From Thermostichus lividus PCC 6715 (GTDB lineage: Bacteria > Cyanobacteriota > Cyanobacteriia > Thermosynechococcales > Thermosynechococcaceae): a DNA stretch of 64,000 nt. Numbering within the stretch: position 1 is the first letter of the stretch; each line of letters opens with the position of its first letter. The notes beneath the pieces were generated by a model that saw only the letters and a program-made list of their open reading frames with translations, had not been told where the DNA came from and did not search any database. This document shows, in pieces, positions 1-64,000 of the stretch. The stretch covers positions 1,426,001 to 1,490,000 of the forward strand of contig NZ_CP018092.1 in the NCBI RefSeq assembly GCF_002754935.1. The letters are read 5' to 3'. The position numbers and the translations under genes are program-made.

Positions 1-963
1 GCGGTATTCATCAAGGGTGGTGGCACCAATACAGCGCAGTTCCCCCCGCGCCAGCATGGGCTTGAGCAGGTTGCCCGCATCCATCGCCCCTTGGGTTGCC
101 CCTGCCCCCACAACGGTATGGATTTCATCAATAAAAAGAATAATCTGGCCGTTGGACTCGGTTACCTCTTTGAGCACTGCTTTGAGGCGCTCTTCAAACT
201 CACCGCGGTACTTGGCACCGGCAATCAGCGCCCCCATATCCAAGGCAATGAGTTGGCGATCGCGCAGGGAATCGGGAACATCCCCCGCCACAATACGCTG
301 AGCCAAGCCCTCGGCAATGGCAGTTTTACCCACCCCCGGCTCGCCAATTAAAACCGGATTATTTTTAGTCCGCCGCGAGAGAATTTGAATCACCCGCCGA
401 ATTTCATCATCACGCCCAATCACCGGATCCAGCTTGCCTTGGCGGGCAAGGAGCGTCAGATCACGGCCATACTTTTCAAGGGAGGCGTATTTTCCTTCTG
501 GGTTTTGATCCGTCACTTTTTGAGTACCGCGAATTTGCTGAATGGTTTCTCGTAGCCCTCGTTCTGTGAGGCCAACATCCTGGTAGAGCTTTTTGCCGAA
601 GCGATCGTCGTGAGTAAACCCCAAGACTAAATGCTCAATCGAGATAAAGTCATCCCCAAATTGTTTACGCACCTCGTCAGCGCGATCTAGGAGCTTATCC
701 AGACTTTGCCCCAAATAGACGCCACTGGGATTCGCAATCTTGGGCTGACGATTGATAAACTCATCGGTGAGATCCCGCAGCCGCTGTACAGAGCAACCAG
801 CTTTCTGAAAAATTTGCGTTGCCAAGCCATCCTGCTCCAGCAACGATTTCATCAAGTGTTCACTTTCAAGATTTTGCTGTTGAGCCTGTTTGGCTAAATC
901 TGGTGTGCGGGCGATCGCCGCCCATGCCTTCTCGGTAAATAGATTTGGATTGGATGGTTGCAT
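1..963 (-). CDS. clpB: ATP-dependent disaggregase ClpB, N-terminal 321 residues (runs off the window)
   Basis: The reading frame is open from the ATG at 963 to the window edge, so only the 5' part of the gene is present. ClpB is a hexameric cytosolic chaperone that works with DnaK to pull proteins out of aggregates. Visible parts are the Clp N domain (about 1-145), the first AAA+ module with Walker A GEPGVGKT at 207-214, the pore-loop [11 protein letters not shown] with Tyr252, and Walker B ILFIDE at 275-280. The linker after the N domain ([23 protein letters not shown]) is that of ClpB rather than ClpC. An IS605 element starts about 130 bp upstream of the start codon, so the promoter must lie in that gap or within the insertion. 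I saw no CIRCE element. Confidence 0.95.
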
Positions 964-1191
964 GGCTAGACCCCCTGACCCGTGCTGGTCTGGTAATGTT
1001 TTTAACTATTTGTATTGTAGATGTGACCAAGCTACAGACAGTTTCGGACTTCCCTACTGCCAAGGTAGGATTAACGCCCACCTTCAAGGGTAGTTTATAG
1101 AAAATGGAGGGCACGGGAACCAGATAAACCCCCTTGCTTCAGGTCGGGGATACAGAATGGTTCCCGCGCCGCTGCAAAGTGGCAGAGTTGA

Positions 1192-1638
1192 TCAACCCTG
1201 GCACTCCTCGATATAGCGCTTAACGGTTTGAGCCGACACATTGCCACAGGTTCCCCAATAAAACGACCTGGCCCAAAGCGGATCTTTTTGGTAGAGCTGC
1301 TTCAGCCAGGGAAACTCCATCCTAAGATGCCGTGAACTGTAGCCTTTCAGGATGTTCACGACTTGAGACGCTGACATTCTAGGCGGGAATGATGCAAAAA
1401 CGTGAACGTGGTCTATCAGGGTGCGGTCAATCTCGATGGCCTCAATCTCAATGTCATTGTTCGCCGCCGCCTCTCGGATATACCGCTTCGTGGCCTCAAT
1501 GATAGCCTCATCTCGAAAGATTTTGCGCCGCTTAAAGGGTATCCAGACAAAGTGGTGCCCTGATTGATACTTGGCGTGGCGCGTTGACTTGACCTGTATA
1601 CCATCTTGCCTCATAGCGGTTAAACCGTTGCCCTGCAT
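1192..1638 (-). CDS. tnpA: IS200/IS605 transposase TnpA (HUH/Y1)
   Basis: A 148-residue single-strand transposase of normal length for the family. The HUH metal-binding motif is seen as DHVHVFASFPP, and the catalytic tyrosine lies in the C-terminal helix (AQTVKRYIEECQG). It would nick and rejoin the hairpin ends of the element as a dimer. It is divergent from the adjacent tnpB, 55 bp away, and is closely similar to the tnpA at 17894-18349. Nothing in the frame looks broken, so it could mobilise related ends in trans, including the ORF-less repeats at 29707 and 37633 (inference). The start may be the internal ATG at codon 9 (MRQDGIQ), which aligns with the MREDGIQ of the second copy. Confidence 0.93.
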   Translation of the reverse strand: MQGNGLTAMRQDGIQVKSTRHAKYQSGHHFVWIPFKRRKIFRDEAIIEATKRYIREAAANNDIEIEAIEIDRTLIDHVHVFASFPPRMSASQVVNILKGYSSRHLRMEFPWLKQLYQKDPLWARSFYWGTCGNVSAQTVKRYIEECQG

Positions 1639-1693
1639 ATTGCCGGTAACTGCACACCTATAGTATAGTTTTTAGGACGGACGCACTACAGTC

Positions 1694-2383
1694 ATGCTGA
1701 TTAACAAAGCCTACAAATTTCGCATCTACCCGAATCAGGAACAGGAGCAATGCTTTGCTCACCACTTTGGCTGTGTGCGGTTTGTCTACAACCGGATGTT
1801 GGCGCTGTTCAAGGAAACGCGCCAGTTCAATAAGAAAGGGTTCGTCAAGTACCAGGTCACGGCACCCCGCTACTTTCGCAAGGCGGAGGCACGGATTTCG
1901 CGGTTACAACAGGTTTTGGCGGCTAAGCAAAAAGGGAGTAACAACTGGCGGAAGGTAAAGAAAAAGCTGGCCATCGCCTATGAGCGGGTGGCCTTTAAGC
2001 GGGCTGACCTAGCCCACAAAATCAGTTACCAACTCACCCAGGAAAACCAACTGGTGGGGCTGGAAACGCTGAATATTCAAGGCATGTTGAGGAATCACTG
2101 CCTGGCCAAGTCTGTTTCGGATGCTGCTATCCGAGTGCTGCACGTCTACACCACCTATAAGGGCAAGTGGTACGGAGCTGCCGTTCAATTCATTGAGCGC
2201 TGGTTCCCGTCCACCAAGCTTTGCTGGGATTGCGGGTCACTGAACGACAATTTGACGCTCAGTGACCGAGAGTGGACGTGCCCATCGTGTGGAAGGCAGC
2301 ATGTTCGCGACGTGACCGCTGCATGGAATATCCTGCAAGAGGCGGTTCGTCTTTTACCGGGGAACCCGGAATTAAGCCCCTAA
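1694..2383 (+). CDS. tnpB: TnpB-family RNA-guided nuclease homologue with large internal deletion
   Basis: The frame is 229 residues where full TnpB has about 370-400. The N-terminus (MLINKAYKFRIYPNQEQ) is normal up to about residue 56 (FVKYQVT). It then jumps straight to a segment normally found after the first RuvC motif (PRYFRKAEARISRLQQ, KQKGSNNWRKVK). The RuvC-I aspartate region is therefore missing. The RuvC-II glutamate (VGLETLNIQGM), the zinc finger (CWDCG..CPSCG) and the RuvC-III aspartate (VRDVTAAWNIL) remain. The reading frame is preserved across the junction. Nuclease activity is very unlikely; RNA binding might survive. It could be simple decay or a retained dead derivative, and the sequence alone does not decide. 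Confidence 0.85.
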   Translation: MLINKAYKFRIYPNQEQEQCFAHHFGCVRFVYNRMLALFKETRQFNKKGFVKYQVTAPRYFRKAEARISRLQQVLAAKQKGSNNWRKVKKKLAIAYERVAFKRADLAHKISYQLTQENQLVGLETLNIQGMLRNHCLAKSVSDAAIRVLHVYTTYKGKWYGAAVQFIERWFPSTKLCWDCGSLNDNLTLSDREWTCPSCGRQHVRDVTAAWNILQEAVRLLPGNPELSP

Positions 2384-2390
2384 CCGGGGT

Positions 2391-2427
2391 AGAAGCCTCG
2401 CCCTTCTAGGGCGGGGTTCAGTTCACC
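2391..2427 (+). repeat. Right-end hairpin of IS605 element (shared with the element at 12436)
   Basis: The stem CCTCGCCC/GGGCGGGG with loop TTCTA follows the tnpB stop codon directly. The same 22-23 nt core occurs, inverted, next to the tnpB at 12452-13609. In IS605-type elements this region forms both the transposon end and the 3' scaffold of the TnpB guide RNA. The element probably ends at the GTTCACC at 2421-2427, because the second copy ends in GTTTACC at the same offset. Confidence 0.7.
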
Positions 2428-2575
2428 ACCTCAAGCCTTAGAGGCATCACGCAGCTGCTGCTGGAACCGGGCAAGACTCTCAGAACTGAAACCGCAGAGC
2501 ATTGAGCGTCCCGACTAGACTAAAAGCAGGAAATTTGATTTAGGCGTTAGCTACCACTTGCGGCTGTAATGATCT

Positions 2576-5500
2576 ATGCCCAATCCAAAACTATTGACGG
2601 TCGTGGCGCTGGGAAGCCTTGGTGTGGGAACCGCTGTTTTGGTGGATCTCCTGCTTGCACTCTATGAGAACCGCTTACCCTCGTTATCTATTTCTGATGG
2701 TTTGAGTGCTGTCGCTGTTTGGCTGATCGGACTCAATATTCTTTTAGTCGTGTGGTGGCCACCACTGCTGCAGCCGAATCGACTACAACTGGTGCAGCGG
2801 TCAACGGGGCTGGTGTTACTAGTGATAACACTACTGGCTAGCCTACATGTCGTGTCACTCTGGCCGCAGCCTTGGCTGGTGGAACTCCGGATGCTCCAAG
2901 TCAATACACCTATCTTGCGCCCTTTGGCCTTGTTGGGGTTGGGTCTGAGTGTGTGGGGGCTGGGGGGAACGCCGCAATGGCAAATTATCTTAAGCCAAGG
3001 GGGGGCGATCGCTGGCGGCAGCCTACTGCTGCTGGAACTGTTGGACGTCACCTATCGCTTGCCTCAAGAGGTCGGTACCTTAGGCTCCCTGATTAGTGGG
3101 AGTTTGCTGTGGCTCCTCAGTGTTCACTTGCTCCAGTTACGCCCCCATCGCGGCTTAATGCGCTACCTGATGTCACCAACGGCGGGTGGCATCCTCCTGC
3201 GCCAATTTTTACCATGGGTCATTGTGGGGCCTATTGTCATTGGTTGGACGGTGGAGTACCTCCACCATGATTCGCAGCTTATTAATGGCACCGTTGCGCA
3301 AGACATCCAAGTTCTGAGTACGATCCTGTTTTTCATTAGCTTGTTGGCAGTGGGTGCCCACCGCCTCAACCAGCTAGAGCAAGAACGGCAGTCCTTTTAC
3401 CGTGCCTATACAGAAATTGAGCAGATCTTCCGCAGCAGTATTTTTCTGTCTCCCTTTCCCATGGCGCTGGTGGCTGAGGATGGGCAACTGTGGTTAGTGA
3501 ACCGCGCCTGGCAAGAGGAAACTGGCTATAGGCCGAGTGAGATTACGACATGGCAGCAGTGGCTGAGTGTCACGTTCCCACAGCCAGAGGTGCATCGCTG
3601 GGCTGACGCAGAATTTCGTCGCCCTTTTGTCACGGCAGAGCGGGTGGAGCATGGGGATGTTCAGGTTCACACCAACTGGCGAGAGGTGCGGATATGGAAT
3701 ATGGTGTCTATTCCGCTGAAGCTCAGCACCAGCAATCAACTATTGGCACTGATCACAGCGGTCGATGTCACCGAGAATCGCCAAATGACCCAAGAGCTAG
3801 AAACTCATAAATCGGAACTGGAAGCCCAAGTAGCTGCCCGTACGCTTGATTTGGTGGCGGTGAATGCCGAACTGCAAGCCTCTGAAGAAAAGCTTAATCA
3901 ATTGCTAGACCGAGCCGATGCCTTTGTGAGTCAGATTTCTATTGCGGCGGATGGCTCATGGCACTATGAGTATCTCTCTCAAGGGCACCTGCGCATTTTG
4001 GGCTATAGTCCCCACGAGTTTCAGCAAAATAAAGACCTGTGGCGATCGCGCATTCCTGACGATGACTGGGAAGCGTATCACCGTCCTTTTCATGAAACAC
4101 TGCTTGCCCATGGTAGCGCCCATACGGAGTACCGCTTCCGTCACCGCGAGGGGCACATTATCTGGATCTCGCTGAACGCTAGTAGTGATCCCCAAGCAGA
4201 TGGCAGCCATTTGATCACCTACGTTGGCGTTGACATTAGCCAGCGCAAAAAAGCCATTCTAGCCTTGGCGGAAAGTGAGGCCCGCTTTCGGCAGATGGCA
4301 GATTCCTCAACCTTAATGATTTGGCTCTCGGATGAATTGGGCAACATCACCTTTGCCAATCAGACAATTCTTAGTTTTTTGCAGGTATCCTTTGAGAGCG
4401 TAGAGGGTTGGCAATGGCTTGAGTTTGTGCATCCCGATGACCAACAGCGGGTTGAAGTCGCTATCCGGGACGCAATGCAACAGCAGCACAGCTATGAAAT
4501 AGAGTATCGGGTGCACTCTCCTAAGGAGGGGTATCGCTGGATTTTGGAGCAGGCTAAGCCTCGCTATGACGATGATGGCAACTTTATTGGCTATGTTGGC
4601 TCGGCGATTGACATTACAACTCTAAAGCTGGGAGAAGCTAAGCTCCGCAGTGCGGCATGGCAAGATAGCTTGACGGGACTACCCAACCGAACCTTTCTCA
4701 CGGATAAAATTGAGGGTTTGTTGGAGGCCTATCATCGGGGAGCCATCCCACCGTTTGCGGTCATGTTTCTTGATCTCGATCGCTTTAAGGTGGTGAACGA
4801 CAGTTTAGGCCACGCAGCGGGGGATGAACTACTGCTAGAAATTGCCCATCGCTTACGCTCGGTGTTACGCCAGCAGGATACCCTAGGGCGACTGGGGGGC
4901 GATGAATTTATTGCTATTATTGAAAACATTGAAGGCGTAGACGAGCTTTACGAGTGTGGCGATCGCCTGCGGTTTCGGGTCAGCGAGCCTTACCTCCTCA
5001 AGCATACGGAGGTGAGTGTCGGGGTCAGTATTGGCATTGCCATTGTTACTCCCAGCTACCATAGTGCTGGTGAACTCTTGCGGGATGCGGATATTGCCAT
5101 GTATGCCGCCAAGAGTCGGGGACGTAACTGTATGCAATTATTTCAACCCGATCGCCACCAGATGGCCCATACCCTACTTCAACGGGAACAGGAATTTCGG
5201 CGGGCACTGCAACAGAATCAACTGGAGGTGTTTTATCAGCCGATTGTCGAGCTAGCCACTCAAAAACTACTCGGGTTTGAGGTACTGCTGCGTTGGCGCC
5301 ACCCAGAAGCGGGGTGGATCACACCCGCAGAGTTTTTACCCCTAGCAACGGCCTTGGGCTTGGCTCAGAAGGTAGATGAATGGGTATTACTAAAAGCAGT
5401 AGCAACATTACATCAATGGCACAAAGAACTGGGGGCGGCTGCAACAAGCCTAACCTTGAGTATCAACATCTCCGATGCTTTTTTTGCCTCTGGTCAGATG

Positions 5501-6043
5501 GCAGACCGCCTCAAGCAGCTACTGCAGACCTACGGTATCTGTGGCCACCAAATTATCCTTGAAATTACTGAGCAAGTCATTATGGAGAATGCTGACTTTG
5601 CGCGACGGCAACTCGAAGACCTCAGCGCCATTCAGGTTCGCTGTAGCATTGATGATTTTGGGACTGGTTATTCTTCCCTGAGTCGCCTCAGCCAGCTCCC
5701 GCTCTATGCCCTCAAAATTGATCAATCCTTTGTGCGGGCAATGAGTGCTGGCTCACAACATCTGGAGATTATTCGTGCCATCCTCAGTTTGGCTCAGGCC
5801 ATTGACATTGAAGTCATTGCCGAAGGTATTGAGCACCACGAGCAACAAGAGCAGCTATTGCAGTTGGGCTGCCGCCGTGGGCAAGGATTTCTCTTTAGCC
5901 CGCCGGTCACTGCTCAAATGGCTCAGAGCTTCATAAGCCGTAAATACTGCGCACCTGAGGTGTCGGTAAATACCACTGACGCTCGACCGGCCATGTATTG
6001 GGATCAAAGCGGCTCTGTTGGCCACGACGATACGCCGCGGTAA
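2576..6043 (+). CDS. Membrane-bound PAS-PAS-PAS-GGDEF-EAL protein (c-di-GMP turnover)
   Basis: 1155 residues. About 8 hydrophobic segments fill residues 1-262, followed by PAS1 (about 285-405), a coiled coil (about 402-442), PAS2 (about 445-560), PAS3 (about 562-685), GGDEF (about 692-855) and EAL (about 865-1118). The cyclase motif is intact (GRLGGDEFIAII, near 774), with an RxxD inhibitory site (RQQD) five residues before it. The EAL signature reads EVL (FEVLLRWRHP), but the other metal and catalytic positions are present: NIS, EITEQ, DDFGTGYSS, LKID, AEGIE and QGF. Both synthesis and breakdown of c-di-GMP are possible. The membrane part and PAS domains presumably sense a signal I cannot identify. 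The last ~38 codons overlap the convergent Coq4-like gene. Confidence 0.93.
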   Translation: MPNPKLLTVVALGSLGVGTAVLVDLLLALYENRLPSLSISDGLSAVAVWLIGLNILLVVWWPPLLQPNRLQLVQRSTGLVLLVITLLASLHVVSLWPQPWLVELRMLQVNTPILRPLALLGLGLSVWGLGGTPQWQIILSQGGAIAGGSLLLLELLDVTYRLPQEVGTLGSLISGSLLWLLSVHLLQLRPHRGLMRYLMSPTAGGILLRQFLPWVIVGPIVIGWTVEYLHHDSQLINGTVAQDIQVLSTILFFISLLAVGAHRLNQLEQERQSFYRAYTEIEQIFRSSIFLSPFPMALVAEDGQLWLVNRAWQEETGYRPSEITTWQQWLSVTFPQPEVHRWADAEFRRPFVTAERVEHGDVQVHTNWREVRIWNMVSIPLKLSTSNQLLALITAVDVTENRQMTQELETHKSELEAQVAARTLDLVAVNAELQASEEKLNQLLDRADAFVSQISIAADGSWHYEYLSQGHLRILGYSPHEFQQNKDLWRSRIPDDDWEAYHRPFHETLLAHGSAHTEYRFRHREGHIIWISLNASSDPQADGSHLITYVGVDISQRKKAILALAESEARFRQMADSSTLMIWLSDELGNITFANQTILSFLQVSFESVEGWQWLEFVHPDDQQRVEVAIRDAMQQQHSYEIEYRVHSPKEGYRWILEQAKPRYDDDGNFIGYVGSAIDITTLKLGEAKLRSAAWQDSLTGLPNRTFLTDKIEGLLEAYHRGAIPPFAVMFLDLDRFKVVNDSLGHAAGDELLLEIAHRLRSVLRQQDTLGRLGGDEFIAIIENIEGVDELYECGDRLRFRVSEPYLLKHTEVSVGVSIGIAIVTPSYHSAGELLRDADIAMYAAKSRGRNCMQLFQPDRHQMAHTLLQREQEFRRALQQNQLEVFYQPIVELATQKLLGFEVLLRWRHPEAGWITPAEFLPLATALGLAQKVDEWVLLKAVATLHQWHKELGAAATSLTLSINISDAFFASGQMADRLKQLLQTYGICGHQIILEITEQVIMENADFARRQLEDLSAIQVRCSIDDFGTGYSSLSRLSQLPLYALKIDQSFVRAMSAGSQHLEIIRAILSLAQAIDIEVIAEGIEHHEQQEQLLQLGCRRGQGFLFSPPVTAQMAQSFISRKYCAPEVSVNTTDARPAMYWDQSGSVGHDDTPR

Positions 6044-6461
6044 GACGTTGCTCCAACGCTGTTGCCGAGAGCAGGTTAAGCTGACGAATGCGCCGACAGG
6101 CTTGCCGCTTGAGCAAGGCATTGAGGGGCGTAAAGCCAATCCCCAAAAGAAAGGCTTGCAACTCGGCTTCACCCACTAAGTCGGTGTCATAGCCCGTTAA
6201 GACATGGCTGGCATCGTGGAGTTGCTTGCGGCGGGAGCCAGTGGTGAAGGGGGTCAGTCCTTCGTGCTGGTAAAAGGTGGCAAGGTCATGGCCAAAGGTA
6301 TGCTCGGGCAACGACTGCAAGAAATCGAGGTGAATTATTTGGGCTTCGCTCATACCGAACCACGTGCCCAAGGTATCAATCACCCCTAGGAAGGCGTCAA
6401 ATCGCTGTTGGTTAATGGCTGGTTCAGCAGTTATCATCAAGGAGTCATCACGTTTAGGCAT
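5931..6461 (-). CDS. Coq4 family protein
   Basis: 176 residues from the ATG at 6461; the frame stays open further upstream, but nothing before MPKRDD looks conserved. The signature HDxxHx11E is exact: HDASH, eleven residues, then E of GEAELQAF. This motif is the metal site of Coq4, which in eukaryotes and bacteria acts in ubiquinone ring modification. Cyanobacteria make plastoquinone rather than ubiquinone, so the substrate here is open. LGTWFGM near the N-terminus and LLGIGFTPLNALLKR after the motif are helical, membrane-associating features. The 3' end overlaps the convergent GGDEF-EAL gene by 113 bp, which is unusually long, but both frames look intact to their ends. Confidence 0.8.
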   Translation of the reverse strand: MPKRDDSLMITAEPAINQQRFDAFLGVIDTLGTWFGMSEAQIIHLDFLQSLPEHTFGHDLATFYQHEGLTPFTTGSRRKQLHDASHVLTGYDTDLVGEAELQAFLLGIGFTPLNALLKRQACRRIRQLNLLSATALEQRLTAAYRRGQQSRFDPNTWPVERQWYLPTPQVRSIYGL

Positions 6462-6631
6462 AGTCGTTCCCGCCAGATTGACACTCATGGAAAAACAGTG
6501 GAATGCATCTGAAGACATGGCAGAGGGGCTACCAAGACAGAACACTATCAATCGTGGCTGAGGAAGATGACAGCGACTTGACAACGGTATGAAACTGCTG
6601 CAACAACAACTCGAACCAATTCCCTGCGCTG

Positions 6632-7654
6632 CTATTCGCTGGTTTCGGTGGGGGCGATCGCCAACAGTTCCTTAAGGGGTTTTTCGCTATCGGAGAGCGG
6701 ATTTTTTAGAGGTTCCAACTCATTGCCTAGGGTAAACGTGGCAAACTGGGTGAGAATTTCGCGGCAGAAGACCTCCGCTGCTCGCGATCGATAACGGTTT
6801 GGGTTGGTAATGAGGGATAGCGTGCGCTTCACCACCACATTCTCGATTTTGACCCGCTGTAAACTACCCAGTTGTAGTTCCTTCTCAATGGCGGAAACAG
6901 ACACAAACGCAGCCCCCAAACCAGATTGGACAGCGTTTTTTATCGCTTCAATCGAGTTCAGCTCCATTTCCACCTTGAGGCGGCGCGGATCAATGTTGGC
7001 TCGTTGCAGCACTTGGTCAATGACCTTGCGAATGGTGGATTGGGCATCTAGGGTAATAAAACTTAGTTTGTAGAGATCCTCCTTGGAGAGCATGTCGATT
7101 CCCGACAGCGGATGCTCTACGGGCAATACTAAGGCAAGTTCATCTTCGGCGTAGGGGGTAACGGTAATTTGCTCGCTCAGTTCCGAGGGCACTTCCCCAC
7201 CAATAATCGCCAGATCAATCTGGCCGTTGACAAGGCTCCAACAGGTGCGGCGGGTGGAGTGAACATGGAGTTGCACGGCCACCTCTGGATATTTGCTGCG
7301 AAATAAACCAATCATCCGGGGCATAAGGTAGGTGCCGGTGGTTTGGCTGGCCCCAATAATCAGGGTGCCCCCTTGGAGCTGTTGCAGGTCTTCAATGGCA
7401 CGGCAGGCTTCCTGACATAGCGAAAGAATCTGATCGCCGTAGGAGAGCAAAAGCTGTCCTGCTTCGGTGAGTTGGGCGCGCCGCCCGCCCCGATCAAACA
7501 GCGGTACGTTCAGTTGGCGCTCAAGGTTCTGAACCTGTAAGCTAACGGCAGGCTGCGAGACGTAAAGACTATCTGCGGCTCGCTTAAAGCTCCCTTCGAG
7601 GGCGATCGCCTTGAGAATCCGTAATTGATCAAGGGAAAATGGCAGATCCGACAT
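6632..7654 (-). CDS. rbcR: LysR-type transcriptional regulator RbcR
   Basis: 340 residues. The N-terminal winged HTH ([42 protein letters not shown], wrapped over residues 6-48) is followed by the LysR substrate-binding fold (about 95-300). The HTH and the [21 protein letters not shown] segment are typical of the cyanobacterial and plastid RbcR/Ycf30 group. Its known role is activation of rbcLS and other carbon-fixation genes. NdhR and CmpR are close paralogues, so the exact name rests on the N-terminal resemblance. A perfect 8-bp inverted repeat 22 bp upstream of the start may be its own operator. Confidence 0.88.
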
Positions 7655-7675
7655 GGGCGTTAAGCCATAACGAGG

Positions 7676-7706
7676 CTGATAAGAGGCGTTCTTCTGAACT
7701 TATCAG
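7676..7706. promoter_or_regulatory. Inverted repeat upstream of rbcR (putative LysR operator)
   Basis: CTGATAAG (7676-7683), a 15-bp spacer, and CTTATCAG (7699-7706) form a perfect 8-bp dyad. It starts 22 bp upstream of the rbcR start codon. LysR-type regulators commonly bind such spaced dyads and often regulate their own genes. The link to RbcR is inferred from position only. Confidence 0.5.
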
Positions 7707-7829
7707 GAATCCTAACCAATTGGTACGGGTCAAGACGCTTGCAGGCTAGCCCTTCGGCACCTCAACCCCGCAATATGCCTCCCAGAATTGATTCTACAGG
7801 GTTGGATATTTCTCAAATGATAGTTACAT

Positions 7830-7855
7830 TTTGCAACATATACTTTGCAACATAT
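7830..7855. repeat. 12-bp tandem direct repeat TTTGCAACATAT
   Basis: TTTGCAACATAT occurs at 7830-7841 and again at 7844-7855, in the gap between the 3' end of mtnA and the upstream region of rbcR. The 14-bp period is a little over one helical turn. No function is assigned. Confidence 0.6.
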
Positions 7856-7879
7856 TGCCACAGGGGTAGCAGGGGCGAG

Positions 7880-8941
7880 TTAGGCAGCACCAATCCCCCG
7901 CGCAAGATCCGCAGGCGCAAACACCCCCAGTTCAGTAATAATGCCGGTAATGAGGTGGGCTGGGGTGACATCAAAGGCGGGGTTATAGAAATCAACGCCA
8001 GCGGGCGCAATACGAGTAAACCCCACTTGGTAAATTTCTTGGGGATGGCGCTCTTCAATCGGGATCTCTGCACCAGTATGAATCTTGGTATCAATCGTGG
8101 AGAGAGGGGCAGCCACAAAAAAGGGAATGTCATGGGCTTGGGCCGCCAGCGCCACGCTGTAGGTACCAATTTTATTGGCGGTATCACCGTTCAGAGCGAT
8201 GCGATCGGCACCGACCACAACGGCATCAATCATGCCGCGTTGCATACAGTGGGCAGCCATCGTATCTGCTAAGAGGGTCACCGGAATCCCTTCTTGCACA
8301 CATTCCCATGCTGTGAGCTTAGCACCTTGGAGGCGCGGGCGGGTTTCATCGGCATAGACCCGCTCTAGACGGTTGGCACGCCAAGCAGATCGCACAACAC
8401 CGAGAGCCGTACCATAGCCTGCTGTGGCCAACGCTCCTGCATTGCAATGGGTCAGCAGCCGCAGTTTTTCAGGGGTGCTGGGTAGGGCAGCCAACCCATG
8501 CTGACCAATGGCTTGACAGGTGGCCACATCCTCGCTGGCAATGGCTTGGGCGGTTGCCAATAAATGGTCTTTTAGCGCCTCGATGGTGGCAGTTTCAGCC
8601 TGAGCTGCACTCAGCATGCGATCAATTGCCCAAAACAGATTCACCGCAGTAGGACGGGTTTGCCGGAGGTCAGTAGCCACTGCTTCCAAATGTGCCAAAA
8701 AGCTAGCGCGATCGCTACCGCTATACTCCTGCGCTCCCAATACCATGCCGAAGGCAGCAGCCACTCCAATGGCCGGGGCACCGCGAACAATCATGGTGCG
8801 AATAGCCGTCGCCATCTCGGCAGACGTCCTGATCTCTTTCAATTCATAGGCGGCGGGTAAGCGGGTCTGATCAATTAAATGGACGCGATCGCCGTGCCAA
8901 ATGACCGGAAAAATAGCCCCCATACTCTCAGAACCCGCCAC
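7880..8941 (-). CDS. mtnA: Methylthioribose-1-phosphate isomerase
   Basis: Converts 5-methylthioribose-1-phosphate to the ribulose form in the methionine salvage pathway. Recognisable family segments are [20 protein letters not shown] at the N-terminus, [35 protein letters not shown] around the catalytic cysteine, [20 protein letters not shown] with the catalytic aspartate, and [12 protein letters not shown] chose the GTG at 8941, giving about 353 residues, because AAGGAG lies 5-7 bases before it; the ATG at 8923 is an alternative with no such site. No other methionine-salvage gene is in the window. Confidence 0.93.
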
Positions 8942-9164
8942 GACTGTCTCCTTACCTCTGCCTGTACTTGCAGCACCTAAACAACTTGTTATCATAGCCC
9001 AGCCCATCCACAAAATCGCCTCAAAAGGTAGGTGTGCCCCTCCCGGCGATTGACAATTTTGAGCCGGTGGCTGCCATCAAGAGTCCACAGGTCACACAAA
9101 CAAGCCCAGCTCCTAGGCAAAGTCTAGGTCTTTTGCTAGAACGTTCTTCTTAGGGATTGCCTAG

Positions 9165-9563
9165 CTATTGTTCCTGAATGCCAAAGGCCAATACCCAGCC
9201 CTCTAGGTCATTTTGGGTGCGTACTTTGACCCACTCGCCATCGCCACTGCGCTCAAGGATGGTAACAACTTCTTCAAAGTCGATGCTTCCTAGGGCTTCG
9301 GCCTCGCGATCAGGGCGATCGCGCACCCGTAATCCTTCAGCATAGGTTACTCGTCCGTGTTTGACTGGTGCTGGGGAGGTGCTGGCGGGAGAGGTCGCGG
9401 TCTGAGCAGTGGGTAGCGGTTGCTCTACTTCGACGTTGGGGCGTGGGGGTGCCCACAGTAAGCCAAAAATTAATGGTGTAATAATGACTGCCACAGTAGT
9501 GGCAATGAGTCCTAGCCCCAGCAGGGTACCCAACAACCATTGCAGTAAGCGCAGGAGTTTCAT
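9165..9563 (-). CDS. Membrane-anchored bacterial SH3-domain protein
   Basis: 132 residues. One hydrophobic segment (about 8-38) is followed by a Pro/Thr/Ser-rich linker (about 40-68) and an SH3b domain (about 70-128; GLRVRDRPDREAEALGSID..GEWVKVRT..EGWVLAFGI). The layout suggests an inner-membrane anchor with the SH3b domain in the periplasm, where such domains often bind peptidoglycan or other envelope ligands. It starts 3 bp downstream of the AAA ATPase stop, so it is probably the last gene of the yceD-ycf46-like transcription unit. No specific function is recognised. Confidence 0.75.
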   Translation of the reverse strand: MKLLRLLQWLLGTLLGLGLIATTVAVIITPLIFGLLWAPPRPNVEVEQPLPTAQTATSPASTSPAPVKHGRVTYAEGLRVRDRPDREAEALGSIDFEEVVTILERSGDGEWVKVRTQNDLEGWVLAFGIQEQ

Positions 9564-9566
9564 GGG

Positions 9567-11066
9567 TTAACGGCTATTGGGGGAAGGCAGCAGGCGAGAC
9601 GCAAACCGTGCCCGACCCGAGGCGGCCCACTCTTGCAGTTGGTGAACCTGTTCGCGAGCGGTGCGCGCCAAGGGAATGATTTCACTGGCAGCGTGGAGTA
9701 AATCTTCGGTGGTGAAGTCGCGATCTTGACTAAAGGCAAGATGCATGGCTTCAATAATACACTGCTCAATTTCAGCACCAGAAAAGTCAATGGTTTCGTA
9801 GGCGAGCCGATCCAAATCATAATGCCCGAGGCGATCGCCCCGTACCCGGCTGAGGTGCACTTCAAAAATTGCCCGCCGCTCATCGACGCTGGGTAAGCCC
9901 ACAAAAAAGATTTCATCAAAGCGGCCTTTGCGCAATAGCTCTGGCGGCAATACTTGGATATTATTGGCAGTGGCAACGACAAAGACGGCGGAGGTTTTCT
10001 CTGCAAGCCATGTAATAATTGTGCCAAAGACACGGCTACTGGCTCCGCCATCACCGCGGCTATCAATGCCTGCAAAGGCTTTGTCCAGTTCATCAATCCA
10101 CAGCACGCAGGGGGCAAGCGCCTCAGTAATTTGGATCATGTCACGGGTGCGGGCTTCGGATTCGCCAACAATGCCGCCAAATAACCGCCCTACATCTAGC
10201 CGCAGTAAAGGCAAGTGCCATTGGTGGGCGATCGCCTTCGCGGTTAGGGATTTACCGGTTCCCTGAATCCCTGCTAAGAGCACGCCCCGCGGATAGGGCA
10301 AGCCATAGCGACGGGCACGCTCTGAAAAGGCACCTCCCCGGCGCAGCAACCATTCTTTGAGGTTGTCGAGGCCACCAATATCCGCAATGGTTTCCTGAGC
10401 GGGATAAAAGTCAAGAATTTGGGTTTGCCGCAGGATTTGACGCTTTTCTTCAAGGACTAAATCGACATGGCTAGCGTCAAGGGTACCATTAAGGGCGATC
10501 GCCCGGCCAATGACCCGGCGAATGCGATCAAGGCTTAGCCCCTGACAGGCGCGAATCAACTGATCCAGCACTGCTTCTGAGGGAGTTGTCCCTAAACTTT
10601 GGCATAGCTTCAGTAATTCGGCATGAATGTCATCGCGACGGGGCAGCGGAAACTCCACCACCGTAACCACATCGCGGAGTTCAGGGGGTAACTGTACCGT
10701 TGGTGCTAGCAAAATCAGGTTCTTGGGTTGGGACTTTAACAGCCGTGCTAAATTCCGCAGCTTCCGGGAAATTGCAATATCGTCAAGAAACCGATGAAAA
10801 TCCCGCAGCAAAATAATCGCCGCGGCAGGGGCAGGCAATTTTTCAATGAACTCTAACGCTTGCAGAGGATTACGCTTAGCGGTACCAGTATCGTTGGCGG
10901 TTCCCTGATACCCGTCTACAAAGTCCCAGATGTAGAGAGGACGCTGGTTAAACCGCTGGCTAATGCTGTGCAGTACCGCCTCCAGACGCTCTTCTTCTGT
11001 TGTGGGGATATACAACAGCGGGTAGCGGGCACGCAGTAGCAGTTCCAGATCGGAATGGGCACTCAC
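9567..11066 (-). CDS. Ycf46-like AAA ATPase
   Basis: 499 residues. The N-terminal half (1-220) is a degenerate P-loop-like region (RYPLLYIPTTEEERLEA, IILLRDFHRFL). The C-terminal half is a classical AAA module with Walker A GIQGTGKS (about 265-275), Walker B CVLWIDELDKAF, and the sensor and arginine-finger stretch RGDGGASSRVFGT..LLRKGRFDEIFFVGLP. This matches the Ycf46 family of cyanobacteria and plastids, linked in the literature to inorganic-carbon and photosynthesis regulation, though its mechanism is unclear. It overlaps yceD by 4 bp at its start, so the two are translationally coupled. Confidence 0.88.
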   Translation of the reverse strand: MSAHSDLELLLRARYPLLYIPTTEEERLEAVLHSISQRFNQRPLYIWDFVDGYQGTANDTGTAKRNPLQALEFIEKLPAPAAAIILLRDFHRFLDDIAISRKLRNLARLLKSQPKNLILLAPTVQLPPELRDVVTVVEFPLPRRDDIHAELLKLCQSLGTTPSEAVLDQLIRACQGLSLDRIRRVIGRAIALNGTLDASHVDLVLEEKRQILRQTQILDFYPAQETIADIGGLDNLKEWLLRRGGAFSERARRYGLPYPRGVLLAGIQGTGKSLTAKAIAHQWHLPLLRLDVGRLFGGIVGESEARTRDMIQITEALAPCVLWIDELDKAFAGIDSRGDGGASSRVFGTIITWLAEKTSAVFVVATANNIQVLPPELLRKGRFDEIFFVGLPSVDERRAIFEVHLSRVRGDRLGHYDLDRLAYETIDFSGAEIEQCIIEAMHLAFSQDRDFTTEDLLHAASEIIPLARTAREQVHQLQEWAASGRARFASRLLPSPNSR

Positions 11067-11569
11067 GATGGTGGGTCAGAACGCTCTAAGGCAGATTGCA
11101 GTTGCGCTAAGGCCGCCCAGCGATGATCCGTGATCGCCTCTCCCGTTGCGGGTGGCATAATCCCACCACACTGAGGATCACAGTACTGTGGGTGGGGCAG
11201 GGCTAAGCATAACTGCTGATACAACCAATCTACTAAATCGATACGCCCTGTGGCGGGCAGGCTTTCCACAAGGTCATCCACAACATTTGCATCAGGCACA
11301 GCCGCAGTGTCCGCCAGCCAGATCAATTCCGTTGTCGTGCACACGAGCCGATGATTGTAGTACTGTAAACAGCGATCGCAACAAAGAGTGATAATTGTTA
11401 CCACATTCGCGGACACCTCCAGATAGGTCTGGCGATGACTCACGCTGACAACGCCCTGCACTGGGGTTAAGGTGGCGAACTCTGGCCATTGCGCACTGAC
11501 CTGCCATTCGTAGGTATGATCTGGCAGCCTGAGAAGATCAGGGATAAAGAGCCAGTGATGCTCGGCCAC
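11063..11569 (-). CDS. YceD family protein (DUF177)
   Basis: 168 residues. The DUF177 pattern is seen: a central cysteine pair in ITLCCDRCLQYYNHRL, an acidic stretch (VPDANVVDDLVESLPATGRIDLVDWLYQQLCLALP), and a C-terminal cysteine pair YCDPQCGG. YceD proteins in many bacteria and plastids are tied to 23S rRNA accumulation and ribosomal protein L32, and usually sit beside rpmF. Here the neighbours are the Ycf46-like ATPase (4-bp overlap) and pixD (1 bp upstream), so the usual neighbour is absent. Confidence 0.85.
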   Translation of the reverse strand: MAEHHWLFIPDLLRLPDHTYEWQVSAQWPEFATLTPVQGVVSVSHRQTYLEVSANVVTIITLCCDRCLQYYNHRLVCTTTELIWLADTAAVPDANVVDDLVESLPATGRIDLVDWLYQQLCLALPHPQYCDPQCGGIMPPATGEAITDHRWAALAQLQSALERSDPPS

Positions 11570-11570
11570 G

Positions 11571-12002
11571 CTAGGTTCCTTGGGTCATCCGATAAAGCTC
11601 TTGCAGGAAGCTAAAACACTGCTGGGGGTTCATGGAGGCAGGCTGAAAAGTAACTGCAGGGGAGTATTTTAGGCGCAGCAACCGGATGGTGTCGCTGTCC
11701 ATATCTCCCAATTGCACCAGCCGCATTGACCAATTAATAAAGGTGCGCTCATCAATTTCCTTAAATTCAATGATTTCGGCACTGTGGTGGCGGGGGTCTT
11801 TGAGAATGCGAGCGTAGGTTTCGCTAATTTTGCGGCGATCGCCCTCAAGAGTCTGCAAAAACATCCCATTGCCAAAGCAGAGCATCCCCGTAATCCCATC
11901 GCGGACATTGTTCACTTCTGACTTAGCCATGATGTCTCGCAAATCGGGGTAGGCTAGGCCATCAGTCGCCGAACTGAGGTAGAGGAGGCGGTGAAGTCTC
12001 AT
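11571..12002 (-). CDS. pixD: BLUF blue-light photoreceptor PixD
   Basis: 143 residues from the ATG at 12002. The sequence reads as a close relative of TePixD (Tll0078) of T. elongatus. The flavin photocycle residues are in place with canonical numbering: Tyr8 (HRLLYL), Asn32 (EVNNVRDG) and Gln50 (NGMFLQTLEGD). PixD forms a light-sensitive oligomer with the PatA-like protein PixE to steer phototaxis; no pixE gene lies next to it. The stop codon is 1 bp before the yceD start, so it probably heads the pixD-yceD-ycf46-SH3 transcription unit. The longer frame to 12035 has no conserved start. Confidence 0.95.
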   Translation of the reverse strand: MRLHRLLYLSSATDGLAYPDLRDIMAKSEVNNVRDGITGMLCFGNGMFLQTLEGDRRKISETYARILKDPRHHSAEIIEFKEIDERTFINWSMRLVQLGDMDSDTIRLLRLKYSPAVTFQPASMNPQQCFSFLQELYRMTQGT

Positions 12003-12435
12003 CAACAATCCGTTGCAAATCCAACACAATTCCACTATGCCATGAAAGGGATCATCCTCAGACCCTCTGAAAGACCCCTCCCTATAAGGCAGCTACTGTG
12101 TATGCACATCTTGGACATGAGCTAGAATCCAGCCTTGAATACCCTGCCACTAGTACGAGTGCGGCACAACACAAAAGAAAACACAACACAAAGGAAAATA
12201 ATTTGCGCCTTATATCCCCATCGCTAAAGCTAGGGACTTTACGGCGTTCTTCGGTCACGTCCGATGCACTAGCAGGAGTTACTGAGAACCCCGCCCTCTA
12301 TGCGCCAACATGAATACCGGGGGTAGGTCACCTGTTGAGTACCGTACCAGTTGTTTGAGCGCTACTGTGGCTGACAGTTGCTCGGTCAAACCACGGCTCT
12401 CCCTGTTTGAGGCAAGGGAGTGTCAGAATAAACAA
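12003..12435. other. Intergenic region between pixD and a tnpB element
   Basis: About 430 bp without a convincing gene. It must hold the promoter of the pixD unit. It includes an A-rich stretch with the repeated word AACACAAA (about 12170-12200). A fragment near 12288-12308 reads, on the minus strand, like an old IS605 right end (AGGGCGGGGTTCTCAG), which suggests an earlier insertion here. Two short open frames on the plus strand (12098-12313, 12310-12549) show no recognisable protein features. Confidence 0.45.
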
Positions 12436-12600
12436 GGTAAACTTCCCCGCCCTAGAAGGGCGAGGCTTTCTGTAGCCCTCCGGCTATCTCGCAAGCTAGC
12501 CAGGAGCCTCCAGGCAGCGTTACGGACTGCCCCAAAAGCGCAATATTGATTGCTCCATTTAGGTCTGCATCACCAATCCATCCGCAATGCCCACACTTGA
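12436..12600 (-). ncRNA. Predicted omega (right-end) guide RNA of the tnpB element
   Basis: By analogy with studied TnpB systems, the RNA scaffold would cover the last part of tnpB and the right-end hairpin (CCTCGCCC-TTCTA-GGGCGGGG), ending near 12436. The guide would follow at 12435 and below. The 5' limit is a guess. The hairpin is seen; the transcript is inferred from the family. Confidence 0.4.
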
Positions 12601-13609
12601 ACTTTTTTTCAGTCCTCAGCCCAATATGCAAGCAACAATGGCAGGTTTGACTGGTATAGGCAGGTGGTACAGCAACCACCTCAACTCCTTCCTTGATACC
12701 CTTGTATTCCAGGAATTGTCGCAACTGATAGAACGCCCAACTGTTAGACCGTCTCCGCTCGGTCGTGTTTCTCGGTTGCTGGTTGATTCTATCTCGAATG
12801 CCTGTCAAATCCTCGATAGCAACAATGGCATGGAGTTGTTTTGCTTCACGAATGATGGATGCACTGATGGAATGATTGAGCCATCGCTGAAAACGTCTCT
12901 CCCTCCCCGACAGCCGTTGCAGGACTTGTCGGCATCTACGCCGACTCGACCGTGTGCCCTTCGAGGCTTTTTGCTGGAGCGATGCTCTCACTTTGGCGAA
13001 ATGATCTCGGACTTGATTCAACTGCTTAGCATCCCAACCTTGATCGGTACTAGTTTTAGCGATTTCACGCCGACCGAAATCAACGCCAATCCCCTTGTCC
13101 GACTGAATGGGTTCAGGAGCTTCGTCGCTCAGTTGAATGTGGATGTAGTATCTTCCATCTCTGTGCTTGCACAGTTGAGCCGAAGTGGGTTTACACCCCT
13201 TCAGCTGGCCGCGCTGGTAGTGTCCTATTTCCAGTTTGATGTGTTCTCTACATCCCAGCAGGGTCAGGCTGACTGTCCAATCCTTCTCCCGAAAAGAGAA
13301 GATTCGGGCATCGTAGTCTGCCGAAGTTGGACGAAACGCTTTGACAGGTTTGCCCTTCACTTTGGCTGTTTTTCGATTCGCCCCAACCCTGGCGCAAACC
13401 CTGACTGCCTGATTAGCACTCAACCCAAACTGTTCTCGCAGGTCGTTATAGACCAACGACTGAATCGTTGTTTTGCTGGTTGTTTTGGGTTTGACTCGCT
13501 CATTGGCATAGTTGCAAGCAGCAGCAAACGCCTGAAGCACTGCCTCAATCTTGGCATTTTGTTCGGGTGTGGTTGCAAGTTTGCAAACTAGTGTCAGAGT
13601 TTGTTTCAT
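12452..13609 (-). CDS. tnpB: TnpB RNA-guided endonuclease, full length
   Basis: 385 residues. All three RuvC acidic residues are present: D in GIGVDFGRRE (about 178), E in VAIEDLTGIR (about 268), and D in GDADLNGAINIA (about 350). The four-cysteine zinc finger reads TCHCC..FKCGHCG. TnpB proteins cut DNA next to a transposon-specific motif, guided by an RNA from the element's right end, and help keep the element in place. A complete catalytic set makes this the only tnpB in the window that could be active. It ends close to the shared right-end hairpin, as expected when the guide RNA overlaps the 3' end of tnpB. Confidence 0.92.
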   Translation of the reverse strand: MKQTLTLVCKLATTPEQNAKIEAVLQAFAAACNYANERVKPKTTSKTTIQSLVYNDLREQFGLSANQAVRVCARVGANRKTAKVKGKPVKAFRPTSADYDARIFSFREKDWTVSLTLLGCREHIKLEIGHYQRGQLKGCKPTSAQLCKHRDGRYYIHIQLSDEAPEPIQSDKGIGVDFGRREIAKTSTDQGWDAKQLNQVRDHFAKVRASLQQKASKGTRSSRRRCRQVLQRLSGRERRFQRWLNHSISASIIREAKQLHAIVAIEDLTGIRDRINQQPRNTTERRRSNSWAFYQLRQFLEYKGIKEGVEVVAVPPAYTSQTCHCCLHIGLRTEKKFKCGHCGWIGDADLNGAINIALLGQSVTLPGGSWLACEIAGGLQKASPF

Positions 13610-13633
13610 CCTTTTATATTCTCACCTGTGACT

Positions 13634-14749
13634 ATGAAAAACAAGCGTACTAAACCTGGCAATTTCGGGGGTATTGAACCCCTCTCAATTGCCGCTCCTG
13701 TCCCTCCCCGACCTGAAGGTGCGGGGCTTCTCGGAGGTTTTCTGCGATCGCCCCTAGTGATGTCCTTCGGTTTGGCCACACTCCTCAGTGGTGGCCTGAC
13801 GCTGTGGCTGCTCCGTACTTTACTGCCCTCAACCGCAGCTTTGCCTGAACCACTCGCCGCCCCCCAGCGTCCATTGCCTCGCCCCCTTCTTGATGGTCGC
13901 AGTCCTCTACTTGGGACACCAAACATACCCAATAAAGCGCCGACAACAGCCCCTCCAGCAACCCCACACGCGAAAACCATTGTACCGGCGGTTCCACCGG
14001 TTGCCCTCCAGCCCGTGCCCCCCAGCCAAGACCCAGCACCGCAAGTGCGCGTGGCGATCGCCCGGGATCACGCCCACCTAACCGTTGGCACTGCCGTTGC
14101 CACCCCTGTTACGAACGATCAACAGCAGGTGATGACGCAATTGATCCCCTCCCAAGGGGCAACAGTGACCGCTCGCGAGGGGATTTTATTCTGGAATGGT
14201 CAACCCCTTGCTGCCTCGCTGTGGATTCGCCCCAGTAATCAACTCACCTTTGTGGGTAGTAAATGGTATCGCGGGGTTGTTCGCCTCATTGCCCAAGGCA
14301 ATACCGTCACCGCAGTGAATCAGGTGGATCTAGAGCAATACCTTGTCAGTGTTGTGGGGTCGGAAGTGTATCCTGACTGGCCGATGGCAACCCTGAAAGC
14401 GCAGGCGATCGCTGCTCGTTCCTACGCCTTGGCACAGATGTTTCAGCCCGCCAGTCGCTTTTTTGACCTCGGCAACGATGAGCGCTGGCAAGTCTATCGC
14501 GGTATTGAAACAGAGTGGACAACAGGGCACGCCGCCGTTCAAGCTACCCGGGGGATTGTCCTTACCAAGAGTGGTCGGGTGATGGTGTCGATGTATGCTG
14601 CAACCGATGACATTGTGCGGGAGGTCTTTGGCGGACGGGGCATGAGCCAAACCGGCGCCTACGAACTGGGCAAACGCGGCTATAACCACCTGCAAATTTT
14701 GGGCACTTACTATCCGGGGGCGGGTCTATCGCAAATTCAAACCCAGTGA
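13634..14749 (+). CDS. SpoIID/LytB-domain protein, membrane anchored
   Basis: 371 residues from the ATG at 13634. A hydrophobic segment (about 40-63) is followed by a Pro/Ala-rich linker (about 65-145) and a SpoIID/LytB domain (about 200-365; VDLEQYLVSVVGSEVYPDWPMATLKAQAIAARSYAL in two pieces, and MSQTGAYELGKRGYNHLQILGTYYPGA). SpoIID of Bacillus is a lytic transglycosylase; the cyanobacterial relatives lie in the envelope and their target is unproven. The first ~35 codons run through two hairpin-like sequences and adjoin the tnpB element, so the native start may have been altered. The 3' end overlaps the convergent cobA-hemD by 24 bp. Confidence 0.82.
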   Translation: MKNKRTKPGNFGGIEPLSIAAPVPPRPEGAGLLGGFLRSPLVMSFGLATLLSGGLTLWLLRTLLPSTAALPEPLAAPQRPLPRPLLDGRSPLLGTPNIPNKAPTTAPPATPHAKTIVPAVPPVALQPVPPSQDPAPQVRVAIARDHAHLTVGTAVATPVTNDQQQVMTQLIPSQGATVTAREGILFWNGQPLAASLWIRPSNQLTFVGSKWYRGVVRLIAQGNTVTAVNQVDLEQYLVSVVGSEVYPDWPMATLKAQAIAARSYALAQMFQPASRFFDLGNDERWQVYRGIETEWTTGHAAVQATRGIVLTKSGRVMVSMYAATDDIVREVFGGRGMSQTGAYELGKRGYNHLQILGTYYPGAGLSQIQTQ

Positions 14750-16258
14750 ACGTGATATTAAGGCACTCAGTAACCCTTGCACACTATGGTCTTGAGCCTC
14801 GCAGTCCACTCGCCCGAGCAACTGGCGGCAGGTCTCAGAGGTTTGCGGACCAATGCTGGCAATCTGTACCGATGCAAGAAGCGTTGCCGCCTGAGCGCCA
14901 ACCAATTGACAAAAGTGCTTAACGGTCTTGGAACTGGTAAAGGTTACCGTAGTTACCCGTCCCTCTTGCAACGCAGCTAGGATGGTGGGGTCAGCCTGCT
15001 GAGGGCAGCGCGATTCGTAGGCGGGCACTTCACTCACCGTCGCACCAGCGGCAGTAAATGCATCGGCTAAAAGGGGACGGCCACCGCTTTCAACCCGTGG
15101 AAACAGGAGACGCAGCCCAGCCACAGGCACTGGGAACTCAGCCACCAGCGCATCGGCCACAAATTCACTGGGGATAAAATCTGCCACAAGACCGTAGGTT
15201 TGCAGCGTCTGAGCCGTTTTTTCACCGACAACTGCAATCTTGAGGGTGGCTAAGGCACGGCTATCGTTGCCCTGCTGTTGCAGCCGCTGCATAAAAAAGT
15301 TCACGGCATTGTGGGACGTGAGAATCAGCCAGTCAAACTGGGGCAGTTGACTTAAGGCTGTATCGAGAGGCTGCCAAGAGCTAGGGGGAACAATTTCTAG
15401 GGTGGGCAATTCCAGAACCGTTGCCCCTGCAGCCCTTAACTGTTGGCTAAAGGGACTGGCTTGGCCAGCAGCACGGGTCACAAGAACGGTTTGACCAGAT
15501 AAGGGGAAATCGGGCATGGGCGATGTTAAGGCGGGCAGTGCTAGATCTAGCCTAGCGAAAGGGTACCGCTTTTGCGCAACGGCACCGATCACCACAACGG
15601 CGGGAGCCATATCGGGGTGGTCGGCTATGTTTAGGTACTCCTCAAGGGTGCCAAACCACTCTTGCTGCTGGGGTTGTCCCGCCCATTGCACAATAGCTAG
15701 GCCATCGTGGGGCGATCGCCCCACAGCAATCAGTTGCTCTAGGATATAGCGCAGCGAGCGAGTGGCCATCAGGAGGATTAGGGTTTCGATTTGCACAAGG
15801 CTCGACCACGGCAGGGTTTCAGGGGCATGGCCCGACACAATGGCCACAGATTGGCTCACGTCCTTGGCTGTCACACACAAGCCTGCCAGTAAAGGGGCAG
15901 CGAGGGCGGAGGTCACCCCCGGCACCACTTCTATTGCCAGCCCCGCACTTAAGACGGCCTCTACCTCCTGCTGGAGGCGGCCAAACAGTCCGGGGTCACC
16001 ACTTTTGAGCCGTACTATGCGACGATAGCGGTGGCCGTAGTCACACAGAAGCTGGTTGATCGCTGCTTGGGGTAGGGCTGCCCCACCCGCGCGTTTGCCG
16101 ACAGGAACCCTGAGGCAATGGGCAGGAGCTAAATCTAGCAAGGAGGGGTGGATCAGCGCATCGTAGAGGATGACCTCCGCTTCTTTCAGACAAGCGATCG
16201 CCCGTAGCGTCAGATCAGCCACCGTTCCTAACCCAGCACCCACAAAAAAAATAGTCAC
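14726..16258 (-). CDS. cobA-hemD: Fused uroporphyrinogen-III C-methyltransferase / uroporphyrinogen-III synthase
   Basis: 510 residues. The N-terminal half (about 1-245) is a SAM-dependent tetrapyrrole methylase: VGAGLGTVADLTLRA, KSGDPGLFGR, VVPGVTSALAAPLLAG and APAVVVIGAV. The C-terminal half (about 255-500) is HemD: VLVTRAAGQASPFSQQL, LILTSHNAVNFF, VTFTSSKTVKHF and IASIGPQTSETC. The protein would close the tetrapyrrole ring to uroporphyrinogen III and methylate C2/C7 toward sirohaem and cobamides, so it fits with cbiD at 39116. A dead ISL3 element begins 38 bp upstream of the start codon, which probably displaced the original promoter. Confidence 0.93.
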   Translation of the reverse strand: MTIFFVGAGLGTVADLTLRAIACLKEAEVILYDALIHPSLLDLAPAHCLRVPVGKRAGGAALPQAAINQLLCDYGHRYRRIVRLKSGDPGLFGRLQQEVEAVLSAGLAIEVVPGVTSALAAPLLAGLCVTAKDVSQSVAIVSGHAPETLPWSSLVQIETLILLMATRSLRYILEQLIAVGRSPHDGLAIVQWAGQPQQQEWFGTLEEYLNIADHPDMAPAVVVIGAVAQKRYPFARLDLALPALTSPMPDFPLSGQTVLVTRAAGQASPFSQQLRAAGATVLELPTLEIVPPSSWQPLDTALSQLPQFDWLILTSHNAVNFFMQRLQQQGNDSRALATLKIAVVGEKTAQTLQTYGLVADFIPSEFVADALVAEFPVPVAGLRLLFPRVESGGRPLLADAFTAAGATVSEVPAYESRCPQQADPTILAALQEGRVTTVTFTSSKTVKHFCQLVGAQAATLLASVQIASIGPQTSETCRQLLGRVDCEAQDHSVQGLLSALISRSLGLNLR

Positions 16259-16296
16259 TGAATTCTATCCTTGGGAAATATAGTGTTTGGCTAGGT

Positions 16297-17581
16297 GGGT
16301 CTATCGGACTTGGTATGCTAATGTAACATGCTATACGAAATCTGAGATATGCAGCTACTTCTAACTGATCTACTCAACCTACCTGGAATTGAGGTTGAAG
16401 ATTATACCGATGTTGCGGGAGAATTGATTCTTATAGTGGAAGCAAAGACAACCGAGGCGATTTGCCCACGTTGCCAACAAAAAAGTTGTCATTTACACCA
16501 GAATCATTGGTATCTAGTGCGAGATTTAAGCATCAGTGGACGAACCGTATTTCTTAAGATCAATCGTCGCCAGTTTAAGTGTCGAACTTGTGGTAAGCCA
16601 TTCAGTGAAACGCTCGATTTCATCGGCAATCGTCGCAAGCAAACGGATCGATTTGCTCAGTCAATCGTGCAACAGGTTTTGCACAGCAACATTCATAATG
16701 TTGCAATTTCAAATGGTCTCACTGATGAAGAAGTATGGTCAATGGTACAGTATGTCAGTAAAAAAAACTCCACGTCGATGTGAGTTCAGTAAAACGATTA
16801 GGTATAGATGAGATTTCCTTAGGTAAAGGATAAGGAGATTACATAGTTGTTTTGGTCGATTTAGAGCGGCGAATTCCCCTTGCCTTTGCGCCTTCTCGCA
16901 AGCAGGAAGATGTGAGGCAAGTGCTTGAGGCATGGGGAGCAGCAGTACTCAATCAAATTATTGAGGTGAGCATTGACCTGTCTGGAAACTATAAAAGTTT
17001 GGTTCATAAACTCCTACCGAATGCTACGGTGGTTGCCGACCGATTTCATGTTATAAACATTGTGAATCAGGAATTGGATAAGGCTCGACAAAGTATTTGT
17101 AAAGCGAATGAGCAGACGGTAAATGAAGTCCAGAAAGCCCAGATTGCAGCCGCGCTCAAACAAAGTAAATATGCGTTACTGAAGCCGGAGGAAAATCTAA
17201 CTCAGAAGCAAAAAGCAAAACTGGAAGAAATTCGAGAAGTAGTGCCAAGTCTGGCTCGAATGCATCAGGAGAAGGAATCGTTTAGAGCCATCTTTGAGCC
17301 AGCAAAAGATTGGAAAGATGGAACCTTTCAATTGCTCGATTGGTTAGCTCAAGCTCAGGATTCTTTTCAAGAGAGTGTAAGAACAATTTGTCGGTGGTTT
17401 GGTGAAGTCACCGCCTATTTTGATAATCACACAAATAGTGGTGTTGTCGAAGGTATTAACAATAAATTGAAGCTGATCAAGCGGTCAGGTTATGGGTTCA
17501 GGAACTTTGACAATTTTCAGTTACGTTGCTTAATTTGCTGGCATTTAGCTATTGATTAAGCATAACTCGGACGATAGAGCC
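16297..17581 (+). mobile_element. ISL3-family insertion sequence, transposase broken
   Basis: Terminal inverted repeats at 16297-16318 and 17560-17581 match at 16 of 22 positions and share the outer TCTATCG and the inner TATGC. Between them lies one ISL3-type transposase with two lesions. The 8-bp flanks (16289-16296 and 17582-17589) do not match, so no target duplication is left. That fits a deletion next to the element: the right flank is inside an IS605 tnpB whose other half is not on the left side. Confidence 0.8.
16349..17559 (+). pseudogene. ISL3-family transposase, frameshifted and with an internal stop
   Basis: The N-terminal part (16349-16783) has the zinc-finger pattern CPRCQ..CHLH..CRTCG and a helix-turn-helix. 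The C-terminal part (about 16768-17559) is the DDE domain (IDLSGNYKSLVHKLLPNATVVADRFHVI..GVVEGINNKLKLIKRSGYGFRNF). The frame breaks at an A8 run (16760-16767); one A fewer restores SKKLHVDVSSVKRLGIDEIS. A TAA at 16831-16833 then interrupts KGxGDYIVVLVDLERR, where a CAA glutamine would fit. Two independent lesions mean it is dead rather than regulated by frameshifting. Confidence 0.88.
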
Positions 17582-17864
17582 AGAGTGATTTGAAGCTTTT
17601 GAACGCCTCATTCACAGATTTCAACACTTGCTGTGCAGCCTGAGAATGTAACAGCTTCCCGTTTTCACTCTCCTTCAGTTTTGCGTAGAGGTTGACATAC
17701 TTCAGAACCTTGAACGGTTTCCGTCCTTGTTCAAAGAAGTATTGCCGAGACTCATACACGCCTTGGTTGTAGAGATTGTTGGCAAGACGCGCTAACTCAG
17801 TAAGCAACTGAGCAAGCTGCTTGTCAGGTTGAAAAACATCTTTTTGGACGGCTAAAAACATCAT
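17556..17864 (-). pseudogene. tnpB: TnpB N-terminal fragment cut off by the ISL3 element
   Basis: About 95 residues of a TnpB N-terminus (VFQPDKQLAQLLTELARLANNLYNQGVYESRQYFFEQGRKPF, in pieces) run into the right inverted repeat of the ISL3 element, where the last codons and the stop are supplied by the IS. RuvC and zinc-finger regions are absent. It is divergent from the tnpA at 17894, as in an intact IS605 element. Confidence 0.8.
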
Positions 17865-17893
17865 TAGGTTAAGATGGTATGCAGTTATTATAG

Positions 17894-18349
17894 ATGCCGA
17901 TTTACGTGAATAGCAACCGTATGAGAGAAGATGGCATACAGCTAAAATCGACTCGTCATTGCAAGTATCAGTCAGGACATCACTTTGTCTGGATTCCGTT
18001 CAAGCGCCGCAAAATATTTACCAAGGAAGCAATCATTGAAGCAACCAAAAGGTATGTGACTGAAGCGATTGAAAACAAAAACAACGATATGGGACTAATC
18101 GCCATTGAGGTAGACCGAACCTTGATGGATCATGTTCATGTGTTTGTGTCGTTTCCTCCTAGAATGTTAGCTTCTCAGGCGGTGACCATCATGAAAGGGT
18201 ACAGTTCAAGACGGCTCAGAATGGAATTTCCACATCTCAAAAACCTGCATGAAAAATCCCAACTCTGGGCACACAGTTATTATTGGGGTACTACCGGGAA
18301 CGTTTCAGCCCAGACAGTGAAACGGTATATCGAAGAATGTCAAGGCTGA
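17894..18349 (+). CDS. tnpA: IS200/IS605 transposase TnpA (HUH/Y1), second copy
   Basis: 151 residues. The HUH motif is DHVHVFVSFPP and the tyrosine helix ends QTVKRYIEECQG. It is closely similar to the tnpA at 1192-1638 along its whole length, with differences scattered rather than clustered, so the two elements are diverged relatives and not a recent duplication. The gene looks intact although its partner tnpB is truncated, so it could still act on left and right ends elsewhere. The ATG at codon 10 (MREDGIQLKS) is an equally good start. Confidence 0.92.
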   Translation: MPIYVNSNRMREDGIQLKSTRHCKYQSGHHFVWIPFKRRKIFTKEAIIEATKRYVTEAIENKNNDMGLIAIEVDRTLMDHVHVFVSFPPRMLASQAVTIMKGYSSRRLRMEFPHLKNLHEKSQLWAHSYYWGTTGNVSAQTVKRYIEECQG

Positions 18350-18442
18350 CTCTCCCTACTGCCGTAGGCGCGGGAACCGTTCTGTATCCCCGTCGGGAAC
18401 GAGCGAGGTTTTATCCGGTTCCCGAACCCTCCGGTTTCTATA
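18350..18442. repeat. IS605 left end (hairpin arms)
   Basis: After the tnpA stop, GGGAACC (about 18371) and GGTTCCC (about 18417) flank TCTGTATCCCCG and TTTATC, matching, inverted, the left end at 1093-1190. The shared region ends near TTTCTATAA (about 18434-18442). The rest, up to 18660, is the upstream region of the kinase gene and shows no gene. Confidence 0.65.
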
Positions 18443-18665
18443 ACCCACCAACAGCATGGGCACACACGCCTCATACTAGACGGATCTGCTGTCACGCTCA
18501 GTGCAGTTGTTTTCCGTCCCCAGTCATATCCAAGCTCAACCCCTATCGACACAGGTGAATACTGCCTTGGTGCGGATGCTACAGAGCTTGTCTGTGGGCT
18601 TTCGAGTTTGCCCACTGCCGCAAACTTCACCGCTAAGATAAGGGTGGCATCGCCCCTCTAGGAGT

Positions 18666-20059
18666 GTGGCAGTGGAGCAATTGATTGGGCTAGTTCTGAA
18701 AGATCGCTACGAGTTGGTTCGAGAGCTAGGGCGCAATCCAGGACGACGCACCTACTTAGCCTTAGATCGGCACCGGTACGAGCAAGTCATTCTCAAATTA
18801 TTACTGTTTGGCCTAGATATGACGTGGGATGACTTCAAGCTGTTTGAGCGGGAGGCAGCGGTTTTACAAACCCTTGACCATCCGGGCATTCCACGATACC
18901 TAGATTTTTTCGACGTGGAGACCCCAGTCCTACGGGGCTTTGCACTGGTGCAAACCTATATCGAAGCCCAGTCCCTTGCTGCATGGCTGGCAGCGGGGCG
19001 GGTTTTTAGTGAAGCGGATCTCGAAACCTTGGCCGATCGCCTGCTGGATATTTTGGTGTATCTGCACACCCGTCAACCGCCGGTGATTCACCGGGATATT
19101 AAGCCAACCAATATTCTCTTGGGCGATCGCTCGGGCCACGAGTTGGGAAACGTTTACCTCATTGATTTTGGTGCTGTTCAGACAGCGATCTCTGGGGCGA
19201 CCCGCACCGTTGTTGGCACCTACGGCTACATGCCACCGGAACAATTTGGCGGTAAAACTGTTCCAGCAACGGATCTTTACGCGTTGGGGATGACCCTCAT
19301 TTATCTGGCCAGTGGTATCCCCCCGATCAACTCCCCCAACACAATCTGCACCTTGAGTTTCAACGGGTTGTTGCCCTGAGTCCTCCCTTGATTCGGTGGC
19401 TAGAGCAACTGGTAGAACCCTCCCTTGAGCATCGATTCAGCTCGGCTACGGCAGCACGTTCTGCCCTACAGCGACTGAGCGAGGTGAGCATCCCCGCCAC
19501 CCTACGAGAGCCGCCCTACGGCAGCCGCTTACGGGTGCAGGAGACCGCCCAAGGTGTGGTTGTTCAGGTGCCACCCATAGGGTTTAACATCAGTCTGTTA
19601 TTTCTCATCCCCTTTGCCGTGGCATGGAATGGGTTTTTAGTGGTGTGGTACACCTTGGCGCTCTCTGCTGGTAACTGGTTCATGGCCATTTTTGCCACGG
19701 GGCACTTGGCGGTAGGGCTGGGACTCATTGGCACTATTTTCTATATCCTGTTTGGCTCCCAAGTGCTCGCCATTACCCCAACAGAGGTGCGATTTCACCA
19801 GCATATTTTAGGGCTGCGCTGGCAGCGGTCTAAAGTCCTTCCCGTAGCTGCCATCGAACAGGTGGAAGTGCAGCCCAAGGGGTTCTATCGCAACCGCGAT
19901 GGCGAGCGGGAACAAGTGACTGCCAAGATGATCATTCGAGCCGGAACGCAAACCATCGAACTAGAGGAAGCCCAGTCTCACTTAACACCGCAAGACCTAG
20001 AGTGGCTGGGCTATGGCATTGGCCGTTATTTAGCCTGCCGTGTCATTAAAACTCCTTAG
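18666..20059 (+). pseudogene. Serine/threonine protein kinase with C-terminal membrane domain, frameshifted
   Basis: The kinase part (18666-19379, GTG start) has the catalytic loop HRDIKPTNIL, the metal motif DFGAVQ and the APE-like MPPEQFGG. The glycine-rich loop is weak (ELGRNPGRRTYLA) and the expected lysine is seen in VILKLL. The frame fails at C6 (19319-19324). One added C gives GIPP-DQLPQHNLHLEFQRVVALSPPLIRWLEQL, joining smoothly to the second frame (to 20059), which holds the end of the kinase fold, two membrane segments (FNISLLFLIPFAVAWNGFLV; LAVGLGLIGTIFYILFG) and a PH-like tail. The continuation is so clean that an assembly error or a very recent mutation is likely. A cyanobacterial Spk-type receptor-like kinase is the best description. 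Confidence 0.85.
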
Positions 20060-20070
20060 CCTCTGAGCTG

Positions 20071-21675
20071 CTAAGACACCTGCAAAGCAACCGCCGCATG
20101 TTTAGCAAGGGTGTTCGCCGGCAACCCACTTTGGAGATGTTGCCACGGTAAAACCTTATCCTGCGGCCAATCAGCCCAGATATAGTCATCCAGCTCAGGA
20201 AGCTGCCCCTGCAACTCCTTAAAGCTGCGTCGATAGCTGCCCAAAGACGTGCCATAATGGCGAACGCGCTCTAGCAACGGTGCCAAGCGGCGATCGCCCC
20301 GGGAGAGCAAGGCTTGAATGAGGGAATCATTATAGGACTCTGGACGAAACTCCACCCCTAGCTTCCCCAGTTCTTTTTTGAGAAACTTAAGACGTTTCTC
20401 CGCCAAGGGTTGTACCCCGTACCACTGGAACGGTGTTTGCGCTTTGGGAACAAAGGTACTACAGCCAAGGGTGAAGCGTAAGCGCGGCGCTGTTTTCTTG
20501 AGGGTTTGAAATAAAGCCACCGTGGCCTCAACATCGGCAGTGGTTTCTGTGGGTAACCCCACCATGCCGTAGAATTTGAGCGCCCTGAGTCCTCCCGCTT
20601 GAGCGTGGGTGGCAGCTGCGAGGATTTCCTCAGTCTCGAGTTTCTTGTTAATCACGTGCCGCAGACGGGCAGACCCCGTTTCAATCGCAATGGTCAGGGA
20701 ATGGGTACCCCGCTGGCTCAGCAGTTGCGCCAATGCTTCTGTTACCGTATTTGTGCGTACCGATGCAATACTCAGACGCACCTGTGCAAATTGGGGCTGG
20801 CTTAGGTAGTCCATCAAGGCAACAAATTCTGGATGTTGGGTCACAGAGGCACCCAGCAGGCCAATGCGATCGGTCACTGCCAAGCCGCGCTCAATCGCCG
20901 GAATCAGCGTCTCGATACTGGGGGTGCGAAAGGGTAAGGTGAGATAGCTTGCCAAGCAAAAGCGACACAGTTCTGGGCAACTGCGCACCACCTCCACCAT
21001 GTAAATGCTCTCCCACGCTGCAAGAGGGGTCACCACAGTCGAAGCGGCTAAGGTGTGTCCCCGATGGACTTGTTTTTGCACCACTCTCGGCACAGAGGGC
21101 TGGGTGGGTTCAATCCCGTTGATGTCACCACTGGGGCTGGTATAGGTAACGGTGTAAAGGCTGGGAACATAGAGGCCGGGAACCTGAGCAAGACGGTGTA
21201 ACTGCGTCTGGCGAGGTGCGCTTCGTTCGTGGGCAACGGTGGTCAAAAACGGCTCTAACAGGGGTTCGGCATCCCCTAGGAGAATCACATCAAAAAAGTC
21301 GGCAAAGGGTTCAGGATTTGCCGTTAGCACTGGCCCGCCGCCAAAGATAAGGGGATGCCCCTCGTGGCGATCGCGCTGCCAAATAGGAATGTTTAACTGC
21401 TCTAGAAGCGCCAACAGATTTGCATAATCCAGTTCCCACGAGAGAGAAAACCCCACCAACTCTGGATGCCGGGGGAGGGGTTCGTGCACATCGGTAAATA
21501 GGCGGCTGACGGCAACATCTCGGCGGCGGGCTAAGGTGGCCCACACCAGCTGATAGCCCAAGCTAGTAATGCCAACACTGTAGGTGTTGGGAAAGCCATA
21601 AATCACCTGTAATGCATCACTGTTGGGGTGTGCTGGCTCAAAAAGGTACGTTTCCGCAGTGAAGGGATGGTTCAC
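20071..21675 (-). CDS. B12-binding-type radical SAM protein (TIGR03960-like)
   Basis: 534 residues. The N-terminal region (about 1-200) resembles a cobalamin-binding Rossmann domain without an obvious DxHxxG motif (VGFSLSWELDYANLLALLEQ, HPLIFGGGPVLTANPEPFADFFD, ILLGDAE). The radical SAM domain (about 230-450) carries the cluster motif CPELCRFC, then IAIETGSARLRHVINKKL and FYGMVGLPTET. The substrate is unknown; relatives are widely conserved in cyanobacteria. The start lies 5 bp after the topA stop on the same strand, so the two may be co-transcribed. Confidence 0.85.
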   Translation of the reverse strand: MNHPFTAETYLFEPAHPNSDALQVIYGFPNTYSVGITSLGYQLVWATLARRRDVAVSRLFTDVHEPLPRHPELVGFSLSWELDYANLLALLEQLNIPIWQRDRHEGHPLIFGGGPVLTANPEPFADFFDVILLGDAEPLLEPFLTTVAHERSAPRQTQLHRLAQVPGLYVPSLYTVTYTSPSGDINGIEPTQPSVPRVVQKQVHRGHTLAASTVVTPLAAWESIYMVEVVRSCPELCRFCLASYLTLPFRTPSIETLIPAIERGLAVTDRIGLLGASVTQHPEFVALMDYLSQPQFAQVRLSIASVRTNTVTEALAQLLSQRGTHSLTIAIETGSARLRHVINKKLETEEILAAATHAQAGGLRALKFYGMVGLPTETTADVEATVALFQTLKKTAPRLRFTLGCSTFVPKAQTPFQWYGVQPLAEKRLKFLKKELGKLGVEFRPESYNDSLIQALLSRGDRRLAPLLERVRHYGTSLGSYRRSFKELQGQLPELDDYIWADWPQDKVLPWQHLQSGLPANTLAKHAAVALQVS

Positions 21676-21680
21676 AGGCG

Positions 21681-24344
21681 CTAGGCAGACCCCCGCTTAC
21701 GCGAGGCCGTTTTTGTTGTTTTTGTTGTTTTAGGTGCACTTTTAGTTTTTCGGGTTTTCCCGGCTGCGCCAGTTGCACTCCCCCTTTGCCGCGAGGTCTT
21801 TTGCGGTGCCTTAGCGGCAAGCAGTGGCAGGGCTTGCTCAAGGGTTATGGTCTCAACACTCACACCATCGGGCAACGCGGCATTGACTTTACCGTGGTTG
21901 ACGTAAGGGCCGTAGGGACCATCAAAAATTTGCACGGGCTCATCGGTTTCAGGGTGGTTGCCTAACACCGCAAGAACTTGCTTTTTGGCGCGGCCACGGG
22001 TTGACTTTGGCATCGCCAGTAGTTCCAGCGCCCGCTCAAGGGTAATGGTATAGACGCTATCTTCGGCTTTGAGGGAGCGGTACTCTTTCTCGCCATCGGG
22101 GTCTAGCACAATGTAAGGGCCAAATCGCCCCTGATTCGCTTGAATAAGCTTGCCGGAGTCTGGATGTACCCCAAGGGTGCGCGGTAATGATAAAAGGGTC
22201 ACTGCCAAATCGAGGGTCACTTCATCGGGGCTAACCCCTTTAGGCAATGAGGCGCGCTTGGGCTTGGGGTTCTCGGCGGTAGCTTCCCCCAGTTGTACGT
22301 AGGGGCCAAATCGCCCTGTGAGCAAAAAGATGGGTTCGCCTGTCTCTGGGTGTACCCCCAGCTTATCGGGGCCTTCGAGCTTTTGGCGGATCAGTTGCTC
22401 GATTTGTTCACGATTCAGACTTCCGGGGGTTGCATCTTGGGGAAGGGAGGCTTTGATGGGTTCGCTACCATTGCCATTTTGGTAAACAATAAACGGTCCA
22501 AACCGACCCACCACCACCTCAGCGTTCAGTTCCGGCAGGGCGATCGCTCGGGCTTCTGTCGCTTCAATGGTGCGCTCGCGCTCTTTGACCTGCTGCTCTA
22601 GACCCTGCTCCCCCAAATAGAACGATTCTAGGTAGGGCAGCCACTCTACCTCGCCGGTAGAAATATCGTCAAGGGTTTGCTCCATCCGGGCAGTAAAGTT
22701 TATATCCACTAAGTCGGGGAAGTATTTTTCAAGGAGGCTGGTAACCGCAAAAGCCGTAAAGGTTGGCTCAAGTGCATTGCCCCGACGCAGGGCATACTCT
22801 CGGTCTTGGATGGTGCTAATGATGGTCGCATAGGTGCTGGGGCGGCCAATTCCTGCTTGTTCTAGAGCTTTGACTAAGCTGGCCTCGGTGTAGCGTGGCG
22901 GAGGCTGCGTTTCGTGCCCCACACTTTCGAGGGTTTGACAGCGCAGAATCTCTCCCACCTGCATCAGCGGCAGAACCACTTCTTGGCTTTCGAGGGCAGC
23001 ATCGGGGTCATCGGAGCCTTCGACGTAGGCACGGAAAAAGCCCGCAAAATCAATCCGTTTGCCGTGGGCCCGGAAGAGGGCATCGCCAGCAGTAATGGAC
23101 ACCGTTAAGAGAGTGAGGCGGGCATCGGCCATTTGGGTGGCAACGGTGCGCTTCCAAATCAGTTCGTAGAGGTCTAGTTCGCGATCCCGCAGGTTTGTTT
23201 CTTGGGGGGTGCGGAACTGGCTGCCAGCAGGGCGAATGGCTTCGTGGGCTTCTTGGGCACCCTTGGTTTTGGTGGTGTACTGCCTGGGCTGGGGGGAAAG
23301 AAAGGCTTTACCGTACATGGTTTCAACACAACTGCGGGCAGCGGCGATCGCCTGCTCCGACAGATGCACCGAGTCGGTACGCATATAGGTGATATAGCCC
23401 TCCTCGTAAAGCTTTTGGGCAATCCGCATTGTCTCGCGCGCTGAAAGGTGCAGCTTGCGGTTGGCCTCCTGTTGCAGCGTAGAGGTGGTAAAAGGGGGAG
23501 CAGGTTTGCGGACTTGTTGGCGCTCTTCCTGTTCGCTAACCGTCCAGGTTTCCGTCAAGAGGCGATCGCGCAGGGCATTAGCCGCAGCCTCATCCAGCAG
23601 CAGGACAGCGTTGGGATGACGCAGTTGCCCAGTGGCCGGATCAAAATCATTGCCCGCAGCCACCCGCTGCCCACCCACACTCACAAGCCGCGCTGGAAAT
23701 AGGGTTCCCCGCTGATCAAGAACCGCCTTGAGATCCCAAAACTGACCTTTACGAAAGGCTAGGCGCTCCCGCTCCCGCTGCACGAGTAGGCGCACCGCCA
23801 CAGACTGTACCCGCCCCGCCGACAGATGGGGGGCAATTTTGCGCCACAGCAGGGGGGATAGGGTGTACCCCACTAGGCGATCTAGAATTCGCCGCGTTTC
23901 TTGGGCGCGCACGAGTTGCTGGTTCACCTCGCGGCAATTGCGGAGGGCAGCTTGAATCGCCTCATCGGTAATCTCGTGAAAGACCATGCGCCGTACGGGC
24001 ACCTTAGGGTTGAGAAGTTGCAGTAGGTGCCAACTAATACTTTCCCCTTCGCGGTCTTCATCAGTTGCTAGGAGTAACTCATCGGCGTTCTCAAGGGCTG
24101 TTTTTAGTTCCTTAACAACTTTTTGCTTATCCTTAGGGACAATGTACAGTGGCTCAAAGCCTGCGGCCACATTCACGCCCAAGGTCGCCCACTCTTCCCC
24201 CTTAAATTCTGCGGGTACATCGGCAGCACTGCGGGGAAGATCCCGAACGTGTCCCATGGAGGCTTCAACGCGATAGTCCGCGGGCAAGAACTTGCGAATA
24301 GTACGGGCTTTGGTGGGCGATTCAACAATAACAAGGGTGGACAT
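21681..24344 (-). CDS. topA: DNA topoisomerase I
   Basis: 887 residues from the ATG at 24344. TopA relaxes negative supercoils by cutting one strand through a tyrosine. Visible are the Toprim domain (1-115; [30 protein letters not shown]), the catalytic tyrosine in [13 protein letters not shown], and [20 protein letters not shown]. The C-terminus has no zinc fingers. Instead there are four repeats built on GRFGPYV ([15 protein letters not shown]-type), then a Lys/Thr-rich tail (about 840-887) of low complexity. The Lys-rich tail probably helps DNA binding. Confidence 0.96.
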
Positions 24345-24649
24345 GGCAAACGCTGCGGAATAGGCTCTCAAGCACACTCAAGTATAGGACAGGGCATTAT
24401 ATTTGAGTGATGTTATCTCACCCTATCATGGGGAGCAAAGGGGCAAGACCTTGATCCATAACTTAGCGTACCCTAGCTGTCTATTGTTGTCTTTTGTTGT
24501 CTGTACGGCTGGAATTAAGGCACTAGAAATGGCAGGCAACCTAGCAGGACTACCTAACCACGGGGTTGGAGTTGCCGATGGGGAGTTAGCCCCAGGTCAG
24601 TTGGCTGGCATCTAACATGGAACATAGAGGTTGTCCTAAGGATAATGCC
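24345..24649. promoter_or_regulatory. Divergent topA / thioredoxin upstream region
   Basis: On the minus strand a TATAAT box (24401-24396) sits about 52 bp before the topA start. It lies between the arms of an inverted repeat, CACTCAA (24375-24381) and TTGAGTG (24403-24409). No good -35 box is seen 17 bp upstream. On the plus side AAGGA (24638-24642) is the ribosome-binding site for the thioredoxin gene. TTGTTGTCT is repeated near 24484-24502. No gene is evident. Confidence 0.4.
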
Positions 24650-24964
24650 ATGGCCACAACACGACAATTTAGCAGCTTCAATGATCTGATCTCCCATACC
24701 TCCCAGCCACTCCTCATTGATTTTTATGCAGACTGGTGTGGCCCCTGCCGGATGATGGTGCCAATTCTTGATCAGGTGAAGCAGCATCTTAAAACAGCGG
24801 TTGAGATCGTTAAGATAGATTCTGAACGTTACCCACAACTAGCAAGCCAGTACCGGATTCAGTCCTTACCTACGCTCCTACTCTTTTACCATGGTCAGGA
24901 AGTGCAGCGGTGGGAAGGGGTTCAGCCACCTGAAGTATTGATTGATGCCATTCGGCGACTGTAG
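24650..24964 (+). CDS. Thioredoxin
   Basis: 104 residues from the ATG at 24650, which has AAGGA seven bases upstream; an upstream in-frame ATG at 24617 lacks one. The active site is WCGPC (DFYADWCGPCRMMVPIL), and the cis-proline motif is SLPTLLLF. This is a full-length single-domain thioredoxin for reducing protein disulfides. Cyanobacteria have several types (m, x, y), and I cannot assign the subtype firmly. Confidence 0.92.
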   Translation: MATTRQFSSFNDLISHTSQPLLIDFYADWCGPCRMMVPILDQVKQHLKTAVEIVKIDSERYPQLASQYRIQSLPTLLLFYHGQEVQRWEGVQPPEVLIDAIRRL

Positions 24965-24996
24965 GCTGCTTGAGAGCATCAGCCTGCGTGAGGGGG

Positions 24997-25272
24997 CTAC
25001 CATGTGGCGTGCTCTCGCAGCCGCTCTATGAGTTTAGGTCCAATCCCCGGAACGGCGTCCACCTCTGCCCAAGATGTAAAGGGTTTTTTCTGCCGTGCCT
25101 TCAGGATCTCTGCCGCCAGTTTGGGGCCAATCCCCGGTAGGGTTTGTAGCTCAGCCGCGGTGGCGGTATTCAAATTTATCTTGGGGGTACTGCTGCCAGT
25201 GGTTCTCGATGGGGAGCGCGTTTCAATGACCCCGCCGCACTTGGCCAGTTGTTGGGCGATGCGATCGCGCAC
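24997..25272 (-). CDS. ComEA-like helix-hairpin-helix domain, probably the detached C-terminus of the upstream PLD gene
   Basis: Two HhH motifs are present: INLNTATAAELQTLPGIGPKLAAEIL and FTSWAEVDAVPGIGPKLIERL (each 20-odd residues). These bind the DNA backbone, as in ComEA. The frame overlaps the 3' end of the phospholipase D frame by 97 bp and has no ribosome-binding site of its own. One extra C in the C6 tract (plus-strand G6 at 25275-25280) would fuse the two as LPPQ-VRDRIAQQLAKCGGVIE. I therefore read 24997-26690 as one gene broken by a one-base deletion, or by an undercalled homopolymer. Confidence 0.75.
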   Translation of the reverse strand: MRDRIAQQLAKCGGVIETRSPSRTTGSSTPKINLNTATAAELQTLPGIGPKLAAEILKARQKKPFTSWAEVDAVPGIGPKLIERLREHATW

Positions 25273-26690
25273 TTGGGGGGCAATCCTAAACGGCTGTTGG
25301 CGTAGAGCCGCTCAAACTCTCGCTCGTAGTGAGCCGCAACGGTCGGGTGCTCAATCACCAGCAGGAATTCATCATTGCCGCGATTGGCCGCCTCAGACCA
25401 GTTATGGGAGCCAACAATGACGGTCTGACGATCAATCAGTCCATACTTGTGGTGCAGCTTATCCCCTTGGGGAAGGGTTGGGGTTCCCACGGTCGTAAGG
25501 GGAGTCTGCCAAGGTCGATTCCCCGCTTCGTAGTAGCATTGGCTGCGCCCCGCTTGAGCCGTGTTCGCCATGGCCACCCCCAGCATATCTAGCGCCTCAC
25601 TAAAATCGCGGTAGATAAAATCCTCATCGATCAGGGCACGGATGGTGACTCCCCGCTGGTGTTGTGCCTCAAGCACGTCGGACAACTCTTGATCCGAAAA
25701 GACAAATAAAGCCAGATCAATGGCGTGCCGTGCTCTGGCCAGCCATCGGCCAACCAGACCATTGGTGGACTCTGCCCACGGGCGCGATCGCGAGGTCGGA
25801 GAAAAGCGCACCGCCACAATCGCATCCCCCACCTGTACCTGTCGCGTTGGCCGGAGGGGCTTTTGCACGCCGAAGCGGCTATCCAGCTTGCCCCCTGGCC
25901 CATCCCCCCACATGATGTTAAATTCTTCGGTAAATAGTTGCGCCACCGCTGGACTGTCAATGACCAGTAGCGAGTTGGCATTGCCACGGGTTTCCGGTCG
26001 GCCTAGATCGCCGTGAATATCGCTGAGGGTAAAGTTTGCCGTTGTGGCCACCACCCGCTGATGATCAATCACCATAAACTTGTGGTGCATGAGCATACTG
26101 CCCTTTGAGCCATCGGCAGTATCATCGAGCCACGGCACGTGAGCCTGATCAAAAATCGTCAAAACATCGCGTTCCGCTAGCTCTTGGGGGCTAAGATGGC
26201 GATCGCCATTGGTATCCACTAAGGCGTGCCAGTCATCATAGCGCTGCCGCATTCGCGGATCCAGCCGATTCACCATCGCTGGGCTATAGGTTGCCCACGG
26301 CTCGGTATAGGTGTTTTCCATAATCACTCGCACCGGCACTCCCGCTTGCTGTTTAGCTGCCAGTGCCTTGGCTAAATGAGGTAGCCGAAACTCTTGGATA
26401 GCTACATCAATACGGGTACGCGCTGCCTTAACCGCTTCGATAAGAATGGCCTCGAGATCTTCGCCGTCGCGGGTGTAGGGGCGATAGGGTTCCCGATAGC
26501 GATGGGCTTGGGAGTGATTCATATGCACCGCAATCTGGGGGTGTTGCGGCAGCGGCTCTAGGGACGTGGTTACCAACGGACTGGAGCGCAACTGGCTCAG
26601 CACCACGAGGGCAAGGAGCACCCCTATACAAAACAGCGCCAGATAACGCCAGTAGCGGCGCAGAGCATTCCCCAAGAGCATCAACCCCAT
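25176..26690 (-). CDS. Secreted or membrane-anchored phospholipase D-family protein with EF-hand loop
   Basis: 504 residues as read. A hydrophobic N-terminal segment (about 14-33) suggests export or anchoring. Two HKD motifs are complete: HHKFMVID (H202, K204, D209) and HHKYGLID (H413, K415, D420), each followed by the usual Ser/Asn stretch. Between the first strand and HKD1 lies DTNGDRHLSPQE (159-170), a canonical EF-hand calcium loop. The PLD family includes phospholipases and nucleases; the helix-hairpin-helix tail in the next frame points to DNA as substrate. The last ~34 codons (after LGLPPK) are probably out-of-frame readthrough. Confidence 0.85.
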   Translation of the reverse strand: MGLMLLGNALRRYWRYLALFCIGVLLALVVLSQLRSSPLVTTSLEPLPQHPQIAVHMNHSQAHRYREPYRPYTRDGEDLEAILIEAVKAARTRIDVAIQEFRLPHLAKALAAKQQAGVPVRVIMENTYTEPWATYSPAMVNRLDPRMRQRYDDWHALVDTNGDRHLSPQELAERDVLTIFDQAHVPWLDDTADGSKGSMLMHHKFMVIDHQRVVATTANFTLSDIHGDLGRPETRGNANSLLVIDSPAVAQLFTEEFNIMWGDGPGGKLDSRFGVQKPLRPTRQVQVGDAIVAVRFSPTSRSRPWAESTNGLVGRWLARARHAIDLALFVFSDQELSDVLEAQHQRGVTIRALIDEDFIYRDFSEALDMLGVAMANTAQAGRSQCYYEAGNRPWQTPLTTVGTPTLPQGDKLHHKYGLIDRQTVIVGSHNWSEAANRGNDEFLLVIEHPTVAAHYEREFERLYANSRLGLPPKCAIASPNNWPSAAGSLKRAPHREPLAAVPPR

Positions 26691-26789
26691 TACCCATTAT
26701 TCCTGCCGTGGCTAAACCCGCATTTTACCTAGCTTCTCACTTGCTGATAAGATAGCAGGCAATAGTTCGCTATCGATAAAGGCAACCAT

Positions 26790-27137
26790 ATGGCACAGGG
26801 ACAAGGATTTGGCTTTGGTCTGGGCAAAATGAAAGAGTTGGCCGCGGCCATCCAAAAAGCACAGCAGGTTCAAGAAGGCGCCAAAAAACTCCAAGAAGAC
26901 CTTGAACAAATGGATATTGAGGGTCAAGCTGCGGGGGGAGCAGTCAAGGTGATTATGAGCGGCACCCAAGAGCCGCGTCGGGTGGAAATCAACCCCGAAC
27001 TGCTCAGCGAAGGGGCAGAGGTTCTCTCTGATCTGGTGACTGCGGCGATGAAAGATGCCTACCAGAAGTCCACCGCCACCATGCGAGAACGGATGGAAGA
27101 ATTGACTGGTGGCTTGAATGTGTCTGGTTTAGGTTGA
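26790..27137 (+). CDS. YbaB/EbfC family nucleoid-associated protein
   Basis: 115 residues. The family pattern is clear: a helical N-terminus ([27 protein letters not shown], about 14-40), the strand [28 protein letters not shown] in two pieces, and a C-terminal helix. These small dimers bind DNA as tweezers and are often found near dnaX-recR; recR is elsewhere in this window (44309). The N-terminal Gly/Phe-rich [11 protein letters not shown] is typical of cyanobacterial members. Confidence 0.92.
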
Positions 27138-27178
27138 GTTAGCCCGTTCCTGCCCGCCATCTCACTGTGGAGGCTATC

Positions 27179-27799
27179 GTGCTGCGTATTCTGATTGTGG
27201 AAGACGACCCCATGATGCAGTTGGGGCTAGAGCAGTCTCTAGCAGGGCAGTTTACGGTGGTGGGCTTTGCTGAGGATGGCTATCGCGGTGTGGGCTTGGC
27301 ACGAGAGCTGCGACCGGATGTTGTGGTCATGGATATTGGCCTACCTGGCTTAGATGGGATTGCGGCAACGCAGCGCATTAAGCAAGAGTTACCAGAGATT
27401 CATGTGGTGATGCTCACGTCCCATCAGTCCGCCCTTGAAGCAGTTGCTGCCCTTTCTAGTGGCGCTGATGCCTATTGTATTAAGGGGGTTACAGTGGAGC
27501 GATTAGTGACGGCGATCGCCGCTGCCTGCGAGGGAGCCACCTACCTAGATCCGCAAATTGCCCGCCACGTGATTCAGCACTTGCGACCAGTTCATCCCCA
27601 ACTTGAGCATTCCCTCTCTCCGCGGGAGTTGGATGTATTGCGGTTAATGGTGGAGGGCTATAGCAACCCAGAAATTGCGGGCAAGCTGTTCCTCAGCCCC
27701 AATACGATTAAAACCCATGTCCGGGGTATCTTAAATAAACTGGCTGTGGACGATCGCGTTCAAGCGGCGGTTGTTGCACTTCGTAACGGCTTGGTATAA
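27179..27799 (+). CDS. NarL/FixJ-type response regulator
   Basis: 206 residues from the GTG at 27179, which has GGAGG five bases upstream. The receiver domain (1-120) has the acidic pair E8-D9-D10, the phosphorylation site D52 (VVVMDIGLPG), T/S at LTS, and K in YCIKG. A LuxR-type HTH fills the C-terminus (SLSPRELDVLRLMVEGYSNPEIAGKLFLSPNTIKTHVRGIL in pieces, about 145-200). No sensor kinase gene lies beside it. The FHA-ABC gene starts 73 bp downstream in the same direction. Confidence 0.92.
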   Translation: MLRILIVEDDPMMQLGLEQSLAGQFTVVGFAEDGYRGVGLARELRPDVVVMDIGLPGLDGIAATQRIKQELPEIHVVMLTSHQSALEAVAALSSGADAYCIKGVTVERLVTAIAAACEGATYLDPQIARHVIQHLRPVHPQLEHSLSPRELDVLRLMVEGYSNPEIAGKLFLSPNTIKTHVRGILNKLAVDDRVQAAVVALRNGLV

Positions 27800-27872
27800 C
27801 TACCCACACGCTTATCGGAGCAGTTGCTACCGTAAAGGAGACCTGTTTATCCGTGCGTTGAGCGTGTGTCCC

Positions 27873-29102
27873 ATGACATCTCAGAGCGATGCAGCAACAA
27901 TTTTAGCCCCCGATGAAGAGTGGCCAGTTTTACAAATTACAACGCCAGCGTCAGTCCAAGAGATTCGCCTAAGTCAACCGCGAATGCGAGCGGGGCGATC
28001 GCCCCACAATGAAATTGTCATTTCCTATCCCACCATTTCGCGGCACCATTTTGAAATCAGTAAAACTGATACAGGCTACACCATTCAGGATTTAGGAAGT
28101 AAATTAGGGTTGCTTTTTGGCGATCGCCCCGTCAACCATAAACATCTCGAGGATGGCGACACATTTTTTATTGGCGCTAACGTCAAATTAGTGTTTCGCC
28201 AATCCCCCGTTAAGATTCTGCAAAAAACGATTCACTTCCAAGGGAAAACGGTTCTGCGCATTGGCCGGAGTGAGGATAACGATATTCAAATCGACCACCC
28301 CCAAATTTCGCGGCACCATGCCAAAATTGAGCGCCAAGGCACCGCCATTGTCCTTAGCGATCTGGGGTCATCTAATGGAGTCTTTTGTAACGGTAAGCGG
28401 CTCACCAAACCCCAATCCCTACGGGTTGGCGATAAAGTGCGCATTGGTCCCTACCTATTGCAAATCAACATTGACGAAACCATTACCGTTGACAACGAAG
28501 CGGGTAGCATTCGCCTCGATGCCTTTGGCCTTGAAAAAGTTGTTAAAGGTAACAAGAAACTGCTGCACGATATTTCCCTATCGATTTTGCCCCGCGAGTT
28601 TGTGGTCATTGCTGGGGTCAGTGGTTGTGGTAAGTCCACCCTTCTCAAAGCCCTGACAGGCTTTACCCCCGCCTCCAGTGGTACGGTTCTCATTAACGGC
28701 AACGACCTTTACCGCCATTTTGATGCCTACCGGTCTGAGTTTGCCTACGTCCCCCAAGAAGATATTGTCCACAAAGAATTAACCGTGGCAGAAGCCTTGA
28801 ACTTTGCCGCTCAGTTGCGGATGCCTGCCGATGTAACTCCCCGTGAGCGTGAGCAGCGGGTTGTAGAGGTCATGGCCATTTTGGGCTTGAGCGATCGCCG
28901 CGATGTCCCTATCAAAAACTTGAGTGGCGGTCAGCTAAAGCGGGTCTCTATTGGTGTGGAATTGCTGACCAAACCCAGCTTATTCTTTCTAGATGAGGCC
29001 ACCTCCGGTTTGGATCCGGGCACCGAAGCAGAGGTCATGTGCTTACTGCGGGGTCTAGCCAATGATGGCTGCACCGTTGTTCTCATTGACACCCTGCACT
29101 AA
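27873..29102 (+). CDS. FHA-FHA-ABC ATPase, truncated before the H-loop
   Basis: 409 residues from the ATG at 27873. Two FHA domains (about 45-110 and 130-205; phosphothreonine-binding SRHHFEI and SRHHAKI) precede an ABC ATPase with Walker A GVSGCGKST, signature LSGGQLKRV, Walker B LFFLDEAT and D-loop SGLD. In this family (ABCG-like, FHA-fused) VVLITHA follows and then a membrane domain. Here the frame reads VVLIDTLH and stops. The switch histidine and the entire transmembrane part are missing, and the WD40 gene begins 12 bp later. A deletion between the two genes is the simplest reading. Even if expressed it should not hydrolyse ATP normally. Confidence 0.85.
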   Translation: MTSQSDAATILAPDEEWPVLQITTPASVQEIRLSQPRMRAGRSPHNEIVISYPTISRHHFEISKTDTGYTIQDLGSKLGLLFGDRPVNHKHLEDGDTFFIGANVKLVFRQSPVKILQKTIHFQGKTVLRIGRSEDNDIQIDHPQISRHHAKIERQGTAIVLSDLGSSNGVFCNGKRLTKPQSLRVGDKVRIGPYLLQINIDETITVDNEAGSIRLDAFGLEKVVKGNKKLLHDISLSILPREFVVIAGVSGCGKSTLLKALTGFTPASSGTVLINGNDLYRHFDAYRSEFAYVPQEDIVHKELTVAEALNFAAQLRMPADVTPREREQRVVEVMAILGLSDRRDVPIKNLSGGQLKRVSIGVELLTKPSLFFLDEATSGLDPGTEAEVMCLLRGLANDGCTVVLIDTLH

Positions 29103-29114
29103 GGGAGGTACCCC

Positions 29115-30225
29115 GTGGCCGCCTTAACCCTGTTGGGGCAGACCCAACTTCAGGACTACGTTACCGCCGTGGCGTGGGGCGATCGCTATCTTTTGGCAAC
29201 CTCTGCCGCAGGGGATGTGTATCAGATTGATCCGCTGTTAGGGGAACAGGTGATCCTGCAACCAGCAACCGAGCAAAGCCTTGATGTGCTTGCGGTCGCA
29301 GGCGATCGCTGGGCGGCGGCTGGCCAGCAAGGACGGCTAATCATCGGCTCTTGGCACGAAGGAGACGATCGCCGTCACCTTCTGAATTATGGTTCAGTGT
29401 GGATCGATCAGCTCGCATGGCACCCGCACCACCCATGGGTGGCCTTTAGCTTGGGGCACTACGTCCAAGTATGGGATGCGGCTGCCGCAGAGGTGATCAC
29501 AACCCTCGACTTTGGCGAGTCCTCCGTTTTAGCACTTGCTTGGCAACCCACGGGAGAGACCTTGGCTGTGGCAGGCTACCGCGGGATTCAGGTGTGGGCG
29601 GTGGCAGATTGGGATGCCGATCCCCTCGCCCTTGGGTTTATGTCCGCCGCTGTGGGTCTCGCATGGTCGCCCCAAGGCGACTACCTAGCCGCCAGCAACA
29701 TGGATCACATCGGGTATGGCTGGAAGCCCCGTACTTCAGTGCGGGGAGGAAAGCTCCTTTAGCAACTTTAGTTGCCTTAGGTTATAATTGTACTGCGGAC
29801 ACCAGAAACGGTTGTTTAAGGCACTGGTAACGGTCGATTGGGGGTGTTGTAAACCACCCCAGAGGCTCGTGGTTGGCTTGCTAACTGCAGGGCTACTAAA
29901 AGCTCCCTGCTTTAGCTGGGAGTAGTTTACGAGCTCCCAAGAGGGGATCATCCTCTGGCAGTTCAGCCCAGAACAGGACAGTTGGCAACCCAATGTCTTG
30001 GAATTACATCGTGGCACCGTGCGAGCGCTGAGCCTACATCCCAATGGCCAAGGCTTTGCCTCCAGCGGGGATGAAGGGTGGCTCTGTCTTTGGCAGCAGT
30101 TGCAACCCCGCCAACTCCTAGATGCTGGGGATGTGAGTGCGCTGGCATGGCATCCCTTAGGGCACTATCTTGCCGCTGGTGGCTGCCAAGGGGAGGTCTG
30201 GGTGTGGAGCGCTCAAGCGGGGTAA
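29115..30225 (+). pseudogene. WD40-repeat protein interrupted by a 224-bp mobile repeat
   Basis: A GTG start with AAGGGAGGT upstream. WD-type blades are visible before the break (AWHPHHPWVAFSLGHYVQVWD; VLALAWQPTGETLAVAGYRGIQVW) and after it (IILWQFSPEQDSW; ALSLHPNGQGFASSGDEGWLCLWQQ; ALAWHPLGHYLAAGGCQGEVWVW). Between them the 224-bp repeat at 29707-29930 shifts the frame and brings stops. The downstream half stays open and ends at 30225. The intact protein would be a beta-propeller of about 300 residues. The two halves do not join perfectly when the repeat is removed, so a few bases were lost or gained at insertion. Confidence 0.82.
29707..29930. repeat. 224-bp non-autonomous IS200/IS605-like element, copy A (inside the WD40 gene)
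   Basis: Runs from ACATCGGGTA to AGTAGTTTAC and is about 97% identical (6 differences counted by eye) to 37633-37856. It has no open frame of note. Read on the minus strand, one end folds as CTACTCCC..GGGAG..GTAG and the other as CCCCG-CACTGAAGTA-CGGGG, resembling the left- and right-end hairpins of IS200/IS605 elements. This is a MITE/PATE-type element probably moved by a TnpA in trans. Confidence 0.82.
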
Positions 30226-30268
30226 TGCCTGTGGTAGGATGTTGCTGCTCAGGTATGGGGCAACGTGG

Positions 30269-30787
30269 ATGCAGTTGATCGATCGCTATGGCCGCCTTTT
30301 TGGCAAACTCAGTCTGCTAGACATTGGTGCCGGAGTTGTGCTGCTGTGCGTACTTGTGGGCTTGTTTGTGTTGCCGGGGCGATCGGGCACCTCCCTTGCC
30401 CAAATCACCACCGCCAAGCCCATAGAAGTCGATATCCTTGTGTTGGGCTTAAGTACACCAACGCCCCAAGACTTAATTCCCAACGGCAGTACGGCAAACT
30501 TTATTATCCGCAACCAGCCCTACGGCCAAATTACAGTCAAAAATGTCCAAGTGCTACCCCGCACCGTCACCGTCTCGCAGCCCGACGGCTCGGTAAAAGC
30601 CCTACCCGACCCGCGCCCCGAAATGGCCTTTAGCAGCAATCTTCTAGTCACCCTCGAAGGCAAAGGTCAAGTGACTAACAGTGGCCCTGTCCTTGGGAAC
30701 AGTGCCATCAAAGTAGGTACCCCTGTCGAACTAGAGGGCAAAGAGTATAACTTTCGCGCATCCGTCATTGCCGTGAGGACATTTTAG
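30269..30787 (+). CDS. DUF4330 domain protein
   Basis: 172 residues from the ATG at 30269 (MQLIDRYGRLFGKLSLLDIG). One membrane segment (about 17-38; GAGVVLLCVLVGLFVLP) anchors a beta-rich extracytoplasmic domain (about 50-172). The N-terminal D.YGRLFGKLSLLD and PIEVDILVLGLSTPTPQDL are characteristic of this cyanobacterial family, whose function is unknown. The tail overlaps the convergent ridA by 23 bp. Confidence 0.82.
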   Translation: MQLIDRYGRLFGKLSLLDIGAGVVLLCVLVGLFVLPGRSGTSLAQITTAKPIEVDILVLGLSTPTPQDLIPNGSTANFIIRNQPYGQITVKNVQVLPRTVTVSQPDGSVKALPDPRPEMAFSSNLLVTLEGKGQVTNSGPVLGNSAIKVGTPVELEGKEYNFRASVIAVRTF

Positions 30788-31172
30788 GAACCATTGCCAC
30801 ACAGTCAATTTCCACCTTCACCCCCTTGGGCAGACGTGAAACCTCAACACACGCCCGTGCGGGAGCTGTGTCGGGGTCAACATATTCACCATAGACGCTA
30901 TTCATGGCAGCAAAATCATTTAAGTCCGCTAAATATACTGTTGTTTTCACCACCTGCGACCAGTCACTCCCCGCTGCCCTGAGCACCGCACTCAGGTTCT
31001 GCATCACCTGACGGGTTTGGGCAACAACATCTTCGCCACCAACCACCTCCCCCGTCTGCGGATCAAGGGCAATTTGCCCCGCCAAAAAGACCCACTCCCC
31101 CACCTGTACCGCTTGACTGTAAGGCCCAACGGGGGCTGGGGCATCCGGTGTATAAATAATTACTTTCGTCAT
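30765..31172 (-). CDS. ridA: RidA family protein (enamine/imine deaminase)
   Basis: 135 residues. RidA hydrolyses reactive 2-aminoacrylate-type enamines released by PLP enzymes. The family markers are APAPVGPYSQAVQVGEWVFLAGQIALDP, in which the GPYSQ loop lines the active site, and the arginine of PARACVEVSRLPKGVKVEIDCVA in two pieces. Length is normal. It is divergent from psaA and probably monocistronic. Confidence 0.93.
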   Translation of the reverse strand: MTKVIIYTPDAPAPVGPYSQAVQVGEWVFLAGQIALDPQTGEVVGGEDVVAQTRQVMQNLSAVLRAAGSDWSQVVKTTVYLADLNDFAAMNSVYGEYVDPDTAPARACVEVSRLPKGVKVEIDCVAMVPKMSSRQ

Positions 31173-31374
31173 AAAACTTAAAATAGTTTACAAAGCGGGG
31201 CGATCGCCCTAAAAGCTGATGATATAGGGCATTGTCAAACCCATACCAGCAACAAATCAATGGGTATCATAGCGCAAAGATATGCATTTATACCCCCATA
31301 AACATGTCAAGAATTCAAGCATCTTAAATAATGTTAATTATCGGCAAAGCCTGTACTACCCTTCTATAATGCTG

Positions 31375-31380
31375 AATTGA
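31375..31380 (+). promoter_or_regulatory. Candidate -10 box for psaAB
   Basis: TATAAT lies 149 bp upstream of the psaA start. The hexamer 17 bp further up (TGTACT) is a poor -35. A long untranslated leader is usual for psaA in cyanobacteria. I could not find a convincing pair of HLR1 repeats for RpaB. Confidence 0.35.
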
Positions 31381-31429
31381 GCATTCGCCTCCAGAACGGG
31401 CTTTATCGTTCCATTCGGTGTCATTAGAG

Positions 31430-31451
31430 TAAAGATTCTTCATAATCTTTA
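31430..31451. promoter_or_regulatory. Perfect inverted repeat in the psaA leader
   Basis: TAAAGATT (31430-31437), six bases, and AATCTTTA (31444-31451) form a perfect 8-bp dyad, centred about 83 bp before the psaA start codon. It could be a protein-binding site or an mRNA hairpin. CATAAT inside it might also serve as a second -10 box. Confidence 0.5.
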
Positions 31452-31523
31452 TCCTAACGACCAGTCTATTAAATGAAGCGAATGCCCTCGTTCCTTCCTT
31501 GCCTAAGAGAGAGGAGAGACTCG

Positions 31524-33791
31524 ATGACCATCAGTCCACCGGAGCGAGAGCCAAAAGTCAGAGTCGTGGTTGACAATGACCCGGTACCTACGTCCTTTGA
31601 GAAATGGGCAAAACCTGGGCATTTTGATCGCACTTTGGCCAGAGGTCCCCAAACCACCACATGGATTTGGAACCTTCACGCTCTTGCCCACGATTTCGAT
31701 ACACACACTAGCGACCTCGAAGATATTTCCCGCAAAATCTTCAGTGCACACTTCGGCCATCTGGCAGTGGTGTTCATCTGGCTGAGTGGGATGTACTTCC
31801 ACGGTGCAAAATTCTCTAACTATGAGGCTTGGCTGGCCGATCCTACCGGCATCAAGCCCAGTGCTCAAGTTGTCTGGCCCATTGTCGGTCAAGGCATCCT
31901 CAACGGTGATGTCGGCGGTGGTTTCCACGGCATCCAAATCACCTCGGGGCTATTCCAACTCTGGCGAGCCTCTGGGATCACCAATGAGTTCCAGCTTTAC
32001 TGCACCGCGATCGGTGGCTTGGTCATGGCTGGCTTAATGCTCTTTGCAGGCTGGTTCCACTATCACAAGCGCGCTCCCAAGCTGGAATGGTTCCAAAACG
32101 TGGAGTCCATGCTCAACCATCACTTGGCTGGTTTACTCGGCCTCGGTTCCTTGGGATGGGCGGGTCACCAAATTCACGTTTCGCTCCCCATCAATCAGCT
32201 CTTGGATGCGGGTGTGGCGGCGAAGGATATTCCGCTGCCCCATGAGTTCATTCTCAACCCCAGCTTGATGGCAGAGCTTTACCCCAACATCAATTGGGGG
32301 GTGTTCAGCGGTGTGATTCCGTTCTTCACGTTTAACTGGGCCGCTTACTCAGATTTCTTGACCTTCAAAGGTGGTTTAAACCCCGTTACCGGTGGCCTTT
32401 GGCTGTCGGATACGGCACACCACCACGTGGCGATCGCCGTCCTCTTTATCATTGCCGGTCACATGTACCGCACCAACTGGGGAATTGGCCATAGCCTCAA
32501 AGAAATTCTTGAAGCTCACAAAGGCCCCTTCACTGGGACTGGGCACAAAGGTCTCTACGAAGTGCTGACCACGTCTTGGCATGCCCAACTGGCGATCAAC
32601 TTGGCCATGATGGGGTCGCTTAGCATCATCGTGGCGCAGCACATGTACGCGATGCCGCCCTATCCCTACCTTGCCACCGACTATCCAACCCAGCTATCGC
32701 TATTCACCCACCATATGTGGATTGGCGGCTTCCTGATTGTTGGCGGTGCCGCTCATGGGGCAATTTTCTTTGTGCGGGACTACGACCCAGCCGTCAACCA
32801 AAACAACGTGTTGGATCGCGTTCTGCGGCATCGGGATGCCATTATTTCTCACCTGAACTGGGTCTGTATTTTCTTGGGCTTCCACAGCTTCGGACTGTAC
32901 GTCCACAACGACACCATGCGAGCCTTTGGTCGTCCCCAAGATATGTTCTCTGACACTGGCATTCAATTGCAGCCGGTCTTTGCCCAGTGGGTGCAGCACC
33001 TGCATACCCTTGCGCCGGGCGGTACTGCTCCCAACGCCGCAGCCACTGCTAGCGTGGCGTTTGGGGGTGATGTTGTGGCAGTGGGTGGCAAAGTCGCCAT
33101 GATGCCGATCGCCCTTGGCACCGCTGACTTCTTGGTGCACCACATCCATGCCTTCACCATTCACGTGACGGTATTGATTCTGCTCAAGGGTGTGCTGTTT
33201 GCCCGTAGCTCTCGCTTAATTCCCGATAAAGCCAATTTGGGCTTCCGGTTCCCCTGCGACGGCCCCGGTCGGGGTGGCACGTGCCAAGTCTCCGGTTGGG
33301 ATCACGTCTTTCTTGGCTTGTTCTGGATGTACAACTGCATTTCCGTGGTTATTTTCCACTTTAGTTGGAAGATGCAATCGGATGTGTGGGGGACGGTTGC
33401 CCCCGATGGCACCGTGTCTCATATTACGGGCGGTAACTTTGCCCAAAGTGCCATCACCATTAACGGCTGGCTACGGGACTTTCTGTGGGCACAAGCCTCC
33501 CAGGTGATTGGCTCCTATGGTTCAGCCCTATCCGCTTACGGCTTGCTCTTCTTGGGTGCTCACTTTGTTTGGGCCTTCAGTCTGATGTTCCTGTTCAGTG
33601 GCCGTGGCTACTGGCAAGAGCTGATTGAGTCCATTGTTTGGGCACACAACAAGCTAAAAGTTGCGCCAGCAATTCAACCCCGTGCCCTGAGTATTATTCA
33701 AGGTCGGGCGGTCGGTGTGGCGCATTACCTCCTAGGGGGGATTGCCACCACATGGGCATTCTTCCTAGCTCGAATTATTTCTGTAGGATAG
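31524..33791 (+). CDS. psaA: Photosystem I P700 apoprotein A1
   Basis: 755 residues starting at [16 protein letters not shown], with GAGGAGA upstream; the upstream in-frame ATG at 31473 is not conserved. PsaA forms, with PsaB, the thylakoid heterodimer that binds P700, the primary electron carriers and the Fx cluster. The Fx loop [16 protein letters not shown] is intact, as are the many membrane helices with chlorophyll-ligand histidines ([23 protein letters not shown]). The sequence is nearly that of T. elongatus PsaA over its whole length. psaB follows after 23 bp. Confidence 0.98.
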
Positions 33792-33814
33792 GGGCGAGGA
33801 GGATACTACCGACT

Positions 33815-36040
33815 ATGGCAACTAAATTTCCTAAGTTTAGCCAAGACCTCGCACAGGATCCGACCACACGCCGGATTTGGTATGCCATCGCTACGGCACA
33901 TGACTTTGAAAGCCATGATGGTATGACCGAGGAAAATCTTTACCAAAAGATTTTTGCCTCCCACTTTGGGCATCTGGCCATTATCTTCCTGTGGGTGTCT
34001 GGTAGCCTATTCCACGTTGCGTGGCAAGGCAACTTTGAGCAGTGGATTCAAGATCCCCTGAACACCCGTCCCATCGCCCATGCGATCTGGGATCCCCAAT
34101 TTGGCAAAGCAGCGGTTGATGCGTTTACCCAAGCGGGTGCGTCCAGCCCTGTGGATATTGCCTACTCCGGTGTGTATCACTGGTGGTACACCATCGGTAT
34201 GCGCACCAACGGCGACCTCTACCAAGGCGCTATCTTCCTACTGGTGTTGGCCTCCTTGGCACTGTTTGCTGGTTGGCTGCACCTGCAACCCAAGTTCCGT
34301 CCTAGCCTCTCTTGGTTCAAAAATGCTGAATCGCGCTTGAACCACCACTTGGCGGGGCTGTTTGGGGTAAGCTCCTTGGCGTGGGCTGGCCACCTGATTC
34401 ACGTTGCTATTCCCGAATCCCGGGGGCAGCATGTCGGCTGGGATAACTTCCTGAGCACCATGCCTCACCCAGCGGGGTTGGCACCCTTCTTTACCGGTAA
34501 CTGGGGGGTATATGCCCAGAATCCCGATACCGCGAGCCATGTCTTTGGCACCTCGCAAGGAGCAGGTAGCGCAATTCTGACCTTCTTGGGTGGCTTCCAT
34601 CCCCAAACCGAGTCTTTGTGGCTCACCGATATGGCGCATCACCATTTGGCGATCGCCGTCCTCTTCATTGTTGCCGGTCACATGTATCGAACCCAGTTCG
34701 GTATTGGCCACAGCATCAAAGAAATGATGGATGCCAAAGACTTCTTTGGAACGAAGGTAGAGGGGCCGTTTAACATGCCCCACCAAGGCATCTACGAAAC
34801 CTACAACAACTCATTGCACTTCCAACTGGGGTGGCACTTGGCTTGTTTAGGGGTTATCACCTCCTTGGTGGCACAGCACATGTATTCTTTGCCGCCCTAT
34901 GCCTTTATTGCCCAAGATCACACCACCATGGCGGCTCTTTATACCCATCACCAGTACATTGCTGGCTTCTTGATGGTGGGTGCCTTTGCCCATGGTGCCA
35001 TCTTCCTCGTACGGGATTATGATCCGGTACAAAATAAAGGCAACGTGTTGGATCGGGTGTTGCAGCACAAAGAGGCGATTATTTCCCACCTTAGCTGGGT
35101 CTCCCTCTTCTTGGGTTTCCACACCTTAGGCCTGTACGTTCACAATGATGTCGTGGTGGCCTTTGGCACCCCTGAAAAGCAAATTCTTATTGAGCCAGTC
35201 TTTGCCCAGTTTATCCAAGCGGCGCACGGTAAATTGCTCTACGGTTTTGACACGCTGCTGTCGAATCCCGATAGTATTGCTGCAACTGCTTGGCCCAACT
35301 ACGGTAACGTCTGGCTGCCCGGCTGGTTAGATGCCATCAACAGTGGCAACAACTCGCTCTTCTTAACCATTGGCCCCGGTGACTTCTTGGTTCACCACGC
35401 CATTGCCTTGGGGCTGCACACCACCACCCTGATTTTGGTGAAAGGTGCGCTGGATGCCCGTGGCTCCAAACTGATGCCCGATAAAAAAGACTTCGGCTAT
35501 GCCTTCCCCTGCGATGGCCCTGGCCGGGGCGGTACCTGCGATATTTCTGCGTGGGATGCCTTCTATCTGGCGATGTTCTGGATGCTGAACACCATTGGCT
35601 GGGTCACCTTCTACTGGCACTGGAAACACCTTGGTGTCTGGGAAGGCAACGTGGCACAGTTCAATGAAAACTCGACCTACCTTATGGGTTGGCTGCGGGA
35701 TTACCTCTGGTTGAACTCGTCTCAACTCATCAACGGTTACAATCCCTTTGGCACCAATAACCTCTCCGTGTGGGCATGGATGTTCCTGTTTGGTCACCTC
35801 GTGTGGGCCACTGGCTTCATGTTCCTGATTAGCTGGCGCGGTTACTGGCAAGAGTTGATTGAAACCTTGGTGTGGGCGCACGAGCGGACACCATTAGCGA
35901 ACTTAGTGCGTTGGAAAGATAAGCCAGTGGCGCTTTCTATCGTGCAAGCTCGTTTGGTTGGCTTAGCTCACTTTAGCGTCGGGTATGTCTTGACCTACGC
36001 CGCCTTCCTGATTGCTTCAACCGCCTCGAAGTACGGTTGA
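33815..36040 (+). CDS. psaB: Photosystem I P700 apoprotein A2
   Basis: 741 residues starting [16 protein letters not shown], with GAGGAGG 8-14 bases upstream. Partner of PsaA in the PSI core. The Fx loop [16 protein letters not shown] supplies the other two cysteine ligands, and the eleven-helix pattern is complete ([23 protein letters not shown]). It ends STASKYG, as in other cyanobacteria. It is co-transcribed with psaA and closed by a strong terminator 27 bp after the stop. Confidence 0.98.
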
Positions 36041-36066
36041 TCTAGCTAGGTTAGGTTAACGTCTAC

Positions 36067-36101
36067 AAAATCCCCTGCTGCTCTGGTGGGGGATTTTTTA
36101 T
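36067..36101 (+). terminator. Rho-independent terminator of psaAB
   Basis: AAAATCCCC (36067-36075) pairs with GGGGATTTT (36089-36097), and the T-run continues to 36099. It lies 27 bp after the psaB stop codon. Confidence 0.85.
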
Positions 36102-36164
36102 AGAAATTTCTTAAGATGCACTTAAATCTGGACAAATTGATTACCAAAAACAGAAACGGTGTAA

Positions 36165-36323
36165 CGATACAAATCTAGGCTGCGGGATATTGGCAACAAT
36201 CCAGAAGATGATCTGACGGAGCCGGAGAAAATTGCCGCCGCGATCGCCACCCATTTAGCCAATACCTTGCAAGAAATGGAGACACTGATAGAGGAGTTCG
36301 CCCCCAATGGAGGTCCGTCATGA
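36165..36323 (+). pseudogene. Remnant of a small protein upstream of the Uma2 gene
   Basis: An open stretch with no start (RYKSRLRDIGNNPEDD..AIATHLANTLQEMETLIEEF, in part) ends in a TGA overlapping the ATG of the next gene (ATGA). A stop at 36162 cuts it off from further plausible codons upstream (LPKTETV). The helical, charged composition and coupled stop suggest the C-terminus of a partner gene of the Uma2 protein. I do not recognise the family. Confidence 0.45.
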
Positions 36324-36928
36324 TTGCCAACCCTCAAGCTAGCGGTTTAACACCTGATGAATATCTGGCATGGGAAAGGGAGCAACCCATCAAACACGAA
36401 TACATGGATGGGGAAGTCTATGCGATGACGGGTGGGACATTGACCCACAATGACATTACCCTGAATCTTTATAGCCAATTACGACCACACCTACGGAAAC
36501 GGGGCTGTCGCATTAATGTAGCAGATGTGAAGGTACAGGTTAGCCAAAGAGGACCATATTTTTATCCCGATGTGGTGGTGAGTTGTGATGAGCGCGATCG
36601 CCGAGCCACAGAAGCTATCCAATATCCTAAGCTCATTGTTGAAGTTCTCTCGCCCAGCACGGCTGGTTTTGACCGGGGGGATAAGTTTAGGTTTTACCGC
36701 CGCATCTCTACTCTACAGGAATATGTGTTGATTGATGCCGAGAAAGTGGGGATAGACTGCTATCGCAAAACCAGTGGGGGCAAGTGGGAACTGACGGCCT
36801 ATCCAGATGATGTAGCGGATGAGGAAAACCCCATTTTAGAACTGGTGAGTTTGGATTTTCAGTGTCCCTTGGCGTTGGTCTATGAAGAGGTGGAATTACC
36901 TGAGCCGTCTCACAGATGGCATGAGTAA
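36320..36928 (+). CDS. Uma2 family (DUF820) putative restriction endonuclease-like protein
   Basis: 202 residues. The fold is of the PD-(D/E)xK type; visible are LTPDEYLAWEREQPIKHEYMDGEVYAMTGGT (in pieces), the catalytic aspartate in FYPDVVVSC, and the E in LIVEVLSPSTAGFDRGDKF. Many copies of this family occur in cyanobacterial genomes, often beside mobile elements; the biological role is not settled. It starts inside the stop of the preceding remnant (ATGA). It sits in an accessory patch between psaB and msrA. Confidence 0.9.
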   Translation: MIANPQASGLTPDEYLAWEREQPIKHEYMDGEVYAMTGGTLTHNDITLNLYSQLRPHLRKRGCRINVADVKVQVSQRGPYFYPDVVVSCDERDRRATEAIQYPKLIVEVLSPSTAGFDRGDKFRFYRRISTLQEYVLIDAEKVGIDCYRKTSGGKWELTAYPDDVADEENPILELVSLDFQCPLALVYEEVELPEPSHRWHE

Positions 36929-36948
36929 TCAGAAAAGGATCAAATGCA

Positions 36949-37047
36949 ATGAAAACTAGAGACAAAGTATTAAAGATATTAAGAGATCGTAAATCGCTAC
37001 TACTACAGAACTATCAAATTTGTGAGGCTCTCCCATTAGTACGGTGA
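36949..37047 (+). pseudogene. MNT-type nucleotidyltransferase, N-terminal remnant
   Basis: 32 codons beginning MKTRDKVLKILRDRKSLLLQ and ending QICEALPLVR. The start matches small MntA-type nucleotidyltransferases, which continue with an ALFGSYARGE motif. Here the frame degenerates just where that motif should begin (GAGGCTCTCCCATTAGTACGG). AAGGA lies about 10 bases before the ATG. The catalytic domain is gone, probably through a deletion linked to the neighbouring IS605 remnant. No HEPN partner is present. Confidence 0.5.
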
Positions 37048-37313
37048 TAACTTTTACTAATTAGAGAAGCAAGCTAACAACCTTTACCGAAAATTGTTGA
37101 AATTTACAAAGCCGTACGCTTGTCGTTGAGTGCATCCCAGTTATGCAATGAGTTTGACATCCTCCCCCTCCTGAGCGCAGCGAAGGGAGGGGATTTCATC
37201 GTCGCCGATGAAGGTTTCTGCTTCAACGAGGTGACGTGCTCAACCTCTGTCTCCAGAAGATGAGTAGCGGCCTCCTCTCCACCGGCGTAAGAGCCTGTGT
37301 GCCCCACAGTACG

Positions 37314-38265
37314 TCAACCTAGCTCCACAATGTTGATAGCTACGTTGGGGTCTCTGTCCAGCACAGTTCCGCACTGGCACAAATGCGTACGAGTGCTGAG
37401 GGATGTCTTGACCAAATGGCCGCAACACGAGGATGTCTGGGAGGTGTACTGAGGTGGGACAGCGACAGTTACCACCCCAAATACGGTCCCGAAATAGTCC
37501 AGCCACTGGCGGAATTGATACCACGCTGCATCAACAATCGACTTGGCTACCTGATGGGTCTTCACCACGTTTCTGATTTGCACGTCCTCATACGCCACGA
37601 CAAAGCGCTCCGCGCCGCCAAAGGCGAACGTTACATCGGGTAGGGCTGGAAGCCCCGTACTTCAGTGCGGGGAGGAAAGCTCCTTTAGCAACTTCAGTTG
37701 TTTTAGGTTATAATTGTACTGCGGACACCAGAAACGGTTGTTCAAGGCACTGGTAACGGTCGATTGGGGGTGTTGTAAACCACCCCAGAGGCTCGCGGTT
37801 GGCTTGCTAACTGCAGGGCTACTAAAAGCTCCCTGCTTTAGCTGGGAGTAGTTTACAGCTCAGTCCTTACGCTGGCGTTGGACTGTTAGGTGTTTTCTTC
37901 CCAGTTTAAGCCTTGCTTTGGCGCGATTTTTTGACCCCTCTTGTTTGCGAGATAGACGGCGTTGTTCCCGTTTTGCCCTTCACTTTTTGTTTGCAGTTGT
38001 TATAGAAGCGAGAAATCGCTGACCACGCTCGTTCTGCCATCGTTGGTCGTGCCAGCGAGTTGAGTTTTTTCGCCCAAGGATACTCTTTGGCTAAAACTCG
38101 GCAGTATTTGTTGAGGTCAGCCGTGCGTTTGCCTTGCCCGTCCATCCAGTAGCGAAGCGCTTTGTTGCGAACAAAAAGACCCGTCCGCAGCGCTTGATCG
38201 AGCCGCTGATCCTAGTCTTGAGTTCCTTGCAACTTGGCTTCATAGACGAGAATTTTATCTACCAA
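37314..38265 (-). pseudogene. tnpB: tnpB pseudogene with stop, internal deletion and 224-bp insertion
   Basis: From the 5' end: ILVYEAKLQGTQD, an in-frame TAG, then DQRLDQALRTGLFVRNKALRYW and NKYCRVLAKEYPWAKKLNSLARPTMAERAWSAISRFYNNCKQK (in pieces) to a stop at 37906. Then comes the 224-bp repeat (37633-37856). After it the frame resumes with FGGAERFVVAYEDVQIRNVVKTHQVAKS, the zinc finger CCGHLV..CQCGTV and the RuvC-III motif DRDPNVAINIVE. The central region with RuvC-I is missing. At least three lesions, so it is clearly dead. Confidence 0.85.
37633..37856. repeat. 224-bp non-autonomous IS200/IS605-like element, copy B (inside the tnpB pseudogene)
   Basis: Same length and orientation as copy A at 29707-29930, with about six single-base differences. 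Right flanks differ immediately after GTTTAC. The left shared segment starts ACATCGGGTA. Copy B lies within another IS605-family element, a nested insertion. Confidence 0.82.
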
Positions 38266-38448
38266 ATCTGAGATAATTGTACCAAAAGTTGATTCTTGAC
38301 TCCCCTCGACTCGCGCGGGGAGTCCATGTATCCCCACCCTTCACTATCGTTCATGACGGGGTTTTATCGCGCTCCCGAACCCCCACATGCTGATAAGTTC
38401 TGTTGGTGTTAGCTAGAATAAGCCCTAGGGCGTTGTTGATGAGCAGCT

Positions 38449-39111
38449 ATGGCCTTCTTTGGATTCAAAAAATTAACCCTTCCCAGTCCGCAGACTGCCT
38501 TGCCTGGGCGCAGTGAGCCAATGCCTATTCCCAAGGCGCATCTAGTCAACGGTCATCCCTTGGCTCCTCCCTATCCCGCAGGCTTAGAACTAGCGTTGTT
38601 TGGCATGGGGTGCTTTTGGGGGGCAGAGCGCAAATTCTGGCAAGTGCCCGGTGTGTATGTTACTGCGGTGGGCTATGCTGGTGGTTATACGCCAAACCCC
38701 ACCTACGAAGAGGTGTGCACTGGGATGACTGGCCACAATGAAGTGGTGCGTGTTGTCTATGACCCGCAACAGGTTAGCTACGAAGCGTTACTAAAGGTGT
38801 TTTGGGAGAACCACGACCCCACCCAAGGCATGCGCCAAGGCAATGATGTGGGTACGCAGTATCGCTCTGGGATTTATTACTATTCCCCGGAGCAAAAGGC
38901 TCTTGCTGAAGCCAGCCGAGATCGCTACCAAGCTGCTCTGAAAGAAGCGGGTTATGGCCAGATTACGACGGAAATTTTACCCGCCCCTGACTTCTATTTT
39001 GCTGAAGCGTATCATCAACAGTATCTCCACCGTCATGTCAATGGCTATTGTGGCTTAGGAGGTACCAACGTGCGCTATGAGCCCAGCACCGGGGCTAGCT
39101 CCGTCTGCTAG
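38449..39111 (+). CDS. msrA: Peptide methionine sulfoxide reductase MsrA
   Basis: 220 residues. Reduces methionine-S-sulfoxide in proteins. The catalytic motif is [13 protein letters not shown] (Cys near 55), followed by [19 protein letters not shown]-type residues, [12 protein letters not shown], and [21 protein letters not shown] (in pieces). The C-terminal YCGLGG and the final cysteine (SSVC) may be resolving residues. The ~45-residue N-terminal extension is found in cyanobacterial MsrA. No msrB is nearby. Confidence 0.95.
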
Positions 39112-39115
39112 TCAA

Positions 39116-40234
39116 TCACTTCACTTGCCTTAGGGATGCTAAGAGGGTTTGAGCGGTTTGGCTGGTTGCCACGATTTGGCGATCGCGCCGAAATAGAACT
39201 GCTCCCACCTGCAATGATCGCGCTACCGAGGTAGAGCAGTGGGTACGCAGGTAGGCAAGGGTGCGCTCCTCAATGCGGTTAGCAATCTGGCTTAAAATGG
39301 GTGCTAACTGGTCTGGAGCTTTGGCTGCAAGTAATTGGCACGCCGCTTCTATGGTTGGCGATCGCCAAATTTGCTGGAGTAAGCTGTCTGTAATGCCCGC
39401 AAGGGCACAAAATGCTGTGAAGACTTCTTGGCGAGCATCCGCTAAGTGATGATGGGTGTGAAAAATACCCGCCGCTAACTTGATCAGTTTGCCATGGTAG
39501 CCTAAGAGCAACAACTGCTGAATATTGTGCTCTGCCGCCGCCACTAACATCGGGCCCAACCAATTGGCAGTCTTGACGCACAATTGCCGGGGAATGTGAA
39601 GGGTTTGCGCCACCTGCAGGCCATTTTCGCCAATGCAAAATACAAGGGTTGAGGATTGGGCTGCTTTTGTCGCCAGTTCGGCGAGGTACTGCTCAAGTTG
39701 CTCTGGGGCTGTCAAGGGCTGGGCGATCGCCCCGGTACCCAGCAGCGATAAGCCCTCAACAATCCCAAAGGCTGCATTGGAGGTTCGCTGTGCCAATTGC
39801 GCCCCCTCCGGCAAAATAATTCTGACCCGAATGGCGCGATCGCTGGGGCAGTAGAATTCTAGATTTGTGGTTAACAGCAACTTGGCGTAACGGTAGATTG
39901 CTGCTTCTCCTGTGGCTTGGTGGCGGCCAATGCCGACCCCCCCCTCAAGGTGAATCCGTGGCTGAGTCGTGGCATCTGCCCAAGTCACCCATGCCCAAAC
40001 AGGAGTCTGCCGCGTAATATCTAGGGGATCACTGGGTTCGCTGTAGGTAATGGCAAGAGCCTGTTGAGGGTCTAGGCAAGCTCCTTGGGCAATGGTAAAC
40101 GTTTCGCAGCGATTGGGGTTCAGCAAGGCTAAGGTGACTGCTGACGGGCAAGTACCCTCGGTTAAACACCGCAGAGCAGCAACAGCGGCCGCTGCTGCAA
40201 ACACAGGTAAGGTATAGCCCACAGCGGTTGCCAA
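39116..40234 (-). CDS. cbiD: Cobalt-precorrin-5B C1-methyltransferase CbiD
   Basis: 372 residues. CbiD methylates C1 of the corrin ring in the anaerobic (early cobalt) cobamide route. The family signature is YTLPVFAAAAAVAALRCLTEG near the start, where the threonine-glycine motif is partly changed, then GVGIGRHQATGEAAI, VFCIGENGLQ and LLLGYHGKLIKLAAGIFHTHH. The 3' end is 4 bp from the convergent msrA stop. It starts 6 bp downstream of the HEAT-repeat gene stop on the same strand, so the two may share a transcript. It fits with CobA-HemD at 14726. Confidence 0.93.
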   Translation of the reverse strand: MATAVGYTLPVFAAAAAVAALRCLTEGTCPSAVTLALLNPNRCETFTIAQGACLDPQQALAITYSEPSDPLDITRQTPVWAWVTWADATTQPRIHLEGGVGIGRHQATGEAAIYRYAKLLLTTNLEFYCPSDRAIRVRIILPEGAQLAQRTSNAAFGIVEGLSLLGTGAIAQPLTAPEQLEQYLAELATKAAQSSTLVFCIGENGLQVAQTLHIPRQLCVKTANWLGPMLVAAAEHNIQQLLLLGYHGKLIKLAAGIFHTHHHLADARQEVFTAFCALAGITDSLLQQIWRSPTIEAACQLLAAKAPDQLAPILSQIANRIEERTLAYLRTHCSTSVARSLQVGAVLFRRDRQIVATSQTAQTLLASLRQVK

Positions 40235-40240
40235 ATAGCC

Positions 40241-40906
40241 CTACGACGTCAACTGTGCCAAACTTGTCTGGACGGCTTCAACCACCGCTTGGGCACTATC
40301 GGTTTGCATTTGCTCTAGTATCTGTTTGGCGTCGGCGGTGCCAATCTGGCCGAGGGCGATCGCCAACCGATGCCGCACCTGCCAGTCAGGATAATCCACA
40401 AAGGGGCGCAGTACGTCCAAGATGTCTGGTTGCCTAAGTTCGCCAAGGGAACCAATCGCCGCCAACATCACCAGTTCTTGCGAGCTATTCAAGGCTTCTT
40501 TGAGCAAGGTAACCGCGGCTGGATTAGCCAAGGCCCCTAGGGCAGCAACAATACTAAACTGTAACAGCCAGTCATCCGTACTGTGGTAAGCCGTTTCTAA
40601 GTCCTCGAGGGCAAAGGGAAGTTGCAGCGCCGCCATAGCGTCTGCGGCAGCAGCCCGCACATCCGTTTCACTGTCATGGAGCAGGCGATCGCGCAGCAAC
40701 TCTTGAGTTTGGGTAGGGTTGACGTGACCTAGAGTGGCTAACTGACTCACCGCTGCGTAGCGAATCCGGGCGTTAGCATCTTGGATGAGGGGTTGGACCA
40801 AGGGAAAGGCAACCTCCGGCTCTAGGGAGCGCAACTGGTTCAGTCCCTGTAGGCGATCGCCCACATCTGCTGATGCTAAGAGTTGCTGAATCGTGGTTGT
40901 GTCCAC
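40241..40906 (-). CDS. HEAT-repeat protein, NblB/CpcE-like
   Basis: 221 residues of alpha-helical HEAT repeats throughout (RIRYAAVSQLATLGHV, DVRAAAADAMAALQL, WLLQFSIVAALGALANP, LVMLAAIGSLGELRQP, WQVRHRLAIALGQIGTA). Length and repeat content match NblB, which helps detach bilins and degrade phycobilisomes under nutrient stress, and the lyase subunits CpcE/F. No phycobilisome gene is adjacent, which favours NblB over a lyase pair, but this is a family-level guess. Confidence 0.75.
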   Translation of the reverse strand: MDTTTIQQLLASADVGDRLQGLNQLRSLEPEVAFPLVQPLIQDANARIRYAAVSQLATLGHVNPTQTQELLRDRLLHDSETDVRAAAADAMAALQLPFALEDLETAYHSTDDWLLQFSIVAALGALANPAAVTLLKEALNSSQELVMLAAIGSLGELRQPDILDVLRPFVDYPDWQVRHRLAIALGQIGTADAKQILEQMQTDSAQAVVEAVQTSLAQLTS

Positions 40907-41034
40907 CCCAATTACCTCAACCTATTCCCTTGATCCTACTGCGGTTAGTGACCCGCGCCAAGAGAGCCACTCGGCACCATTCGCCTGTTTGAGGTTTAGG
41001 CAAAGAACGATGCGCATCCAACTTGACCCCGACA

Positions 41035-41373
41035 TCAACGTTGAAGACCTGATGAGGGGTAGGTTTTATCAATTTGAATGGCGGTGATGCTAGGGTTTGT
41101 GGACAGGTAAGTGAGCACATCCTCAGCGCTCATCAGTCGCTTGAGCGTGACTTGACCAATGGTGGATTCTGGATTAGGGTGGCTGGGTTTGACCTCAACC
41201 ATCACCACAATTTCTTCCACTTGGTACAGCCACAACTTTTCAGACCCTTCGAGAATATACAGACAGGTGTGGGTAATCACGGGTGAGCGCCGCCATGCCT
41301 GCACATCCCATAGCCCTTGGGGTTCCCAAACACGACCAATTTGCCAGCCATCGGTGAGGAAAAAATACTTCAT
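41035..41373 (-). CDS. Conserved hypothetical cyanobacterial protein
   Basis: 112 residues, soluble, no signal or membrane segment. It begins MKYFFLTDGWQIGRVWEP and has a strand-rich N-terminal part (VITHTCLYILEGSEKLWLY, VVMVEVKP). I do not recognise a domain. Its start overlaps the stop of the DUF454 gene by 4 bp (41370-41373), so the two are translationally coupled. Confidence 0.65.
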   Translation of the reverse strand: MKYFFLTDGWQIGRVWEPQGLWDVQAWRRSPVITHTCLYILEGSEKLWLYQVEEIVVMVEVKPSHPNPESTIGQVTLKRLMSAEDVLTYLSTNPSITAIQIDKTYPSSGLQR

Positions 41374-41576
41374 GCCATGGGTTGTGCTGACTCAGTCCCT
41401 TGGGCGTTACGGGTTGCCGCTGGTGGCTCTTCGGGTTCCATCGAGTTAAAGCAGGCCGCAGCAATTAGTAAAAAAGGAGTGCCCGGCACAAGGGGCAGGA
41501 TAAACCCTACCACGCCAATCATGCTAAACAAGACGCCTAAAATCATCCGAGCGGTATTACGAATACGTTTAGTCAC
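41370..41576 (-). CDS. Small membrane protein, DUF454/YbaN-like
   Basis: 68 residues from a GTG start. RMILGVLFSMIGVVGFILPLVPGTPFLLIAAACF is the characteristic N-terminal half of the DUF454 family: two membrane segments around LPLVPGTPFLL. The C-terminal tail (EPEEPPAATRNAQGT) is short; typical members are longer (~120 residues) and contain another membrane pair. It may be a short variant. Coupled by 4 bp to the downstream hypothetical gene. Confidence 0.7.
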   Translation of the reverse strand: MTKRIRNTARMILGVLFSMIGVVGFILPLVPGTPFLLIAAACFNSMEPEEPPAATRNAQGTESAQPMA

Positions 41577-41636
41577 AGGCCAACCTTTGAAAACAGTGCA
41601 GGAGTTATGTCGTTCACCCCTCTATATTGCCGCAAC

Positions 41637-42635
41637 TTAAGCACAACTGTGACGATGCTGATGCCACTGCCACGCATGAGCGATGATCTCTTCGATGTCG
41701 GCATACTGGGGCTGCCACCCGAGAATACGCCGGGCGCGATCGGCATTGGCCACAAGACGAGCCGGATCCCCAGCGCGGCGATCGCTGTGCTGGACTGGAA
41801 TATGACAGCCAGTAACTCGTGCTGCCGTGTCAATCACTTGCCGCACCGAAAACCCCTGACCATTCCCAAGATTCAATACGTTTGACTCCCCCCCTGCCAG
41901 CAAATACTTCAACCCCAACACATGGGCATAGGCAAGATCGCTGACGTGGATATAGTCGCGGATGCAGGTACCATCGGGGGTAGGATAATCAGTGCCATAA
42001 ATGTTAATGTGGGGGCGCCGTCCCAGAGCAGTCTGTAGCACCAAGGGAATGAGATGGGTTTCGGGATGGTGATCTTCGCCAAGGCGGCCGTGGGGATCTG
42101 CACCCGCTGCATTAAAGTAGCGGAAAATCACATATTTAAGGCCATAGGCACGCTCCATATCCGCCAAGATCTGCTCCACCATCCACTTCGAGCGACCGTA
42201 GGGGTTAATGGGGGCACAAGGATCGGTTTCCTCAAGGGGGAGGCGCTGCGGCAACCCATAGACCGCAGCGGTGGAGGAAAAGACGATGGAGGGAACTTGA
42301 GCCGCCACCATCGCCTGCAACAGGGTCAGTGTACCGTTCACATTATTTTTGTAGAAGCGATCGGGAAAGCGTACCGACTCCCCCACTTCGATATAGGCAG
42401 CAAAGTGCAGGACTGCGGCAATCGAACGGCTGTGAAATACCTGATCTAACAGGGGGCGATCGCCAATATCCCCCACAATGAGTTGAGCGTTTAGAACTGT
42501 TTCCACCAGATCCCGATGGCCGCGCTCTAAATTATCTAGAATCAGAACTTCAAAGCCGGCCTGTTGCAGGGCGAGAACAGCATGAGCGCCGATGAAACCG
42601 GCGCCACCGGTCACGAGAACTAAGGGTTGTGCCAT
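41637..42635 (-). CDS. galE: UDP-glucose 4-epimerase
   Basis: 332 residues, short-chain dehydrogenase fold. NAD-binding TGGAGFIGAHAV at the N-terminus, SSTAAVYG with the catalytic serine/threonine, and NPYGRSKWMVEQ with the YxxxK pair. Later motifs are RYFNAAGADPHGRLGEDH and RDYIHVSDLAYAH. It interconverts UDP-glucose and UDP-galactose for polysaccharide and glycolipid synthesis. Divergent from prfC with a 41-bp gap between start codons, so the promoters overlap. Confidence 0.95.
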   Translation of the reverse strand: MAQPLVLVTGGAGFIGAHAVLALQQAGFEVLILDNLERGHRDLVETVLNAQLIVGDIGDRPLLDQVFHSRSIAAVLHFAAYIEVGESVRFPDRFYKNNVNGTLTLLQAMVAAQVPSIVFSSTAAVYGLPQRLPLEETDPCAPINPYGRSKWMVEQILADMERAYGLKYVIFRYFNAAGADPHGRLGEDHHPETHLIPLVLQTALGRRPHINIYGTDYPTPDGTCIRDYIHVSDLAYAHVLGLKYLLAGGESNVLNLGNGQGFSVRQVIDTAARVTGCHIPVQHSDRRAGDPARLVANADRARRILGWQPQYADIEEIIAHAWQWHQHRHSCA

Positions 42636-42676
42636 AGAGGGTCTGTTAGACTAGGAAAGCAGTGACGTATCTTGCC

Positions 42677-44301
42677 ATGACCAGCGACTTGCAAACTGAA
42701 ATTGCTTACGAAGTCAGGCGGCGGCGTAATTTTGCAATCATATCTCACCCTGATGCGGGGAAAACCACCCTCACCGAAAAACTGCTCCTCTACGGTGGCG
42801 CAATCCACGAAGCGGGAGCGGTCAAAGCCCGGCGAGCACAGCGTCAAGCCACCTCCGACTGGATGGCGATGGAGCAGCAGCGGGGGATTTCCATCACCTC
42901 AACGGTGCTCCAATTTGACTACCAAGGCTATCAAATTAACCTACTGGATACCCCGGGTCACCAGGATTTTAGTGAAGATACCTATCGCACCTTGGCGGCT
43001 GCCGATAACGCAGTGATGCTGGTGGATGCGGCCAAGGGACTCGAACCCCAAACTCGCAAGCTCTTTGAAGTATGCCAGTTGCGCGGCCTGCCCATTTTTA
43101 CGTTTATTAACAAGCTGGATCGCCCAGGGCGTGAACCGCTGGAACTCATCGACGAAATTGAGCAGGAATTGGGGTTAATTCCCTATCCAGTGAATTGGCC
43201 ACTGGGAATGGGCGATCGCTTTCGCGGTGTCTATGACCGCCTCAAACGCAACATTCACTTTTTCGAGCGCAGCAGCCATGGCTCTCGGGCAGCAATCGAG
43301 ACCATTCTTGCTTTGGGAGAGTCTGCCATTGATGCCTACATTGAATCCTATCGCCTAGAGTACAACCACCTCAAAGACGAGCTAGAACTACTCGATGGCG
43401 TAGGAGCCGAACTGGACTTAGGGTTAGTCCATCAGGGGAAAATGACCCCCGTGTTTTTTGGCAGTGCGATGACGAACTTTGGGGTGCGCCTCTTTCTGGA
43501 GCACTTTTTGACCTATGCGCTCCCCCTGCGGCCTACCGCAGCGATCGCGGCCTCATTGACCCCAACCATGAACAGTTCAGTGGCTTTGTCTTTAAGCTCC
43601 AAGCCAACATGGATCCCAAACATCGCGATCGCGTTGCCTTTGTGCGCGTGTGCAGCGGCAAATTTGAGAAAGACATGACTGTCTGCCATGCCCGTACTGG
43701 TAAAACTATTCGCCTCTCTCGCCCCCAAAAACTCTTTGCCCAAGGCCGTGAGTCATTGGAAACCGCCTATGCTGGCGACGTGATTGGCCTGAATAATCCG
43801 GGGATGTTTGCCATTGGCGACACCCTCTACACGGGCACCAAGTTGGAATACGAGGGGATTCCCTGTTTTTCACCGGAACTGTTTGCCTACCTGCGCAATC
43901 CCAATCCCTCTAAATTCAAATCCTTTCAAAAAGGGGTCAGTGAATTACGGGAGGAAGGTGCAGTGCAGATTATGTACTCCACGGATGAATCTAAGCGGGA
44001 TCCCATTCTAGCTGCCGTCGGCCAACTCCAGTTTGAGGTAGTACAGTTTCGGCTTCTGAACGAGTACGGTGTTGAAACCCGCCTTGACCCTCTGCCCTAC
44101 ACCGTCGCGCGTTGGGTACTTGACGGTTGGAACGCTCTAGAGGCCGCAGGACGCATCTTTAATGCGGTGACAGTTAAGGACAGTTGGGGTCGCCCAGTGC
44201 TACTGTTCAAAAACGAGTGGAACCTACAGCAGGCGATCGCCGATCATCCAAAGCTGCGCCTAAGCGCGATCGCCCCCCTAGCCAGTGCGGTTTCCGTCTA
44301 G
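42677..44301 (+). pseudogene. prfC: Peptide chain release factor 3, frameshifted
   Basis: The GTPase domain is intact ([28 protein letters not shown]) in 42677-43678. At the C5 tract 43522-43526 the frame is lost; one extra C gives [35 protein letters not shown] (in sequence) and continues in the frame ending at 44301, which holds domains II and III ([43 protein letters not shown]). RF3 recycles RF1/RF2 after termination and is dispensable in E. coli, so loss is tolerable, but an assembly error is as likely. The start could also be the GTG at 42662. Confidence 0.9.
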
Positions 44302-44308
44302 CCTACTT

Positions 44309-44917
44309 ATGAGTAGCGTCTATACCCGTCCCCTAGCACGGTTGATCGAACAGTTGCAGCGCCTACCGGGCATTGGCCCTAAAACAGCCCAACGCTTGGC
44401 ACTCTACCTTGTTAAACGACCGGAAGCAGACATCCAAGCCCTCGCCCAAGCTCTCTTGGAGGCCAAACAGCAGGTGGGACTGTGTTCTGTGTGCTTTCAT
44501 CTGTCTGCAGAACCCGTGTGCGATATTTGTGCTTCCCCCCAGCGTGATGATCAAACCATCTGTGTGGTGGCCGACTCGCGAGATGTCATCGCCATTGAAA
44601 AAACCCGCGAATATCATGGGAAATACCACGTTTTAGGGGGATTGATTTCCCCCATGGAGGGCATCACCCCCCAACAGTTGCACCTGCAACCTCTCATTCA
44701 GCGCGCCAGCCAAGCCAACGTCAAAGAAGTCATCTTGGCGATTAACCCCAGCATTGAGGGTGAAACGACGACCCTCTATATTGCCCAGCTGCTGCGACCC
44801 TTTGTCACCGTCACCCGTATTGCCTTTGGCCTACCAGTGGGGGGCGACCTCGACTACGCCGATGAAATGACGCTGGCTCGTGCCCTCGCCGGTCGGCGCG
44901 AAATTGAATGGCACTAG
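44309..44917 (+). CDS. recR: Recombination protein RecR
   Basis: 202 residues from the ATG at 44309. RecR with RecO and RecF loads RecA at gaps. An N-terminal HhH ([17 protein letters not shown]), the four-cysteine zinc finger [16 protein letters not shown], the Toprim domain ([27 protein letters not shown] in two parts) and [20 protein letters not shown] are all present. It starts 7 bp after the prfC stop, so the two are likely co-transcribed. Confidence 0.95.
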
Positions 44918-44923
44918 CAAACC

Positions 44924-45625
44924 TTAGTGCGCTCCCTGTAATCGTCGCAATGCAGCCACAATTTGGTGTACCGCCCGCTTGAGCTGTTCCACTTCGGCAT
45001 GGAGTCTCTGATTTTCAGCCTCTAGGGCAGCCAAACGAGCCTCATCACCATCCCGCGGCGGAGTTGCTTGCAGTTGTGCCACCGCCGCTTGGAGTTGCGC
45101 AACGGTGTCTGCATCCCCCACAGGCTTGGCTTTGAACTCCTCGAAGGCCGTTTCTAGCGCTGCGAGTTTTGCGTAGATAGGGGATAGATCGACACTCCCG
45201 CTGGCTACCGTCTCAGAAGCCGGAGCAGCAGCTTTGACCGGCCTAGCTTTGCGTGCCTTGCGAAACGCTTCTTGAATGGCAGCTTCTAATTCTTCACGCT
45301 CAAACGGCTTTTCAATGAACTCAAACCACTCAAAGGGTTCCTGTAACTTTTCCGTAACCTCCTCTTTACGACCCGACATAATCACAAGGGGAATGGCTCC
45401 CAGCAGACCCGTCTTCGCCAGTTCTTGATAGACTTCCCAGCCGCTGACTCTTGGCAGCAGAAAGTCCAGCATAATGAGGGTCGGGTCAGACTGTTCAATG
45501 AGTTGCAAACCCTCACGGCCATCCTTCGCTTCCAAAATTTCGTAGTCGCCCTCCGGTAACATGTCGCGGACGCGCAACCGAATAACTTTACTGTCGTCAA
45601 TGACAAGGACTTTTTTGCTGGTCAC
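44924..45625 (-). CDS. Response regulator with C-terminal coiled coil
   Basis: 233 residues. Receiver domain (1-122) with D10-D11, phosphorylation site D54 (LIMLDFLLP), S in VIMSG and K in FIEKPF. The rest (about 125-233) has an Ala/Lys linker and heptad-rich stretches (IYAKLAALETAFEEFKAK; ARLAALEAENQRLHAEVEQLKRAV) predicted to form a coiled coil, with no DNA-binding domain. Such a layout suggests dimerisation or docking to a partner rather than direct gene control. No histidine kinase gene is beside it. Confidence 0.85.
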   Translation of the reverse strand: MTSKKVLVIDDSKVIRLRVRDMLPEGDYEILEAKDGREGLQLIEQSDPTLIMLDFLLPRVSGWEVYQELAKTGLLGAIPLVIMSGRKEEVTEKLQEPFEWFEFIEKPFEREELEAAIQEAFRKARKARPVKAAAPASETVASGSVDLSPIYAKLAALETAFEEFKAKPVGDADTVAQLQAAVAQLQATPPRDGDEARLAALEAENQRLHAEVEQLKRAVHQIVAALRRLQGAH

Positions 45626-45945
45626 GGAAACACTCCATCCTTAGACGAGACGTTGTGAATAGAGGGCAGCAAGGTGGAATGTTTGCCCACCATGATGTGA
45701 TTCCAACCTTAGCATAGCCTTGGGACAACCTGAGACAGTGTTAACTGTCATACTAATATGGGCATAGCACTTATTTTATCTGTTTTTATTTTTAGCCGTA
45801 ACAACGACCTATGCGCCATCTCTCTGCAATCAGTTGCTTGCAACTATCTTTGCGTATCCTATCAAACGAAAACACCGCTAAGGATGCTTAACAACAATTA
45901 ACGATAGTGCCTCGTCGTGTCATAGAAGCAGTCGTTGTCAGTTTT
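45626..45945. promoter_or_regulatory. Upstream region of the coiled-coil response regulator, with two dyads
   Basis: No gene. GACAGT-GTTA-ACTGTC (45734-45749) lies just downstream, on the minus strand, of a candidate -10 box TAGTAT (45755-45750), about 110 bp before the start codon. Further upstream is AGTTGC-TT-GCAACT (45832-45845). Both are perfect 6-bp inverted repeats and may be operators. Confidence 0.45.
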
Positions 45946-47079
45946 CTAGAAGTTTTCAGGCATGGGGGCGGGTTGTACCCTAAAGGTTTGACTTGTATTG
46001 CCGCGTTGCACCTCAAGGGTAATGGTTTGACCCGCTTGAGTTTGCTCAACAATGGTTTGAACTTGCTGGGGGGTGGGCTGATTCACATCGTTGATTTTGG
46101 CGATCCAATCCCCTGCCTGCAGTCCTGCTTGGGCGGCGGGAGAGTTAGCCATCACATCCGTAATCAGCGTGCCTTGGGTTGTCTCAAGGTTCCAGTCTGG
46201 GCGTTCTTGGCGAATGCGCAGGGCTAGTTCAGGGCTGAGGCGCACCATGCGAATTCCAAGGTAAAGATGCTGGGCGCGCCCTGTGGTGATTAACTGCTCG
46301 GCAATTCGATAGGCGGTGTTGATGGGGATGGCAAACCCCAGCCCTTGGGCTTGGGAGATCACGGCAGTGTTGACACCAATGACTTGGCCAGCGGCATTGA
46401 GCAGTGGCCCACCGGAGTTGCCCGGATTAATAGCGGCATCGGTTTGAATGAAACTAACGCGCTTGTCGGCAGCGCCAATTTCGTTACTGCCGCGACCAGT
46501 GGCACTGATAATCCCTGCGGTAACCGTATTACTCAGACCTAAGGGATTGCCGATGGCGATCGCCCACTCCCCCGGGACTAGATTATCGGAGTTACCTAGG
46601 GGAACCGTGGGTAAATTCTCTGCCGGAATTTCCACCACCGCCACATCCGTGAGGCGATCGGTGCCGAGCACCTTGCCATCAAATTCACGGCCATCGGGCA
46701 AGGTGACGCGCACAATACTGGCATTTTCAACGACATGGGCATTGGTCATGACCTTGCCACTGGCATCGAAGATAAAGCCAGAGCCTTGCCCTTGGCGCAC
46801 AGGAGCGTCCGGTTCAGGCATTGGGTTAAAAAAACTATCTTGTTTATTACTCGGGAGTTCTAAGGTGTCGATACTCACCACAGCCGCTCCTGCATCGCTC
46901 ACGACCTTGGCAATGAAGTTTTGGGTGCTGTTATTCCCCTCGCCCACACTGACGAAGGGGCTGGAGCCATGACCTGTGGAGCCAAGAGGCTCTGGCACCG
47001 CCTGCCGCAGCGGGCAACCTGTCAAATTCAGCAGGGCGATCGCCCCTAAACCTAACCAAAAGAAACGTTGCATCGTCAA
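45946..47079 (-). CDS. HtrA/Deg-type serine protease with PDZ domain, lipoprotein-like
   Basis: 377 residues. The N-terminus has a hydrophobic segment ending in a lipobox-like LLNLTGC, so it is probably a lipid-anchored periplasmic protein. The catalytic triad is seen: His in MTNAHVVENA, Asp in RLTDVAVVEIP and Ser in NPGNSGGPLLN. One PDZ domain follows (about 275-365; GTLITDVMANSPAAQAGLQAGDWIAKIND). Cyanobacteria carry HhoA, HhoB and HtrA; I cannot tell which this is. The role is removal of damaged envelope and thylakoid proteins. Confidence 0.93.
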   Translation of the reverse strand: MTMQRFFWLGLGAIALLNLTGCPLRQAVPEPLGSTGHGSSPFVSVGEGNNSTQNFIAKVVSDAGAAVVSIDTLELPSNKQDSFFNPMPEPDAPVRQGQGSGFIFDASGKVMTNAHVVENASIVRVTLPDGREFDGKVLGTDRLTDVAVVEIPAENLPTVPLGNSDNLVPGEWAIAIGNPLGLSNTVTAGIISATGRGSNEIGAADKRVSFIQTDAAINPGNSGGPLLNAAGQVIGVNTAVISQAQGLGFAIPINTAYRIAEQLITTGRAQHLYLGIRMVRLSPELALRIRQERPDWNLETTQGTLITDVMANSPAAQAGLQAGDWIAKINDVNQPTPQQVQTIVEQTQAGQTITLEVQRGNTSQTFRVQPAPMPENF

Positions 47080-47203
47080 AACTAGAGTAGGATTATCTCC
47101 ACTCTAATTCTCTCCTTAGACACCTGCTAGAGATGGGAGGACGTTGGCAGTCACTCCGCTGCTGTGTGCACCATCACCGCAGCGGCTGGGGATACTGCTT
47201 ACT

Positions 47204-48325
47204 TTAGATTCCTTGCCAGAGCCGCGGGCGAGATTGGCCTTGCAGTTGGCTATGGGCTTGCCGCAGGAGCCTAGGAATCTCTAGCCTACTGGGACAGCGC
47301 GGCAGGCACTCCCCACAATCAGTGCAGCGATCCGCTGGTTGCCCCGGAAACCAATGCCCCGCCCGCCCAAACATGCCATAGCGATACTTGCCAAACTCCT
47401 CCATGTTGTAAGCTAGGGTCAAATTCCGCAGCCGCAGGACTTCGGGAATATGGATGTCTTCTGGACAGGGTAAGCATTCATAGCACTGGCGACAGTACTC
47501 AGCCCCGAGAGCCTGCTCCATGGCGCTTGCCAGGCGATCGGCCACTGCCTGTTCTTCCGGACTCAGGGGTTCCACCTGATCGGCCACTGCCAAGGGAAAC
47601 GCCAGCTCGTCTGCGGTAGCAGCTCCCACACTAAGGGTCGTAATACCCGGCTGACTCAAGAGCCAGCGATAGTTCCAATGCAGGGGATGGAGGGGGGCAC
47701 AGAGGTCTTGTAAGTCGCGTGGGGGCCGATAGAGTTGCCCCCCCTTATCGGCAGGGGAAATAATGAACACGCCCATATCCAAGGCAGCAGCCCGTGCCAC
47801 CGCTGGCGCATTCCGTTGCTGGAAGTAGGTGTAGTGTAAATTCACAAAGTCAAACAGCCCTGTTTCGATCGCAGCTAACAGGACAGGCAGGGAACCATGA
47901 CTGGAAAACCCCAATGCACCGATGATGCCTTGTTGTTGATACTGCTGCAGGGTGGCCATCCCCGCAGTGTTGAGCCATGCCAAGTGCTCCGGCGTATTTA
48001 AGCCATGAAGGGCAACGCAGTCAAGCCGATCGACCCCCAAGCGCTGCCGGGATTGCTCGATTTGCTGTTGCACATGACGTGCATCCCCAGCGGGCAAAAT
48101 TTTTGTGGTTAGCCAAAGGTTGGGATACCCCAAGGCTCGCAGGGCACGGCCAATATAGGCTTCACTGGCACCATAAGCAGCGGCAGTTTCGATATGATTA
48201 ATGCCGTGGGCGATCGCCCGCTCCAGCACCGCTTGCAGGGTTGTCGCATCTGCTAAGCAGCGCATGGTTCCTAGGGAAAACACTGAGAGATTTAGGCCAG
48301 TGCGACCAAAGCGACGGTAGCGCAT
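47204..48325 (-). CDS. Aldo/keto reductase with C-terminal 4Fe-4S domain
   Basis: 373 residues. The AKR barrel (1-270) begins MRYRRFGRTGLNLSVFSLG and contains HIETAAAYGASEAYIGRAL (with the catalytic tyrosine) and ALHGLNTPE. The C-terminal 80 residues bear CRQCYECLPCP and CTDCGECLPRCP, a ferredoxin-like cysteine pattern. This fused type is widespread in anaerobes and cyanobacteria; the substrate is unknown. It lies 6 bp upstream of nothing on its own strand but follows the bifunctional-nuclease gene closely (gap 6 bp), so the two may be co-transcribed. Confidence 0.88.
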   Translation of the reverse strand: MRYRRFGRTGLNLSVFSLGTMRCLADATTLQAVLERAIAHGINHIETAAAYGASEAYIGRALRALGYPNLWLTTKILPAGDARHVQQQIEQSRQRLGVDRLDCVALHGLNTPEHLAWLNTAGMATLQQYQQQGIIGALGFSSHGSLPVLLAAIETGLFDFVNLHYTYFQQRNAPAVARAAALDMGVFIISPADKGGQLYRPPRDLQDLCAPLHPLHWNYRWLLSQPGITTLSVGAATADELAFPLAVADQVEPLSPEEQAVADRLASAMEQALGAEYCRQCYECLPCPEDIHIPEVLRLRNLTLAYNMEEFGKYRYGMFGRAGHWFPGQPADRCTDCGECLPRCPSRLEIPRLLRQAHSQLQGQSRPRLWQGI

Positions 48326-48331
48326 GGAGAG

Positions 48332-48844
48332 CTAGCTTGCAGAGGAATCCTCAATACCCCGTCCCTGTTGGCTAAAGTCTTGGGGACGAATGGAATCAAG
48401 AAACTGCCGAAACGCTATCCGCTCTTGTTCATCGGCATCGCGATCCACAGGAATTGAGGCATCAGCCACCACCGCTTCCATCACCCAGATGGGGCTATCA
48501 CAGCGCAGCGCAAGGGCGATCGCATCACTAGGCCGAGCATCAATTTCTTTGCACAGGTCGCCTTGGCGTATCGTTAAAACTGCATAGTAGGTGTTATCTT
48601 GCAGCGAGTGGATCACAATGCGCTCAAGGGTCATCTCCCAAGCAGCCAAGATGTTGGCCATTAGATCATGGGTCATGGGGCGAGCAGCACGCTGGTGTTC
48701 TAAGGCCATTAGAATCGCTCGCGCCTCATTATCACCAATCCAAATGGGCAAGGCACGCCGCCCAGAACCGTCTTTTAACAGCACGATTGGAGTGCGACGG
48801 TTAGTGGCATCAAGGGCAATCCCAGCAACAGTCATTTCAATCAT
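48332..48844 (-). CDS. Bifunctional nuclease family protein (DUF151)
   Basis: 170 residues from the ATG at 48844, preceded by GAGGTGG. The family core is plain: TVAGIALDATNRRTPIVLLKDGSGRRALPIWIGDNEARAI (in pieces), then ARPSDAIALALRCDSPIWV. Plant and archaeal relatives cut RNA and DNA; the cyanobacterial role is not established. The stop is 6 bp from the start of the aldo/keto reductase gene downstream. Confidence 0.88.
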   Translation of the reverse strand: MIEMTVAGIALDATNRRTPIVLLKDGSGRRALPIWIGDNEARAILMALEHQRAARPMTHDLMANILAAWEMTLERIVIHSLQDNTYYAVLTIRQGDLCKEIDARPSDAIALALRCDSPIWVMEAVVADASIPVDRDADEQERIAFRQFLDSIRPQDFSQQGRGIEDSSAS

Positions 48845-48933
48845 AGCCACCTCAACGGGCGCAATGGCGATCAATCCCTTTTCTATTATTAACCATACCT
48901 GCAACGGCATTACGAAAGCCTGCTGCGGCTGCC

Positions 48934-50049
48934 TTAGATGGCACAGGTCACCTCATCGCGGCAGAGGGTCGGATCCACGTAGGGTAGCATCGGCTTGTCA
49001 CCCACGTAGATGCCGAGTCCTTGAGCTGTGCGAATTAAAAAGCTATCGGGATCCACATGGCGCGGACATTTGGCCACAACATCGCTAATGGGAACGGTCA
49101 CAACTTGCCCCCCCTGCCAAGCCACCATGCGGCCAAAGGTTCCTTGAGCGGCCAAATCGACGGCTGTATTACCCATGCCAGCAGCCAAGAGGCGATCCAT
49201 GGCCATAGGGGCACCGCCGCGCTGAATATGCCCCAACACAGAGACTCGCAACTCGATGGGAATAGGGCTTTGCTTCACTACTTGATCAGCAATGTACTGC
49301 CCAATACTGTGGTGTGGCGGATAGGGCTGGGAGGGATCATGGCCAATTTCGTGGGCACCTTCAGCCACCACAATCAAGGCAAATTTGCGTCCCCAGCGTT
49401 CGCGTAGTTTTTGCAGATGCTGGCAAATCCCTTCAATGGAGTAGGGAATCTCTGGGATCAGGATGACATCTGCTCCCCCCGCAATGCCGGAGTAAAGTGC
49501 CAAGTGGCCGGCAGTGCGACCCATAACTTCGACTACAAAGACCCGATCGTGGCTGGCAGCGGTTGACGTAATGCGACTCAGCGCATCCACAACAATATTT
49601 ACGGCGGTATCAAAGCCAATGGCGCGATCGGTGAGGGCAACATCATTATCAATGGTTTTAGGAATGGCCAGAAAATTCCAGTTCCCCTGTTGTGCTAATT
49701 GTTGCAAAATTTTGAGACTACCATCACCACAGATCGCAATCAGGGCATCTAGTCCTAGTTCGTGATAACCCGCAATAACGTCATCGGCTTGAGCAAGGGT
49801 GTCCCCCTTGTTGATTGCCCCTAAAATTGTGCCTCCCATATTCAGCAGAACATCCATCCCTCCTAGACCTTCAGCATTTAAGGGGATGGCTTTGCGCTCT
49901 AGCAATCCTTGGGTGGCGTGTAAAATGCCTAGCACTTCCCAGCCGTAACTCAGGGTGGCATGCGCTACAATTGCCCGAATGGCCGTGTTCAACCCCGGAC
50001 AGTCACCTCCACTGGTGAAAACGCCAAGTCGCTTGCGGCTAGTGCTCAT
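48934..50049 (-). CDS. pfkA: 6-phosphofructokinase
   Basis: 371 residues. Phosphorylates fructose 6-phosphate in glycolysis. Motifs: GVFTSGGDCPGLNTAIRAIV at the N-terminus, GGTILGAINKGD, ICGDGSLKI, IPKTIDNDVALTD with the catalytic aspartate, GRTAGHLALYSGIAGGAD and EIPYSIEGI. GDGS rather than GGDDS in the nucleotide loop leaves some doubt whether ATP or pyrophosphate is the donor; in cyanobacteria ATP types are usual. Confidence 0.93.
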   Translation of the reverse strand: MSTSRKRLGVFTSGGDCPGLNTAIRAIVAHATLSYGWEVLGILHATQGLLERKAIPLNAEGLGGMDVLLNMGGTILGAINKGDTLAQADDVIAGYHELGLDALIAICGDGSLKILQQLAQQGNWNFLAIPKTIDNDVALTDRAIGFDTAVNIVVDALSRITSTAASHDRVFVVEVMGRTAGHLALYSGIAGGADVILIPEIPYSIEGICQHLQKLRERWGRKFALIVVAEGAHEIGHDPSQPYPPHHSIGQYIADQVVKQSPIPIELRVSVLGHIQRGGAPMAMDRLLAAGMGNTAVDLAAQGTFGRMVAWQGGQVVTVPISDVVAKCPRHVDPDSFLIRTAQGLGIYVGDKPMLPYVDPTLCRDEVTCAI

Positions 50050-50196
50050 GGGTGTTGGTTCTCCTTGGTGATAGCCTGCGTTAGGGACGTAACGTGTACC
50101 GCTAACATCCTAACGAAGAGACTGCTGACTTGACTGTTAAGGCAGCATTACATTTTGATGCGGGCAATCCTCAACTGCTTATCCAGCCCAGATGTG

Positions 50197-51405
50197 TTAG
50201 GCACTCGGGCGGTAGGTGGGTTTACGCAAACCCAAGATTAAAAAGATGAAGGCGATCGCCATGATCAACCCGCTTTGGAATGCCGGAGCTTGCCCTCCCC
50301 ACCGATCAAACACCCACCCAGCCCACGCAGGGCCGGCAATCCCCGCAATACTTTGCAATGACTGACTAGCACCAATAATTTTGCCTTGATCTTCGTCCCG
50401 CACGTGGTTAGAAATCACACCCCGCAACGAGGGCAGCATAATACCCACGCCAAAGGCTAAGCCCACAACACACAGATAAATCGATGTTGCACTCCAAGCT
50501 CCTGTGGCCGGAATGGCGGCAATCCCCAGTAGGGCAGTGCCAATGAGTGCCATGCCCGCCACACTCAAGCGGTTTTCACCAAACCGGGGAATCAGGGAGC
50601 GAATTAAGCCCGCTTGCACCACTGTACTCACTACGCCAATAATGACAAAAACAATCCCCGCCTCCGCAGGCCCCCAATTAAACTGGCGCTTCAAAAAGAG
50701 CACAAAAATGCTGGTAAAGCCAGCAAAGGCAAAGTTAAAGATAAAAAAGGAGGCCATCAATGACTGGAGCGATCGCGTCTTAAATAGCTCCAACCACTGC
50801 TGTTGTACACCGAAATTCTTTAAACTAAAGGGCGATCGCTGCGCTGCGGGCAACGATTCCGGCAAAATGAAATAGGCCATGACCACATTGATCAAGGCAA
50901 GGCTCCCCGCAAAGAGGATGGGCAGCTTGAGGTTCACCGCCGCCAAACTACCACCAATCGCCGGCCCAAAAATAAAACCAATGCCAAAGGCTGCTCCCGT
51001 CAGACCAAAATTCTTGGCACGATCCGCTGGCGCAGACGTATCGGCAATATAGGCCTGTGCGGTTGACACCACCCCACCGGTAATCCCATCAATAATCCGT
51101 GAGACAAAGAGCAGCCATGGCGTTGTGGCTGCTGCAAATAAAAAGTAGGACACCGCCGTTCCGGCAATACACACGAGCAACACGGGTCTGCGTCCCCAAT
51201 GGTCGGACAGTGCTCCCAACAGTGGCGCAGCAATAAACTGAGCACCGGCAAACGACGAAAACAATAGAGTTAGGGTCAAGGCATCAAAATGAAACTGCTC
51301 AACCAAAAAGGGCAAAATCGGAAAAATTAAACTCTCACCTAAGCGGTCAATGACAATTGTGAGCAGGACAACAAATAATGGTGAGCGTAGGTAGCGGATC
51401 CCCAT
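50197..51405 (-). CDS. Major facilitator superfamily transporter
   Basis: 402 residues from the ATG at 51405. Twelve hydrophobic segments. The motif A loop after TM2 reads GALSDHWGRRPVLL, and RIIDGITGGVVSTAQAYIAD is TM4, both typical of the TetA-like drug:H+ antiporter branch. The substrate cannot be told from sequence. The frame extends to a TTG at 51426, which seems a less likely start. Confidence 0.9.
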   Translation of the reverse strand: MGIRYLRSPLFVVLLTIVIDRLGESLIFPILPFLVEQFHFDALTLTLLFSSFAGAQFIAAPLLGALSDHWGRRPVLLVCIAGTAVSYFLFAAATTPWLLFVSRIIDGITGGVVSTAQAYIADTSAPADRAKNFGLTGAAFGIGFIFGPAIGGSLAAVNLKLPILFAGSLALINVVMAYFILPESLPAAQRSPFSLKNFGVQQQWLELFKTRSLQSLMASFFIFNFAFAGFTSIFVLFLKRQFNWGPAEAGIVFVIIGVVSTVVQAGLIRSLIPRFGENRLSVAGMALIGTALLGIAAIPATGAWSATSIYLCVVGLAFGVGIMLPSLRGVISNHVRDEDQGKIIGASQSLQSIAGIAGPAWAGWVFDRWGGQAPAFQSGLIMAIAFIFLILGLRKPTYRPSA

Positions 51406-51605
51406 GTAGTACACATTCCTCAACAAACTTAAGAATAGCTGACCGCCAGTTGGTTAAGGACAATATAAAAACTGGGGGTTCGACTAGCTTACCGTCTCTG
51501 CCTCTTACTGCAAAGGCACGCCGTCTCACCAGACAAGCGCCGTGATTCTTCCTCGGGCAAATTAGTTTTGGTGAGAGTTCCCCCATCCTTAGGCAGTACA
51601 GTAGT

Positions 51606-51870
51606 TCATGGGGTTAGCGTGAGGTTCGAGGGGGTGTCTAGGGATGCTGGCACCGATGGCTCCTGCCACCAACCGAGGCCGTAGCATTTTTTCAGCAGTC
51701 GTCGATAGGCAATCACGGTGCCATCGGAGGCTTGGAGTAGATCGGTGCTGTTGTTCAAAAAGGGGCACACTTGTTCATAGACGGGGTGGGTTGGGGGTCA
51801 AGGGTAGAAACCAGAGCCATCGGTGACATGAACTTGCCAGTTATCGAACAACGATCCACTAGAAACTACT
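51606..51870 (-). pseudogene. Decayed coding remnant between the MFS transporter and GT2 genes
   Basis: In the ~515-bp gap, one minus-strand frame reads as protein-like text with a single stop: SSGSLFDNWQVHVTDGSGFYP, stop, PPTHPVYEQVCPFLNNSTDLLQ, ASDGTVIAYRRLLKKCYGLGWWQE, and stops at 51606. I find no start or recognisable family. Composition and hydrophobic spacing look like real protein, so an old gene is likely. The remainder of the gap shows nothing. Confidence 0.35.
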
Positions 51871-51940
51871 CTAATGAGGCAAGTTAACAAAACTATGTCA
51901 TAGAGATGACGGAACTGCAACAAGTTGCCCGATCAACATC

Positions 51941-53335
51941 CTAGGTACCACAGTGTACCGTCTTCACCCACTTGAGGCGTTTTGCCCGCACCGCCATTCG
52001 CACTGTTGTACTACTAACCACCGGCAGCCAATGGAACATGTAGAGAGTGCCCCAGAGACTCGTCCACAAAATTGTCCACCGAGCTAGCGGCTGCGGCTGA
52101 GCCTTGGGAATAGCTCGCGCCATACCAATAAACGAAATCAAGATGCTCAAGGTGGTTAGGGGAAGTAGCACCGGCAGGCGATGCTGAACCGCAGACATCA
52201 GGGCATCAGGAACCGTCGCCGTAGGAATAGCGTACTTAATCAGAAACCAACAGAACACATCCCAGCTTTTTTGCCACCCCAAGCGATTACTGAGCAAGGG
52301 CTGCCAGTAGTCAAGGTAGCTTTGGTAGCCCCCTTCCCCCCAGCGATTCCGCTGATGCCAAAGCGCTACTAGGGAGGTCACCCCCTCTTCCTGTACTGCT
52401 GGCATCATCAGCACCTGAATCTCCCACCCATGAAGATGCAGCTTTAAGCTCAGATCAAGATCATCGGTGATGGTTTCTTCATTCCAGCCACCGCAGCGCT
52501 CAAGGGCTTGCCGCCGCACAAATTGACCGTTCCCCCGCAGTTCTCCCATCCCACCGCAGGCCACTCGCTGTTGTTGGTAGTAGGCATCAAGCATCATTTC
52601 TGCTGCCTGCCCTTGGGTGATTAAGTTAATCTCAGCATTACTGATGGCTTTGCGAACTTGAACCGCACCCACCCGCGGCGAGTAAAATTCGCTCACCACG
52701 CGCTGCAATAGGTCTGGTGTAACAGTGGCATCGGCATCAAACACACCAATAATTTCTCCGCGGGTGAGGGGCAACACCTGATTTAAGGCACCGGATTTCC
52801 CCCCGCCTGCACCGGGGAGCCGCCGCAGCACTTTGAGTTGGGGATAGGTTTGCTGGAGGCTGGCCAAAATATCGGGGGTGCGATCGCTACTGTTATCGTC
52901 AATGACCCAGACTTCATAGCGGGGGTAATCTAACTGACAGAGGTTTTCCACCAAGCGACCAATCACCGCTTCTTCATTTTTGGCCGCCACCATGAGGGAG
53001 ACCAGAGGAGTCAGCCGAGAGCTAGGCGGTACTAAATCACTCTCCGATGCTGTTCCTTGTGGTAGAGGCTGCACCTCGGCTCGCCAGTAGCGCAGTGCTT
53101 GCCAACTCATTAAGAGAGTGAGGCCATAAATTAGATAGACCGCCCCTAGAACAAGATGTAGCGCAATGGTTACCCCCCAAATTAAGGAAAGAGCAACAAA
53201 CGCCTTGCGTCGTCGCCCTTCAGAACGGGGTTGCAGCGGCGGACTGTCAGCGGAATCAACCCACTCCGACAGGAGTTCGTCGAGTGGATCGGCTTCGCTG
53301 TAAAAACTGTTTTCGGGCCAGGAATTCTCCGGCAT
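51941..53335 (-). CDS. Membrane glycosyltransferase, family 2 (cellulose synthase/ceramide glucosyltransferase-like)
   Basis: 464 residues. Cytosolic N-terminus (1-45), membrane segment (about 46-75), GT-A domain (about 105-330) and two or three C-terminal membrane segments. Catalytic motifs: VIDDNSSDRT, GVFDADATV, ETITDDLDLSLKL and QRNRW, the D,D,D,QxxRW set of processive or membrane GT2 enzymes. The product could be an exopolysaccharide or a glycolipid. The first 80 bp overlap the 3' end of the radical SAM gene in another frame, so the two are coupled. Confidence 0.88.
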   Translation of the reverse strand: MPENSWPENSFYSEADPLDELLSEWVDSADSPPLQPRSEGRRRKAFVALSLIWGVTIALHLVLGAVYLIYGLTLLMSWQALRYWRAEVQPLPQGTASESDLVPPSSRLTPLVSLMVAAKNEEAVIGRLVENLCQLDYPRYEVWVIDDNSSDRTPDILASLQQTYPQLKVLRRLPGAGGGKSGALNQVLPLTRGEIIGVFDADATVTPDLLQRVVSEFYSPRVGAVQVRKAISNAEINLITQGQAAEMMLDAYYQQQRVACGGMGELRGNGQFVRRQALERCGGWNEETITDDLDLSLKLHLHGWEIQVLMMPAVQEEGVTSLVALWHQRNRWGEGGYQSYLDYWQPLLSNRLGWQKSWDVFCWFLIKYAIPTATVPDALMSAVQHRLPVLLPLTTLSILISFIGMARAIPKAQPQPLARWTILWTSLWGTLYMFHWLPVVSSTTVRMAVRAKRLKWVKTVHCGT

Positions 53336-54263
53336 AGGTCACCTGATTAAGAAACCAGTACTTATCTATCCCCTTAAAGAAACTGGGAATGAGATAACAC
53401 CACACCGTGCACCCCTCACACACCGCAAGTCGTCCTTGCGAACGCCGATATTGGTCAACTATCTCAGACTCTTTATAGAGGTCGTACAGGCGACCATTAA
53501 TGGGTACTCCCGTCTGCGCAAAGTGATAGCACGGTAACAGCAGCTCATCATTAGGAGAAATGGCAATCACCGCATCCACCGCTTTACAGCGCGGAGTTTG
53601 TGTGCTATTGCCACCCGCCCGAATGAGTGCGAGTGCTGCCTTATTGTAACCAACATTGTTATACTTCTTCGCATTTTGTTCAATACTGTCGGCAACTTCT
53701 GGGGTCGGGTTCTTTTTGTCGTTGTAGTTTTCGTGCGCCGTAAAGGCTGGATTCAGCCAGACTCGAACCCCCAGTTGTTGCGCCAGTTCTGCCACCTCGC
53801 CAATCCGCTCATAGTTCTGGGCGGTAACGGTGTGGTTAAGCACTGGGTATTCCCCCAGCTCAAGGGCTATCTTCACGGACTCCACCAGCGTATCGAAGAT
53901 TTTGACCCCCCGGGATTGATCATGGGTGGCGGCATCCGGACCATCAAGAGAAAAGTTCAGAAAATCCACTAATCCTTGGATTTCCTTAGCTCGCCGTGGA
54001 TACAGAATCGTGTTTGTGGTCATACTGGTGACAAAGCCCAGCCGCTTCGCTTCACGATAAATCTCTGGGGCATCGGCGCGCAGCAGCGGTTCGCCCCCCG
54101 TAAAGTCCACGTACTTGACCCCCAACCGCTTGAGGTCTCGCAAGTTCGTTTGAATCGCACTAAATTCGGCCTCTTTCCCTGGCTCAAGTGCCCAAATGTC
54201 ACAAAAATGACAGCGGGCATTACAACGGTAGGTGAGGTAATAGTTGGCAACTAATGGACTCAT
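53256..54263 (-). CDS. Radical SAM/SPASM-like protein
   Basis: 335 residues from the ATG at 54263 (AAGGAAAAGG upstream). The radical SAM cluster motif is CNARCHFCDIW, then DFTGGEPLLR and SLDGPDAATHD. The C-terminal part carries further cysteines (CKAV, LLPCYHFA, VCEGCTVWCYL) suggesting an auxiliary cluster as in SPASM/twitch proteins. It resembles HpnH-like and peptide- or lipid-modifying enzymes, but the substrate is not clear. The overlap with the downstream GT2 gene (80 bp) implies a shared pathway, perhaps making and modifying a glycolipid. Confidence 0.85.
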   Translation of the reverse strand: MSPLVANYYLTYRCNARCHFCDIWALEPGKEAEFSAIQTNLRDLKRLGVKYVDFTGGEPLLRADAPEIYREAKRLGFVTSMTTNTILYPRRAKEIQGLVDFLNFSLDGPDAATHDQSRGVKIFDTLVESVKIALELGEYPVLNHTVTAQNYERIGEVAELAQQLGVRVWLNPAFTAHENYNDKKNPTPEVADSIEQNAKKYNNVGYNKAALALIRAGGNSTQTPRCKAVDAVIAISPNDELLLPCYHFAQTGVPINGRLYDLYKESEIVDQYRRSQGRLAVCEGCTVWCYLIPSFFKGIDKYWFLNQVTYAGEFLARKQFLQRSRSTRRTPVGVG

Positions 54264-54527
54264 TGAACCTTTTCCTTCTGGTACAAACCCAAGCTCCAAT
54301 AGCGGAAGCTAAGGCAAACAATTGAAACGTATCTAGGCAAAATACAAACATTTAGGTAAGTTGCTCAACAGTGTAAACCAGATTGTTAACCATGGTGCTC
54401 CTTAGCTGCTGCGAGCTTTAGCTTGACTTATTAAATATAAAATTTTTTTATATAATTAAGGGATTGATATTTGCTGAGATTATCTTTACCGTAAAAGTGT
54501 GGTGAGTATTCAGCGGTAACTACAGCA
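54264..54527. other. AT-rich divergent intergenic region
   Basis: Upstream of both the radical SAM gene (minus) and the small protein at 54528 (plus). It contains a very AT-rich core (about 54428-54465, TAAATATAAAATTTTTTTATA-like) unlike the rest of the window. No gene is evident. Confidence 0.4.
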
Positions 54528-54809
54528 ATGAATCAAGAGATGACCCAATCCCTTCCAATAATGGCTACCCTGCGGCAATGGCTCTTGACCTTACCGGTGG
54601 ACACCCCGGCGATCGCCCACCGTATTTGTCGATGGATTCCTGCCCAGTGCCCCTTTGCCCGCCGCATTTCTTTATGGGGACGTCCCGTGATCACCATTCC
54701 GCCCTTGTGTAAACTCAATCCTTTTTACGAAGAGATTATTCTGTTGCGGTTTCGCGCCCTAACGTACCTCAGTGACGTTTGTGGTGAGGACATTAGCCAG
54801 TATGTCTAG
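54528..54809 (+). CDS. Small protein with Mo-dependent nitrogenase C-terminal domain (PF06967-like)
   Basis: 93 residues. The stretch AHRICRWIPAQCPFARRISLWGRPVITIPPLCKLNPFYEEIILLRFRALTYL (in pieces) matches the small cyanobacterial family named after the tail of some nitrogenase proteins. Two cysteines (IPAQCPF, PPLCKL) are conserved in the family. No nif genes are in the window, and this group generally lacks nitrogen fixation, so the name says little about function. The start could also be the ATG at 54540 (codon 5). Confidence 0.75.
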   Translation: MNQEMTQSLPIMATLRQWLLTLPVDTPAIAHRICRWIPAQCPFARRISLWGRPVITIPPLCKLNPFYEEIILLRFRALTYLSDVCGEDISQYV

Positions 54810-54881
54810 GGGCAGCGGTTGGGGAGCTGGTACTTGCTATAGGATGTAGAATATATAGCTTTGTATCATGGTGCCCGTCAC

Positions 54882-57665
54882 ATGCTGAAAGCCCTATTTG
54901 GCGATCCCAATCAGCGCAAGGTTAAAAAATATCAACCCTACGTGGTCGAGATCAACCTGCTGGAGGAGCAGATTCAGGCTCTAAGCGATAGTGAGTTACA
55001 GGCCAAAACCGGTGAATTCAAGCAACGGTTGGAGAACGGCGAAGCCCTTGATGACCTCTTGCCCGAAGCCTTTGCGGTGGTGCGCGAAGCGTCACGGCGG
55101 GTCTTGGGAATGCGGCACTTTGATGTGCAGCTCATCGGCGGCATGATTCTGCACGATGGTCAAATTGCCGAAATGAAAACGGGCGAAGGAAAAACCCTTG
55201 TGGCCACCCTGCCCGCCTACCTCAATGCCTTAACTGGCAAAGGGGTGCACATTGTTACGGTGAACGATTACTTGGCGCGGCGCGATGCAGAGTGGATGGG
55301 GCAAGTACATCGATTTTTAGGGTTAAGCGTTGGGCTAATTCAGCAGCAGATGGCTCCCCAAGAGCGCCAAAAAAGCTATGCGTGCGACATTACCTATGCC
55401 ACCAACAGTGAAATTGGCTTTGACTACCTGCGGGATAATATGGCCACCTCCATGGCTGAGGTGGTGCAGCGGCCGTTTAACTACTGCGTGATTGACGAAG
55501 TGGACTCGGTGCTCATTGACGAAGCCCGCACCCCGCTGATTATTTCTGGGCAAGTGGAGCGGCCTACCGAAAAATACCTGAAGGCGGCAGCCATTGCCCG
55601 TAGCCTCAAAAATGAGGAGCACTACGAGGTGGATGAAAAGGCACGCAACGTCTTAATGACGGATGAAGGCTTTATCGAGGCAGAAAAGTTGCTGGGGGTA
55701 GAGGATCTCTACGATCCGCAGGATCCGTGGGCGCACTACATCTTTAATGCCATTAAGGCCAAGGAACTTTTCCACAAGGATGTGCACTACATTGTCCGCA
55801 ATGGTGAGGTTGTCATTGTGGATGAGTTTACGGGGCGAGTGATGGTGGGTCGCCGCTGGAGTGATGGCCTTCACCAAGCCATTGAGGCAAAAGAGGGGCT
55901 GGATATTCAAAACGAGTCGCAGACCCTTGCAACCATCACCTATCAAAACCTATTTTTGCTCTATCCCAAGTTGGCGGGGATGACCGGAACAGCCAAGACC
56001 GAGGAAGCAGAGTTTGAAAAAATCTACAAGCTAGAGGTGACTGTAGTACCCACCAATCGCCCCAGCCGGCGGCGGGATCTGTCTGATGTGGTCTATAAAA
56101 CAGAGCGGGGGAAATGGCTTGCAGTGGCCAGCGAGTGTGCGGAAATTCATGCCCAAGGGCGACCGGTTCTGGTGGGAACCACCAGCGTTGAAAAGTCTGA
56201 GATTTTGTCCCAGTTGTTGCGGGAACTGGAAATTCCCCATAACCTTCTGAATGCCAAGCCAGAGAATGTGGAGCGGGAGTCGGAAATTATTGCTCAGGCT
56301 GGGCGCAAGGGGGCGGTGACCATCTCGACCAATATGGCCGGTCGGGGTACAGACATTATCCTTGGCGGTAACGCTGATTATATGGCACGGCTGAAGGTGC
56401 GGGAATATTTTATGCCCCGAATTGTCATGCCTCCCAGTGATGATCCAATGATGCTGTTGGGGTTGATGCAAAGCCGCCAAGGGGGGCAGGGCTTTGGTCA
56501 AGCTGCACCTAAGAACTGGAAGGTTTCAACGAGCTTGTTTCCCTGCGAGATCAGCAAGGATGCTGAAAAGTTGCTGCGCCATGCGGTGGAGGTTGCAGTT
56601 AAAACCTACGGTGAGCGCAGTATTCCTGAACTGCAAGCCGAGGATATGCTGGCGATCGCCTCGGAAAAAGCCCCTACCGATGATCCCGTCATTCAAGCGC
56701 TGCGGGCTGCGTTTAATCGCATTCGGGAAGAGTACGAAGTCGTCACTAAAAAAGAACACGAGGAGGTGGTGGAGCTAGGCGGTCTGCACGTTATTGGCAC
56801 GGAGCGGCATGAGTCACGCCGAATTGATAACCAATTGCGGGGGCGTGCCGGTCGCCAAGGGGATCCAGGCTCAACCCGCTTTTTCCTGAGCTTAGAAGAT
56901 AATCTGCTGCGTATTTTTGGGGGCGATCGCGTCGCAGCGATTATGAATGCCCTGCGGGTTGATGAAGATATGCCCATTGAATCAGGGTTGCTGACCCGTA
57001 GCCTCGAAAATGCCCAGCGCAAGGTTGAAACCTACTACTACGACATCCGCAAGCAGGTGTTTGAGTACGACGAAGTGATGAACAACCAGCGGCGGGCAAT
57101 CTATGCAGAGCGGCGGCGGGTGCTCGAGGGGGAAGACCTGAAGGATCGGGTGCTTGAGTACGCCGAAAAAACGATGGATGATATTATCGCCGCCTACGTC
57201 AACCCAGATCTACCCTCTGAGGAATGGGATTTAGAGGGGCTGGTGAGTAAGGTACAGGAATTTGTTTATTTACTGGCAGATTTGCGCCCGGAACACATTG
57301 CCCACCTCAGCGTGCCGGAAATGCAAGCCTTTTTGCACGAGCAAGTGCGCACCGCCTATGAACAAAAAGAAGCAGAGATTGATCGTCTCCAAGCAGGATT
57401 AATGCGGCAGGCAGAGCGGTTCTTTATTTTGCAGCAAATTGATATGCTCTGGCGTGAGCACCTACAGCAGATGGATGCCCTGCGCGAATCCGTGGGGTTG
57501 CGGGGCTATGGCCAAGAGGATCCCCTCGTCGAGTATAAGCGCGAAGGCTACGAGCTATTCCTCGACATGATGGTTATGATCCGCCGCAATGTGGTTTACT
57601 CCCTGTTCCAGTTTCAGCCTCAGGTGGCACCACCACCGGAAGTTTCCTCCTCGGAGTCGGTGTAG
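54882..57665 (+). CDS. secA: Protein translocase ATPase SecA
   Basis: 927 residues from the ATG at 54882. SecA drives proteins through SecYEG at the plasma and thylakoid membranes. Motifs: [60 protein letters not shown] (in pieces), and [26 protein letters not shown]. The cyanobacterial C-terminus lacks the cysteine zinc finger of E. coli SecA and ends [14 protein letters not shown]. Length is normal for cyanobacteria. Confidence 0.97.
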
Positions 57666-57667
57666 GG

Positions 57668-57704
57668 GAGTAGCCGGTGACCCTGCGCGTCCGGCTCCCT
57701 GACT
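57668..57704 (+). other. GC-rich hairpin after secA
   Basis: GGGAGTAGCCGG and CCGGCTCCC, with a short bulge, form a stable hairpin starting 3-4 bases after the secA stop. No T-run follows, so it is not a classic terminator; it could protect the mRNA 3' end. No FMN riboswitch was seen in the rest of the gap before ribBA. Confidence 0.35.
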
Positions 57705-57848
57705 CGCCCTGAGCTTGATCTGGCGATTCCGTGGGAGGCAGCAGCGGGGTGGCGACCTAGCTGGGCGGATGGTGACGAGTTGAGAGCTAGGATAAAATAA
57801 AAAAAATAAATCTTAAAAACTTCACTCCTAACGCGCTAAGAGACTAGC

Positions 57849-59513
57849 TTGAACGATTCATTTACTTTTGACTCAATTGATGCTGCCCTTGAAGCATTGC
57901 GTCGCGGTGAAGTGATTGTCGTGGTAGATGATGAGCACCGTGAGAATGAGGGGGACTTAATTGGAGCAGCGGCGCGGGTGACCCCTGCCATGATTAACTT
58001 TATGGCCGTCAATGCTCGCGGGTTAATTTGTTTGGCGATGGAGGGCGATCGCCTCGATCAGCTAGACTTGCCCCTGATGGTGACCACTAATACCGACAGC
58101 AACCAAACGGCCTTTACAGTCAGTGTGGATGCCGGTTCCCGCTGGGGGGTCACCACGGGGATTTCCGCAGAGGATCGGGCACGCACCATCCAAGCGTTGA
58201 TTGATCCGAGCACCCAACCGCAAGACTTGCGCCGACCTGGGCATATATTCCCCTTGCGATCGCGCCCTGGAGGGGTGCTAAAGCGCGCCGGCCACACCGA
58301 AGCGGCAGTGGATTTAACTCGCTTGGCGGGACTGTATCCCGCTGGCATCATTTGTGAAATCCAGAATCCGGATGGCTCCATGTCGCGGCTGCCGGAGTTG
58401 ATGGCCTATGCCCGCACCCATCACCTCAAAATTATTAGCATTGCGGATCTCATTAGCTATCGCCTACAGCACGAGCGGTTTATCCGCCGCGAAGCCGTCG
58501 CTGCTTTACCCACTGAGTTTGGAGAGTTTCAAATTTATGGCTATCGCAACTCCCTCGACCACTCTGAGCATGTGGCCATTGTCAAAGGGGATCCGGCCAG
58601 CTTTAGCCACCACCCCGTTCTTGTGCGGGTACATTCAGAATGTCTGACAGGAGATGCCTTGGGGTCGTTGCGCTGCGACTGCCGTATGCAATTGCAGGCT
58701 GCCCTGAAAATGATTAATGCCGCGGGGGAAGGTGTGGTTGTGTATCTGCGCCAAGAAGGGCGGGGAATTGGTTTAGTGAATAAACTCCGCGCCTACTCGC
58801 TTCAAGATATGGGGATGGATACCGTTGAGGCCAATGAGCATTTAGGGTTTCCGGCAGATCTGCGCAACTACGGCGTTGGTGCCCAAATGCTCAATGATTT
58901 AGGGGTGCGTCAAATTCGCCTCATTACGAACAACCCGCGCAAAATTGCTGGCCTCAAGGGCTATGGCCTAGAAGTGGTGGATCGCGTGCCGCTCCTGATT
59001 GAGGCCACCCCCTACAACACTAGCTACTTAACGACCAAAGCTGAGAAACTCGGGCACTTGCTGCTGCAAACCTATCTGTTAACGGTGGCCTTTCGTTGGC
59101 AAGAGGTCAATCTGAGCATGGGCGATCGCTACGAACGCTTAGAAAAACTGCGCCATCTGGCAGCGGGGATGGACTTATTGGTACGGGAAGACGCCCGACC
59201 TGTTGCCCAAGCTATTTTTAGCCACCCCGACTTAATTGTCCATTTTGGCTTTGATCAACCGGATCTCGCCGATCGCCACTGGATGCAGCAGCCGGAGCAT
59301 CCCTACGTGCTTGCGGTGCAGCAGTTGTTAGAGACCTTTTGCCAGTGGCCGAACCTAGCAAGTTTTGAGTTCTTGGTAGCCACCGGCAGCGATCCTATGC
59401 TGAACCTCCCGATGCACCTTGATCGCCAGCCCTACCACCAACAACTGCCCGCCCAGTGGCAACCCCATCTGATCTATACCTATGCCTGCTCAAAGACGCT
59501 CGACGTGAACTAG
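57849..59513 (+). CDS. ribBA: Bifunctional 3,4-dihydroxy-2-butanone 4-phosphate synthase / GTP cyclohydrolase II
   Basis: 554 residues from a TTG start; no ATG or GTG fits better. RibB domain (1-205): [44 protein letters not shown] (in pieces). RibA domain (about 210-410): [20 protein letters not shown] with zinc ligands, [13 protein letters not shown] and [17 protein letters not shown]. The extra ~140-residue C-terminal domain is seen in cyanobacterial RibBA and has no assigned role. The two activities start both branches of riboflavin synthesis. The stop overlaps the convergent DUF1614 gene. Confidence 0.95.
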
Positions 59514-60196
59514 GTTAACAACAAGGCAAATAGGCCGCACAGCGCAATCCCATCAAAGACGCCGGCACCGCCGATGCTGAGCACCCCAGGGGTCATGCGC
59601 TCAATTTCTGGCAGATGTAGCAAGTCCGCGCCAATCAACGTTCCTAATACCCCGCCAGCAAAGGCGATCGGTGCTGCTCCATAGCCCCCTGTCAGCAGCA
59701 CAGATGCAAGTGCGGCGGTGAGGGGGGCAACCAGTGCATTCATCTGAATCCCAATCCCAGGAACGACTTGGGCTGAATAATAGCTCACGAAGGTGACAAT
59801 TGCTGTCACCACTATGATCAGCAAGGGGTTGGAGCGCGTCAATTCGTAGAGGGCAAGCAGCGTTGGAATCAGCCCGCCGCCCACATTCAAGGCCACAATT
59901 GTCTTTTGCTCAACCTTCCGTAGGGGAATGCCCCAAAATCGAGCGACCCAAAGCTCTGTGAAATCCGGCACGATCGCGACCCGCGAGACTCGCTCGTAGA
60001 GGGGAATGTTAATCGTGCTGCCCAAAATCACCGCAGCAAATAACAGCAGGGCAACGCCTGGCGAAAAGCCCAGTTTGGCCACCGCCACTTCAACCACATC
60101 GATGGCGATCGCCAGCCAAATAAAGGGAAAGAGCAGCAAAAAAAGTATAAAGAGCAGTAAGGTGACAGGCAGGTAAATCATGGTGGGGTGAGTCAA
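59510..60196 (-). CDS. DUF1614 membrane protein
   Basis: 228 residues with about seven hydrophobic segments. Family features: [23 protein letters not shown], and [19 protein letters not shown] at the C-terminus. Function unknown; it is conserved in cyanobacteria and archaea. MIYLPVTLL (codon 6) is an alternative start. Convergent with ribBA (4-bp overlap). Confidence 0.85.
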
Positions 60197-60359
60197 ACGA
60201 CCGATTACTTAGTAGAGGGCACAACAATGGGACTGAATCTTTTAATCTTAACGGATGACGGGTTTGCAGAAAGATCGATCCCGCAGTCCGTAGCGTCAAG
60301 CAGCAATTCGGGCACGATCTCCATCGGTGAAATATAGGATACTGGTAGGGTATCGGCCT

Positions 60360-61574
60360 ATGGCTCCTGCAACCCCCATCCCGATGCTGAGAGTACCTTC
60401 CTTAGACAATCTACTGAGTGGTAACGGTTTGGAGGCGAGCACTGCCCTCACGCTCTTAGCGTCTGCCATGCCTGTTGCCGAGACTGTCTCCCCGTCCGCC
60501 ACAGATCTGCCCCCGCTGTTAAGAGACATTCAAGCCAGTGCAAATCAATGCCGACAACAGCAGGTCGGCGAAATTGTCACCTACGTGATTAACCGGAATA
60601 TTAATTTCACCAATATCTGCGAGCAACACTGTGCTTTTTGTGCCTTTCGTCGGGAGGCGATCGCTCCGGATGCCTACTGGTTGACGACGGAGGCGATCCT
60701 CCGGAAAACTGCTGAGGCCGTCGCCCAAGGTGCCACAGAACTTTGTATGCAGGGGGGGCTGAATCCCGCTGCCAAGGTGCGGGGGTCGAGCCTGCGGTAC
60801 TATCAGCAGCTTGTCCGCGAGATTAAAACAGCCTTTCCGCAGGTGCACCTGCACGCATTTTCCCCCCAAGAAATTCAGTTTATTGCCCGCGAAGATGGCC
60901 ACTCCTACGCTGAGGTGATTGCGACCCTCCATGAAACGGGGGTGGACTCAATGCCAGGCACCGCCGCAGAAGTGCTGGTGGATGCTGTCCGCGCTAAAAT
61001 TTGCCCTGAGAAACTTGATACGGCAACTTGGATAGAGATTGTTGGTACAGCCCACCGGCTAGGGGTGTGGACAACCAGTACCATGCTCTGCGGCCATATT
61101 GAAACACCCCAAGATCAAATCGCCCATTTGCAGCACCTAAAAGAGCTACAGCGCACCGCCTTAGACAAGGGCTACCCTGGCCGCATCAGCGAATTTATTC
61201 TACTGCCCTACGTTGGGGAACACGCCCCCAGAGCCATGCGACAATGGGTGGGGCACCCACAACCACGGTTATGGCCAACGTTGGTACTGACCGCCGTGGC
61301 ACGCTTATTTCTGGGGCAGTGGATTCCTAACCATCAACCCAGTTGGGTCAAGTTAGGCTTAGCAGGAGCAACCATGGCGCTACATTGGGGCTGTAATGAC
61401 TTGGGGGGCACCCTCATGGAGGAGCACATTACCTCCGTCGCGGGGGCGCGGGGCGGCACAGCTCTGGGGGTGGCCGATCTTGAAGCTGCGATTCGCTCTG
61501 TTGGGCGCACTCCCTGTCAGCGGACTACTCTTTACCATCACCTTGGCGAGGTTCACTATGACAACGCAGTCTAA
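60360..61574 (+). CDS. cofH: FO synthase subunit 2 (5-amino-6-(D-ribitylamino)uracil--L-tyrosine 4-hydroxyphenyl transferase)
   Basis: 404 residues from the ATG at 60360 (60384 is also possible). Radical SAM cluster motif [10 protein letters not shown] after [12 protein letters not shown], then [18 protein letters not shown] and [11 protein letters not shown]. CofH couples tyrosine with the riboflavin precursor to make, with CofG, the deazaflavin FO. In cyanobacteria FO serves as the antenna of 8-HDF-type photolyases. ribBA next door supplies the upstream pathway; cofG is not in the window. The 3' end overlaps the DUF3352 gene by 17 bp. Confidence 0.94.
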
Positions 61575-63156
61575 ACCGTCAGTACCGCGGCTTCAACGGC
61601 ATCGCTCTTGGGTATGGGGGGGGGTGGCGGTTGTTGTCGTTGGTGCGGGGGTGGCAGCGGCGATATTTCTTTGGCAACAGTTGAGTCGTCGTCCTGTCGC
61701 AGCGGGAATGGCGATCGCCCCTCAAAATGCCTTGTTTACTCTATCGCTCCCCACCGATCCTAGCCCATGGCAAGCCGTTGCTCAAAGCAACCTGCTCCAG
61801 CGTCAGCCTTGGTTAGCACCAGACTATGGGCCGGTATCTCCTAGGGGTGTTGAGTTGGCAGGGGCTGACTATCTTAAAGAGGTGCGTCCCTTCATTGGCA
61901 AGCAGGCCACCTTAGTGATGTTGCCGATGACCCCAGAGACGGTGCAAGAGTTGCCTGAACCGCCGTTTGTGTGGATTGTGCCCACCCTTAACCTGCCGAT
62001 GGGGGAGCAACTGCTGCAACGCTTTATGGGATCGCCCCTCACTGAGGTGAACGGCATCAAGATCTTTAGCGCGAAAGGAGTTTTACCGACGGCTGAACAG
62101 GGGGCGATCGCCCTCGTCAACCATGCTGATCAGTCTTATATTGTCTGGAGTCGGCACCAGAGCGCCCTTAAAGAGGTCATTACCACCGCTCAGGCAAATA
62201 ACGGTATTGCCACCAAATCCGATTATCAGCACGCCATCAAGGACTTACCCCCCCGCCGTCCCCTCGTGGAACTCTACGTCAATTTACCTGCCTTTGTTGC
62301 CAGCCAGTCTGCGGCTCCCGATGGCGCACTACCGAACCCCCCCCGAGACATTGAAGGGCTAGTGGCTGCTGTCGATATGACTCCGCAGGACATTGACCTG
62401 CAAGCCGTGACGTGGATCCCCCAAGACCGACAGCGCCTTATCCAAGAAGGGCAAAGTCGGGAGCTGAGTCGTCTGGTGCCCGATACAACATTAGCGTTTT
62501 ACGGTGCTGGCTCCTTTCAAGCCCTCTGGCAAAATACGCCCCAGGGTGTGCAAAAGGCGATTAGCGACACTGTTGAGGACTTGACAGGCCTAGACTGGCA
62601 GAGCACCTTTGTGCCTTGGATGACCGGTGAATTTGCCGCTGCATTTGTGCCAGTGCCCTCGCTGCGCAATGCTCCCAGCCTCCTATTTTTGAGCCAAACC
62701 AACGATCGCCCCCGTGCGGAAGCAGCATTTCAAGAACTGGATCAGCAAATTCGCGATCGGCTGAAGTGGCGGATCCAGCAAACCAGCCCAGCGCCGCAGC
62801 CCATGACCACGTGGAGTATTCCCCCTGGCTTACCGGTTGCCCAGCACGGCTGGCTCAGCAATAACACCCTGTTTTTAGGTCTAGGGCCGTCCCTCTTGGC
62901 GGATATTACCCCCCGGCCACCTCGCCCCCTTGCCGATAGCCCACTGTACCGTGCCGTTATTCCCCATCCGCGCGGGGCGCAGTTGTATATTAACCTTAGC
63001 GATCTGAGTCTGTTTGAAAATAGCCTGCTGCTGCCGCAATTGGCACCAGATGTGGCGCGATCGCTGCAACCCTTTGCCGCCTTGGGTGTGACCACCCAAG
63101 TTCGGAATCCGCAACAAACGCTTTACACTGTCCGAATTCGCTTAAAAGACTCATAG
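61558..63156 (+). CDS. DUF3352 domain protein, membrane anchored
   Basis: 532 residues from the ATG at 61558. One N-terminal membrane segment (about 17-42; [21 protein letters not shown]) and a large extracytoplasmic domain with repeated strands ([37 protein letters not shown]). The family is common in cyanobacteria, without known function. It overlaps cofH by 17 bp, which suggests co-transcription but not necessarily common function. Confidence 0.85.
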
Positions 63157-63203
63157 GTGACGTAGGATGTTGTGATCTATGGAGGGGGACAGCAGTACGC
63201 ACT

Positions 63204-64000
63204 GTGGATGCTGACGTTTTACTCAAACGCTATAACCTTGGCGATCGCGACTTTAGCGGCACTCATTTGCGCCGCGCCAACCTCAGTCGCTGCATTCTCA
63301 CAGGGATTGACCTGTCTCGCGCCGATCTCACCGATGCCGCACTGCAGGGAGCGAACCTGCAAGGGGCAGATCTGCAAGGCGCCATTCTCAGCGACGTGAA
63401 CCTGAGCCAAGCGGATTTGCGCGGCGCCGACCTCCGAGGGGTGATTCTTGTGAGTGCGGATCTACGCTGGGTATCGCTACGGAAAGCTAACTTAACGGGG
63501 GCTGATTTGAGTCGTGCCAACTTGGCCAATGCCGATCTCAGTGAAGCCAACCTCACCGGTGCCCAACTCAGTGAAGCCATCTTGCGGGATGCAAACCTGA
63601 CCTTAGCGGATTTGACCCTAGCGGAACTGGAGCGCGCCAACCTGAGTCGTGCCAACTTGACCGAGGCTTACCTGCGCGGTGCTGACTTAGCAGATGCCAT
63701 CCTGCGGGAAAGCCAACTGGTACAAGCCAACCTGCGGGGTGCCAACCTAGGAGCCACCAATTTGCAGCAAGCCAACCTTGAGCGAGCCGTGCTGATTGGG
63801 GCAAACCTGCGCCGCGCTCGCTTAGAAGAAGCCAATTTGCGGGAGGTGTCGTTTAAGGAAGCCAATTTACGCCATGCCTGCCTTGACAAAGCCAAGTTGG
63901 TGGGGGCTGACCTGCGGGGGGTAAGCTTGGCACGGGCACTCTTGCGCGGGGCGGATCTAAATTCGGCGATTTTAATCGGTGCTAACCTCATGGGGGCAAA
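63204..64000 (+). CDS. Pentapeptide-repeat protein, 5' part (runs off the window)
   Basis: From the GTG at 63204 the frame is open to the end of the window (265 codons). After a 10-residue lead (VDADVLLKRY) it is made almost wholly of A(D/N)LxX repeats: RRANLSRCIL, SRADLTDAAL, QGANLQGADL, SRANLANADL and so on, about 50 repeats visible. These fold as a right-handed quadrilateral beta-helix. Neither a signal peptide nor a membrane segment is seen in the visible part. The start is uncertain; GGAGG at 63181 is too far away (18 bp). Confidence 0.88.
   Translation, partial: MDADVLLKRYNLGDRDFSGTHLRRANLSRCILTGIDLSRADLTDAALQGANLQGADLQGAILSDVNLSQADLRGADLRGVILVSADLRWVSLRKANLTGADLSRANLANADLSEANLTGAQLSEAILRDANLTLADLTLAELERANLSRANLTEAYLRGADLADAILRESQLVQANLRGANLGATNLQQANLERAVLIGANLRRARLEEANLREVSFKEANLRHACLDKAKLVGADLRGVSLARALLRGADLNSAILIGANLMGA

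Follow-up and report, generated by a model that had tools for sequence, protein, structure and literature searches.

Architecture of the comA Locus

The window analyzed here is a stretch of 64,000 nucleotides from a 2.66 Mb genome, a single contig, whose nearest named relatives found are Thermosynechococcus. On its minus strand, a 504-aa ORF (25176–26690) matches the Pfam family PLDc_2 in two stretches (E 1.5e-41) and constitutes the PLD-bearing part of a gene that we refer to as comA. The predicted protein begins with an N-terminal membrane anchor (hydrophobic residues 13–34; 26589–26654, minus strand), recognized from the sequence and matched by a helix at residues 2–33 in the structure model of an intact relative, L020. 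An EF-hand-type calcium loop, DTNGDRHLSPQE, occupies residues 159–170 (26181–26216, minus strand), as assigned from the sequence, its conservation, and the L020 model. Sequence and conservation likewise place HKD motif 1, HHKFMVID, at residues 202–209 (26064–26087, minus strand) and HKD motif 2, HHKYGLIDRQ, from residue 413 (25425–25454, minus strand). The two HKD motifs and the following Asn are found in one two-domain chain, which is the pattern of the PLD superfamily (PF13091). The exact calcium-loop pattern did not arise in any of 20,000 shuffles of the comA protein.

The remainder of comA lies out of frame. A 91-aa ORF (24997–25272, minus strand) encodes a linker and a tandem ComEA-like HhH tail, in which the (HhH)2 domain proper (25009–25182, minus strand) matches HHH_3 with an E value of 4.9e-19 (Pfam); this is the domain that characterizes ComEA. 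The tail scores below the NCBIfam ComEA cut-offs (53.6 vs 152.35 for TIGR01259 and 43.9 vs 53.1 for TIGR00426), and the NCBIfam NucT model NF010492 gives 62.1 bits vs a cut-off of 297. Endonuclease_NS (PF01223, EndA) is absent among the Pfam matches of the comA protein. The direct neighbors of comA are a thioredoxin gene and a YbaB-family gene (Pfam). The original prediction had already called the membrane segment, the calcium loop, the two HKD motifs, and the HhH pair in the other frame, and our ORF and Pfam analyses confirm them all. Its picture of an exported, membrane-anchored protein that unites a PLD nuclease signature, a calcium loop, and a DNA-binding HhH region likewise appears sound on these sequence features.

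Probable Assignment as Cyanobacterial ComA/ComEA

By architecture and elimination, the gene is very probably an ortholog of cyanobacterial ComA/ComEA (Synechocystis slr0197), because the domain arrangement fits and the genome shows no other ComEA-type HhH protein. The comA tail is the sole HHH_3 match over the cut-off in the host genome. One weaker HHH_3 match is PsbU-like, and from its sequence we take it to be PsbU. The host genome also encodes a 760-aa ComEC and a member of the DprA family. An ORF that reaches position 844 is too long for a bare ComEA. The portion of the slr0197 ORF that has been cloned extends to that position (PMC10667661). Loss of slr0197 is reported to abolish natural transformation in Synechocystis (PMC7690835, PMC10667661), and the gene also appears as the ComA/ComEA of cyanobacterial transformation in PMC5101192. 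Descriptions of Slr0197 place it at the membrane and give it both a DNA-binding and an endonuclease domain, and PMC7690421 cites a 1999 prediction of it as a periplasmic DNA-binding endonuclease. T. elongatus BP-1 has been assigned a ComEA with Synechocystis proteins as the BLAST queries (PMC7292380).

These reports bear on two earlier statements about the locus. The view that no named system has this combination of features proves wrong, as the gene fits ComA/ComEA, and the guessed role in DNA uptake gains support from the same match in architecture. The window protein and Slr0197 share a membrane location and periplasmic DNA-binding and endonuclease domains in one protein, with the extracytoplasmic location of the window ComA being a presumed one; the two differ in that the frame of the window gene is broken. 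The slr0197 passages of this literature mention neither a calcium loop nor repeated HhH loss, nor a link to a ComEC whose nuclease domain has decayed. The system itself, ComA/ComEA, is already known, and what is new is the proposal, open to experimental test, that ComA supplies the missing strand nuclease in cyanobacteria. Among the matches listed for open-licence titles and abstract openings, none states a strand-nuclease role for PLD-ComA, save the 1999 endonuclease prediction.

A Frame Break in the Window Gene

The frame break that had been suspected from the sequence is borne out by comparison with relatives: in 10/10 other genomes of the genus, PLD and HhH are encoded in a single ORF of 574–581 codons. 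Homology to these relatives exits the PLD frame after SRLGLPP, at a six-base run (six G on the plus strand, 25275–25280), and resumes in the other frame. The last 32 residues of the 504-aa ORF lie past this point and are unlike the same-genus relatives. The domain order of ComA, present in all 10 of those genomes, is found in the window only across the break, and the window copy lacks the uninterrupted frame of ComA/ComEA.

Disruption of comA is also seen in three further sampled genomes, G084, G059, and G071. In G084 (L108), the gene is disrupted by a frame break. In G071 (L109) and G059 (G059:C29), the end of the gene lies ~9 kb and 53 kb, respectively, from its start, as by insertion or rearrangement.

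Two other genes of the window differ from their counterparts in G008, the closest genome. An FHA-ABC gene (27771–29102) seems truncated by sequence comparison, as it matches only residues 1–370 of an 841-codon open stretch in G008, itself cut at its edge. A WD40-repeat gene (29103–30225) occupies two frames vs one 344-codon ORF in G008. Together with comA, these make three disrupted genes inside about 5 kb. Of 412 G008 ORFs, 27 match the window, mostly around comA, which is too few genes for a frame-break rate.

Whether the break is a sequencing error at the six-base run, with the gene intact, is in our judgment evenly balanced. The homopolymer run at the break, the intact state of all 10 relatives, and the open frames of ComEC and the DprA-family gene in the same genome speak for an error. 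Against it stand the two genes within 5 kb that are also shortened or split relative to the closest genome and the comA disruptions in G084, G059, and G071, which together indicate that real decay happens. A break with a function of its own, whether a programmed frameshift or a form naturally limited to the PLD part, is very improbable. PLD-only homologues do exist in many cyanobacteria, but Cys 483 is kept in 54/54 aligned homologues, fused or unfused, and the window break precedes this residue. The shortened product is therefore no simple mimic of the natural PLD-only forms.

Conservation of the PLD Core and Calcium Loop

From the 124 relatives identified in a scan of named genomes, we retained the best 80; an HhH tail is recognizable by motif in 35 of these 80. 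Among 54 aligned homologues, each HKD motif has an invariant His, Lys, and Asn (54/54), and the Asp of the second HKD is present in 53. Positions 1 and 12 of the calcium loop are conserved in 52/54, and 52 homologues have D or N at position 5. Pfam finds PLDc_2 in all 54 homologues, HHH_3 in 29, and EF-hand_5, at E values of 0.01 or better, in 16. The 57-aa window piece misses the Pfam EF-hand cut-off (13.6 vs 25.4 bits). The defining feature of an EF-hand, a DxNxD...E loop between two helices, is nonetheless discernible, with the loop read from the sequence and the helices taken from the L020 model. Calcium dependence of ComA is plausible.

Besides the universally kept Cys 483, Cys 383 is conserved in 53/54 homologues. 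The two conserved Cys residues suggest a disulphide and hence a location outside the cytosol. A lipobox-like motif, sought with a loose pattern, occurs in 43/77 proteins. The Thermosynechococcus rows have no such motif and show a plain membrane helix.

Gain and Loss of the HhH Tail

We traced the tail on a quickly built tree of PLD cores, 34 from fused proteins and 42 from unfused ones (76 in total). The tail requires at least 10 changes on this tree, 4 of them forced by well-supported branches; some branches are long, and the tree was built without L088 (a broken gene), L085 (an open end), and the very distant L098 and L099. We also sampled the phylum evenly with 116 genomes, 55 in the window's class, which we take to be Cyanobacteriia, and 61 in others, presumably the non-photosynthetic classes (GTDB). 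PLD-ComA is found in 50/55 genomes of the class vs 0/61 of the others. Reading the genome-sample matches by hand, we scored 29 of the 50 as intact fusions, 4 as disrupted (among them that of the window), and 17 as having no adjacent HHH_3, a tally in which degenerate tails could be missed because the HHH_3 match list reaches E 2.5e-7. One of the 17, G047, also carries a broken fused copy. G039, which is in the sample, and G125, which is outside it, belong to one genus with 2.7–2.8 Mb genomes, and both are without the tail.

The original prediction had been staked on homologues neither always ending after HKD2 nor always carrying HhH in a separate gene. The many fused homologues uphold the combination; the many others that are PLD-only show that it is not universal.

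We searched 57 stretches behind PLD-only genes for hidden HhH remnants. Only two matches were obtained, L103, which is a fused gene, and L108 of G084, the second frame-broken comA, so hidden remnants were rejected. We also considered a separate ComEA that would supply HhH in PLD-only genomes, and the candidates proved unlike ComEA. These candidates are recurrent HhH proteins of 148–213 codons that share VDDWL(R/K)LPG or a motif close to it, judged from loci L112–L118, L122, and L124, which represent nine class genomes. Visual inspection revealed no export signal, and the proteins are present irrespective of whether a genome has a fused PLD, an unfused PLD, or no PLD; they therefore do not look like ComEA.

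Decay of the ComEC Nuclease Domain and Its Co-occurrence with ComA

Within the class, PLD-ComA and ComEC occur together in 49 genomes, PLD alone in 1, ComEC alone in 1, and neither in 4 (Fisher p 7e-5, a value that ignores kinship). The two exceptions are G097, which has PLD and no ComEC match, and G049, which has ComEC without PLD, yet contains an EndA-type gene.

We searched ComEC for its metal motif with the pattern H-x-(H/D/N)-x-x-H. The motif was found in 0/50 ComEC genes of the class vs 31 of the 36 examined among 60 outside. The 50 class genes comprise 29 + 4 + 17, with one of the last 17 in two contig-end pieces. In the host genome, ComEC has no Lactamase_B match (Pfam). The corresponding region of the class ComEC proteins still aligns to the intact metallo-beta-lactamase domain over 183 columns (E 8e-7, probability 92%) in a profile comparison that excluded G033; the E values of the four controls (one reversed, three shuffled) were 0.27–0.57. 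The region is therefore a relic of the domain, not an instance of a missing domain. The class contrast, with ComEC decay and PLD-ComA on one side, may represent a single evolutionary event.

Degradation of the non-imported strand has been attributed to the metallo-beta-lactamase domain of ComEC where that domain is kept (PMC8579336, PMC12455585). That most Cyanobacteria have a ComEC lacking a recognized Lactamase_B has already been recorded (PMC6299819), and PMC8579336 regards it as an open question how the non-transforming strand is removed when ComEC has no functional nuclease domain. An EndA-type nuclease was considered as a general alternative and rejected as too patchy, although it may still act in the genomes that have one. 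Such genes occur in 14/116 genomes, all 14 within the class of 55 and none in the other 61, and the host genome has no EndA-type (PF01223) match.

Outside the class, four deep lineages (G011, G014, G022, and G025) encode a separate HhH protein of 195–272 codons within about 1 kb of ComEC on the same strand. The loci concerned are L119/L178 in G014, L120/L179 in G025, L123/L181 in G011, and L180 in G022. Classically, comEA and comEC are arranged in operons. The ComEC metal motif is kept in G022 and G025 and is unmatched in G011 and G014. A separate ComEA beside ComEC would fit the state outside the class, and the PLD–HhH fusion would fit the state inside it.

Structure Model and Likeness to Known Nucleases

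We used the intact relative L020 to stand in for the window protein in structure prediction. Its AlphaFold2 model (mean pLDDT 93) comprises an N-terminal helix, two PLD lobes, a helix–loop–helix around the calcium loop (helix 143–156, loop, helix 166–172), and HhH helices that follow a loose linker. Fold searches span about residues 43–475 and hardly cover the HhH tail. The top match in VIA-align 2 is the bacterial phospholipase D 7e0m (Z 33.9), followed by PLD4 (31.8) and PLD3 (31.6). A poxvirus envelope protein (Z about 30) and lipid enzymes and polyphosphate kinases (22–29) also match.

ComA thus shares with PLD3/PLD4 a two-HKD fold (Z about 31), with superpositions at Z 30.9–31.8 over 315–332 residues and rmsd 3.0–3.4; this likeness extends to lipid and other enzymes at Z 22–30. 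Sequence identity in the structural alignments with PLD3/PLD4 is 14–18%, which sets them apart from ComA. PLD3 and PLD4 have type II membrane topology, and to our knowledge neither has HhH. The titles of their structure entries refer to a lysosomal 5′ exonuclease and to bound single-stranded DNA. Likeness of a predicted fold to PLD3/PLD4 is by itself no proof of exonuclease activity.

Two further PLD-family nucleases, H. pylori NucT (6ehi) and Salmonella plasmid Nuc (1byr), were found by profile search. NucT and Nuc have a single HKD each, and we know of no calcium loop or HhH in either. Like ComA, NucT is described as periplasmic, membrane-associated, and implicated in transformation; as points of difference, both enzymes are reported to be dimers, and NucT activity to be cation-independent. 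NucT has been linked to both purine salvage and transformation, its effect on the second being modest (PMC5714352), and ComEC of H. pylori is reported to be without the metallo-beta-lactamase domain (PMC5031224, PMC12455585). S. pneumoniae offers a functional parallel, with a separate membrane nuclease, EndA, and an inactive beta-lactamase-like ComEC domain that has lost metal ligands (PMC5031224, PMC12455585), although EndA is a beta-beta-alpha-metal nuclease and not a PLD. ComEA of Bacillus and Vibrio resembles ComA in its (HhH)2 DNA-binding domain outside the cytosol and differs in having no nuclease domain. Thioalkalivibrio DNaseTA is likewise a nuclease that bears a C-terminal ComEA-derived (HhH)2 tail, but its nuclease domain is DNase I-like and not PLD (PMC4777378).

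Proposed Role of ComA and Alternative Explanations

The best explanation, which we regard as probable, is that the window gene is a ComA/ComEA ortholog, frame-broken here, whose PLD domain is a strand nuclease that replaces the decayed ComEC domain. In the intact protein, the N-terminal helix, or in other homologues perhaps a lipid, would anchor ComA to the membrane outside the cytosol. The two-HKD PLD domain would cut the non-imported strand beside the ComEC channel, and a bound calcium ion would steady an insert within it. Where kept, the (HhH)2 tail would grip the incoming duplex, as ComEA does. The PLD domain would thereby assume the job done elsewhere by the ComEC metallo-beta-lactamase domain, which is decayed in the class. 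The anatomy, conservation, frame break, ComEC decay, and co-occurrence come from the present analysis, and the need for slr0197 comes from the literature; from these we infer that ComA acts as a nuclease on the non-imported strand, binds calcium, and has taken over the function from ComEC.

Extended to the whole class, the proposal reads as a nuclease swap, in which the ComEC domain is a non-catalytic relic, ComA is a calcium-dependent, PLD3/4-like exonuclease that degrades the non-imported strand, and HhH is optional. We put this fuller version forward tentatively, at somewhat below an even chance. Against the best explanation stand the exceptions G097 and G049, the non-cyanobacterial homologues described below, and the possibly single origin of the class contrast. 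In addition, lipids are the substrate of many PLD enzymes, lipid enzymes are among the folds closest to the model, and NucT loss in H. pylori is reported to have a modest transformation effect.

A different reading, which we consider unlikely, takes the PLD of ComA/ComEA to be a general nuclease for extracellular DNA, serving feeding or defence and tethered by HhH, with another agent removing the strand. PLD-only homologues in Bdellovibrionota genomes without a ComEC match would agree with this, as would the reported link of NucT to purine salvage and its modest effect on transformation (PMC5714352). However, PLD-ComA co-occurs with ComEC inside the class, loss of slr0197 is reported to abolish transformation (PMC7690835, PMC10667661), and EndA-type genes are present in only 14/55 class genomes. 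The converse arrangement, in which the HhH tail does the work of DNA uptake as a ComEA-like receptor and the PLD part has a structural role or acts on lipid, is more doubtful still. The two-HKD lipid enzymes among the folds nearest to the L020 model lend it some credence, but the PLD catalytic residues are near invariant, the HhH tail is repeatedly lost or gained, and HhH is not adjacent to PLD in 17/50 sampled genomes or in G039 and G125.

The decayed ComEC domain together with a PLD-bearing ComA across the class names a candidate strand nuclease. Because the HhH tail is optional and repeatedly lost, cyanobacterial "ComEA" would be primarily a nuclease, and the label ComEA may mislead in cyanobacteria, where the conserved part is the nuclease and not the HhH receptor.

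Homologues Beyond Cyanobacteria

PLD-only homologues with 37–45% identity occur in Bdellovibrionota and in one Myxococcota (L085, L086, L087, L091, L092, L094, and L097). ComEC was found in 1/7 of the non-cyanobacterial genomes with such a PLD, for which genome completeness is not given. The exception, the Myxococcota genome G129, combines the PLD-only homologue L091 with a ComEC that has retained its metal motif. Taken together, the six genomes without a ComEC match and G129 indicate that the link between the PLD clade and competence does not hold everywhere. The clade probably also has another role, and the nuclease swap is no general rule.

Other families also match the PLD part of ComA. 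Among defence PLDs, DrmC models do so with a best E value of 2.3e-13, and the NCBIfam DrmC model gives 59.1 vs a cut-off of 133; a defence PLD was considered and rejected. By sequence profile, the solved relatives include MitoPLD/Zucchini in addition to Nuc and NucT. Two phage protein families (PHROGs) of unknown function match the same part, with a best E value of 5.3e-18.
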